From: a virus
Direction: 5' to 3' (one strand)
Length of the DNA: 34,290 bases
Virus record (IMG/VR): IMGVR_UViG_3300029797_000011
Span: 1 to 34,290 of that record
Below the pieces are notes generated by a model, which saw nothing but the letters and a program-made list of their open reading frames with translations, was not told the origin of the DNA and ran no database searches. Position 1 is the stretch's first letter, and each line of letters starts with the position of its first letter. Below, in pieces: positions 1-34,290 of this stretch. The translations under genes and the position numbers were made by a program.

Positions 1-294
1 CATATACTTTTGCCTCTGGGTTTGCTGACAGAACTGGACAAAGCTGCCCTGGCTGGATACTGTCAAGCGTATGGCAGGTGGCGGTTGGCTGAAGAACAGC
101 TTAATAAAACATCATTGGTAATCGAAACGCAATCCGGAAATATTATTCAGAATCCGTTGGTTGGGATCGCAAATAAGGCCATGGAACATATGCGGAAATT
201 TATTGGTATATTTGGTTTGTCGCCAGCCGACCGGAGCAGAGTTTCGGTTGAAAAGCCCCGACATGACGAAAATAGGTTTGCAAAATTCAAATAA
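1..294 (+). CDS. terS: Terminase small subunit, P27-like (5' end missing)
   Basis: This is the C-terminal part of a phage terminase small subunit, the DNA-recognition partner that loads concatemeric DNA onto the large subunit. The reading frame is open to base 1, so the true start lies upstream; the first in-frame start-like codon (TTG at 10) is not the start. The visible part has the P27-like signature LGLLTELDKAALAGYCQAY followed by a helical stretch and an N-P-x-x-x-x-A-x-K-A segment, typical of the C-terminal half of this family. It lies 3 bases upstream of the large subunit. The call rests on family pattern and position; confidence is good although the protein is incomplete. Confidence 0.82.
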   Translation, partial: HILLPLGLLTELDKAALAGYCQAYGRWRLAEEQLNKTSLVIETQSGNIIQNPLVGIANKAMEHMRKFIGIFGLSPADRSRVSVEKPRHDENRFAKFK

Positions 295-297
295 ACA

Positions 298-2010
298 ATG
301 TCATATCCGCTTACAAACAAATTAAACGCATATGCTAGATCAGTCACATCCGGCAAAACCACGGCCTGTCTTCAGATCCGGCAAGCCTGTCAGCGGCACA
401 TTGATGATCTCAAAGCGTCAACCAAAAAAGGAAACACCTACCCATATCGCTTTGACAAAAACAAATCAGAGCGCATCCTTGACTTTGCTCAAAACATGAA
501 ACACGTAAAAGGCAAATGGGCAGGGCAGTATTTCAAACTGGAGCCATGGCAGTGTTTTTTGATGGGCGTTCCGTTTGGTTGGGTCAGAAAAGAAAACGGC
601 TTGAGACGGTTCAGGGAGATATACGCGGCTATTCCCCGTAAAAACTCAAAGTCAACGATGGGGGCTATCATCGGCCTGTATATGTTTTCAATGGACGGTG
701 AGCAGGGAGCTGAGATTTACAGCGCAGCAACATCTGAAGCGCAAGCCTTTGAGGTTTTTCGTCCGGCTTGGCAGATGACAAAAAAAGCACCTGATTTTAG
801 GGAGTATTTCAACATTAGTCAGGGTGGATCTGACAAGAATCCTGGGAATATATATTCGATGTCTTCAGGGTCCAGGTTTGAAACAGTGATAGGTAAGCCC
901 GGAGACGGAAGTTCACCACATGCGTATATTTTAGACGAGTTCCATGAGGCAAAGACAGAGGAATCATATGACACCGGAAAGACCGGAATGGGCGCAAGGT
1001 CGCAGCCCATGATGGTTGTCATAACCACAGCCGGAACCAACACAGCTTATCCCTGCTATGCCATGCAGAAGAGGTGTGAAAAGGTTTTGTCTGGTGAATT
1101 GGTAAATGATGAGTTGTTCGCCTTGATATATACCATAGACAAAGACGATGACTGGACAGCATCAGAGACATGGCAAAAAGCTAATCCTAATTATGGCGTG
1201 TCAATTTACGCTGATTTCCTGGAATCCCAGAGAAAGACTGCCATTCAAGATCCCCGGAAGCAGAACATTATCAAATGTAAGCATTTAAATATGTGGAGCA
1301 ACGCCGGTGACGCCTGGATGAATATGGTTGAGTGGGGCAAATGCTATGACCCGGATATCAGGATGAAACAATTTGAAGGCAAACCGGTTTTCCTGGGACT
1401 GGATCTGGCATCAAAGATTGACGTTGCTGCGAAAATATATCTGTTCAAAGAGGATGAAACGTATTATCTGTTTGCAAAATACTACATCCCGGAAGAGCGT
1501 ACATTTTCAGAAGAACATGCCCACTATGCCGGGTGGGTGCATGACGGATACATGGAAGCAACGCCGGGGGCCAGAATTGACATTAACGAAATTCAGGAAA
1601 GCATCAAGCAGGATGCCAAGGATTTTGGCCTTGCAGGATCTGAAAACGGAAGCGGAGAGGTGTGTAATGACCCATGGAACGCCCAGCAACTCATCACAAA
1701 TTTGATCGGTGACGGTGTGGCCTGCGTTGAAGTTCCTCAAACTGTAACAATGCTTTCTGAACCTATGAAAGAAATTGAAGCCCTGGTAAAATCAGAGAAA
1801 CTCAAGCACGACGGCAACCCGGTCACAAACTGGATGATTGCAAACGTGTGTTGTCGAGTGGATAAAAAAGATAATATCTTTCCCTTCAAAGAGGGTGATG
1901 AGAATAAGATAGATGGCGCCGTGGCGCTAATAACCGCCATGGCCCGGGCAATGTATACTCAGGTAGATGAAACGTCAATATATTCAACCAGAGGAGTGTT
2001 AACATTTTGA
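298..2010 (+). CDS. terL: Terminase large subunit (packaging ATPase/nuclease)
   Basis: This is the motor that cuts concatemeric phage DNA and pumps it through the portal. The 570-residue length is normal. A phage-type Walker A (IPRKNSKST, residues about 112-120) is followed by Walker B (AYILDEF, residues about 209-215; D213/E214 for Mg2+ and catalysis). The C-terminal RNase H-like nuclease domain starts with LGLDLAS, where D369 would be the first metal-binding Asp. The N-terminal LEPWQ(C/x)F motif is typical of the HK97/P27-associated terminase family. The ATG lies 3 bases after the small-subunit stop. The stop overlaps the next gene by one base (TGATG), so the downstream small gene is probably translationally coupled. 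Confidence 0.95.
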   Translation: MSYPLTNKLNAYARSVTSGKTTACLQIRQACQRHIDDLKASTKKGNTYPYRFDKNKSERILDFAQNMKHVKGKWAGQYFKLEPWQCFLMGVPFGWVRKENGLRRFREIYAAIPRKNSKSTMGAIIGLYMFSMDGEQGAEIYSAATSEAQAFEVFRPAWQMTKKAPDFREYFNISQGGSDKNPGNIYSMSSGSRFETVIGKPGDGSSPHAYILDEFHEAKTEESYDTGKTGMGARSQPMMVVITTAGTNTAYPCYAMQKRCEKVLSGELVNDELFALIYTIDKDDDWTASETWQKANPNYGVSIYADFLESQRKTAIQDPRKQNIIKCKHLNMWSNAGDAWMNMVEWGKCYDPDIRMKQFEGKPVFLGLDLASKIDVAAKIYLFKEDETYYLFAKYYIPEERTFSEEHAHYAGWVHDGYMEATPGARIDINEIQESIKQDAKDFGLAGSENGSGEVCNDPWNAQQLITNLIGDGVACVEVPQTVTMLSEPMKEIEALVKSEKLKHDGNPVTNWMIANVCCRVDKKDNIFPFKEGDENKIDGAVALITAMARAMYTQVDETSIYSTRGVLTF

Positions 2011-2213
2011 TGGTCTTACCAAAAAAAGGGCTTCTAAGAGTAGATGAAGTAGCAGAGTTTTTTTCTGTTAATCCTGTAACAGTGTATCGCTGGATATCCG
2101 ACGGCCTGATCACAGCCGAAAAATACCGAAAGATAATCCGTGTGCATCGGGAATCTGTTATTGCGTTCCGTAAAAATTCTATCATTGATCCTGAATCGAG
2201 GTTTTCATTGTAA
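2010..2213 (+). CDS. Excisionase-like helix-turn-helix protein
   Basis: This 67-residue protein has a MerR/excisionase-type winged helix: LLRVDEVAEFFSVNPVTVYR is the helix-turn-helix, then WISDGLI and a wing ending in VHRESVIAF. The family binds DNA as an excision factor, regulator or packaging accessory. I chose the ATG at 2010, which overlaps the large-terminase stop (TGATG), over the TTG one codon earlier; a GAGGAG ribosome site lies at 1991-1996. Co-transcription with the terminase suggests a late role, perhaps in packaging or late regulation rather than excision, but that is inference. It is the last gene before a terminator. Confidence 0.75.
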   Translation: MVLPKKGLLRVDEVAEFFSVNPVTVYRWISDGLITAEKYRKIIRVHRESVIAFRKNSIIDPESRFSL

Positions 2214-2239
2214 TTTAAAATACCTACCTACACCACAGA

Positions 2240-2268
2240 AGCTCAGGTTTTCGCCTGGGCTTTTTTTT
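2240..2268 (+). terminator. Intrinsic terminator after the terminase operon
   Basis: An 8-bp stem (AGCTCAGG pairing with CCTGGGCT, one G-T wobble) closes a TTTTCG loop and runs into eight T residues. It ends the terminase transcription unit. The same stem, including the wobble, recurs at 4054-4074. Confidence 0.88.
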
Positions 2269-2291
2269 ATTAAAAAAATATGTTTTTTTGC

Positions 2292-2320
2292 TTGACAAAG
2301 ATAATATATCATAATATCTT
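2292..2320 (+). promoter_or_regulatory. Sigma70-type promoter of the GGCNN-array cassette
   Basis: A perfect -35 hexamer TTGACA (2292-2297), a 17-base AT-rich spacer and a -10 hexamer TATCTT (2315-2320) lie 24 bases after the upstream terminator. Predicted transcription would start near 2327, just before the first GGCNN array, so the array would be in the 5' leader of the 157-aa gene. Confidence 0.72.
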
Positions 2321-2341
2321 ACACCATAAGCCATTAAACAT

Positions 2342-2389
2342 GGCAGGCAGGGCAAGGCCTGGCTGGGCGAGGCAAGGCGTGGCAGGCAT
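2342..2389 (+). repeat. Short GGCNN pentanucleotide array (array 1)
   Basis: This is a tandem array of ten units. Each begins with GGC followed by two variable bases: AG, AA, CT, TG, GA, AA, GT, AT. Two units are four bases long (GGCA). The array follows the trinucleotide CAT and ends in GGCA-GGCAT-AA. It occupies the leader between the promoter and the 157-aa gene. The identical boundaries of the larger array at 2900-3134 show the two are related elements rather than chance GC-rich DNA. Confidence 0.9.
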
Positions 2390-2411
2390 AAACTAAAACA
2401 GGGAGCATAAG

Positions 2412-2885
2412 ATGGACATAAAAAAAGCAATCCAAGAGAAAGTAAATGAAATCTATAAAGACCAAGGGCAGGTGACGCCATCGGGTTTACTGAATGCGGC
2501 AAAACCCCAAAACAGCCCCATTCATAATGCCTTTGAATGGGATAATAAAAAAGCAGGCCATGAGTTTAGGCTCATCCAGGCCCGGCAGTGGATCAGGAAG
2601 GTCACAATTACCGTTGAAGACCGTGAAGAAAGACTGATCCATGTTCCAAGGATTGAACCAAACGCAGCGACACAGGAAGGCTATTACAAACCGGCATCCA
2701 TCGTTGTCAACTTGCCAGACGAATATCAGAGGGCCAAAATGGCGATGGTGTCAAAGCTGAACTCCGCTCAGTTTGCCCTTGAAGAGCTGGAAACAGCAGC
2801 GGCCAACCGGGGAGACGGACAAAAGGCAGATTTCCAGCGTGCTAAAAAGGCTTTCCAGGAAGTACGGGAAGCTCTTTCCGCTTAA
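2412..2885 (+). CDS. Conserved-looking phage protein of unknown function behind array 1
   Basis: This 157-residue soluble protein is predicted to be mostly helical. The central segment HNAFEWDNKKAGHEFRLIQA (residues 38-57) looks like a constrained phage-protein motif: Asp/Trp/Glu-rich and then an amphipathic helix with Arg-Gln. The tail (residues about 110-157) is a long charged helix, likely coiled coil. There is no signal peptide, membrane segment or recognised catalytic motif. The start has a good ribosome site (GGGAG at 2401-2405). It is the first gene of the promoter-to-terminator cassette and is flanked on both sides by GGCNN arrays, so a role in binding or maintaining these arrays is possible, but that is inference only. 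Confidence 0.85.
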   Translation: MDIKKAIQEKVNEIYKDQGQVTPSGLLNAAKPQNSPIHNAFEWDNKKAGHEFRLIQARQWIRKVTITVEDREERLIHVPRIEPNAATQEGYYKPASIVVNLPDEYQRAKMAMVSKLNSAQFALEELETAAANRGDGQKADFQRAKKAFQEVREALSA

Positions 2886-2899
2886 CAATTGCTCCTCAT

Positions 2900-3134
2900 G
2901 GCAAGGCGTCGCAGGCGAGGCAAGGCTCGGCATGGCGAGGCACGTATAGGCGAGGCACGGCGTCGCAGGCGAGGCAGGCGAGGCGGGTCGAGGCGGGTCA
3001 AGGCTTGGCTTGGCTCGGCGAGGCAGGGCGAGGCATGGCTAGGATGGGCATGGCCCGGCGTGGCGCTGCACGGCGAGGCGCGGCAGGCATGGCTCGGCAA
3101 GGCAGGGATAGTCGCGGCTCGGCAGGGCAGGCAT
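2900..3134 (+). repeat. Long GGCNN pentanucleotide array (array 2)
   Basis: About 48 consecutive units fit the pattern GGC plus two variable bases. Five units are shortened to four bases (GGCA or CGCA), and a few have point changes (GTATA, GTCGA, GTCAA, GGATG, TGCAC, GGATA, GTCGC). An 18-base segment recurs exactly at 2905-2922 and 2959-2976, evidence of internal duplication. The start (CAT-GGC) and end (GGCA-GGCAT-AA) match array 1. Because GCC is rare on this strand, the transcript would be G-rich with little self-pairing. The array fills the gap between the 157-aa and 213-aa genes and is probably transcribed. Confidence 0.92.
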
Positions 3135-3143
3135 AAGTACAAC

Positions 3144-3174
3144 CCGGTAACCGGCTGACCGGAACAACAGCCGG
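3144..3174 (+). promoter_or_regulatory. Overlapping inverted repeats in the leader of the 213-aa gene
   Basis: CCGGT-A-ACCGG (3144-3154) overlaps CCGGCTG (3151-3157), which is perfectly complementary to CAGCCGG (3168-3174) across a 10-base loop. Both hairpins use bases 3151-3154, so they cannot form together. They sit between array 2 and the ribosome site GGAG (3184-3187), where they could modulate translation or terminate array transcripts; there is no T-tract directly after. Confidence 0.5.
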
Positions 3175-3195
3175 ATTTATAAAGGAGCAAAGACA

Positions 3196-3837
3196 ATGGC
3201 AAAAAAAGCAGAACAGAAAACAGAATCAATTTCAATCACACCGCCAAATTTTGAGCGGATCGCATTAACCCTTAAAGGCACTGCACCCTTGATGCAGGCC
3301 AGGTTTTCAGCAAAGGCGATGCAGGCAATGATGAGCAAGATGGAGGCTGGCAGCACGGCAGGCAAGGGGACAAAACGCAAAGCACGGGATTTTGAAGATG
3401 ATTTTCAGCAGGCTATGCACAAATCAACCGAAGGATGGATTGGTGTCCCGGCAGCAGCATTGCGGAACGCGTGTATTGATGTTTGCAGGATGACCGGGTT
3501 CAAGATGACCCATGCCAAAATGAGCTTGTTTGTCGAAGCCGATGGACTGGATCAGGTTGACGGCCAGCCGCTTGTCAGAATCGACGCAGGCGAACCGGAA
3601 AAAACAGAAATGGCCACCAGGAACGCTACTGGAGTTGCTGACATTCGAATCCGGCCTATGTGGCGAGATTGGAAATTGAATGTGGTTCTGCGGTATGATG
3701 CCGATCAATTCACAAGCTCAGATGTTATAAACCTTGTGGCAAGGGCCGGTATTCAATGCGGTCTTGGCGAGGGTCGGCCATACTCAAAAAAATCGAATGG
3801 CATGGGGTATGGAACATTTGAAGTCGTGACTGATTAG
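3196..3837 (+). CDS. Unknown phage protein with a RAMP-like glycine-rich C-terminus
   Basis: This 213-residue protein is preceded by AAAGGAG (3181-3187). I see beta-rich segments starting at ALTLKGTAPLMQARF (residues 23-37), a Lys/Arg-rich linker (50-65), WIGVPAAALRNACIDVCR (81-98) and a C-terminal stretch GLGEGRP ... GMGYGTF (189-208). The W-I-G-V-P-A-x-x-L-R-N-A element and the final G-x-G-x-x-R...G-x-G-Y-G-x-F pattern resemble the 'insert then Arg helix' and glycine-rich loop of RAMP proteins (Cas5/Cas6/Cas7, ferredoxin-like RNA binders). This resemblance is my inference; there is no CRISPR locus here, and another fold is possible. It lies behind array 2 and before a ribbon-helix-helix gene in the same unit. 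Confidence 0.85.
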   Translation: MAKKAEQKTESISITPPNFERIALTLKGTAPLMQARFSAKAMQAMMSKMEAGSTAGKGTKRKARDFEDDFQQAMHKSTEGWIGVPAAALRNACIDVCRMTGFKMTHAKMSLFVEADGLDQVDGQPLVRIDAGEPEKTEMATRNATGVADIRIRPMWRDWKLNVVLRYDADQFTSSDVINLVARAGIQCGLGEGRPYSKKSNGMGYGTFEVVTD

Positions 3838-3846
3838 ATCGTAAAA

Positions 3847-3880
3847 GCCGGGCCACCCATGCTATATTCAGTGACCCGGC
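3847..3880 (+). promoter_or_regulatory. Imperfect 10-bp inverted repeat before the RHH gene
   Basis: GCCGGGCCAC (3847-3856) and GTGACCCGGC (3871-3880) pair with one mismatch across a 14-base loop. It lies immediately after the 213-aa gene and just before the ribosome site of the RHH gene. It could be a ribbon-helix-helix operator, an mRNA stability hairpin, or a partial terminator on the minus strand (TTTT follows on that side). Confidence 0.5.
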
Positions 3881-3897
3881 AAAAAGCGAGGTAGAAA

Positions 3898-4029
3898 ATG
3901 AAGAAAGCGATACAAGTGATGCTCGGAGAAGAAGATATAGCAAAACTTGAAAAAAAGGCAAAAGAACAGGGTCACACAATAAGCTCCTTTGTGCGGCACA
4001 TCATCAAAAGTTTTCTTAAAACATCTTAA
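3898..4029 (+). CDS. Small ribbon-helix-helix (CopG/Arc-like) DNA-binding protein
   Basis: This 43-residue gene reads M-K-K-A-I-Q-V-M-L for the short beta strand, then helix 1 (EEDIAKLEKKAKEQG), a turn (HTI) and helix 2 (SSFVRHIIKSFLK). That is the full ribbon-helix-helix layout; such proteins dimerise and insert the two-stranded ribbon in the major groove. GCGAGG at 3886-3891 serves as ribosome site. It is the last gene of the array cassette, directly upstream of the second terminator, and likely autoregulates the cassette (candidate operators: the inverted repeat at 3847-3880 or sequence at the 2292 promoter). Its target is not shown by the sequence. Confidence 0.78.
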   Translation: MKKAIQVMLGEEDIAKLEKKAKEQGHTISSFVRHIIKSFLKTS

Positions 4030-4053
4030 CCCACCAACCATCCCACCACCAAA

Positions 4054-4080
4054 AGCTCAGGTAACCCCTGGGCTTTTTCT
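4054..4080 (+). terminator. Intrinsic terminator closing the array cassette
   Basis: The stem AGCTCAGG/CCTGGGCT, identical in both arms to the terminator at 2240, closes a TAACC loop and is followed by TTTTTCTTTTT. It ends transcription from the 2292 promoter. The next ~100 bases to 4180 are AT-rich with no convincing promoter that I can see, although portal-operon transcription must enter somewhere. Confidence 0.85.
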
Positions 4081-4180
4081 TTTTCTGCAATACCCTCTAA
4101 TCCCCTCCCTTCCATATCAAATAAACACAAAACACTGATAAGATAGGCGTATTTAAATTATCAAAAGGCCAGAAAAAGAA

Positions 4181-4381
4181 ATGGCATTTATGAGATTTAC
4201 ATTTTCAGTATTTTCAAGAATTAAAGCTATTGCTTTGACCCCTATCGACATTCGCGATTTATTATATTTCATCGGGCTCGGACTCCTTTCTTATGGTGTG
4301 TATCTCATTAAGCCGTATCTTGCGTTCATAGTATCAGGCACAATTTTGATGTTAACCGCTTATATGTCAGGCGGTAAATAA
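4181..4381 (+). CDS. Small two-helix membrane protein upstream of portal
   Basis: This 66-residue protein has a basic N-terminal amphipathic segment, then two predicted transmembrane helices: residues about 25-42 (LLYFIGLGLLSYGVYLI) and 45-62 (PYLAFIVSGTILMLTAYM). It has no signal peptide cleavage site or enzyme motif. The stop overlaps the portal ATG by one base (TAATG). Small membrane proteins are often found just before HK97-type portal genes, and a role in head assembly at the membrane has been suggested for some; I cannot assign a function here. Confidence 0.75.
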   Translation: MAFMRFTFSVFSRIKAIALTPIDIRDLLYFIGLGLLSYGVYLIKPYLAFIVSGTILMLTAYMSGGK

Positions 4382-5586
4382 TGGGCATTGTCTCCAGGAT
4401 GGCCCGGCCCAAAGCGATATCTAAAGAGATGGAAAGGGTATTGCGGGAACAGTTTTCCGGCGGGTCAACTGTTGCCGGAACTTCGGTATCAAGCGATACT
4501 GCAATGCGCCAAGCAACCGTATATTCATGCGTTAACGTACTATCAAGGGCATTGGCGCAGCTTCCATGTCATCTTTACACCATGGAAGGTAAGAACAAAG
4601 TAAAAGCTATAAAAACAAAAGAATACCGTCTAATCCACAACCGGCCAAACGATTGGATGACACCAAGCGAATTCAAATCAATGATGATGAACCACCTTGC
4701 TTTGCGCGGCAACTTCTATGCTTATAAAGGCGGCAAGGGTGGAACGGTATCTGAATTATTGCCTATTCATCCGGACAAAATGCTAAGCGTTTCTCAAGAT
4801 AAAGATTGGTCAGTAAAATATAAAGTTCGGTTTGGCAACGGCGATGAAAAGATATTTGATTCAAGCCGGATACTCCACATAAAGGGCATGGTTTCAGACG
4901 GCTTTACAGGTGTTAACCCAATTCAGTATATCCGGGAATCAATTGGCTTGGGTCTGGCAGCTGAAGAATTTGGTGCAAGATATTTCGGGTCAGGAACGCA
5001 CCCAGGGATGATTGTTGAACACCCAGGCAGGCTTGGAGAAGAGGCTTACAACAACCTCAAGGGATCGCTTAATGATAAGTATTCCGGTTTAGGCAAAGCA
5101 CATCGCCTGATGCTGCTTGAAGAGGGAATGAAAGCACACAAGATCACCATTGACCCAAAAGATGCCCAATTCCTTGAGTTACGGCAATACCAAAGGTCTG
5201 AGATTGTGGATATCTTTTTCGCGATCCCCCTCTCATTGATTAATAAATCAGACGCAAATGCAACATTCGCAAGTGCTGAACAGTTTTCTATCAGCTTTGT
5301 TGTTTATACGCTTGTGCCGTGGTTGGTATCAATCGAAGAGGCTTTGAATAGGGACATTCTTTCAATGCAGATGCAGGAAAACTATTACTACAAATTCGTT
5401 ACACAGGGACTTTTGAGGGGGTCTTTCAAGGATCAAATGGATGGGTTTGCAACTGCTATAGATAAAGAATTGATGAATCCAAACGAATGTCGGGAGCTTT
5501 TGGAGATGAACCCATATGATGGCGGTGACGAATACCGCACACGAACCAGCACGGTAAAAACAGACATAGGGAAGACAGATAAATGA
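4381..5586 (+). CDS. Portal protein, HK97-like family
   Basis: At 401 residues this is the usual length for an HK97-type portal, the dodecameric ring at the head vertex through which DNA is packaged and ejected and which nucleates the capsid. The family pattern is clear: an N-terminal AMRQATVYSCVNVLSRALAQ segment (residues about 41-60), LIHNRPNDWMTPSEF, an HIKG element, and the C-terminal ARYFGSG...GMIV region, followed by RSEIVDIFFAIP and the SAEQFSISFV helix. It overlaps the small membrane gene by one base and the protease gene by four (ATGA), so portal and protease are coupled. Confidence 0.95.
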   Translation: MGIVSRMARPKAISKEMERVLREQFSGGSTVAGTSVSSDTAMRQATVYSCVNVLSRALAQLPCHLYTMEGKNKVKAIKTKEYRLIHNRPNDWMTPSEFKSMMMNHLALRGNFYAYKGGKGGTVSELLPIHPDKMLSVSQDKDWSVKYKVRFGNGDEKIFDSSRILHIKGMVSDGFTGVNPIQYIRESIGLGLAAEEFGARYFGSGTHPGMIVEHPGRLGEEAYNNLKGSLNDKYSGLGKAHRLMLLEEGMKAHKITIDPKDAQFLELRQYQRSEIVDIFFAIPLSLINKSDANATFASAEQFSISFVVYTLVPWLVSIEEALNRDILSMQMQENYYYKFVTQGLLRGSFKDQMDGFATAIDKELMNPNECRELLEMNPYDGGDEYRTRTSTVKTDIGKTDK

Positions 5587-6428
5587 AACTATCATACAGA
5601 AACGAGAAAAACGCCCGGTTTATCTCTGAATTTTATAACAAGCCGTTGGAAAAGCCAGATTGGTACAAAATTGAAAATGTAACAGATGATGAAGCGGAAA
5701 TACTCATCTATGACGCAATCGGCTGGCCGTTTAACGATGCTGCAGATTTTATCCAGGCCATACGTGGAATTACAAGTCCGAAAATAACAATACGCATTAA
5801 CTCGCCGGGTGGAGATGTGTTTGACGGGATTGCAATCTCTAATGCTATTGCCTCGCATCCGTCTAAGCCGATTACAAGGATAGAGTCTCTTGCAGCTTCG
5901 GCAGCCTCTTACATTGCGGTTTCCGGCCATGAAAAGCAAGCATATAAAAACACAATGATAATGATTCACGAGCCCATGACAGGAATGTGGGGCAATCAGC
6001 ATGACTTGAGAGACGTGGCGGATATATTAAAGCAAATTAACGAGCAGATGATTGATATCTATGCTGATAATACCAACGTCGGCAAACGAGAATTAAAATC
6101 AATGCTTAAAGATGAAACATGGATGACGGCATCAGTAGCAAAAGAAAAAGGGTTTGTTGATACAATCATAAGTGCCGGGTCTACTGCAGAATCTAAATTT
6201 GATTTATCCATGTTTGCAAGCGCACCTGAGACTTTCCATTCAGATTCACGAAAACCGACTGAAAGAAATATCGAACGTGCCCTGCGGGATGCCGGGATGT
6301 CTCGATCTGAAGCTAAAGCCTTGCTTGCGGGACGCCAGCCTGACGAAAGCTATATTGAAGAAAAGGTTAAAAACCTTGAAGAGCGAATTGCAGCACAAAA
6401 TACACTATTGAAATTTAAAGGAGTATAA
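5583..6428 (+). CDS. Prohead protease, ClpP/S14-type
   Basis: This is the head-maturation serine protease, which cleaves the capsid delta domain and itself during prohead maturation. The 281-residue protein has a ClpP-fold core: INSPGGDVFDGIAISNAI (residues about 72-89), nucleophile Ser106 in LAASAAS, and His129 in MIHEP; the downstream helix DLRDVADILKQINEQM supplies the usual third part of the triad. The C-terminal ~70 residues (ERALRDAGMSRSEAK ... coiled coil) resemble the extension commonly seen when the protease sits next to an HK97-fold capsid. The start overlaps the portal stop, and the stop is two bases before the capsid ATG, beneath a good AGGAG site. Confidence 0.93.
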   Translation: MKLSYRNEKNARFISEFYNKPLEKPDWYKIENVTDDEAEILIYDAIGWPFNDAADFIQAIRGITSPKITIRINSPGGDVFDGIAISNAIASHPSKPITRIESLAASAASYIAVSGHEKQAYKNTMIMIHEPMTGMWGNQHDLRDVADILKQINEQMIDIYADNTNVGKRELKSMLKDETWMTASVAKEKGFVDTIISAGSTAESKFDLSMFASAPETFHSDSRKPTERNIERALRDAGMSRSEAKALLAGRQPDESYIEEKVKNLEERIAAQNTLLKFKGV

Positions 6429-6430
6429 AT

Positions 6431-7660
6431 ATGAATACAGAATTAAAAGAAACAATTGAGGCGATAGGCAAAGCCTTTGAGGAATTTAAGGCTGAGAATG
6501 ACAAAAAATTGAAGGAATTGTCAACAAACAAAGATGATCCCCTCTTGTCAGAAAAAATTGACAAGATCAATGCCGAAATGACAGACCTGAAAAACCTCAA
6601 ATTCGAAATTGAAAACCTGGAAAAAGTGGTTGGCCGGATCGGGGCACCTGACGGCGGCGGGTCCACTACCGACGGCGTTAAATCTGAACATGCCAAAGCT
6701 TTTGACGCATGGTTTAGAAAAGGTGGGGATGACCGGTTGGAGGCTGTGAAAAAACTTCAGGTTGAGGCTGGGCTTTCCACTCTATCTGATCCGGATGGGG
6801 GCTATATCGTTGCACCACCGGAATTTGATAAGGCCATTGAGCGGGTGGCTGGCACCATTTCTGTTATGCGGCAGCTTGCCACGGTCCGGACAATCGGAGT
6901 GAACGAATACAAAAAGATCGTCAATACCGGCGGGACATCTTCGGGATGGGTAGCTGAAAAAGAAACACGTTCAGAAACCGACACGCCGACGCTGAAACAG
7001 ATTACCATCAACATGAAAGAACTTTACGCAGAACCAGGCGCAACCCAGCTGGCACTGGATGATACTTTCATGGACTTGGCATCATGGCTGGCTGATGAAG
7101 TCTCAACCGAGTTCAACGAGGAAGAGGGCGAAGCATTTATCACCGGTGACGGAGTTGCAAGCCCCAGAGGTATTGCCGGGTATGACTTTGTGGCAAACAC
7201 TTCTTACACATGGGGCAATGTCGGGTATGTCGCAGGCGGACATGCAAGCGCTCTTAACAACACGGATAAGCTGATCGCTCTTCAACACGCCTTGAAATCT
7301 GTTTACCGGAACGGCGCAACCTTTCTGATGAATGACGCAACATGCGAAAAAATACGGACGTTGAAAGATGGTGACGGGAATTACATTTGGCGGCCAGGTC
7401 TCATGGAAAATACTCCTGATATGTTGCTCGGCAAGCCTGTTGCGTATGACGACAACATTGCAGATATCGGCGCCGGTACATATCCGCTGTTTTTTGGTAA
7501 CTTCAAGCGGGCGTATCTTATCCTTGATCGTATGGGTATCCGTGTATTACGAGATCCGTACTCGTCTAAAGGCAATGTGCTGTTCTATACAACTAAAAGA
7601 GTTGGGGGCGGCTTAATTTTACACGAAGCGGTAAAAGCCTTGAAGATTGCTACCAGTTAA
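6431..7660 (+). CDS. Major capsid protein, HK97 fold
   Basis: This 409-residue protein forms the capsid shell. Residues 1 to about 75 are a strongly charged coiled coil, the built-in scaffolding 'delta' domain, followed by a Gly/Asp linker (near GRIGAPDGGGSTTDG, residues 79-93) where the upstream protease would cut. The mature part carries HK97-family landmarks: GLSTLSDPDGGYIVAPPEF, the E-loop/spine region SGWVAEKETRSETDTPT, and C-terminal RVLRDPYSSKGNVLFYTTKR. Its ribosome site AAAGGAG is strong. The next gene is a mobile-type HNH endonuclease, and an inverted repeat overlaps the 3' end of this gene. Confidence 0.95.
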   Translation: MNTELKETIEAIGKAFEEFKAENDKKLKELSTNKDDPLLSEKIDKINAEMTDLKNLKFEIENLEKVVGRIGAPDGGGSTTDGVKSEHAKAFDAWFRKGGDDRLEAVKKLQVEAGLSTLSDPDGGYIVAPPEFDKAIERVAGTISVMRQLATVRTIGVNEYKKIVNTGGTSSGWVAEKETRSETDTPTLKQITINMKELYAEPGATQLALDDTFMDLASWLADEVSTEFNEEEGEAFITGDGVASPRGIAGYDFVANTSYTWGNVGYVAGGHASALNNTDKLIALQHALKSVYRNGATFLMNDATCEKIRTLKDGDGNYIWRPGLMENTPDMLLGKPVAYDDNIADIGAGTYPLFFGNFKRAYLILDRMGIRVLRDPYSSKGNVLFYTTKRVGGGLILHEAVKALKIATS

Positions 7661-7689
7661 GGGTTTTGCTTGATATTTTAAGGCTTTTA
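7632..7689 (+). other. 10-bp inverted repeat spanning the capsid stop codon
   Basis: TAAAAGCCTT (7632-7641, inside the capsid gene) is perfectly complementary to AAGGCTTTTA (7680-7689) across a 38-base loop that contains the capsid stop (7658-7660). It could be an mRNA-stabilising 3' hairpin or a scar of the endonuclease insertion. There is no clean T-tract, so it is not a standard terminator. Confidence 0.5.
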
Positions 7690-7715
7690 TGATATCTTAC
7701 TTAGACATAAAAACA

Positions 7716-7776
7716 GGCATGGATAGAGTGGTAACCCTATCCATGCCCTTACCACAAGATTACCTATTGGGAGGTA
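7716..7776 (+). promoter_or_regulatory. Structured leader of the HNH gene with mutually exclusive hairpins
   Basis: A perfect 11-bp stem, GGCATGGATAG (7716-7726) with CTATCCATGCC (7737-7747), has in its loop GTGGTAA (7728-7734), which is perfectly complementary to TTACCAC (7749-7755). The second pairing would enclose the right arm of the first stem, so the two hairpins compete. Further down, TACCT (7761-7765) pairs with AGGTA (7772-7776), covering the GGGAGG ribosome site at 7769-7774. The layout resembles a translational switch restraining the endonuclease. Confidence 0.6.
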
Positions 7777-7781
7777 GTGTC

Positions 7782-8927
7782 ATGGCTAAGTCTGTTGTAT
7801 CAAAATGTCCTGGTTCGAGTCAAGTTAAAAAGACCTGCGAAGTTTGCGGAACCGTGTTTTGGGTCAAGCCCTCTCATGCAGAAAGAAGAAGAACGTGCAG
7901 CAGGAAATGTATGGGTCTATTGCAGAGGAAAACAGTAATATTAAACTGTAGTTTTTGTGGCAAAGAAATTGAAAAACGCCCATCTCAAATGAAGCAATAC
8001 ACACAATATAAATCGCAAAACTTTTTCTGTGATAAGATTTGCCAAACCAAGTTTCACGCTGGCGACGGAAACCCAAACAGGCGAAAAGAAAACGAGGTTG
8101 AATTGAAGTGCCAAGGTTGTGGGCAAGTTTTTTACAGGCCGCAGTGGTTGTCCTTCAATCCAGGCACAAAAAAACCCATTAAGTTTTGCAGCCGCGAGTG
8201 CTATAGGCAACACTGTCTTGAAGAGTCAGGCGCAATGTTTAGTTGTGATGTCGAGGTTGTTTGCGCATGGTGCGGAAAGCCAAAAAAAGTAAGTAGCCGC
8301 AATTATAGAACGTGTAAATCTTTTTTTTGTGACCAAAAATGCTTCCACGATTATCGGTCTGTTTTTAACTCTGGTGAATCTGCACCTGGATACAGGGGCG
8401 GATTTGCTCTTAACGACAGGCCGTCTTACGAGCATTACAGTGGGCAGATAAAGTTCAAGGTAAAAACAAAAAAATCTGCTGACGGCCTTTTTTTAGATGT
8501 TATGTGTTCATATTGTGGAAAGTGGTTTGAGCCGACACGGAAATATCTTATGAATGTCGTGAACAGATTTAAATACAGTTCCGGCGACTTAAATTTCTAT
8601 TGCTCAGATGGATGCAAAAAAGCATGCCCTGTTTTTCGGCAACAAAAATACCCCAAAGGCTTCAAACGAGCATCCTCTCGCGAAGTCTCCCCGGATCTCA
8701 GGCAAATGTGCCTTGATCGTGACGGATGGGAATGCCAGCGGTGCGGAAAAACAGAACCGCCCTTGCACTGTCACCACATTGACGGCGCTGTGCAGAACAA
8801 AATTATCAGTAACGACCTTGAAAACGTGATCACATTGTGTAAGGCGTGTCACAAAGAGGTCCACAAACAAGACGGCTGCAGATACCATGAATTGCAGTGC
8901 AAGGAAAAGGAATCGTGCGCAGCATGA
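7782..8927 (+). CDS. HNH endonuclease with five tandem zinc modules (putative homing endonuclease)
   Basis: With the start at ATG 7782 (GGGAGG seven bases upstream; a longer in-frame ORF begins at 7689 but lacks such a site) the protein has 381 residues. It contains five CxxC...CxxxC modules in a row (CEVCG/CSRKC, CSFCG/CDKIC, CQGCG/CSREC, CAWCG/CDQKC, CSYCG/CSDGC), probably treble-clef zinc knuckles for DNA recognition. A C-terminal HNH domain follows: CQRCG, HCHHIDG and ENVITLCKACHKEVH, with the catalytic His and zinc Cys intact. It lies alone between capsid and head genes, typical of a free-standing homing endonuclease, and it appears intact. A restriction or packaging role is less likely. 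Confidence 0.85.
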   Translation: MAKSVVSKCPGSSQVKKTCEVCGTVFWVKPSHAERRRTCSRKCMGLLQRKTVILNCSFCGKEIEKRPSQMKQYTQYKSQNFFCDKICQTKFHAGDGNPNRRKENEVELKCQGCGQVFYRPQWLSFNPGTKKPIKFCSRECYRQHCLEESGAMFSCDVEVVCAWCGKPKKVSSRNYRTCKSFFCDQKCFHDYRSVFNSGESAPGYRGGFALNDRPSYEHYSGQIKFKVKTKKSADGLFLDVMCSYCGKWFEPTRKYLMNVVNRFKYSSGDLNFYCSDGCKKACPVFRQQKYPKGFKRASSREVSPDLRQMCLDRDGWECQRCGKTEPPLHCHHIDGAVQNKIISNDLENVITLCKACHKEVHKQDGCRYHELQCKEKESCAA

Positions 8928-8936
8928 TATTGAATC

Positions 8937-8953
8937 AGGGGCCATGCCCTTTA
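8937..8953 (+). terminator. Possible weak terminator/hairpin after the HNH gene
   Basis: AGGGGC and GCCCTT form a 6-bp stem (one G-T pair) with a CAT loop, followed by TT. The sequence CCATGCCCTT here (8942-8951) also occurs in the HNH leader (7741-7750), so the endonuclease gene is bracketed by a 10-base direct repeat. The short T-run makes termination uncertain. Confidence 0.35.
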
Positions 8954-8999
8954 ACCGATAAAAAACAAATTTTAACTCACAAAATAAAGGAATAGAACA

Positions 9000-9413
9000 A
9001 TGAAAGACCTTTACAATAACATCGAGGTTGAATCAATTCTCGATCCAATTGCCTTTGACACCACGGCGACATACACAGACATAGACCTTCAAGGGTTCAA
9101 TTCTGCTTGTCTGCTGGTCCATGTGGGCCTTGACGCCAGCATGGACGCATCAAACAAAATTGTTTTCACTCTGAAGGACTCTGCTGACGGCACCACTTAT
9201 GCCAACGTGGAAACAGATGATATGCTGGACCTGACTGTAACATCCGGTACAGTTTTGACAATTGATGCTGCCACCGAAGACAACACAATATACAAGCTGG
9301 GGTACGTTGGCGGGAAGCGTTATCTGGAACTTGTTGCAACCGTGACCGGCACTGTTGATCCGCCCATGTCAATTGTCCTTGTCAAAGGGAACCCGGAACT
9401 GGCAGCCGTATAA
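9000..9413 (+). CDS. Putative accessory head protein
   Basis: This 137-residue, predicted all-beta acidic protein begins MKDLYNNIEVESILDP and carries DLQGFNSACLLVHVG, FTLKDSADGTTYANVE and YVGGKRYLELVATVTG. This overall pattern (Asp-Leu-x-Gly-Phe, then 'Ser-Ala-Asp/Asp-Gly-Thr' and 'Gly-Tyr-x-Gly-x-Lys-Arg-Tyr') is common in phage proteins encoded right after an HK97-fold capsid. A capsid-decorating or head-completion role is plausible from position, but I know of no proven function. It has no Cys-based sites or enzyme motifs. A weak AAAGGA ribosome site precedes the ATG. Confidence 0.78.
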   Translation: MKDLYNNIEVESILDPIAFDTTATYTDIDLQGFNSACLLVHVGLDASMDASNKIVFTLKDSADGTTYANVETDDMLDLTVTSGTVLTIDAATEDNTIYKLGYVGGKRYLELVATVTGTVDPPMSIVLVKGNPELAAV

Positions 9414-9414
9414 T

Positions 9415-9460
9415 ATCGGGTCATTTTGACTACTCGGGGAACACCGGGGTAACCACCGAT
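9415..9460 (+). promoter_or_regulatory. Intergenic stem-loop before the jelly-roll head gene
   Basis: ATCGG (9415-9419) pairs with CCGAT (9456-9460), enclosing GC-rich sequence with the smaller pairing GTCA/TGAC. It lies immediately upstream of the AAAAGGA ribosome site. It may be an mRNA processing or stability element; the stem is short and the call is tentative. Confidence 0.3.
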
Positions 9461-9475
9461 TAAAAGGAAAACAAA

Positions 9476-10366
9476 ATGAGTTATCAACCTAAATGCTATC
9501 GAACAGACGGTGGAGATAAAACCGTTATTGCAGATGGCGGAACATTTGAAATAGAATATGGCGCAACCATTACGTTGCCCATTGCAGGAGCAAATACCGG
9601 GCGAGGGCCATCTATTGGCTTGTGGTCCGGTTGCCCCTGGATGGATTATGTTCTTGACCCCACAAAGGGCATGGCATATTTCAACGATTTCCATGGTAGC
9701 CACGCACTGGCAAACAATCAAACTAAAACGTATCTTGCGAATGGTGTCAGCGGCTTCACCGGTGCAACTGCCGGATCAACAATATCAACCATTGCGACCG
9801 ATCCCAATGGCGTACTGAAACTTGCAACAACAACCGATAATGAGTCTGTCGCTATACAGACGCTCGGTGCCCTTGATACAGCAGGGCAATTTGTTTTGAC
9901 ATCCGGTAAAAAGTCGTGGTGGGAAACAAGGATCAAAGCAAAAAACATCACAGATGCAAAGTTCGGATTGTTTTGCGGATTCGTTGAGCCTGGTACATTG
10001 GCGCAAGACGGCGTTATGACTGCAACAGGCACCTTGCAAGACAAAGATTATATCGGCTTCCTACGGGTAGAATCTGATGGTGACAAACTTGACACTGTTC
10101 ACCGCAAAGCCTCCGGCGCAGCTGTCGTGGTTCAGGCCGACGCAGTATCGCTTGTTGCAGACACATATATCAAAGTGGGTGCATATTGCGACGGGACAAC
10201 CGTCACCTTTTTTGCCAACGGTGAGGCTTTAACAAGCACATGCCTATTGGCTACGGCTACAGTCCCAACGGGTGAAGAAATGGCCTTTCAGTTTATTTTA
10301 AACGCAGGCCACGGCGACGATTGCGATGCACATATAGACTGGGTAAGAGTTGCCAGGGAATATTAA
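9476..10366 (+). CDS. Head-associated protein with lectin-like (concanavalin A/LamG) jelly roll
   Basis: This is a 296-residue protein. Residues 1-60 are an N-terminal beta segment with FEIEYGATITLPI. Residues about 65-296 look like a concanavalin A/laminin-G type jelly roll: a large sandwich with KKSWWETRIKAKNITDAKFG, IGFLRVESDGDKLDTVHRKA, a 'KVGAYCDGTTVTFFANGEAL' strand pair and the closing DWVRVAREY, a frequent ending of phage LamG-like virion proteins. It may decorate the capsid and bind carbohydrate on cells or surfaces. No catalytic residues were recognised. It sits between two small beta-rich head proteins. Confidence 0.8.
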   Translation: MSYQPKCYRTDGGDKTVIADGGTFEIEYGATITLPIAGANTGRGPSIGLWSGCPWMDYVLDPTKGMAYFNDFHGSHALANNQTKTYLANGVSGFTGATAGSTISTIATDPNGVLKLATTTDNESVAIQTLGALDTAGQFVLTSGKKSWWETRIKAKNITDAKFGLFCGFVEPGTLAQDGVMTATGTLQDKDYIGFLRVESDGDKLDTVHRKASGAAVVVQADAVSLVADTYIKVGAYCDGTTVTFFANGEALTSTCLLATATVPTGEEMAFQFILNAGHGDDCDAHIDWVRVAREY

Positions 10367-10374
10367 TTTTTATT

Positions 10375-10423
10375 GGGGCTGGTAATACCTGCCCCTTTAA
10401 CCCAAAAAAAGAAAAAGGGTTAA
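10375..10423 (+). promoter_or_regulatory. Two adjacent hairpins; the second includes a ribosome site
   Basis: GGGGC-T-GGT/ACC-T-GCCCC (10375-10395) is a hairpin with one internal T-T mismatch. TTAACCC (10397-10403) then pairs perfectly with GGGTTAA (10417-10423) across an A-rich loop. The latter arm contains the AGGG ribosome site of the gene starting at 10428, so folding could reduce its translation. Confidence 0.45.
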
Positions 10424-10427
10424 TAAT

Positions 10428-10952
10428 ATGACAGTTTCAGCAATCGGCGCAATGAACAACCGTTTCATAGGCCTTTCAACAGACACAAAACCATCTTCAG
10501 CAAACACCGGCGCTACCTTCCTCGAATACGACACCGGATGTCTGTTCGCATATACCGGCTTAAACTGGTTCTTGAAAACTAACCCAGATCACCTGTTTTC
10601 CGTCACTACTGTTGATCTTAATCAAGCTGCCGGGGATTACGATTTGTTTACCGCTCCGGCATCTTCAGTTCAAATCCTTGAATTTGGTTTGATCATCACT
10701 GCTGACCTTACCGGGACAGCTGCAGGGTCTCTGACCGCAATTAGCGTCCAGTCCACAGACACCACTCCTGTTGAATTTATTAGCGCAACCGCCGGTGCAA
10801 AGGCAAATCTTACAGAAGACAAACACTTGCTCTATACTGACGCAGAAGTCGTGGCCGGAACCAAAAAGATTCAGCTAACAATTGCCGGTGGGGCAACAAC
10901 AGCCGAACAGATTTGTAAAGTTTGGTTGAAATATCAAGGGGCGTTGACCTGA
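10428..10952 (+). CDS. Putative virion protein (beta-rich)
   Basis: This 174-residue protein has two parts. The N-terminal segment FIGLSTDTKPSSANTGATFL and EYDTGCLFAYTGLNWFLKT (residues about 13-52) resembles a short motif common in phage structural proteins. The second part (residues 60-174) is a regular beta-sandwich-like sequence rich in Thr, Ala and Val. There is no signal, membrane segment or enzyme motif. It ends at TGA overlapping the connector ATG by one base. A head surface or neck role is inferred from location only. Confidence 0.75.
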   Translation: MTVSAIGAMNNRFIGLSTDTKPSSANTGATFLEYDTGCLFAYTGLNWFLKTNPDHLFSVTTVDLNQAAGDYDLFTAPASSVQILEFGLIITADLTGTAAGSLTAISVQSTDTTPVEFISATAGAKANLTEDKHLLYTDAEVVAGTKKIQLTIAGGATTAEQICKVWLKYQGALT

Positions 10953-11542
10953 TGTTCCCAAAACTCACAGTAATTGATATGCATCCGACGATTGAACCGA
11001 TAACGCTGACAGATGCAAAAGAACAGCTCAGGATTGATCATACAGATCATGATTTTATGATCGCCGGTTTAATAAAAGCTGCGCGGGAACGGGTTGAATC
11101 TATTTGTGGCCGGGCCATTGTTCAGCAAACAAGAATTGCTTATTTCTATGAATGGCCTGAAAAAGTTTTTAATTTGCTTTACCCTGCTATCCAGTCCATC
11201 ACCCATATAAAATACACGGATGCAGACGGCAATCAAGAAACTTTTGCTGCAACAAATTATACCCTTGATCCTGGATCAGAGCCCGGGCGCGTTGTGCTTG
11301 GATATCAAAAAACATGGCCCAGCGTAACTTTAAATCAAGAAGATTACCCTATTGAAATAAAGTACGTGTGCGGTTATCCAACCGATGAAGAAGATTATAC
11401 AGCGAATATCCCTGAAGCGATAAAACTCGCAATCAGGATGCTTGTAGAATCAATGTATGGCGGTATGCAAGAAGGGTACGCAAAATATAGAGATGATGCA
11501 ATAAATAGCATCCTTACTCAATACAGGGTTTGGAGAAAATAA
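10952..11542 (+). CDS. Head-tail connector, gp6-like
   Basis: This 196-residue protein has the gp6-like connector signature: PITLTDAKEQLRIDHTDHDFM then IAGLIKAARERVESICGRAI (residues about 16-57), a beta region with YPAIQSITHIKYTDADG, and the C-terminal helix IPEAIKLAIRMLVESMYGG. In HK97-type phages gp6 forms the ring under the portal. I chose ATG 10952 because it overlaps the previous stop (TGATG) and has AAGGGG upstream; an in-frame extension to 10922 would be entirely inside the previous gene. The stop overlaps the next start by one base. Confidence 0.9.
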   Translation: MFPKLTVIDMHPTIEPITLTDAKEQLRIDHTDHDFMIAGLIKAARERVESICGRAIVQQTRIAYFYEWPEKVFNLLYPAIQSITHIKYTDADGNQETFAATNYTLDPGSEPGRVVLGYQKTWPSVTLNQEDYPIEIKYVCGYPTDEEDYTANIPEAIKLAIRMLVESMYGGMQEGYAKYRDDAINSILTQYRVWRK

Positions 11543-11868
11543 TGGTAATTTCTGCCAGGCTTGATCAAAAAATAGCAATACAGGCGTTGACTATAACAGA
11601 AGATGGTATGGGTGCGTCAACAGAATCATACTCAACGGTATACGGTGCGCCAACCTGGGCTGAGTACATCCCGCTGAAGGGCCTTGAGAGAATTGAGGCT
11701 GGCCGGGTTTCGGAAAAAGAACAATTCAAGCTAAAAATTAGACGGTACGCTGATTTAACGCGGTCACATCGGATTCTTTACAACGGAACAAACTACGAAA
11801 TAATCGACATCGAAGACGGAAAGCGGGACAGATACATGGTTTTGTTTTGCCGTGAGGCGGTATCATGA
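11542..11868 (+). CDS. Head-tail adaptor (head closure protein)
   Basis: This 108-residue all-beta protein matches the Phage_H_T_join type: the N-terminal RLDQKIAIQALTITEDGMGA, the central PTWAEYIPLKGLERIEAGRV, then FKLKIRRYADLTRSHRILYN and YEIIDIEDGKRDRYM. It plugs or completes the head-tail interface under the connector ring. I chose the ATG at 11542 (TAATG overlap with the previous stop, GGAG at 11532-11535) over an upstream TTG. The 3' end overlaps the next gene by four bases (ATGA). Confidence 0.92.
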   Translation: MVISARLDQKIAIQALTITEDGMGASTESYSTVYGAPTWAEYIPLKGLERIEAGRVSEKEQFKLKIRRYADLTRSHRILYNGTNYEIIDIEDGKRDRYMVLFCREAVS

Positions 11869-12188
11869 CTGATGTAAGACTTGATCTGACAGAATTTGAA
11901 AAAAAGCTGGCAGATTACATTAATAAAAACGCCGAGCAGACTGCAAAACAGATTGCTGCGGATGCAAGGGCCAGTGTTAACGTCGTGACAGGTAATCTGA
12001 AACGATCAATCAAGGCAAAAAAATCTAAATTTGAGGACGGCGGCTGGATTGTGCAAGCTACCGCGCCGCATGCTCATCTCGTAGAATATGGGCATGGCGG
12101 GCCACGACCAGCACCGGCGCATCAGTTTTTGAGGCCAGCGCTTGATAAAAATATTGCGGCAGCAAGAGCACAGTTTGGGGCGAAGTAA
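11865..12188 (+). CDS. Tail completion protein, HK97 gp10-like
   Basis: This 107-residue protein has the gp10-like pattern: a helical N-terminus (LTEFEKKLADYINKNAEQTA), then ARASVNVVTGNLKRSIKAKK, WIVQATAPHAHLVEYGHGG and PAPAHQFLRPALDKN. The family closes the tail top and joins it to the head. The ATG overlaps the previous stop and the following gene starts directly after its TAA, so the four connector/completion genes form one coupled block. Confidence 0.93.
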   Translation: MTDVRLDLTEFEKKLADYINKNAEQTAKQIAADARASVNVVTGNLKRSIKAKKSKFEDGGWIVQATAPHAHLVEYGHGGPRPAPAHQFLRPALDKNIAAARAQFGAK

Positions 12189-12584
12189 ATGCAACAACTC
12201 TTAACATCAATATACACTGCATACAACACCGACGCAGATTTAAAGGCTGCGCTGCCAGGTGGGTTGTATCTTGAGTTAGCACCGCAGACATCAACGATGA
12301 CATACGGAATTTACCAGGTAATAACCGGGCGACCGGATTATATGTTGGCCGGTGAATATTATGAAATTTTGCTGATACAATTTGATATATATGCGGCCAC
12401 AAACTCGTTAAGACTGTCTGCTTATGATAAATTACTTGCAGTTTATGATCATGCGAGGTTGATATCAACAGGATATACGCCTGTGGTCATGGAGCGGGTT
12501 AATCAGCAATTGGTCAGAGACGGGGCACAAAATGAGATTTTCCGTGCGATTGTTGAATATAGCGCAACTTGGAAAAAAACATGA
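12189..12584 (+). CDS. Tail terminator/completion protein (DUF3168-like)
   Basis: This 131-residue protein begins MQQLLTSIYTAYNTDADLKA and has GGLYLELAPQTSTMTYGIYQ and then alternating beta strands (YYEILLIQFDIYAA) plus an amphipathic helix (SLRLSAYDKLLAVYDHA). This alpha-beta layout fits the DUF3168/tail-terminator class that caps the growing tail tube. Position after the gp10-like gene agrees. The assignment is by pattern and synteny, not by a catalytic signature. Confidence 0.8.
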   Translation: MQQLLTSIYTAYNTDADLKAALPGGLYLELAPQTSTMTYGIYQVITGRPDYMLAGEYYEILLIQFDIYAATNSLRLSAYDKLLAVYDHARLISTGYTPVVMERVNQQLVRDGAQNEIFRAIVEYSATWKKT

Positions 12585-12622
12585 AGACATACGGATTGAA
12601 CATTACGGCAAGGGGAGCAAAA

Positions 12623-13837
12623 ATGATAACAGATAAGATAAGCGTGATTATACCGGTTGTCAGGCCAGAATCAGCAGACAGGTGCATTAAATCCGTCAAA
12701 AAATACCTCCCAGAGGCGGAGATCATTTCGGCAGTTGATGTGGATAGAATCGGTTGCCCGAGAATGGTAAACATTCTCACAAAAGAAGCAACCCGGGAAT
12801 GGATCCTATTTTTAGGGGACGATACAGAACTTGTTTACGGTTTTGATATCGCGCTTAATGCGGCAGTTGAGAAACTCGAACAGGGATGGGGCGTTGTTGG
12901 TCTTAACACCGAGCCCGGGAACACAAAAGCGCATTGGATGGCGCACAGGAAAATGCTTGATATACTGCCAGATGGTGTGTTTTTTTCGGAAGAATATCAG
13001 CATTGCGGGTGTGATGATGAGCTTTTTGATATTGCGTCTGAAAATGCTTTGTGGGTGTTTGCAGAAGACGCGCTTGTGAAACATCATCACCCGGTTAATA
13101 AATGCGCAAGTGATGAGTTCTATGAGTCTGCTTATTCAACTGACAGAAAATCTCACGACAAGGAGACATATTACCAGCGCAAACGTGCAAGGAAGAAAGG
13201 CGGTATAGCAATTGGCTTTCCATTGGTTGATGATCGCGTACCATCGCCATTTTTTACATCTTTCGCATGCATGGAAAAACCAGATCAATACACGTTACTT
13301 GTCCCTCGGTTTCCGCATGGTCCATGGACGGGATCTATCGCAGATGCACGAAACAGCCTGGTGCAACAGGCGCTTGATGAAGGCTGTTCACATCTTTTGA
13401 TGCTCGACACTGACCAGGTTTACCCGGCAGACACGCTTAAAAAGCTTTTGTCACACAAAAAAGATGTTTGCGGTGTCCGGGTTCATCGCCGGTGGATGCC
13501 ATTTGACCCGATTTTCTTGCGAGGGAATATTGGAAAATACAAATCGGTTTCTGAGGATGAAATGTATTCCGGCGATCTGATCCCGGTAGATGCGACTGGT
13601 ACCGGGTGCTTGTTGTTTGACATGGATGTTTTTTTGAAAGTTGCCCATCCATGGTTTGAATTTGGGTTAAATAACGGGAAACCGGTGGGAGAGGATATCA
13701 ATTTTTGTTCGAAAGCAAGGCAAGCTGGGATTGAAATCTTTGTTGATACGAGTATAGAAGTAGGTCATTTGACAACGATGCAGGTCAATAAATCACTGCA
13801 TCAAATATGCAAAAAAATGAAATCAAATATGTCTTAA
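12623..13837 (+). CDS. Two-domain GT2-like glycosyltransferase
   Basis: With the start at ATG 12623 (strong AGGGGAG at 12611-12617; an ATG at 12581 overlaps the previous stop but has only a weak site) the protein has 404 residues. It contains two GT-A-type domains: domain 1 from ISVIIPVVRPESADRC with LGDDTEL (D66/D67) as the metal/sugar-nucleotide site, and domain 2 from YTLLVPRFPHGPW with MLDTDQVYP (D262/D264) and GTGCLLFDMDVF. There is no membrane segment, so it would be cytoplasmic. Its place between the tail terminator and tail tube genes suggests it glycosylates a tail or capsid protein, but a role in host surface change or DNA modification cannot be excluded. Confidence 0.85.
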   Translation: MITDKISVIIPVVRPESADRCIKSVKKYLPEAEIISAVDVDRIGCPRMVNILTKEATREWILFLGDDTELVYGFDIALNAAVEKLEQGWGVVGLNTEPGNTKAHWMAHRKMLDILPDGVFFSEEYQHCGCDDELFDIASENALWVFAEDALVKHHHPVNKCASDEFYESAYSTDRKSHDKETYYQRKRARKKGGIAIGFPLVDDRVPSPFFTSFACMEKPDQYTLLVPRFPHGPWTGSIADARNSLVQQALDEGCSHLLMLDTDQVYPADTLKKLLSHKKDVCGVRVHRRWMPFDPIFLRGNIGKYKSVSEDEMYSGDLIPVDATGTGCLLFDMDVFLKVAHPWFEFGLNNGKPVGEDINFCSKARQAGIEIFVDTSIEVGHLTTMQVNKSLHQICKKMKSNMS

Positions 13838-13874
13838 TGACATTATTTTTTAATTGTAAAATAGGAGAATCAAA

Positions 13875-14324
13875 ATGGCTGTAGTAGGTAAAGACGGCAA
13901 GGTAAGTCTTGGGGCAAACACTATTGTTGGTATGGGTACTTGGTCTCTTGATGGTATCCAGGTTGAAGAGTTCGACGCATCTGCCTTTGGTGACACATGG
14001 AAAAAGTTTGAGTACGGCATGAAAGATGGCGGGTCAATATCTTTCAACGGGCATTATGAACCAACAGATGTAACAGGGCAGCAGGCGCTACAACAGGCTA
14101 ATCTTTACAATTCAGATTTGACTGATATTCGGCTCTATGTTGACAATACGAGCTATTGGGAACCCTGCCAGACTACTGGGTATTTCAGCCCAAATCTGAC
14201 AACAGGTGCCCCTACCAAAAAATCGTCTGTGACAATTACAGCGTTTAACGTCGGAATGGACAAGTCAGGTTTGGCCACAATCAGCTTCACCGGAAAAGTT
14301 TCCGGCGTAATGGTCTTAGTGTAA
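13875..14324 (+). CDS. Major tail (tube) protein
   Basis: This 149-residue beta-rich protein starts VGKDGKVSLGANTIVGMGTW and has DASAFGDTWKKFEYGMKDGG, ISFNGHYEPTD, and LYVDNTSYWEPC in the middle, and ends ITAFNVGMDKSGLATISFTG. This is the typical short siphophage tail-tube sequence: a beta sandwich that forms hexameric rings around the DNA channel. The AGGAG site at 13863-13867 is strong, and a good terminator directly follows, consistent with high expression of this unit relative to downstream tail genes. Confidence 0.9.
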   Translation: MAVVGKDGKVSLGANTIVGMGTWSLDGIQVEEFDASAFGDTWKKFEYGMKDGGSISFNGHYEPTDVTGQQALQQANLYNSDLTDIRLYVDNTSYWEPCQTTGYFSPNLTTGAPTKKSSVTITAFNVGMDKSGLATISFTGKVSGVMVLV

Positions 14325-14330
14325 TCAATC

Positions 14331-14396
14331 AGGCCGGTGAGTCGAGCACGACGGCAGTGGCGCTTTCTCCCAGCCCTTCACCGGCCTTATTTTTTT
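14331..14396 (+). terminator. Intrinsic terminator after the major tail gene
   Basis: AGGCCGGTGA (14331-14340) pairs perfectly with TCACCGGCCT (14378-14387), followed by TTATTTTTTT. The 37-base loop contains a small extra hairpin (GTCG-AGCA-CGAC). Such a terminator probably lets only part of the transcription pass into chaperone and tape-measure genes. Confidence 0.82.
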
Positions 14397-14418
14397 GGGA
14401 GAAAATTGGGAGATGTTT

Positions 14419-14895
14419 ATGTTTTTAGGTAAAATTTATCAGTTAAAAGAGAGAAGATTTAATGTATCCGATATGGATGGAGCGCCGGATACAGAGGCAA
14501 CCATAGACGTCAAGCTGATTCCTCCAGGTGAAAGACGGGAGGTTGCCATGTCAGGGTTTTCTACTGTATATCACGCAAACGATTCTGGTGAATTTTTTCC
14601 TGAATCTAAAGCCGATAACCGGAAGCCAATTGAATCACTTTTTATGAAAGCGGTAACAGGTTGGTCAGGTTTTTTTGAAGATGAAGATGGTAATGTACCG
14701 CTTCAATTCGGACCTTCTGGAAAAAAGAAACTGCTTTCTATTGTTCCTGAAATAGCTGATTTCGTGGCTGAATGTCACAAAAAAATGGTTGAAGAGGAAG
14801 CCGAAAGAAAGGCCGCATCTGACGAAAATTTATCCAAAGGGTCCTCCGGCTCCGGGACCCAGACAGACCGAACTGCAAAACCTGCAAAAAAATAA
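14419..14895 (+). CDS. Tail assembly chaperone, G-like
   Basis: This 158-residue cytoplasmic chaperone is the zero-frame product. It probably coats the tape measure protein during tail assembly. Visible are a beta/alpha body (FNVSDMDGAPDTEATIDVKL, residues about 12-31; EVAMSGFSTVYHAND; KKLLSIVPEIADFVAECHKK) and a disordered Ser/Gly/Lys-rich C-terminus. I prefer ATG 14419 because GGGAG (14408-14412) is six bases upstream; ATG 14413 would be too close. The gene ends with GCA-AAA-AAA-TAA, a slippery sequence from which a second, longer product (through 15155) can be made by -1 frameshift. Gene order matches lambda G/T and HK97-like phages. Confidence 0.88.
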   Translation: MFLGKIYQLKERRFNVSDMDGAPDTEATIDVKLIPPGERREVAMSGFSTVYHANDSGEFFPESKADNRKPIESLFMKAVTGWSGFFEDEDGNVPLQFGPSGKKKLLSIVPEIADFVAECHKKMVEEEAERKAASDENLSKGSSGSGTQTDRTAKPAKK

Positions 14896-14944
14896 AGGGC
14901 GATAGGTGGGATGCCTCCGATTGTGCTGAATGTATCCCACCTAT
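14886..14944 (+). promoter_or_regulatory. Programmed -1 ribosomal frameshift signal
   Basis: The canonical heptamer A AAA AAA (14886-14892) is in the correct phase directly before the TAA. Nine bases downstream lies a perfect 11-bp stem: ATAGGTGGGAT (14902-14912) with ATCCCACCTAT (14934-14944), loop 21 bases. Slipping one base back enters an open frame that runs to 15155. Slippery site, spacer and hairpin together make this a convincing frameshift element. Confidence 0.9.
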
Positions 14945-15155
14945 TTCCCCAGAAAACGAAGACGCTGAAATGATTTATTTTACGGTTCAGGATCAATTAA
15001 TAGTTGGAATGGGCGGGGCCATTGCCATTAATCAGATGGCTATACATGCAGCTATGGACCTGTATCAGATAGAAGATCGCATGATGTGTTTTGAAAAGGT
15101 TGTGATGGTGTCTCGTGTTGTTTTGGCTAATGAAAGAGAGAATAAGGCTAAATAA
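14892..15155 (+). CDS. T-like extension made as a G-T frameshift fusion
   Basis: After -1 slippage at 14886-14892 the frame reads IKGDRWDASDCAECIPPISP, then about 67 more residues to TAA at 15153-15155. This adds 87 residues to the chaperone, giving a fusion of about 245. The WDASDC-x-x-CIPPISPENED segment resembles the T-part of many siphophage chaperones: two Cys, Pro-Pro, Pro-Glu-Asn. An internal ATG at 14970 exists but has no obvious ribosome site, supporting expression by frameshift only. The product likely bridges tape measure and tail tube subunits. The tape measure gene starts one base after its stop. Confidence 0.87.
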   Translation: MKGDRWDASDCAECIPPISPENEDAEMIYFTVQDQLIVGMGGAIAINQMAIHAAMDLYQIEDRMMCFEKVVMVSRVVLANERENKAK

Positions 15156-18100
15156 ATGGCTACTAATGTAGGAAGTATATATGTAGTTATCAAGGGCGAT
15201 GATACGCAATGGAAAAAGGACATGGCCGCCCTTAAAACTGCGGCCACAAAATCCGGTAAGGAAGTGTCAGAATCACTAAACTCCGGCATATCATCAAAAC
15301 AAGCATCAGCCGGTATCCGCACCATAACTACCGGCCTGACACAGCTTTCCCAGACAGCCAAGATCCCAGAGAAGCAATTCAAGCAAACAGCCGGAGCTAT
15401 CACCAACGCCATGGGCGACGTGGCGCGGTCAGTCGGACTGACTGATAAAGAGTTCGCCAGACTTAACGAAAAAATGCTGAGAAATAAGGCAATGCAGTCC
15501 GCCACAAACGAACTGCGAAACCTGACCCGCGCCGCTGACCTGTCTGCCAAAGAAACAAAGCAGATGGCCGTGCAGATGGGGTATTCATCCAAAGAAGCAC
15601 AGGAAATGGCGGACAAGATTCACCGTGTTTCCCGTGAATCTGACACCCTTTCCAAGGCCATGAACGGGCTGTATTCGGTCATGGGTATTGTTGCTGGTGC
15701 GGCAGGCATGGGATACATTGCGAACCAGTCCCTTGCCGCAACTGCCGAAATGCAAAAGAATGCAGAAATTGCCGGTGTTACTGCGCAGGCATACCAGGAG
15801 CTTTCCTTTGCAGTGTCAAAATACCAGGTCACTCAAGACGCTTTGACAGATGGAATGAAAGAATTATCTCTCCGGGCGGATGAGTTTGTCGTCACCGGCG
15901 CCGGGCCTGCCAAGGAGGCGTTCGAGCGGCTGGGGTTCTCCCAATCCGAGTTGAATAAAAAAATGAAGGATACCCCGGCCCTGCTTCTGGACATCATCGA
16001 CCGGATGGAAGGGCTTGACCAGGCAGCCAAGATTCGCATTGCTGATGAGATATTCGGCGGCACCGGTGGCGAGCAGTTCGTTAGCATGATAAATGCCGGG
16101 TCTGGTGCCATCGAGGATCTGACAAAAAAAGCCAACGACCTTGGTCTTGTCATGTCAGACGAGACAGCATCGGGCGCTACTGAGGCTTACAATGCAATCA
16201 AAACTCTCACGTCTCAATTAGAAAATCAATTCAACACTGTTATTGCTGAGTTGGCTCCTGATATTGAGTCCATTGCAAAACAGACAAGCGAATGGGTTAA
16301 AGCAAATAAAGATTTTTTACTGCAAGATATACCAGGACATATAAAAAAAATAAAAGAGGCCGTTAGCGATTTTGCTCTTTCAGATACGACCAAAAAATTT
16401 TTAAAAATTATGACAATGGGCGGTATCCTGCGGACAGGTGATATTGGATTAATAGCTTTTTTAAAAGATTTTGGTGTTATATCAGAAGACACTCGATCTG
16501 AAGTTGAAAAGCTTGAAGATTGGCTTGAAAATCTCAAAAAGCAGTTTGAGTTAGCGCCAACCCCAATGATTAAAAATGCCATCGAGGATGTCGAGAAACA
16601 ACTATTATCTCTCAAAATGAGTCTACGAAATCCAGATGATTGGGAGGCTATGCGTGATCAGATTGTTAATCATTTTAAAGATGTCAAAAAAGCAGTAGAT
16701 CCAGCCACAAAAGCCAATAATGACTATATTAAAAAATTAAAAGAAATAGCAGAAGCAGAAAAAATCCTCAATGATCTTTTAGCCGAGGGCAAAAAGGTCA
16801 CTATGGAAATGAGAACACCAACCGAACAACTTGCAGATGAAACTGCCAATCTGGGTAAATTGTTTGGCGTTGGTGCTATTAGCGCTGAGACTTATGCTAT
16901 GGCTATTGCAAAAGCACAGGATGAAATCAAAGGTAGCATTGTAGACACAGCACTTGAGGATTTTTTCGGCGATATCGACAAAGCACAAGAAGATTGGATT
17001 GAAGAGCAAAAAGATGTTGAAAAAGAAACGATAGAGACTCAGAAAAGCATAGCACAAGCCCAAAAGGACGCATACGACGACCTGTACGACACTATGAAGG
17101 GATACACCAGGGATGTCATAGACGACTTTGACAGCATGGGAGATACCCTGGTTGGTCTGGCCGATAACATAGCCAAAGACATTGCGGCCGCGTTTTTGAC
17201 TCAAAATATCGTTATGCCAATTACTTTGGCCGCTGGTTCTGCCCTTGGGTTAACGTCTTCTAATGGTACGCCATATTCTGATGTTGCTGGTGGGTCTGGA
17301 ACTGACTTTATGTCAATGTTAAGCGGTGGTAATACTTTATACAAGGCCATAACTGGCGGTATATCTGCTGGCGTTGAATCGACTTTAAGTTCTGGCTTGA
17401 TTGGTTCTTTAGGAACGTCTGCTTTTGGTTCTGCTTGGGGTGGTGCAACAGCTTCAACATATTTAGCTGGATCTGGTGGATCAATGATATCCGTCAACTC
17501 TGGATTAGCTGGCGGAGTTTTATCTGGTGGTGTGGGGTCAAGTACTGGTATCGTAGGTGCTTTGTCTGCCGCTGCCCCATATTTAGCTGCTGCTGCTGTT
17601 GCAATTCCTTTCATCATGAGTGCCTTGGAAAGTGAACCAGAACCAAGAATAGGCATAAGAAAGGGTGATATTTCAGAATATGGATATAACCCAACTACAA
17701 AGGATATGTCCAACCAAGAGCCGATTAATGATTATATCGTTGAATATTTCGATGCTTATTTTAGTGCTATTGATGAGTTAACCTCCAATGCTGTCAAGGA
17801 TGTTTTGGCTGATACGGATTGGGAACGAATCAGGGTTCATCCAGAAGATTTCGACTCTGTTGAGGATGCTATATTTGCGGTAAGTGATGATGTGTTTAAA
17901 AAATTCGCCGATGGGTTTATTGCAGGTCTCGGCGACGGACAATTTTCTGATTTTCTTGATGCCGATTTTTTTGAATCAATCCAGGCAGACGGAGAATCAT
18001 TGCTGGATACGTTCATTAATTTTGGCATTGTCGTTGAAGCTACTGACGATTTTATAGGCCAGTTCACGCGGCAAATTGATGAGTTCGGTGAGTCAACAAA

Positions 18101-20636
18101 ATCTGCATACGAAAATGTCGTTGTTATCACTGATATTATGGGACAAGTCGGTTCTGGTGTATCAAGCATAACTGACGTTTCATCTATCACAAACATTAAT
18201 ACATTAACTGATAGTTGGCATGGAATGATTGACACTCTGGAAAGTGTCAACGCAACTGTAGGTCAAGTCACAACTGCACAAACCGGAATGGCTCAGGTAT
18301 TGGGTGCGAATATAACCGGATTGACGGCAAATGCCTTACAATCTGCGCTTAGCTCTGGCGGAGACATTGACAGCATTATAAAAACATCCATTCAATCGGC
18401 GACATATGCCGATATCGCCCAAAAAATAGCAGACGGATATATATCTGGCCTAAACGAAGAAATCGGTCGAGTTTGGATTGATACCGGTGGCGATATCAAG
18501 GCCGTTGTGGCTGCAATGAATAGGATTGATACGACATCAGCACAAAAAGAGATTGAATCCTTACAAGAGTCGTTTGGGGTACTTGCTGAAAATATTGAGG
18601 ATGTTTCTGAGTCTTCTAATATTGTCGCTCTTGCAATCAATGGGCAACTAAACGCTGCTCAGCAATTTGCAGCATGGCAAATAGAAAACGCTCAGGCACT
18701 GTCTCTTTTCACTGAAATGACAGCGGCAGGCGTCACAAAAAAAGAACTTGAAGGTGCCATTGATGCTTTTGTTGATCTTGGAATTGAAGGTGACAGCTTA
18801 AAAAATGTAATCGGAAGCCTTGCTGATGCTTTTACGGCAGCAACCGATGAAATGTTTTCAAACATATCAGATATTGAGAGTGCTCAAGGGAACCTAAACG
18901 GAGAAACAGAAACATATCTAAATAAAATAAAATCGGTCTTGAACTATTTTAAAGATGTCCCAAGCATCGGCCAGATCCGTGGTGATGAGGTGGTCCAAGA
19001 CGAAATTTTCAACGAGGACGCCTATAAACGATCTGTTGCTGAATATGTTGTGAACCAAGAGTTTGAAAGGCTATTGGGCCGGTCTGGCGATAACTATTGG
19101 GTAGATCAATTATTAAATCATCCAGATGTTACGTTTAGCAATATAGCGGATGCAATTATTGTAGCAGCAAAAGAAGCAGGGGATTCATTAATTGGATCTC
19201 CATCGAGCGGTGAAAGTTGGAGGAACTTTGACACGGCTGCGCAAATTGCCGGAATAAAAGAATCTGATTTCATTTCTTATAAGGATCGGATTGTCCAGGG
19301 TGAATTTTCAACATCTGACAGTGAAATCGCAGCGGCTATTGAAAAACTTGAATCGTTGCCTGATGTTCTTTCAAACGGAAGAATAAACAAATCAGAACTA
19401 AATCAAGTAATCAGTACGTTGGGCGGCATGTCATCTGCTGTGCTTGAAGATATTTTCGGGTCAGGTGCCGCAAGTAAAATAAATTCGCTTGCAAGTGCAG
19501 TGAATGATTATGAAAGCGCTATATCATCAGCCGGAGCATCTACTAAAACCGCATATGAAGAAATAAATACGTCGATAGATGATTATTTAAAATATTTGCA
19601 GATTGAAATAGACACCCGGCAAGATGTTTTTGACAGTGCTATGAATGCGCTTGAGGATTACATCGACAGTGAAGAAAGATTAATCGAAGCCAGGAAGTCA
19701 GCATCAGCCAGTATTGAAACGTATATCAATGAATTGCTTGGCTCTACCAGTGCGCCGGTTCAATCAATGGAGTTTTTCGAAAAAAGATATAGTCAGCTAC
19801 TTGATGAAGCCAAAAACGCTGGCCCAGATGATATTAGTTCTGCGGTATCGACACTTACAAGCTTTGCATCAAATTACCTTGATTTTGCGAATTCATATGG
19901 CGGTGATTACGCAAGTTTATTTGATTCTGTAGTGTCTGATCTCAAGGGCGTAGGTCAATACCAGGATGCAGAGGCGTACGTTCAAGGTGTCCATTTGGGT
20001 GGAATAAGGACAAGGATCGGTGATGAAGACGAAGCAACAGATATAAATTCTCTCTTAAGGGAGTTTGTCGAAGCTCAATCTAAAATTGACGATGCTGCGT
20101 GGATGACGGATGAACTTGATAAGCTGGGGAGCATAGACGACAATATTTCCCTGCTATATGCTGCTCAAATTGCTTACTATGATAGCATAGGTCAGGAGCG
20201 CCCGGATGAAATAAAACAAAGTCTGATCGAAGCAATAACACGTATGGGAAAAGAAATCGGGTTCGTTAATGGTGAGATGCGATATTCATTTCCTGATTAC
20301 GGCAATATTTATTTAGGGCGGTCAAGCATTGAAGGCAATCCAGAGCAGGCGGCCGAATATTTTGGTTTAGATTTAAACAATTATAGGTTTGCGGATGGCG
20401 GTATAATATCAGGTCCCTTGTCTGGATACCAACTCCCAAATACAACATTTCATGGTGATGAAGCAATCATTCCTTTGAAGTCTGGGGCGATTCCGGTGCA
20501 ACTTAATGGAGATTCCGGCCAAAATATTACAGTTGTTGTGAAAATCGGAAACAAAGAAATAAAAGACATTACAACAGAAGTAATACGGACAAATCCAACT
20601 GCACAACATTATATAAAGAGGGCTGCTAATGGTTGA
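15156..20636 (+). CDS. Tape measure protein
   Basis: At 1826 residues this is the largest gene. It sets tail length; at the usual ~1.5 angstrom per residue it predicts a tail near 270 nm. The N-terminal ~650 residues are largely helical/coiled coil (DDTQWKKDMAALKTAATKSG; MKEL, KKIKEAV repeats). A Gly/Ser/Ala-rich region with a membrane-like stretch (GIVGALSAAAPYLAAAAVAI, residues about 795-820) could insert in the inner membrane during ejection. Residues about 1281-1345 contain ERLLGRSGDNYWVDQLL, similar to a DUF4214 unit. The C-terminus carries FADGGIISGP...FHGDEAIIPLKSGAIPV, typical of tape measure ends. It overlaps the next gene by eight bases. Confidence 0.95.
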   Translation: MATNVGSIYVVIKGDDTQWKKDMAALKTAATKSGKEVSESLNSGISSKQASAGIRTITTGLTQLSQTAKIPEKQFKQTAGAITNAMGDVARSVGLTDKEFARLNEKMLRNKAMQSATNELRNLTRAADLSAKETKQMAVQMGYSSKEAQEMADKIHRVSRESDTLSKAMNGLYSVMGIVAGAAGMGYIANQSLAATAEMQKNAEIAGVTAQAYQELSFAVSKYQVTQDALTDGMKELSLRADEFVVTGAGPAKEAFERLGFSQSELNKKMKDTPALLLDIIDRMEGLDQAAKIRIADEIFGGTGGEQFVSMINAGSGAIEDLTKKANDLGLVMSDETASGATEAYNAIKTLTSQLENQFNTVIAELAPDIESIAKQTSEWVKANKDFLLQDIPGHIKKIKEAVSDFALSDTTKKFLKIMTMGGILRTGDIGLIAFLKDFGVISEDTRSEVEKLEDWLENLKKQFELAPTPMIKNAIEDVEKQLLSLKMSLRNPDDWEAMRDQIVNHFKDVKKAVDPATKANNDYIKKLKEIAEAEKILNDLLAEGKKVTMEMRTPTEQLADETANLGKLFGVGAISAETYAMAIAKAQDEIKGSIVDTALEDFFGDIDKAQEDWIEEQKDVEKETIETQKSIAQAQKDAYDDLYDTMKGYTRDVIDDFDSMGDTLVGLADNIAKDIAAAFLTQNIVMPITLAAGSALGLTSSNGTPYSDVAGGSGTDFMSMLSGGNTLYKAITGGISAGVESTLSSGLIGSLGTSAFGSAWGGATASTYLAGSGGSMISVNSGLAGGVLSGGVGSSTGIVGALSAAAPYLAAAAVAIPFIMSALESEPEPRIGIRKGDISEYGYNPTTKDMSNQEPINDYIVEYFDAYFSAIDELTSNAVKDVLADTDWERIRVHPEDFDSVEDAIFAVSDDVFKKFADGFIAGLGDGQFSDFLDADFFESIQADGESLLDTFINFGIVVEATDDFIGQFTRQIDEFGESTKSAYENVVVITDIMGQVGSGVSSITDVSSITNINTLTDSWHGMIDTLESVNATVGQVTTAQTGMAQVLGANITGLTANALQSALSSGGDIDSIIKTSIQSATYADIAQKIADGYISGLNEEIGRVWIDTGGDIKAVVAAMNRIDTTSAQKEIESLQESFGVLAENIEDVSESSNIVALAINGQLNAAQQFAAWQIENAQALSLFTEMTAAGVTKKELEGAIDAFVDLGIEGDSLKNVIGSLADAFTAATDEMFSNISDIESAQGNLNGETETYLNKIKSVLNYFKDVPSIGQIRGDEVVQDEIFNEDAYKRSVAEYVVNQEFERLLGRSGDNYWVDQLLNHPDVTFSNIADAIIVAAKEAGDSLIGSPSSGESWRNFDTAAQIAGIKESDFISYKDRIVQGEFSTSDSEIAAAIEKLESLPDVLSNGRINKSELNQVISTLGGMSSAVLEDIFGSGAASKINSLASAVNDYESAISSAGASTKTAYEEINTSIDDYLKYLQIEIDTRQDVFDSAMNALEDYIDSEERLIEARKSASASIETYINELLGSTSAPVQSMEFFEKRYSQLLDEAKNAGPDDISSAVSTLTSFASNYLDFANSYGGDYASLFDSVVSDLKGVGQYQDAEAYVQGVHLGGIRTRIGDEDEATDINSLLREFVEAQSKIDDAAWMTDELDKLGSIDDNISLLYAAQIAYYDSIGQERPDEIKQSLIEAITRMGKEIGFVNGEMRYSFPDYGNIYLGRSSIEGNPEQAAEYFGLDLNNYRFADGGIISGPLSGYQLPNTTFHGDEAIIPLKSGAIPVQLNGDSGQNITVVVKIGNKEIKDITTEVIRTNPTAQHYIKRAANG

Positions 20637-21039
20637 TATGGCGACATACTTGGATGTAGTGACGGCTGATTATACGGCTATTGAGCTATCGGTAAACCCG
20701 CATAATATTTTGACGGAAACCGGACAAAAAAACCAAATTGCCCATAATTTCGATGATGGTACGATTGATGTCGTGACGCTTTCTGATTCATTTTTTACGG
20801 TGACGCTGCAATGGGACTGGTTGAGCGACACAGACAAAAGCACGATTTTAGATATGTATCACAACTCATCCAAGGCAAATGGCATGGCAAAAACTTTTTA
20901 TTGGCATCATCCTCGGGAAGACAATATTTATGTTGTCCGTTTCCTGTCTGCACCGGAAGTTGAAAACGAAGCAAAAAAAGTCAATGCGTTTGTGATCCCA
21001 ACTGTAACGTTAAGAGTTGAAGGGAAAAAGGCATCATGA
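20629..21039 (+). CDS. Minor tail protein (tail-tip assembly)
   Basis: This 136-residue protein lies directly after the tape measure gene. It is alpha/beta with YTAIELSVNPHNILTETGQK at the N-terminus, then FFTVTLQWDWLSDTDKSTI and FYWHHPREDNIYVVRFLSAP. The W-x-W-x-x-L-x-x-x-D and F-Y-W...Y-x-V-R-F layout is typical of small tail-tip proteins at this location (lambda gpM-like position). I chose ATG 20629 with GAGG at 20618-20621, seven bases away, over ATG 20638. The 3' end overlaps the next ATG by four bases (ATGA). Confidence 0.82.
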   Translation: MVDMATYLDVVTADYTAIELSVNPHNILTETGQKNQIAHNFDDGTIDVVTLSDSFFTVTLQWDWLSDTDKSTILDMYHNSSKANGMAKTFYWHHPREDNIYVVRFLSAPEVENEAKKVNAFVIPTVTLRVEGKKAS

Positions 21040-24000
21040 TCTCATGGTTATTTGAAATTGGATCGCTGAAACTATCAACTAAAGCCGTAACATACGGCGG
21101 CAATCCATATTCCGGAGTCGTTTTGTCGGACTCGTTTTCTGGTGTAGCAATGCGGTGGGATATATCCGGCAGCAAAGTAATTCAGCCTAACGATGTCAGT
21201 TTCTCAATCTCAAATACATCCGGGACTTACTCTGCAGGCAGCATTGAAGGACAATATTGCACTATTCGTCTGATTATTGACGGAACACAATCCAGGGCTT
21301 GGAAGTTTAAGATTGTCAGTGCAATAGAATACTATAAAGCCATTGTGTGCCAATGCGAGGATTTTTTACAGGATGTCATTGACGGTGATTACCCAAAAAC
21401 AAAATCCCCAAGGGAAGTGTGGCCTAGCACAAGCGGAGATGGTGGAGATGATTATTGTATTCCGGTAACGCTTGGCACGGCCTATATTCCCATACGCCCT
21501 ATCAATACTGGTTCTGGCGTTTATTATGTGCTTGGTGGTTCAGGAACATATACTATAACAGAGGTACAAAGCCCACGGGACTGGCCGTCAAATTCAACCT
21601 GGCTTGAGTCTGAATATACTATGACACAGGCCACAAATGCCGGATATTCCTTATTACAACCGTTGATAAATGACGGAGCCGCTGGCGTGTGGGCTTCATC
21701 AGGGAGATTGCTTGACATGCTGTGTAAATACAGCAATACGTCCACGGCAACTATGACTAATCCGGCAGATTGGATTGAGTTTTTCCTTGATGACATAGGC
21801 ATTGACAGCTCTGATATTGATTCAACCACATTTTCCGCAGCTGAAACTATTTACGACTCAGAAAGTTTGACTTTCAATGGTGGATTTTACGAAAAAGAAT
21901 CCCGTGAATCTATATTATCAAATTTACTCGCGTTGTGTGACTCATACCTGACATGTTCAGATAAAATTGAACTTCGACAGTTTAGCGCAACGAGTCAAGA
22001 GACATTTACAAACGTGATGCTGGAATCGTTTAGCATCGGATCAGTGGCACGGCATGCACATAATACCGGGCGTGTCCATTGGCCTGAATCAGGGCAACCG
22101 CAAGATGTTTTGACCGGAAAGACGACGATTGCGATTGATGACAGCATAACAGACGAATCGGTTTCATCCGAAATTTTGGAAGCATGGCCCATGGCCGGGC
22201 AGTCACAAAATGCACAAAAAGCGGCCAGGCTTTATTTCCAAAAACGGTTTGGACAGAAAAACACAATTTCCTTTAAATCCACATTTACAAGTTTGTCTAA
22301 TACGGATCTTGTGCCTGGTATGGTGATAACGGTTAATAATAGCCTCTATGGTGGGAATTATACCGCTATCTTGACGGAAATGACGATCAATAAGGACATG
22401 TCCATAGATTGTACAGCTATCGTTCTGGAATATATGGATTCATGGTCAGATATATCCCCGGCAGTTGTCACCACCGTTTCTGATTCTGTTGATAGTTTTT
22501 CCCTGTCCGATGCAATTAACGAATCCGTTACCAGGGAAGTCGATCCGGCAACAGACATAACCGCAACGTCAATGCCGTATGAAATCTACTTGGCATTCAC
22601 TTATACCAATGATGCTTATTTTGAGGCGTTGGAATTGTGGATGTCCGACGATAACGACCGTGACAATGCAAACTTATTGGCTGACATCGTTGGTAACGAG
22701 TTTTCCATCACAAACACATCAATTGGGGAGACTAAATATTTTTGGACACGTATCCGTGACTCATACGGTAATGTGTCCGACTGGTATCCAGAAGGTTTAA
22801 CATCTGGCATTGAAGGGTCAACTTCATCTGAACCGACTGCGTATTTAAATTTATTAAACGGATCATTAACTGAAGATGAATTATACGCAGATCTTAACAC
22901 AAGAATTGATTTAATTGATACAGAATTTACATGGGAAAATGATCTTTTTGAAGATGACACATGGACCGGATTAACCGGGTTATTTCCTGATGTGATGGGA
23001 TATTCACAAAGCATTAGAGATGATCTTGACGGAAATATAACAGTCACGGAAGCATTGCAGACAAATGTTGAAAATAATTACGCATCAATAGTGTATGTGG
23101 ACTCTGTTGAGAGTGATATTTACGGTGCATCTGTTTCCTCATTTTCAAGCATAAATACAAAATTTAATCAGGTTGATGATGATTTAAGCACTAAAGCAAC
23201 TATAACGGGCGTTAACTCGGCCATAGCTAATGTTTACGCGGCGTCTGTTTCATCATTCACCCAAATAAATGCAGAATTTGGAAATGTAAACACTGCCTTA
23301 TCAAATAAAGCGTCTATCACTTATGTTGATTCAACATTCACAACCGACGCTGAAGCCCAGGCCATTGCGTCCGCCAGAATAGCAGCAGAGGTAGAAGGTA
23401 ATTATGCCAGTATAACTGAGTTTAATGCTGTCGAGGCTGATGTAGAAACGGCTCAAGCGCAAAGAACTATTTTAGTTAATGCTAATGATCATATTGTCGG
23501 TATGCAGATGATTGCAGGCGGAGCAGGGTCTGATACAAGCACATTTATTATCCATGCTGATAAGTTCCAAGTTGTGAGCTCAACGTCATCATCAACATTA
23601 AATACACCTTTTACAGTCGGCACTATCAATGGAATTAGCTCAGTTGGGGTTGATGGTAATTTGATTGTTGACGGAACCGTCTTGGCTGATGCAATAGATG
23701 TGGATGATCTTTTCGCTAAAACAATTGAATTAAAGTCAGGAGGGTCCATTGCATCAGATAATTATGTTTCTGGATCAGCTGGCTGGAAAGTTGATTATCT
23801 CGGGAACGCTGAGTTTAACGATGTAACAGTAAGGGGTATATTAGATGGTGTTACGGTAGATTCTTCAAACGGTATAATAGTTGATTCCGCGTTGGGTGTT
23901 GTAGTTAGAGATGGGGCTGATATCACAATTGATGATGGTGGGAACATTGATCTTAACGGAACTGGTTCATCCATTTCATTCGATAATGGCTTTTTGTATT

Positions 24001-24626
24001 GTGGTGCGTCTTCATTAAAAATTCAGACTGGGTCTGGGAATGAACTAAACTTACACGGTGAAAGTGGCCTGACGTTAAGCTCTGGCGACTCTTATGATAT
24101 CGTATGCTATGATGATATCATTCCATATTATAGTACCCAAAACTTGGGGGCATCTGGTGACAGCTGGGCCACAGGATATATAAACGAAATCAACCTTGGG
24201 GATGATAATTTAGACACATATGAGGAAGGTACGTACACACCATCATTAACGCCAGGTAGTGGATCAATAACTCTTAATTCATCATATAATACCCTGGCAT
24301 ATACAATCATTGGACGGCAAGTAACAATAACAGGAGAAATAAGAGTTTCATCAGTTTCAAGCCCAAGCGGGACGTTAATGTTATCATTACCTGTTAGCGT
24401 AGCATCATTAACTGAAAACTCTGAACATTGTGCAGGATCGGCGTCATATAACGGTTTTGATTCTGGGTTAACAGAGTCACCATCAATGGTTATGTATGGA
24501 TTTAATGGTGGTGCCCACGTGTATTGTGGATTTCAAGGAAACCAAAATAGAAATATGGTGGCTGTCGCTTCTGGTGTGAAATCTGGTGTATCGTTAAACT
24601 TTGGATTCAGTTATTTTACGTCTTAA
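21036..24626 (+). CDS. Tail-tip hub with central fibre and C-terminal adhesin domain
   Basis: This 1196-residue protein is multi-domain. Residues 1 to about 480 form a hub-like region (FEIGSLKLSTKAVTYGGNPY; CQCEDFLQDVIDGDYP; VPGMVITVNNSLYGGNYTAI). Residues about 500-605 look like a fibronectin-III type beta domain (YLAFTYTNDAYFEALELWMS...YFWTRIRDSYGNVSDWYPEG). Residues about 680-905 resemble the lambda J/DUF1983 fibre part with heptad-like helices (YASITEFNAVEADVETAQA) and DGTVLADAIDVDDLFAKTIE. Residues about 1060-1196 are a separate receptor-binding module beginning YEEGTYTPSLTPGSGSITL. It probably forms the tail tip and contacts the host. Confidence 0.88.
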   Translation: MISWLFEIGSLKLSTKAVTYGGNPYSGVVLSDSFSGVAMRWDISGSKVIQPNDVSFSISNTSGTYSAGSIEGQYCTIRLIIDGTQSRAWKFKIVSAIEYYKAIVCQCEDFLQDVIDGDYPKTKSPREVWPSTSGDGGDDYCIPVTLGTAYIPIRPINTGSGVYYVLGGSGTYTITEVQSPRDWPSNSTWLESEYTMTQATNAGYSLLQPLINDGAAGVWASSGRLLDMLCKYSNTSTATMTNPADWIEFFLDDIGIDSSDIDSTTFSAAETIYDSESLTFNGGFYEKESRESILSNLLALCDSYLTCSDKIELRQFSATSQETFTNVMLESFSIGSVARHAHNTGRVHWPESGQPQDVLTGKTTIAIDDSITDESVSSEILEAWPMAGQSQNAQKAARLYFQKRFGQKNTISFKSTFTSLSNTDLVPGMVITVNNSLYGGNYTAILTEMTINKDMSIDCTAIVLEYMDSWSDISPAVVTTVSDSVDSFSLSDAINESVTREVDPATDITATSMPYEIYLAFTYTNDAYFEALELWMSDDNDRDNANLLADIVGNEFSITNTSIGETKYFWTRIRDSYGNVSDWYPEGLTSGIEGSTSSEPTAYLNLLNGSLTEDELYADLNTRIDLIDTEFTWENDLFEDDTWTGLTGLFPDVMGYSQSIRDDLDGNITVTEALQTNVENNYASIVYVDSVESDIYGASVSSFSSINTKFNQVDDDLSTKATITGVNSAIANVYAASVSSFTQINAEFGNVNTALSNKASITYVDSTFTTDAEAQAIASARIAAEVEGNYASITEFNAVEADVETAQAQRTILVNANDHIVGMQMIAGGAGSDTSTFIIHADKFQVVSSTSSSTLNTPFTVGTINGISSVGVDGNLIVDGTVLADAIDVDDLFAKTIELKSGGSIASDNYVSGSAGWKVDYLGNAEFNDVTVRGILDGVTVDSSNGIIVDSALGVVVRDGADITIDDGGNIDLNGTGSSISFDNGFLYCGASSLKIQTGSGNELNLHGESGLTLSSGDSYDIVCYDDIIPYYSTQNLGASGDSWATGYINEINLGDDNLDTYEEGTYTPSLTPGSGSITLNSSYNTLAYTIIGRQVTITGEIRVSSVSSPSGTLMLSLPVSVASLTENSEHCAGSASYNGFDSGLTESPSMVMYGFNGGAHVYCGFQGNQNRNMVAVASGVKSGVSLNFGFSYFTS

Positions 24627-24637
24627 TGGGGGCCAAT

Positions 24638-24907
24638 ATGCTTGAAAAACAAATAGTAACAGATAAAATTGAAATTCTGGAATGCGGAACGATTCAGATA
24701 AGGGAAGTAACAAGGATCTTAGAAGATGGTGTCATAATATCACAAAAAAACACAAATAGAAGTATCATAGAACCTGATCATGACGTATCCATGGAAAGTG
24801 AAGAAATTAAAGGAATTGCATCAATTGTAAGGACGCCTGAAAAAGTTCAAAAGTACATTGAAAAAAAGATGGAAAAAATAAACAAAAACACAGATAAGGT
24901 GAATTGA
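24638..24907 (+). CDS. Small protein between two fibre genes, unknown function
   Basis: This protein has 89 residues if started at ATG 24638, which follows GGGGG with short spacing; an in-frame ATG at 24626 overlaps the previous stop by one base and would add four residues. It is a charged alpha/beta sequence: [40 protein letters not shown], then a Lys-rich helix ([15 protein letters not shown]). No known domain was recognised. The location between fibres suggests a fibre chaperone or small tip protein. It overlaps the next gene (TGATG). Confidence 0.7.
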
Positions 24908-27033
24908 TGCCTAATTATCCAATCAAACTTAATGGATCTGAATCACCATCTTCTCCATTGACTTGGGATATTGTTACAAGGTCAGGTAAAGGATCAAATT
25001 TATCTGCAACCGATTACGACAATTCTATGATCGCAATCAGGGAAACTCTGAACGATTTAAACAACCGGATTTTAAACATATCGTCTGACCATATTTTTAC
25101 CAATACGTCAGAAAGAGATAGTTATTTTACGTCGAATCCATCCGAATTAGTTGACCAGCTTTATATCGTTGTCGATGAACAATTACAGCAATATAATGAC
25201 TCTGCGTGGGAGGACCGGTCAATAGTCGTTACCGGTCCGCAAGGAGATCAAGGAGATGCTGGCCCTGGCCTGGAATATAATTGGGATGGTACGGAGCTTG
25301 GCGTCAGGGTAGATGGTGACACGGTTTATGTTTATACTGATCTGGTTGGTTCGCAAGGAATCCAAGGAGAAACCGGACCACAAGGGGAAACCGGTCCGCA
25401 AGGAATCCAAGGCATTCAAGGGGAACAAGGTATTCAAGGAATCCAAGGCATTCAAGGCGAAACTGGTCCACAGGGCGAACAAGGCATTCAAGGTGATCAA
25501 GGTGCCGCATGGGATCAGTGGCAAGGTGATTGGTCTGCCGGGACGTATCAAGTTCTTGATGCAGTTACATATAGCGGTTCTTCATGGATAGCTAACACAA
25601 CAACAACGCAAGAGCCTTCCGGTTCCGCAACAGATTGGGACTTGTTGGCGCAAAAGGGAGTTGACGGGGCCGGGGCAGGTGATGTTATCGGACCGGCTTC
25701 AAGCACTACAGGTAATTTCGTTTCTTTTTCTGATACAACCGGGAAGAATGTTCAGGATTCCGGGAAAAAAGCAACAGACTTTGAAACTACAGGCGCGGCA
25801 GCAACTGTCCAGGGGAACCTTAACACACATACCGGGAACACAACAGATGCCCACGGTATAGATGGCAAGGTTGATAAAGAGACTGGAAAATCTCTTGCCT
25901 TAGACACTGAACTTGCCAAGATTCACGAACAATCCCACGGCTTGGGGAGCAATGATCATACAGCTACAACATTAGCAGATTTAAACACCAAAATATCAGA
26001 TGCAACGTTAATTGATACCGGTGATGCCAGGTTATCAAATGATAGAACACCTACAGAACACGGAAATGACAAACACAGCACGAACTATGAAGCTGAATTA
26101 GGGAATCCTACATCAGATGGCCAAGTGCTATCTTCAACAACTGGTGGGGTACGATCTTGGGTTGATATTGAGACAGAAAGCCCGTTAACAGTGTCAGCAA
26201 CAGAACCAACAACTCCGACATACTTCTGGTATGATACCGGGGACGAAAGTTTGCGTGTATATAATGGGTCTGCGTATGTACCGGCTATGCTCATGATTGA
26301 TGGCGCGAAGGCGTACGCTTATCAAGTCATTATTGGTTTAGGCACGGACGACGGGACATGGCTGGAAAACTGGTTGGATGATATCACAAATTTATCTGGG
26401 TTTAACCAAGCCGTAGCTGACGCAACGTATATGACATACATCATTTCGTTAATAGGGGCCATGACTTCAATATCAAACAGTTCTTCTGCTATGGAGTCTA
26501 TCCTTTCGAGTTTAACTGCGCGAACACTTCTCTTTGCATCGCAATATTGTTTGTCAGTTGTATGGTCAACTGGAACGGCTGTTGATGCAATAGCTAATTA
26601 CTTTAACGACTTTTGTGATAAAGAAGGTGTAAATAGTATACAGGGTAAACTTAAAATTCCATTTGATTGTTCTATCATATCAGGCGTTACGTTAAAGTGC
26701 AGAACAAGTTCTACTAATAGTGCTTACAATGCTAAATACGCAATGTTCGTGTATGATGGCACTACTATAGGAACTAAATTTATGGATGATTATGATAATG
26801 AGAATTGGACTCTATATAGTAATTCAACAGCAAACAGTGAGTTATCAACCGGTGGCACTAATGATGGTTATTTAGAGTTGGTTTATGATGTATACTATGT
26901 TCTAAATGAAAATATAGTAGTTGACTATGTAGCATCAGGGGAATCACCAGATGGAGCTAAACCAGTTATTTCCTTTTCTGGTAATGGAACAACAAGCCCT
27001 CACTATTTCTGGGGACTTAGATTCACAATATAG
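24907..27033 (+). CDS. Tail fibre with collagen-like triplets and carbohydrate-binding module
   Basis: This is a 708-residue trimer-forming fibre. Collagen-like Gly-X-Y appears as four triplets ([12 protein letters not shown], about 25237-25272), a break ([17 protein letters not shown]), then 18 triplets ([12 protein letters not shown]...). These are followed by a CBM5/12-type module ([20 protein letters not shown]...[11 protein letters not shown]) and a helical/linker region with [20 protein letters not shown]. The C-terminus (residues about 540-708) is beta-rich and ends [10 protein letters not shown], likely the receptor-binding tip. I chose ATG 24907 (TGATG overlap) over the TTG before it. 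Confidence 0.85.
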
Positions 27034-27041
27034 GGTAATAA

Positions 27042-27671
27042 ATGAAATTAATAATAAATACTATGCAGTTGGTCCCAGATAATTATCAATCCGAATCAAA
27101 AGGATTAATAGTCACGGCGGCACCAGGGCTTAAAATAGAAGATTATAATGATAGTATTATCGCGAACTTAATAGAACGTGATATCAGTCTAAAAGCTGCA
27201 CAAAAATATCGAATCAAACAATCCGCAAAGACCAAAATAGAAGCCCTTGCCTGGCGGGTTGACCGCGCACGGGAACGAGAAGAAATTGGCGTTAATGGTG
27301 AAAAACTACATGATGTTTTTAGACTCAAGGAAGCTATCCGCAATGCGTCAAATCGTATCGAATCAGAAATTGATGAATTAACCGATGATGCTGAAATTAG
27401 GTCAATGGTATTAAATGTGACAGATCAAGATAAAGTGGCACCAAGAATAATCCCAAAGTTACATTTTTTAAAGAGATTTACATCAACAGAACGTGGATAT
27501 ATTAGAACAGCTGTGAAAAGTGGTAATTATGCCAAGGTAGAAGACTGGTGGGATTTAATGTCATTTAGTAGTAACGTAGATTTAGATGATAAGGAGGTTA
27601 TTGCTGTTTTGGGGGTTTTAGAATCAAATGGAGTTTTGGCAACTGGTAGAAAAGACGTAATATTGGTATAG
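27042..27671 (+). CDS. Unknown protein downstream of the fibre (possible fibre assembly)
   Basis: This 209-residue protein starts with a beta hairpin (MKLIINTMQLVPDNYQSESK), followed by charged helices (IKQSAKTKIEALAWRVDRAR; LKEAIRNASNRIESEIDELT), and ends with LGVLESNGVLATGRKDVILV. The W-R-V-D-R-A-R-E-R and A-I-R-x-A-S-N-R-I-E elements seem constrained, but I do not recognise a named family. Location just after a fibre gene fits a fibre chaperone, but this is position-based inference. A weak ATTATC/GATAAT stem follows at about 27672-27692. Confidence 0.75.
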   Translation: MKLIINTMQLVPDNYQSESKGLIVTAAPGLKIEDYNDSIIANLIERDISLKAAQKYRIKQSAKTKIEALAWRVDRAREREEIGVNGEKLHDVFRLKEAIRNASNRIESEIDELTDDAEIRSMVLNVTDQDKVAPRIIPKLHFLKRFTSTERGYIRTAVKSGNYAKVEDWWDLMSFSSNVDLDDKEVIAVLGVLESNGVLATGRKDVILV

Positions 27672-27764
27672 ATTATCTTCTATCGTGATAATAGGAAAGT
27701 ATATGACATATAATGGAGCACTATATCAAGCTATTTAAAATACATTAAACGAAGAAATGAATAC

Positions 27765-27854
27765 ATGGAAAAACTAAAATATTGGTCAACTGATATCTGT
27801 AGTTGGATAGTTCGTTTTTTTGTATTTATGAATACCAATAGGAGTATTTTGTGA
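27765..27854 (+). CDS. Possible 29-aa peptide coupled to the lysis gene
   Basis: A short frame M-E-K-L-K-Y-W-S...SWIVRFFVFMNTN...I-L runs into a GTGA overlap with the next gene, so its stop lies on that gene's start. It is basic/hydrophobic and could insert in a membrane. The ribosome site is poor (GAAG). The rest of the 179-base gap 27672-27850 holds only AT-rich sequence and short inverted repeats. The overlap may be chance; confidence is low. Confidence 0.3.
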   Translation: MEKLKYWSTDICSWIVRFFVFMNTNRSIL

Positions 27855-28168
27855 CAGATCATGACGCAATGTTTCAAGCCATAAAAGCCCAAGAAAAGGT
27901 ACTCGCAAAACAAAGCGAACAACTTTCTAATATTGAAAAATCGTTAGTAACAATTGCTGTTCAAGCAAAGGAGATTTCATTTCTTGAAACAAGGGTTGAT
28001 GGATTATGGAAAAAATACGATCAAGCTTTTGGCCATGGTGGAATAATTCAAAAATTACAAGATTGCGCCGCAAGTTGCCCCAGGGAGCAAATTAGAAACA
28101 ATTTAGCACGGCAATGGGTTGCAATCGGGGCTATTATCGCTTTAATGGCTGCAATAAAACTTTTTTGA
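27851..28168 (+). CDS. Coiled-coil/C-terminal TM protein, XhlA-like lysis helper
   Basis: This 105-residue protein starts at GTG with GGAG (27841-27844) six bases upstream. Residues 1-60 are heptad-rich (IKAQEKVLAKQSEQLSNIEK...), residues about 60-85 carry Cys71/Cys75 in DCAASCPREQ, and residues about 87-104 form one transmembrane helix (WVAIGAIIALMAAIKLF). This coiled coil plus C-terminal anchor layout matches XhlA-like haemolysin/holin-associated proteins, and position just upstream of an endolysin supports a lysis role. It is not a full holin by itself. Confidence 0.78.
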   Translation: MTDHDAMFQAIKAQEKVLAKQSEQLSNIEKSLVTIAVQAKEISFLETRVDGLWKKYDQAFGHGGIIQKLQDCAASCPREQIRNNLARQWVAIGAIIALMAAIKLF

Positions 28169-28189
28169 TGATAAAAGGAATAATAAATC

Positions 28190-28747
28190 ATGGCTATTTT
28201 TGATTTATGTTTTGAAAAGGTGATTTTTATTGAGGGCGGTTATAAATTACATACAATATCAGGGGATATGGGAGGTATGACATTCGCTGGGATCTCACGT
28301 GTTGCATGGCCGGATTGGCCGGGATGGCTATTGATTGATGGTGGAGAAACTACCGGTCCACGTATCGAAGCAATGGTATATCAATTCTATAAAGATAATT
28401 ATTGGGATGTTATTAAAGGAGATGATATCCACTTTCAAAATGTTGCGTTTATGCTTTATGATTTTGCAGTCAATGCAGGCATAAAAGTTTCTGTGAAAAT
28501 TGCACAAAAAATTGTTGGTGCTAATGATGACGGAATCCTTGGGCCAAAAACACTTGAGAAAATAAATTCTTATGTTGTCGATGAACCAACAGAAAAATTG
28601 TTTGTTATGGAATTTAGCAACCGCAAGGTTTTCCATTATAAAAACATTTGCATCAATGACACCCGCAGGCGAAAAGATGAGATATACAGCAACTTGAAAT
28701 TTTTGTGTGGTTGGATTAACCGAGTTGAAAAGGGCATAGTATTTTAA
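28190..28747 (+). CDS. Endolysin, GH108 muramidase (TtsA/ZliS-like)
   Basis: This 185-residue enzyme is expected to cleave the glycan backbone of peptidoglycan. The N-terminal catalytic motif E-G-G-Y (E15) in IFIEGGYKLHTISGDMGGMT is typical of GH108, followed by TFAGISRVAWPDWPGW. The middle has YDFAVNAGIKVSVKIAQKIV and DGILGPKTLEKI (residues about 93-125), the peptidoglycan-binding-type helix pair found in this family, and the C-terminus FLCGWINRV is also characteristic. There is no signal peptide, so export needs a holin; a holin-like gene begins immediately after. Its own stop is one base before the next ATG. Confidence 0.9.
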   Translation: MAIFDLCFEKVIFIEGGYKLHTISGDMGGMTFAGISRVAWPDWPGWLLIDGGETTGPRIEAMVYQFYKDNYWDVIKGDDIHFQNVAFMLYDFAVNAGIKVSVKIAQKIVGANDDGILGPKTLEKINSYVVDEPTEKLFVMEFSNRKVFHYKNICINDTRRRKDEIYSNLKFLCGWINRVEKGIVF

Positions 28748-28748
28748 A

Positions 28749-29198
28749 ATGCTTGGATTAATTGCTCAAACCGCAGGACGTGTTTTTGGCACTGACAAGG
28801 CTGCAACTGCTTTGATTGATAATGTATCAAATGGCTTAGATAAACTTGTTTACACTGGCGAAGAAAAAGCAGAAGATAAAGCAGCTGCGATCACAGAAGC
28901 CAGGCAGATGGTGATAAAGTGGTTGGCTGCCACAAGCGGACAAAACCTTGCCAGACGAATATTGGCGTTTATGATCACAACAACATGGTTGCTGCAATAT
29001 GTTATTACAGTGATTATGTCCACATTGTCAATATGGGTGGATAATCCAGATGCGTTCATTCAAACGGCTAATGTTGTCGGCGGGTATGCAGAAACGATGA
29101 AAGGTGCTGTTATGTTAATACTGTCGTTTTATTTTGCGAGTCCTTATATGGGGAGTATAGTTGAGGCCGCAATGAATAAATTTGGTAATAAAAAATAA
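28749..29198 (+). CDS. Holin, 3TM-type
   Basis: This 149-residue protein fits the 3TM-holin pattern: a helical N-terminus (GLDKLVYTGEEKAEDKAAAI), then SGQNLARRILAFMITTTWLL, the conserved 'LARR' entrance to the first membrane helix (about 77-100), a second helix around residues 80-105, and a third near 120-138 (MKGAVMLILSFYFASPY). It would form membrane lesions that release the GH108 endolysin. Start ATG directly follows the lysozyme stop. The signal is good although topology is only predicted by eye. Confidence 0.85.
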   Translation: MLGLIAQTAGRVFGTDKAATALIDNVSNGLDKLVYTGEEKAEDKAAAITEARQMVIKWLAATSGQNLARRILAFMITTTWLLQYVITVIMSTLSIWVDNPDAFIQTANVVGGYAETMKGAVMLILSFYFASPYMGSIVEAAMNKFGNKK

Positions 29199-29213
29199 GA
29201 AAGGATTAAGATT

Positions 29214-29585
29214 ATGGCTGATGCATTAAAAAGAATAGCAAAGTCAAAAGACCCAGCGTTTCAAGATCGGTGTGCATATTACATGTATCAAAAAGCAGCG
29301 GTTATATTCGCAGATGAGACGCCAGATCCAGACGATTTACTGCTTGCAAAGGCTCTTTGGGCAGGACAAGTGAAATACGAAGATATGGCAAAAATAGTAG
29401 TTACAAATCCGGAGATAGGAGAAAAAATTGATAATAATGAAAAACTAAATCCAGAAGATGAAACTCTTACAGACCCGGTATTAAATTCGCAAATTGAATG
29501 GATGATTTTCAGCGATGACCCTGGAGCAAAAGGGTTCAATCAATTAGCATCGGCGTATATATCTGCTGGTCTAATAGGAGGATAA
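29214..29585 (+). CDS. Small helical phage protein, unknown function
   Basis: This acidic 123-residue protein has DALKRIAKSKDPAFQDRCAY, then VIFADETPDPDDLLLAKALW and a C-terminal FNQLASAYISAGLIGG. Mostly helical, with no membrane or enzyme motif. It is placed between the holin and virion-like beta proteins, with AAGGA upstream at about 29201. I do not recognise a family; a virion or neck role is possible by co-location with the three following structural-looking genes. Confidence 0.72.
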   Translation: MADALKRIAKSKDPAFQDRCAYYMYQKAAVIFADETPDPDDLLLAKALWAGQVKYEDMAKIVVTNPEIGEKIDNNEKLNPEDETLTDPVLNSQIEWMIFSDDPGAKGFNQLASAYISAGLIGG

Positions 29586-29589
29586 TAAT

Positions 29590-30027
29590 ATGCCAACTGA
29601 ATTTAGGATTAAATCAAGAGATAGAATAACTGCTCAATCATCAAGTGCATTAACAGCCGGCCAATATCCTGAAGATGGAAGTTATTCAGCAACGACAAAT
29701 TGCACAACACATGATAATACATACGACGTTGGATCTGAGAACTGTCTTGGGGCTGATTACGTTAACCTTGAGCTGGATGTTACATCGGCACCGTCAACAG
29801 CCGCGACTGCTGTAATTTATTGGCGTGGGTCAGAAGATGGAGGCACAAGTTGGACTGATTGGAGGTATTCTCACACTGTCGGAACAAACATAAAAACAAG
29901 TGCTGATAGGTATAGTGCTGGGCGATTTATGCTAAATTATCAATATACACAACTTGCAGTAGCATCTGTTGGTTACGATTTCACATCAACATTATATGCC
30001 ACACCGAAACTGATTGAGGCTCAGTAG
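29590..30027 (+). CDS. Beta-rich virion-like protein
   Basis: This 145-residue all-beta protein has EDGSYSATTNCTTHDNTYDV, a segment YVNLELDVTSAPSTAATAVI and then YWRGSEDGGTSWTDWRYSHT, resembling carbohydrate-binding or decoration-type beta sandwiches of phage virions. The GTG of the next gene overlaps its TAG, so it is probably made together with the 650-aa repeat protein; it may be its partner or base. No catalytic motif is visible. Confidence 0.72.
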   Translation: MPTEFRIKSRDRITAQSSSALTAGQYPEDGSYSATTNCTTHDNTYDVGSENCLGADYVNLELDVTSAPSTAATAVIYWRGSEDGGTSWTDWRYSHTVGTNIKTSADRYSAGRFMLNYQYTQLAVASVGYDFTSTLYATPKLIEAQ

Positions 30028-31979
30028 TGAGTTTGATTAGTGGGAAATATTGGACTGGTGATCCAGATGTAAAGCCGGAGGCATGGGGACCAGTCGAGGA
30101 TGTCAAAGCAGCAATCCGAGAGAATGCGGATAGGATGGGGATTCCAATGCCGTTTGGGTACTGGCCCATATTAGAAGCAGCAGGCAACACAGCGTATGAT
30201 TACAGTGGAAACAACCAGCACATTGCACTGACAAATACAACATGGTCACGCTTAAAAGGGTCTTGTTTATATTTTAACGGAACGAATAGTTATGGATATG
30301 TGCCACTGATAAAGACACTTTCAGCCGGTGCAGATTTAACACACATCATACGGCTGAAAGAGGTTGATACGAATAACTATGAGGCGTGTGTCTATCTCGG
30401 TAATTCAAGCAACCAGACTTATGTATCACGATTGGTATTTGACGGTTCATTACAATTTAATAGGCATGTTTATTACCACGGTACCGTAAAAATTGACTGG
30501 CTGCCCGGAGAGTCGTGGGGCGACAACGAATACATCGGTGAATTTCAGCATTTTGCCTGTGGGTTAGACAGCGATGTGAAATATGTTTTAAATGAAAAAT
30601 TATCAACCTCATACCCATTATCTAACCCGAGGGACCTAAACCGCCTTTATTGGGGCGCACAATACGGGTCATCAAATTTCTGGAACGGATATTTAGATAC
30701 ATATATTTTGTTTGAGGGATGGGTATCTGACGACAACCGGCAATATCTTTACGACAACCCCTACGCCCTTATCCAGCACATCACCAGGCGGTTTTATTCG
30801 ATACCGGGTGGGGAGATTGCAGTTATATCCGCAGCTTGCACAGACGGATTTACATTTGCAGATTCCGCAACAAAAACAGCAATCTTGCAAGCAGCAGCGG
30901 TAGAATCAATTAATCTGTCAGACTCTGATGAAAATGTGGCTCAGTTTATATCGGCTCTGGTTGACAGTTTTACCATGGCGGATTTACCTGGCCGCATAGC
31001 AGCATATCCGGTGTCAGTCTCGGATGCTTTTTCCGTATCGGATTCAACCGCAGCACTACAAAAAGTCATTGCCTTGGTTTCCGACAATGTGACGTTTTCT
31101 GATGTTTCGGTTGTCAGGGCAGACTTAACAGGGATTGCAGAAGACAATGTGCAATTTTCAGAAACCTTGCTTGCAGCGCTTCAAGCTCAGGCAATAGTAA
31201 CAGAAATCATTAACCTGTCCGACATAACAACATCCAGGGCAGACTTGACTACACAAGTAAGTGATGAGTTTGCATTATCGGCAGTAACAACAGCGGATGT
31301 GTTGGGTGTTCTGACAGGGCTGTGCTCTGATACTTTCAATGTGTCTGATGCAGTAACGTCCAGGGCTGATTTGTTGTCAGCAATCACAGACGCTTTGGGT
31401 CTGTCTGATATTGCATCGGCCTTGCTCACAACACAGGCACAGGCAACAGATTCGTTTTCCTTGGACGACTCATCAACTTGGGCCAGTATTGCAGCTGCCT
31501 TAGTTGCTGATGGGTTTGTTATAACAGGTGAGGTGGCTTGTAGAGCGGATCTGGTAGCAGCGTTGGTTGACAGTATGAATTTGTCAGACGCATCGGCGAC
31601 AATCTTGACAGCTTATGCCACAGCTACAGATGGCTTCACAGTATCGGACACTGCCTTTTGGGCAGGTATTACACAGGCCATAGCAAGTGACTCTTTCACG
31701 GTTTCAGGGTCAGTGACAGGGTTAATTAAGTTACTGGCACAAGCCGCAGAAACGATCAATTTTAGCGATTCAGGATCGGTCACAGCAACATACAATGTGC
31801 AAGTCAATGATGCGGTTGAATTTGCAACAGCGATTAGTACCATTGCACAATTTAGGGCAGCAATATCAGACGGATTCAATGTAACAGCAACACCAATGGA
31901 AGTGTCACAGCTTCCGAATGGTAAAGTATCGGTGAGTTTTTCAATGAAAACAGCAACAGTTGTTTTCAATATCAAATAA
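30027..31979 (+). CDS. LamG-like domain plus 18-repeat fibre protein
   Basis: This 650-residue protein starts at GTG (GAGG seven bases upstream, one-base overlap with the previous TAG). Residues about 45-260 look like a concanavalin A/LamG fold (FGYWPILEAAGNTAYDYSGN; LKGSCLYFNGTNSYGYVPLI; LDTYILFEGWVSD). Residues 269-630 are 18 tandem 20-residue repeats with pattern A-x-V-x-D-x-F-x-V-S-D-x-x-x-x-x-A-x-L, and residues 631-650 close the protein. It looks like a fibre with a binding head and an elongated repetitive shaft. It lies after the lysis genes, an unusual location for a fibre. Confidence 0.8.
   Translation: MSLISGKYWTGDPDVKPEAWGPVEDVKAAIRENADRMGIPMPFGYWPILEAAGNTAYDYSGNNQHIALTNTTWSRLKGSCLYFNGTNSYGYVPLIKTLSAGADLTHIIRLKEVDTNNYEACVYLGNSSNQTYVSRLVFDGSLQFNRHVYYHGTVKIDWLPGESWGDNEYIGEFQHFACGLDSDVKYVLNEKLSTSYPLSNPRDLNRLYWGAQYGSSNFWNGYLDTYILFEGWVSDDNRQYLYDNPYALIQHITRRFYSIPGGEIAVISAACTDGFTFADSATKTAILQAAAVESINLSDSDENVAQFISALVDSFTMADLPGRIAAYPVSVSDAFSVSDSTAALQKVIALVSDNVTFSDVSVVRADLTGIAEDNVQFSETLLAALQAQAIVTEIINLSDITTSRADLTTQVSDEFALSAVTTADVLGVLTGLCSDTFNVSDAVTSRADLLSAITDALGLSDIASALLTTQAQATDSFSLDDSSTWASIAAALVADGFVITGEVACRADLVAALVDSMNLSDASATILTAYATATDGFTVSDTAFWAGITQAIASDSFTVSGSVTGLIKLLAQAAETINFSDSGSVTATYNVQVNDAVEFATAISTIAQFRAAISDGFNVTATPMEVSQLPNGKVSVSFSMKTATVVFNIK
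30831..31916 (+). repeat. Eighteen tandem 60-base (20-residue) coding repeats
   Basis: In-frame repeats of 20 residues (one copy has 22) span residues 269-630 of the 650-aa protein. Consensus positions are D/E at 5, an aromatic or hydrophobic residue at 7, S-D at 10-11, and Ala near 17. The segment 'SRADL' recurs in several copies, suggesting relatively recent duplication, while other copies have diverged. Confidence 0.9.
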
Positions 31980-31993
31980 TAGGAGATAGACAA

Positions 31994-32485
31994 ATGGAAT
32001 CAGGTTTTAAAGTAGGTGGAGTTTTTGAAGTAGAATGTTTTGGACCGGATGGTGAGTTGAAATGGAAAGACACGGCAAAGAACATTGTCACTAATGAGGG
32101 GCTGGATCATATCCTGGATGTGGTTCTGCACGGTACAACTGCCGTTTCGCCTTGGTATGTTGGCCTAAAAAACACAGGCGATCCTGGGGCTGGGGATACG
32201 CTGGCAAGCCACGGTACTTGGACGGAAAACACCAATTATACCGGAGACAGAAAGGAATACGTAGAGGCGGCTGCTTCTTCTCAGTCTATTACAAACAGTG
32301 CAAGCAAGGCCAGTTTTGCTATTGACACGGATACACAGACTATTTCAGGTGCGTTCCTGTGTGGGGCCGCAACTCTGAACACCGCAACGTTGCTTTGTGT
32401 TGCAAATTTTACGGGTGGGGATAAGTCAGCGGACAACGGAGATACGTTGGAAGTGCAGTACACGATTTCAGCAGCGGATGCCTGA
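31994..32485 (+). CDS. Virion-like protein, unknown function
   Basis: This 163-residue protein has the pattern FEVECFGPDGELKWKDTAKN then IVTNEGLDHILDVVLHG, WYVGLKNTGDPGAGDTLASH and a beta-rich end. The 'F-x-V-x-C-x-G-x-D-G-x-x-x-W-x-x-x-x-x-N-x-V-x-N-x-G-L' pattern is common in phage structural proteins of unknown role. AGGAG at about 31981-31985 gives a good start. It is downstream of the repeat fibre and two bases before the next gene, suggesting a small co-expressed tail or fibre set. Confidence 0.78.
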   Translation: MESGFKVGGVFEVECFGPDGELKWKDTAKNIVTNEGLDHILDVVLHGTTAVSPWYVGLKNTGDPGAGDTLASHGTWTENTNYTGDRKEYVEAAASSQSITNSASKASFAIDTDTQTISGAFLCGAATLNTATLLCVANFTGGDKSADNGDTLEVQYTISAADA

Positions 32486-32487
32486 TC

Positions 32488-32847
32488 ATGAGCATCCAGA
32501 CAATAAGCATAACACCGAATGAAAAAGGCACTGCCATTGTCACAATCTCACCGACTGATGAAGATGGTGCTGCCCTGGTCTTCGGGGAGCTTACCAGTCC
32601 ACAATGGAAGCTTATAAAGACGGACGGAACAGTGGACAACAGCAGGACCATTGCCGCCAGTTCCATGACATCCTTGGAGTTTGTTCTTTCCGGGGATGAT
32701 CTGGCAATCTTCGGGGATTCGGACCGTGGTAATCGGGTACTGTCATTTTATGCCACTTATGACAGTACCGCCGGATCTGGTTTGCCGCTGGTTGGGGAGT
32801 GCGTTTTTAATATTCAGAGGATATTCGGACAAACAGCCGAATCTTGA
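32488..32847 (+). CDS. Beta-rich protein ending the late operon
   Basis: This 119-residue protein looks all-beta: ISITPNEKGTAIVTISPTDE, PQWKLIKTDGTV and SFYATYDSTAGSGLPLVGEC. It resembles an immunoglobulin-like or decoration fold, without active-site motif. It is the last rightward gene before the stem-loop at 32851. Function unknown; virion attachment is a guess. Confidence 0.72.
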   Translation: MSIQTISITPNEKGTAIVTISPTDEDGAALVFGELTSPQWKLIKTDGTVDNSRTIAASSMTSLEFVLSGDDLAIFGDSDRGNRVLSFYATYDSTAGSGLPLVGECVFNIQRIFGQTAES

Positions 32848-32850
32848 TTT

Positions 32851-32886
32851 CATCCACCGGCATATCATAATGTGTGCCGGTGGATG
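32851..32886. terminator. 12-bp stem-loop between convergent transcription units
   Basis: CATCCACCGGCA (32851-32862) and TGCCGGTGGATG (32875-32886) pair perfectly with a 12-base loop. It sits between the end of the rightward late genes (32847) and the end of the leftward operon (32897). No perfect T-tract is on either strand, but position and stability suggest a bidirectional terminator or mRNA end. Confidence 0.65.
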
Positions 32887-32896
32887 TTACCTATTG

Positions 32897-33067
32897 TTAT
32901 CCTTTTACAATCTTGAATCCGTTATTTTTCAACCACGTGTGCAACTCTTTCGCAGTATGAATGCAGCTCTGCGTGCCGTAAAAGTAACACGTCTTCTTTT
33001 TCTCAAGATAATACTTGCATTTAACATCAATGCAGAATTCATTTTTTCTATATCTTCTTTCGCTCAT
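32897..33067 (-). CDS. Small Cys-rich protein (last of the leftward operon)
   Basis: This 56-residue gene is preceded by AAGGA with suitable spacing. Four cysteines occur as FCIDVKCKYY, KTCYFYG and SCIHTAKELHTWLK (Cys12, 17, 27, 35), a possible zinc or disulfide knuckle followed by a helix. The start is one base after the stop of its upstream neighbour. I know no proven function; perhaps an early phage regulatory or host-takeover protein. Confidence 0.7.
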   Translation of the reverse strand: MSERRYRKNEFCIDVKCKYYLEKKKTCYFYGTQSCIHTAKELHTWLKNNGFKIVKG

Positions 33068-33068
33068 T

Positions 33069-33326
33069 TTATTTCCTTTTTTCGATCAACGGACAACCGA
33101 CTGTAAGCATACAGTCCATCCGCTTGTGATATACTGCCGTCATATAAATATTTTCAAATGGGACAATCCCACGGATAACTTCTCCATCATCTTGACACAA
33201 AAAACAATTACCTGTTTTTAGCGCAACACGCATTCTGTCAATTCCGGCCAGCGTCGGAACACGTCCGTATCGCTCCCGGATACGATTGAAAACGTGAGTT
33301 TTAGCACTGGCTTTGTGGGACATCAT
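33069..33326 (-). CDS. Small protein, unknown (RERYG-type)
   Basis: This 85-residue protein starts at ATG 33326, overlapping the upstream stop by four bases (ATGA) with GGAG in front; an upstream GTG at 33335 is less likely. It reads FNRIRERYGRVPTLAGIDRM, then an alpha/beta segment with CFLCQDDGEVIRGIVPF and IYMTAVYHKRMDCMLTVGCP. The 'RERYG ... D ... G ... VY ... TV' layout recalls small phage/toxin-like proteins of the BECR/DUF4258 type, but no active site is sure. Cytoplasmic. Confidence 0.7.
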   Translation of the reverse strand: MMSHKASAKTHVFNRIRERYGRVPTLAGIDRMRVALKTGNCFLCQDDGEVIRGIVPFENIYMTAVYHKRMDCMLTVGCPLIEKRK

Positions 33327-33724
33327 TTGACCCACTCCTGATATCTCTCCCAGGCCGCTTCATGATCTATATCATCATTATAGAGATCCAGGCACGCCTG
33401 GCCTGTATCAATCACTGGATCTATCAATTTATGCCTTTCAGTTCGGCATTTTGCGCGGATATCAATCAATCCGGCAAGCAGCATTGATATAATTTCCTGC
33501 GGATTCATTGGGGCTGATAACAAACGCATAACCGCATCAGCGATTTCGTTTGTTTTGCGCTTTGATAGCTTCGCGTATGGATAAGCACCAGTCGCGATAT
33601 AGCCAGCTGAGCGTAGGTTTTCGCCAGCCTCAACCAGCTTTTGTCTTTTCTCTGTTTTTTTGATCTTTTCTCCGACCGCTGCTGACAGTGACAGCGTTGC
33701 AAAAATCTTTGTTGATGTGTTCAT
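33323..33724 (-). CDS. Helical protein of unknown function in the leftward operon
   Basis: This 133-residue protein has an N-terminal helical, weakly hydrophobic stretch (IFATLSLSAAVGEKI) and then charged helices (AKLSKRKTNEIADAVMRLLS; PQEIISMLLAGLIDIRAKCR). It ends with EAAWERYQEWVK. AAGGA precedes ATG 33724. The 3' end overlaps the next leftward gene. No known family recognised. Confidence 0.72.
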   Translation of the reverse strand: MNTSTKIFATLSLSAAVGEKIKKTEKRQKLVEAGENLRSAGYIATGAYPYAKLSKRKTNEIADAVMRLLSAPMNPQEIISMLLAGLIDIRAKCRTERHKLIDPVIDTGQACLDLYNDDIDHEAAWERYQEWVK

Positions 33725-33767
33725 AAGTTTTATCCTTTGTTAGCTGTAATTCTCATATATCCACTTG

Positions 33768-34055
33768 TTATAGTCTCCCAAGTCCTTCCAGTCGTTTCTT
33801 GTGTAGCTGTTCAATTTTTTCAACATCAAATTGATTCAGGTTGTCTGTTATTTCGGTATCTGTTGCGCCTCCTTCGTAATTTGTTTTTAAATAATACTGT
33901 CCTGGTTTTCCGGTATCAATTTTTCTTGGTTTGATGGTTACGATGTAATCATCTTTGTATTGACCAGACCCTTTTTTTATGGACAACGCTAACACTTTAT
34001 CGCTACCCAGGCGAACTGTTAATTTTTCTCCAAGGTACAATGGACAGTCTATCAT
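33768..34055 (-). CDS. First gene of the leftward operon, unknown function
   Basis: This 95-residue protein follows an excellent AAAGGAG site on the minus strand. N-terminal two-thirds are beta-rich (LYLGEKLTVRLGSDKVLALS; DYIVTIKPRKIDTGKPGQYY) and the end is helical (FDVEKIEQLHKKRLEGLGRL). It could be a small regulatory or anti-host protein, but nothing in the sequence proves it. The next gene begins 43 bases downstream. Confidence 0.75.
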   Translation of the reverse strand: MIDCPLYLGEKLTVRLGSDKVLALSIKKGSGQYKDDYIVTIKPRKIDTGKPGQYYLKTNYEGGATDTEITDNLNQFDVEKIEQLHKKRLEGLGRL

Positions 34056-34140
34056 TTTATCTCCTTTGTTTATATTTTAACTAAAATCAATTTAGCACAA
34101 AAACAAAACAAATAAAACAAAAAACTTTTTAAAAAAAAAT
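34056..34140. other. AT-rich divergent intergenic region
   Basis: This stretch between the leftward operon and the rightward promoter is strongly A/T-rich with long A and T runs, including AAACTTTTT (about 34120-34128) facing AAAAAAGTTT (about 34143-34152). No convincing leftward promoter is certain. Curved DNA or a regulator site is plausible. Confidence 0.4.
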
Positions 34141-34150
34141 TAAAAAAAGT

Positions 34151-34179
34151 TTGACTTTGAAAAAAAACTGGTGTATATT
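34151..34179 (+). promoter_or_regulatory. Strong sigma70-type rightward promoter
   Basis: TTGACT (34151-34156), a 17-base spacer and TATATT (34174-34179) match the consensus well. It lies 42 bases before the last gene start and faces right, away from the leftward operon, probably opening an early or regulatory unit. Confidence 0.75.
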
Positions 34180-34220
34180 GCAGTTATTGAGTGAGAGAAA
34201 CAACAACAAAGGAGCAAGCC

Positions 34221-34290
34221 ATGAAAAACACAATGAAGAGAGCACACGAGATTAGAAAGAAAGCAGCATCAAAATGGAACTGCGCAGTTT
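34221..34290 (+). CDS. Small protein after the promoter (3' end missing)
   Basis: The frame begins MKNTMKRAHEIRKKAASKWN and is still open at the window end. The AAAGGAG ribosome site (34209-34215) and promoter are well placed. 'M-K-R-A-H-E-I-R-K-x-A-A-x-K-W-N-C' resembles the start of small phage proteins of unknown role that I have seen near early/regulatory genes. Only 23 residues are visible, so nothing more can be said. Confidence 0.65.
   Translation, partial: MKNTMKRAHEIRKKAASKWNCAV

Follow-up and report, generated by a model that had tools for sequence, protein, structure and literature searches.

The window, i.e., the complete 34,290-base viral record IMGVR_UViG_3300029797_000011, was concluded with a probability of about 0.93 to carry a VIPR (Viral Interference Programmable Repeat) system, comprising a vipr gene, a vap-like accessory gene and arrays of guide RNAs (vrRNAs). 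The reason for this assignment is the RAMP fold predicted for the product of the vipr gene together with the match of its family profile to the Vipr protein of Escherichia phage SUSP1. VIPR was defined in PMC13142463 (bioRxiv 2026.04.26.720920), the main text of which describes vrRNAs made up of GGY/NN repeats that guide Vipr to double-stranded DNA, whereby each NN pairs with two bases, one base is skipped between the pairs and competing phages are repressed. According to the same main text, a vrRNA holds 9-16 repeat units, VIPR types I-VII are distinguished, Vipr was identified by experiment as an RNA-guided DNA binder, and the system was proposed to be a viral forerunner of the CRISPR RAMPs and reported as the first RNA-guided system to use a gapped code. 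The evidence in hand for the window consists of Vipr homology, the RAMP fold, the linkage of arrays and genes, the array grammar, the covariation of an RNA element and one target of a sister system. Against the VIPR reading stand array 1, which with 7 full units lies below the published 9-16 and possesses no structured tail, the degenerate anchors and the unbroken 21-unit stretch of array 2, an accessory protein that is unlike that of SUSP1 in sequence, the lack of a target match for the window guides and for two other sister guides, and the fact that the one target identified is a single independent event. The system was reached from the raw sequence, independently of protein annotation.

Arrays and the two linked protein families

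Two GGCNN arrays are located on the plus strand of the window and adjoin two linked genes, as the initial annotation had it. Array 1 (2342-2389) is composed of a GGCA tetramer, a guide of 7 GGCNN units, a second GGCA tetramer and a final GGCAT, and its 10 GGC triplets follow each other in steps of 5 nt (7/9) or 4 nt (2/9). Array 2 (2900-3134) comprises 47 units including four tetramers (CGCA at 2910 and 2964, GGCA at 2973 and 3082) plus a terminal GGCA at 3126. The repeat unit of the arrays is 5 nt; the 39 GGC triplets of array 2 are exactly 5 nt apart in 27 of 38 steps, the remaining steps being mostly 10 or 15 nt, hence the degenerate anchors stay in register. As many as 34 of the 49 GGCNNGGC pairs of the window fall within the two arrays; its reverse-strand counterpart was counted only 6 times across the whole window. 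The reported near-absence of GCC from the array strand was borne out, with one GCC being present per array, and so were the common borders, i.e., CAT before both arrays and GGCA-GGCAT-AA at the end of both. The two-base spacers had been described as varying freely; they are indeed hypervariable, but their variation is not uniform, as the dinucleotide use in the window's clade is skewed, with AA, GC, GA, AT and AC being enriched and C-first dinucleotides being rare. In the guide-RNA reading, the variable dinucleotides constitute the information-carrying part of the arrays.

When IMG/VR was scanned with a DNA-only pattern of seven GGCNN units in a row, at least 120 viral loci were returned. Among the 120 matches listed, profile searches revealed a homologue of the 213-aa protein in 81 and the 157-aa family in 27, and fragments of the 213-aa family were detected in two more of these matches, in one case on the opposite strand. 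When all proteins of the pattern loci, the homologue loci and the window were compared with each other, the 213-aa family ranked first, with 80 of its 81 members being encoded on the GGC-reading strand. In the reverse direction, arrays were evident at once in 9 of the 11 loci fetched by protein similarity; the tenth, L128, which is the nearest relative of the window, possesses an array with more degenerate anchors, and degenerate array-like stretches were found in L135. INPHARED (50,697 records) contains the 213-aa and the 157-aa protein in 33 records each, and both sets agree in the organisms counted, namely 27 Mycobacterium, 5 Gordonia and 1 cyanophage; GGCNN arrays are present in all three of the INPHARED loci read, i.e., those of Cyanophage Cy-LDV1, Mycobacterium phage Pippy and Gordonia phage ODay. 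The earlier proposal that the arrays are linked to homologues of both proteins is hence upheld in related phages, where the arrays are not absent beside these homologues.

As separate observations, 37 of the 120 pattern matches listed (L008-L127; e.g., L008, L018, L043, L083) hold an array without a recognisable vipr, which may reflect truncated contigs, coding repeats, chance or a Vipr too distant for the profile, and a family of about 192 aa is encoded directly before arrays in L030 (479-1057), L081 (42-620) and four other loci, which may be a further accessory gene.

The vipr gene (3196-3837, plus strand; phrog_4652) encodes a 213-aa, predicted RNA-binding protein with a RAMP fold. Its AlphaFold2 model, for which 83 homologues served as input, has a pLDDT of 93, and the Foldseek ranking is led by Csm3/Cas7 subunits from CRISPR complexes of types III and VII. 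Searched against the PDB, the family profile identified 36pp, the SUSP1 Vipr protein, as its only real match (E 1.5e-38). Since a profile built from the window's own clade alone reaches SUSP1 Vipr at 2.4e-7, and since the single sequence aligns with it directly (blastp, 37% over 43 aa of the conserved C-terminus, E 4.8e-10 in a two-sequence search), this match is independent of distant family members. A glycine-rich loop and a thumb domain belong to the description of Vipr; near the C-terminus, the family possesses invariant glycines in GxGEGRPxSxxSxGxGxG. Searches of Pfam and PADLOC gave zero matches for the 213-aa or the 157-aa protein, and the PHROGs family of the former carries no functional name. 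For the modules of Pippy, ODay and Cy-LDV1, the Vipr identity ranges from 30 to 62%. On the grounds of homology and of the structural model, the 213-aa protein was assigned as Vipr, a RAMP akin to the class 1 CRISPR backbone Cas7/Csm3.

The accessory gene (2412-2885, plus strand; phrog_15946) encodes a helical protein of 157 aa and co-occurs with vipr across phages; by analogy it is taken to occupy the place of the VIPR accessory gene (vap). Comparison with the SUSP1 accessory protein gave an hhalign probability of 0.1% and no blastp signal, and a very distant relation of the two may exist. The fold search returned no confident match for the 157-aa protein and a weak winged-helix likeness only, which would agree with a DNA-binding accessory protein as found in some VIPR types and is not evidence for one.

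Punctuated guides and a covarying pseudoknot

Units of four bases had been recorded as occasional within the arrays; their existence was confirmed, and they do not represent noise, since tetramers of the window's clade recur mostly every 7-13 pentamers. Application of a unit parser to 53 arrays of the window's clade revealed that GGCA or CGCA accounts for 201 of 221 tetramers and that 74% of the inter-tetramer intervals measure 7-13 pentamers, as compared to 26% when units were shuffled within arrays (1000 times, with 38% as the highest shuffle); the coefficient of variation (CV) of the intervals is 0.46 observed versus 0.97 shuffled. The same spacing was found in other loci with the accessory gene (75% versus 26% shuffled). 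The GGCA/CGCA tetramers are punctuation that closes guides of about 7-13 units, and they thereby provide a simple rule for cutting multi-guide arrays into guides, as is needed for target prediction.

Cut in this way, array 1 holds one guide of 7 units (2346-2380, plus strand; NN = AG AA CT TG GA AA GT). The cleanest guide of array 2 (2914-2963, plus strand) consists of 10 units between tetramers (NN = GA AA TC AT GA AC TA GA AC GT) and decodes to the target GANAANTCNATNGANACNTANGANACNGT. It is followed by a one-unit fragment between tetramers (2968-2972) and by a tetramer-free stretch of 21 units (2977-3081, plus strand), about twice the clade's usual interval, which probably represents two fused guides or a decayed border, whereas the last guide of array 2 (3086-3125, plus strand) is made up of 8 units (NN = AT TC AA AG TA GC TC AG). 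In L128, the Vipr of which is 90% and the accessory protein 57% identical to that of the window, the array borders are kept, yet zero runs of four NN are common to both; such a turnover of spacers is the pattern expected of guides that change. In L167 (about 1713-1975), a low-GC system from Bacteroidota that belongs to the same clade, the anchors are GGT, with the GGCA tetramers apparently being kept as punctuation.

Between array 2 and the ribosome-binding site of vipr an H-type pseudoknot is located (3144-3174, plus strand; CCGGT-AA-CCGGCTG-ACCGG-AACAA-CAGCCGG), the geometry of which recurs between array and vipr in L128, L132, L145 and L124, with a slightly different form in L129 and L130. 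Within five sequences, 60 of 60 cells are paired and 8 of the 12 pairs have undergone two-sided changes; this covariation score was reached by 0 of 500 shuffles, and sliding the pairing partner destroys the covariation. As the five sequences were selected for folding, it is the covariation and not the number of systems that is the argument. Neither array 1 nor most other arrays of the clade are followed by this pseudoknot, and Rfam returned nothing above the gathering score. The element may serve as a vrRNA tail, as a vipr leader or as both.

These data bear on the question whether the VIPR locus of the window's phage has decayed and no longer works, a reading which accommodates the degenerate anchors, the stretch of 21 units without tetramer, the one-unit fragment at 2968-2972 and the shortness of array 1. 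It is considered unlikely, because the reading frames of both vipr and the accessory gene are intact, the pseudoknot is intact and carries compensatory changes, and non-GGC anchors, amounting to 18% in the window's clade, are at the usual level there. Some of the array 2 guides may nevertheless have decayed.

Proposed mechanism and the target of a sister guide

By analogy to the published experiments with SUSP1 and type II systems, the unit would be transcribed and arrays 1 and 2 would yield guide RNAs, along which Vipr subunits would line up at a ratio of one to each GGC anchor and expose the NN pairs. Every NN would pair with two bases of the double-stranded target DNA and one target base would be skipped between pairs, as a consequence of which a guide would tolerate codon wobble changes. 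The ribonucleoprotein, supposedly assisted by the accessory protein, would find matching DNA on either strand and block the transcription of competing phage or prophage genes. Within the window's clade, an array would thus be a run of several guides, each being closed by a GGCA (or CGCA) tetramer.

The guides of the window were searched in IMG/VR. Here, the first nine NN of guide 2914-2963 gave 0 matches; for the stretch 2977-3081, the first nine NN matched 3 contigs, all of them in DG-rich coding stretches and without extension, the middle matched 2 contigs that share one homologous site, again without extension, and the last nine NN gave 0 matches. Since about one match is expected by chance for 18 fixed bases in IMG/VR (estimate), no target of a window guide is claimed. 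The window guides gave nothing above background when compared with the window itself. Two guide patterns of Mycobacterium phage Pippy yielded in IMG/VR one match, located in a repetitive marine phage gene and judged to be chance, and none, respectively. A Bradyrhizobium guide gave 3 matches in 266 genomes versus 2 control matches, a second Roseococcus guide gave 1 versus 11 control matches, and the comparison of all arrays with all loci collected, with skips of 0-3 bases, was dominated by low-complexity matches.

One target was identified for Roseococcus sp. SDR (L146), a cultured carrier from the window's clade that possesses a punctuated array upstream of vipr. Searched with a one-base skip and a tolerance of two mismatches, its 11-unit guide (NN = GA AT AT GC TG CT AC CA CT CA AT) found 11 sites, distributed over 9 of the 299 Acetobacteraceae genomes searched, including its own, whereas the reversed control found 0. 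In the sites listed, the first ten NN match in 20/20 bases and the last NN alone fails; the chance expectation for 20 fixed bases in this set was estimated to be about 0.002 matches. The six regions fetched read GAG ATG ATC GCN TGG CTN ACG CAY CTN CAG (EMIAWLTHLQ), whereby the skipped bases are codon third positions throughout, and it is there that the genomes differ; with 0, 2 or 3 skipped bases, the best matches attain only 15/22. The target gene encodes a Sak4-like ssDNA annealing protein (phrog_124, AAA_24) and lies among phage-like genes. The own-genome target (L180, about 9718-9750; G267 C3:235717-235748) is part of the same Roseococcus genome as the VIPR locus and apparently belongs to a co-resident prophage. 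As the 11 sites are all copies of one gene family they count as one independent event, and this event is one success among several tries, since the guides of the window, those of Pippy and two other sister guides gave no credible target. The match starts at the first unit past a tetramer and stops one unit short of the next one, and therefore supports both the one-base skip and the view that tetramers delimit the guides of the clade. Being natural and wobble-phased, the target supports the one-base-skip rule beyond the experimentally tested systems.

The initial annotation had suggested a protein covering about five nucleotides of single strand, which fits Vipr; its proposals of a loading site, an RNA decoy or sponge and a recombination hot-spot were not retained, as Vipr homology and the sister target indicate guide RNA, a role that was not among its proposals. 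Accordingly, the possibility that the arrays are a protein-binding RNA or DNA scaffold or decoy, coated by the RAMP-like protein in order to, e.g., control its own operon and devoid of any guide role, is judged highly improbable: the 5-nt period, the strandedness and a pseudoknot at the start of vipr would suit an RNA to which Vipr binds, but a pure scaffold has no need of spacers that encode a phage gene 20/20 in wobble phase, as those of the sister guide do, and a homologous Vipr was shown to be an RNA-guided DNA binder (PMC13142463, main text). An ordinary minisatellite or recombination hot-spot without linked function, for which the fast shift of array length and content between close relatives (L129/L130, window/L128) might speak, can practically be dismissed in view of the strand-specific tie to a single protein family, the strict grammar and the natural target in the sister system. 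A role as packaging site was dropped as well, since it leaves several arrays per genome and their diverse gene contexts unexplained.

Relation to known systems and genomic setting

The VIPR-defining features found in the window are a Vipr RAMP homologue distinct from Cas5/6/7, GGY/NN repeats beside vipr, with a 10-unit guide in array 2, the 157-aa gene as accessory gene beside vipr, and hypervariable NN, for which a one-base-skip target was seen with one Roseococcus guide and with none of the window guides. As to the features of type II, a pseudoknotted tail, there present on every vrRNA, follows array 2 only, and the accessory protein shows no detectable similarity to that of SUSP1; on these sequence grounds the window system is not filed under the SUSP1-like (type II) subtype. 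SUSP1 (type II; KT454805; 36pp) shares with the window a homologous Vipr, GGY/NN arrays that flank the genes, a small second gene, the location on a phage and, by eye, a pseudoknotted element 3' of the array in the same strand order. It differs in that its anchors are mostly GGT and its four vrRNAs of ~100 nt are separate, each with its own tail, whereas the window possesses GGC anchors, joined guides split by GGCA tetramers and a pseudoknot only at the array before vipr. Pippy, ODay and Cy-LDV1 encode both proteins and carry GGCNN arrays with GGCA tetramers as in the window; they differ in phage, host and guide content. The proteins of their modules (Pippy, L141 2105-2345; ODay, L142 3115-3300; Cy-LDV1, L139) are annotated as hypothetical; Mycobacterium smegmatis and Gordonia phages with the same two-gene module are cultivable carriers, with Pippy offering itself as a test case.

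It is tentatively put forward, as a possibility less probable than its opposite, that the clade represents an architecture not described in the main text of PMC13142463, characterized by head-to-tail guides with GGCA-type separators, one pseudoknot coupling the array to vipr translation and an accessory protein unrelated to that of SUSP1. The coupling possibly serves a feedback control by the ribonucleoprotein. The "staggered arrays with overlapping vrRNAs" mentioned in that text may or may not be the same as the tetramer-separated guides. The tetramer punctuation and the leader pseudoknot may both extend what is known of VIPR.

The window system resembles the class 1 CRISPR backbone (Cas7/Csm3) in the fold of the RNA-coating subunit and in the periodic reading of the guide, and it differs by a 5-nt instead of a 6-nt period and by the fixed GGC inside the guide. 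Within the window, neither a CRISPR array nor other cas genes were found, the neighbours being terminase, HTH, RHH and portal genes; a CRISPR reading was dropped owing to the 5-nt repeat unit, the lack of cas neighbours and the lack of a PADLOC match. The RNA bound by TRAP (trp RNA-binding attenuation protein) likewise has triplet anchors with two-base spacers; TRAP belongs to a different protein family and its spacers are not known to carry target information. A TRAP-like reading was also dropped.

Just upstream of array 1, a sigma-70-like promoter was identified (2292-2320, plus strand; TTGACA, 17 nt, TATCTT; 10/12 consensus), which is weak when taken alone, as the consensus scan found 3 versus 1.7 expected. 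Two terminator-like hairpins on the plus strand, one upstream of the unit (2237-2264) and one closing it (4051-4077), share the stem core GCTCAGG...CCTGGGC; here the scan found 2 versus 3.2 expected, and position, not score, is the argument. A gene for a 43-aa protein with weak ribbon-helix-helix (RHH) matches (3898-4029, plus strand) is probably the last gene of the VIPR transcription unit. The order promoter, array 1, 157-aa gene, array 2, 213-aa gene, RHH gene and terminator reads as the layout of one putative transcription unit, and the matching hairpins that bracket it are perhaps a trace of its insertion. In this uncultivated tailed phage, the unit is preceded by small and large terminase (10-2010) and an excisionase-like HTH gene (2010-2210) and followed by the portal gene (4381-5586). 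Elsewhere in the window, the head gene block includes a 412-aa protein (7689-8927) that combines an HNH endonuclease domain with Cys pairs suggesting zinc motifs and is likely a homing endonuclease; a 422-aa glycosyltransferase-like protein (12569-13837, weak Pfam matches) is encoded among the tail genes, and a probable tail fibre (24904-27033) contains collagen-like GPQGxQG repeats (at 25240-25493).
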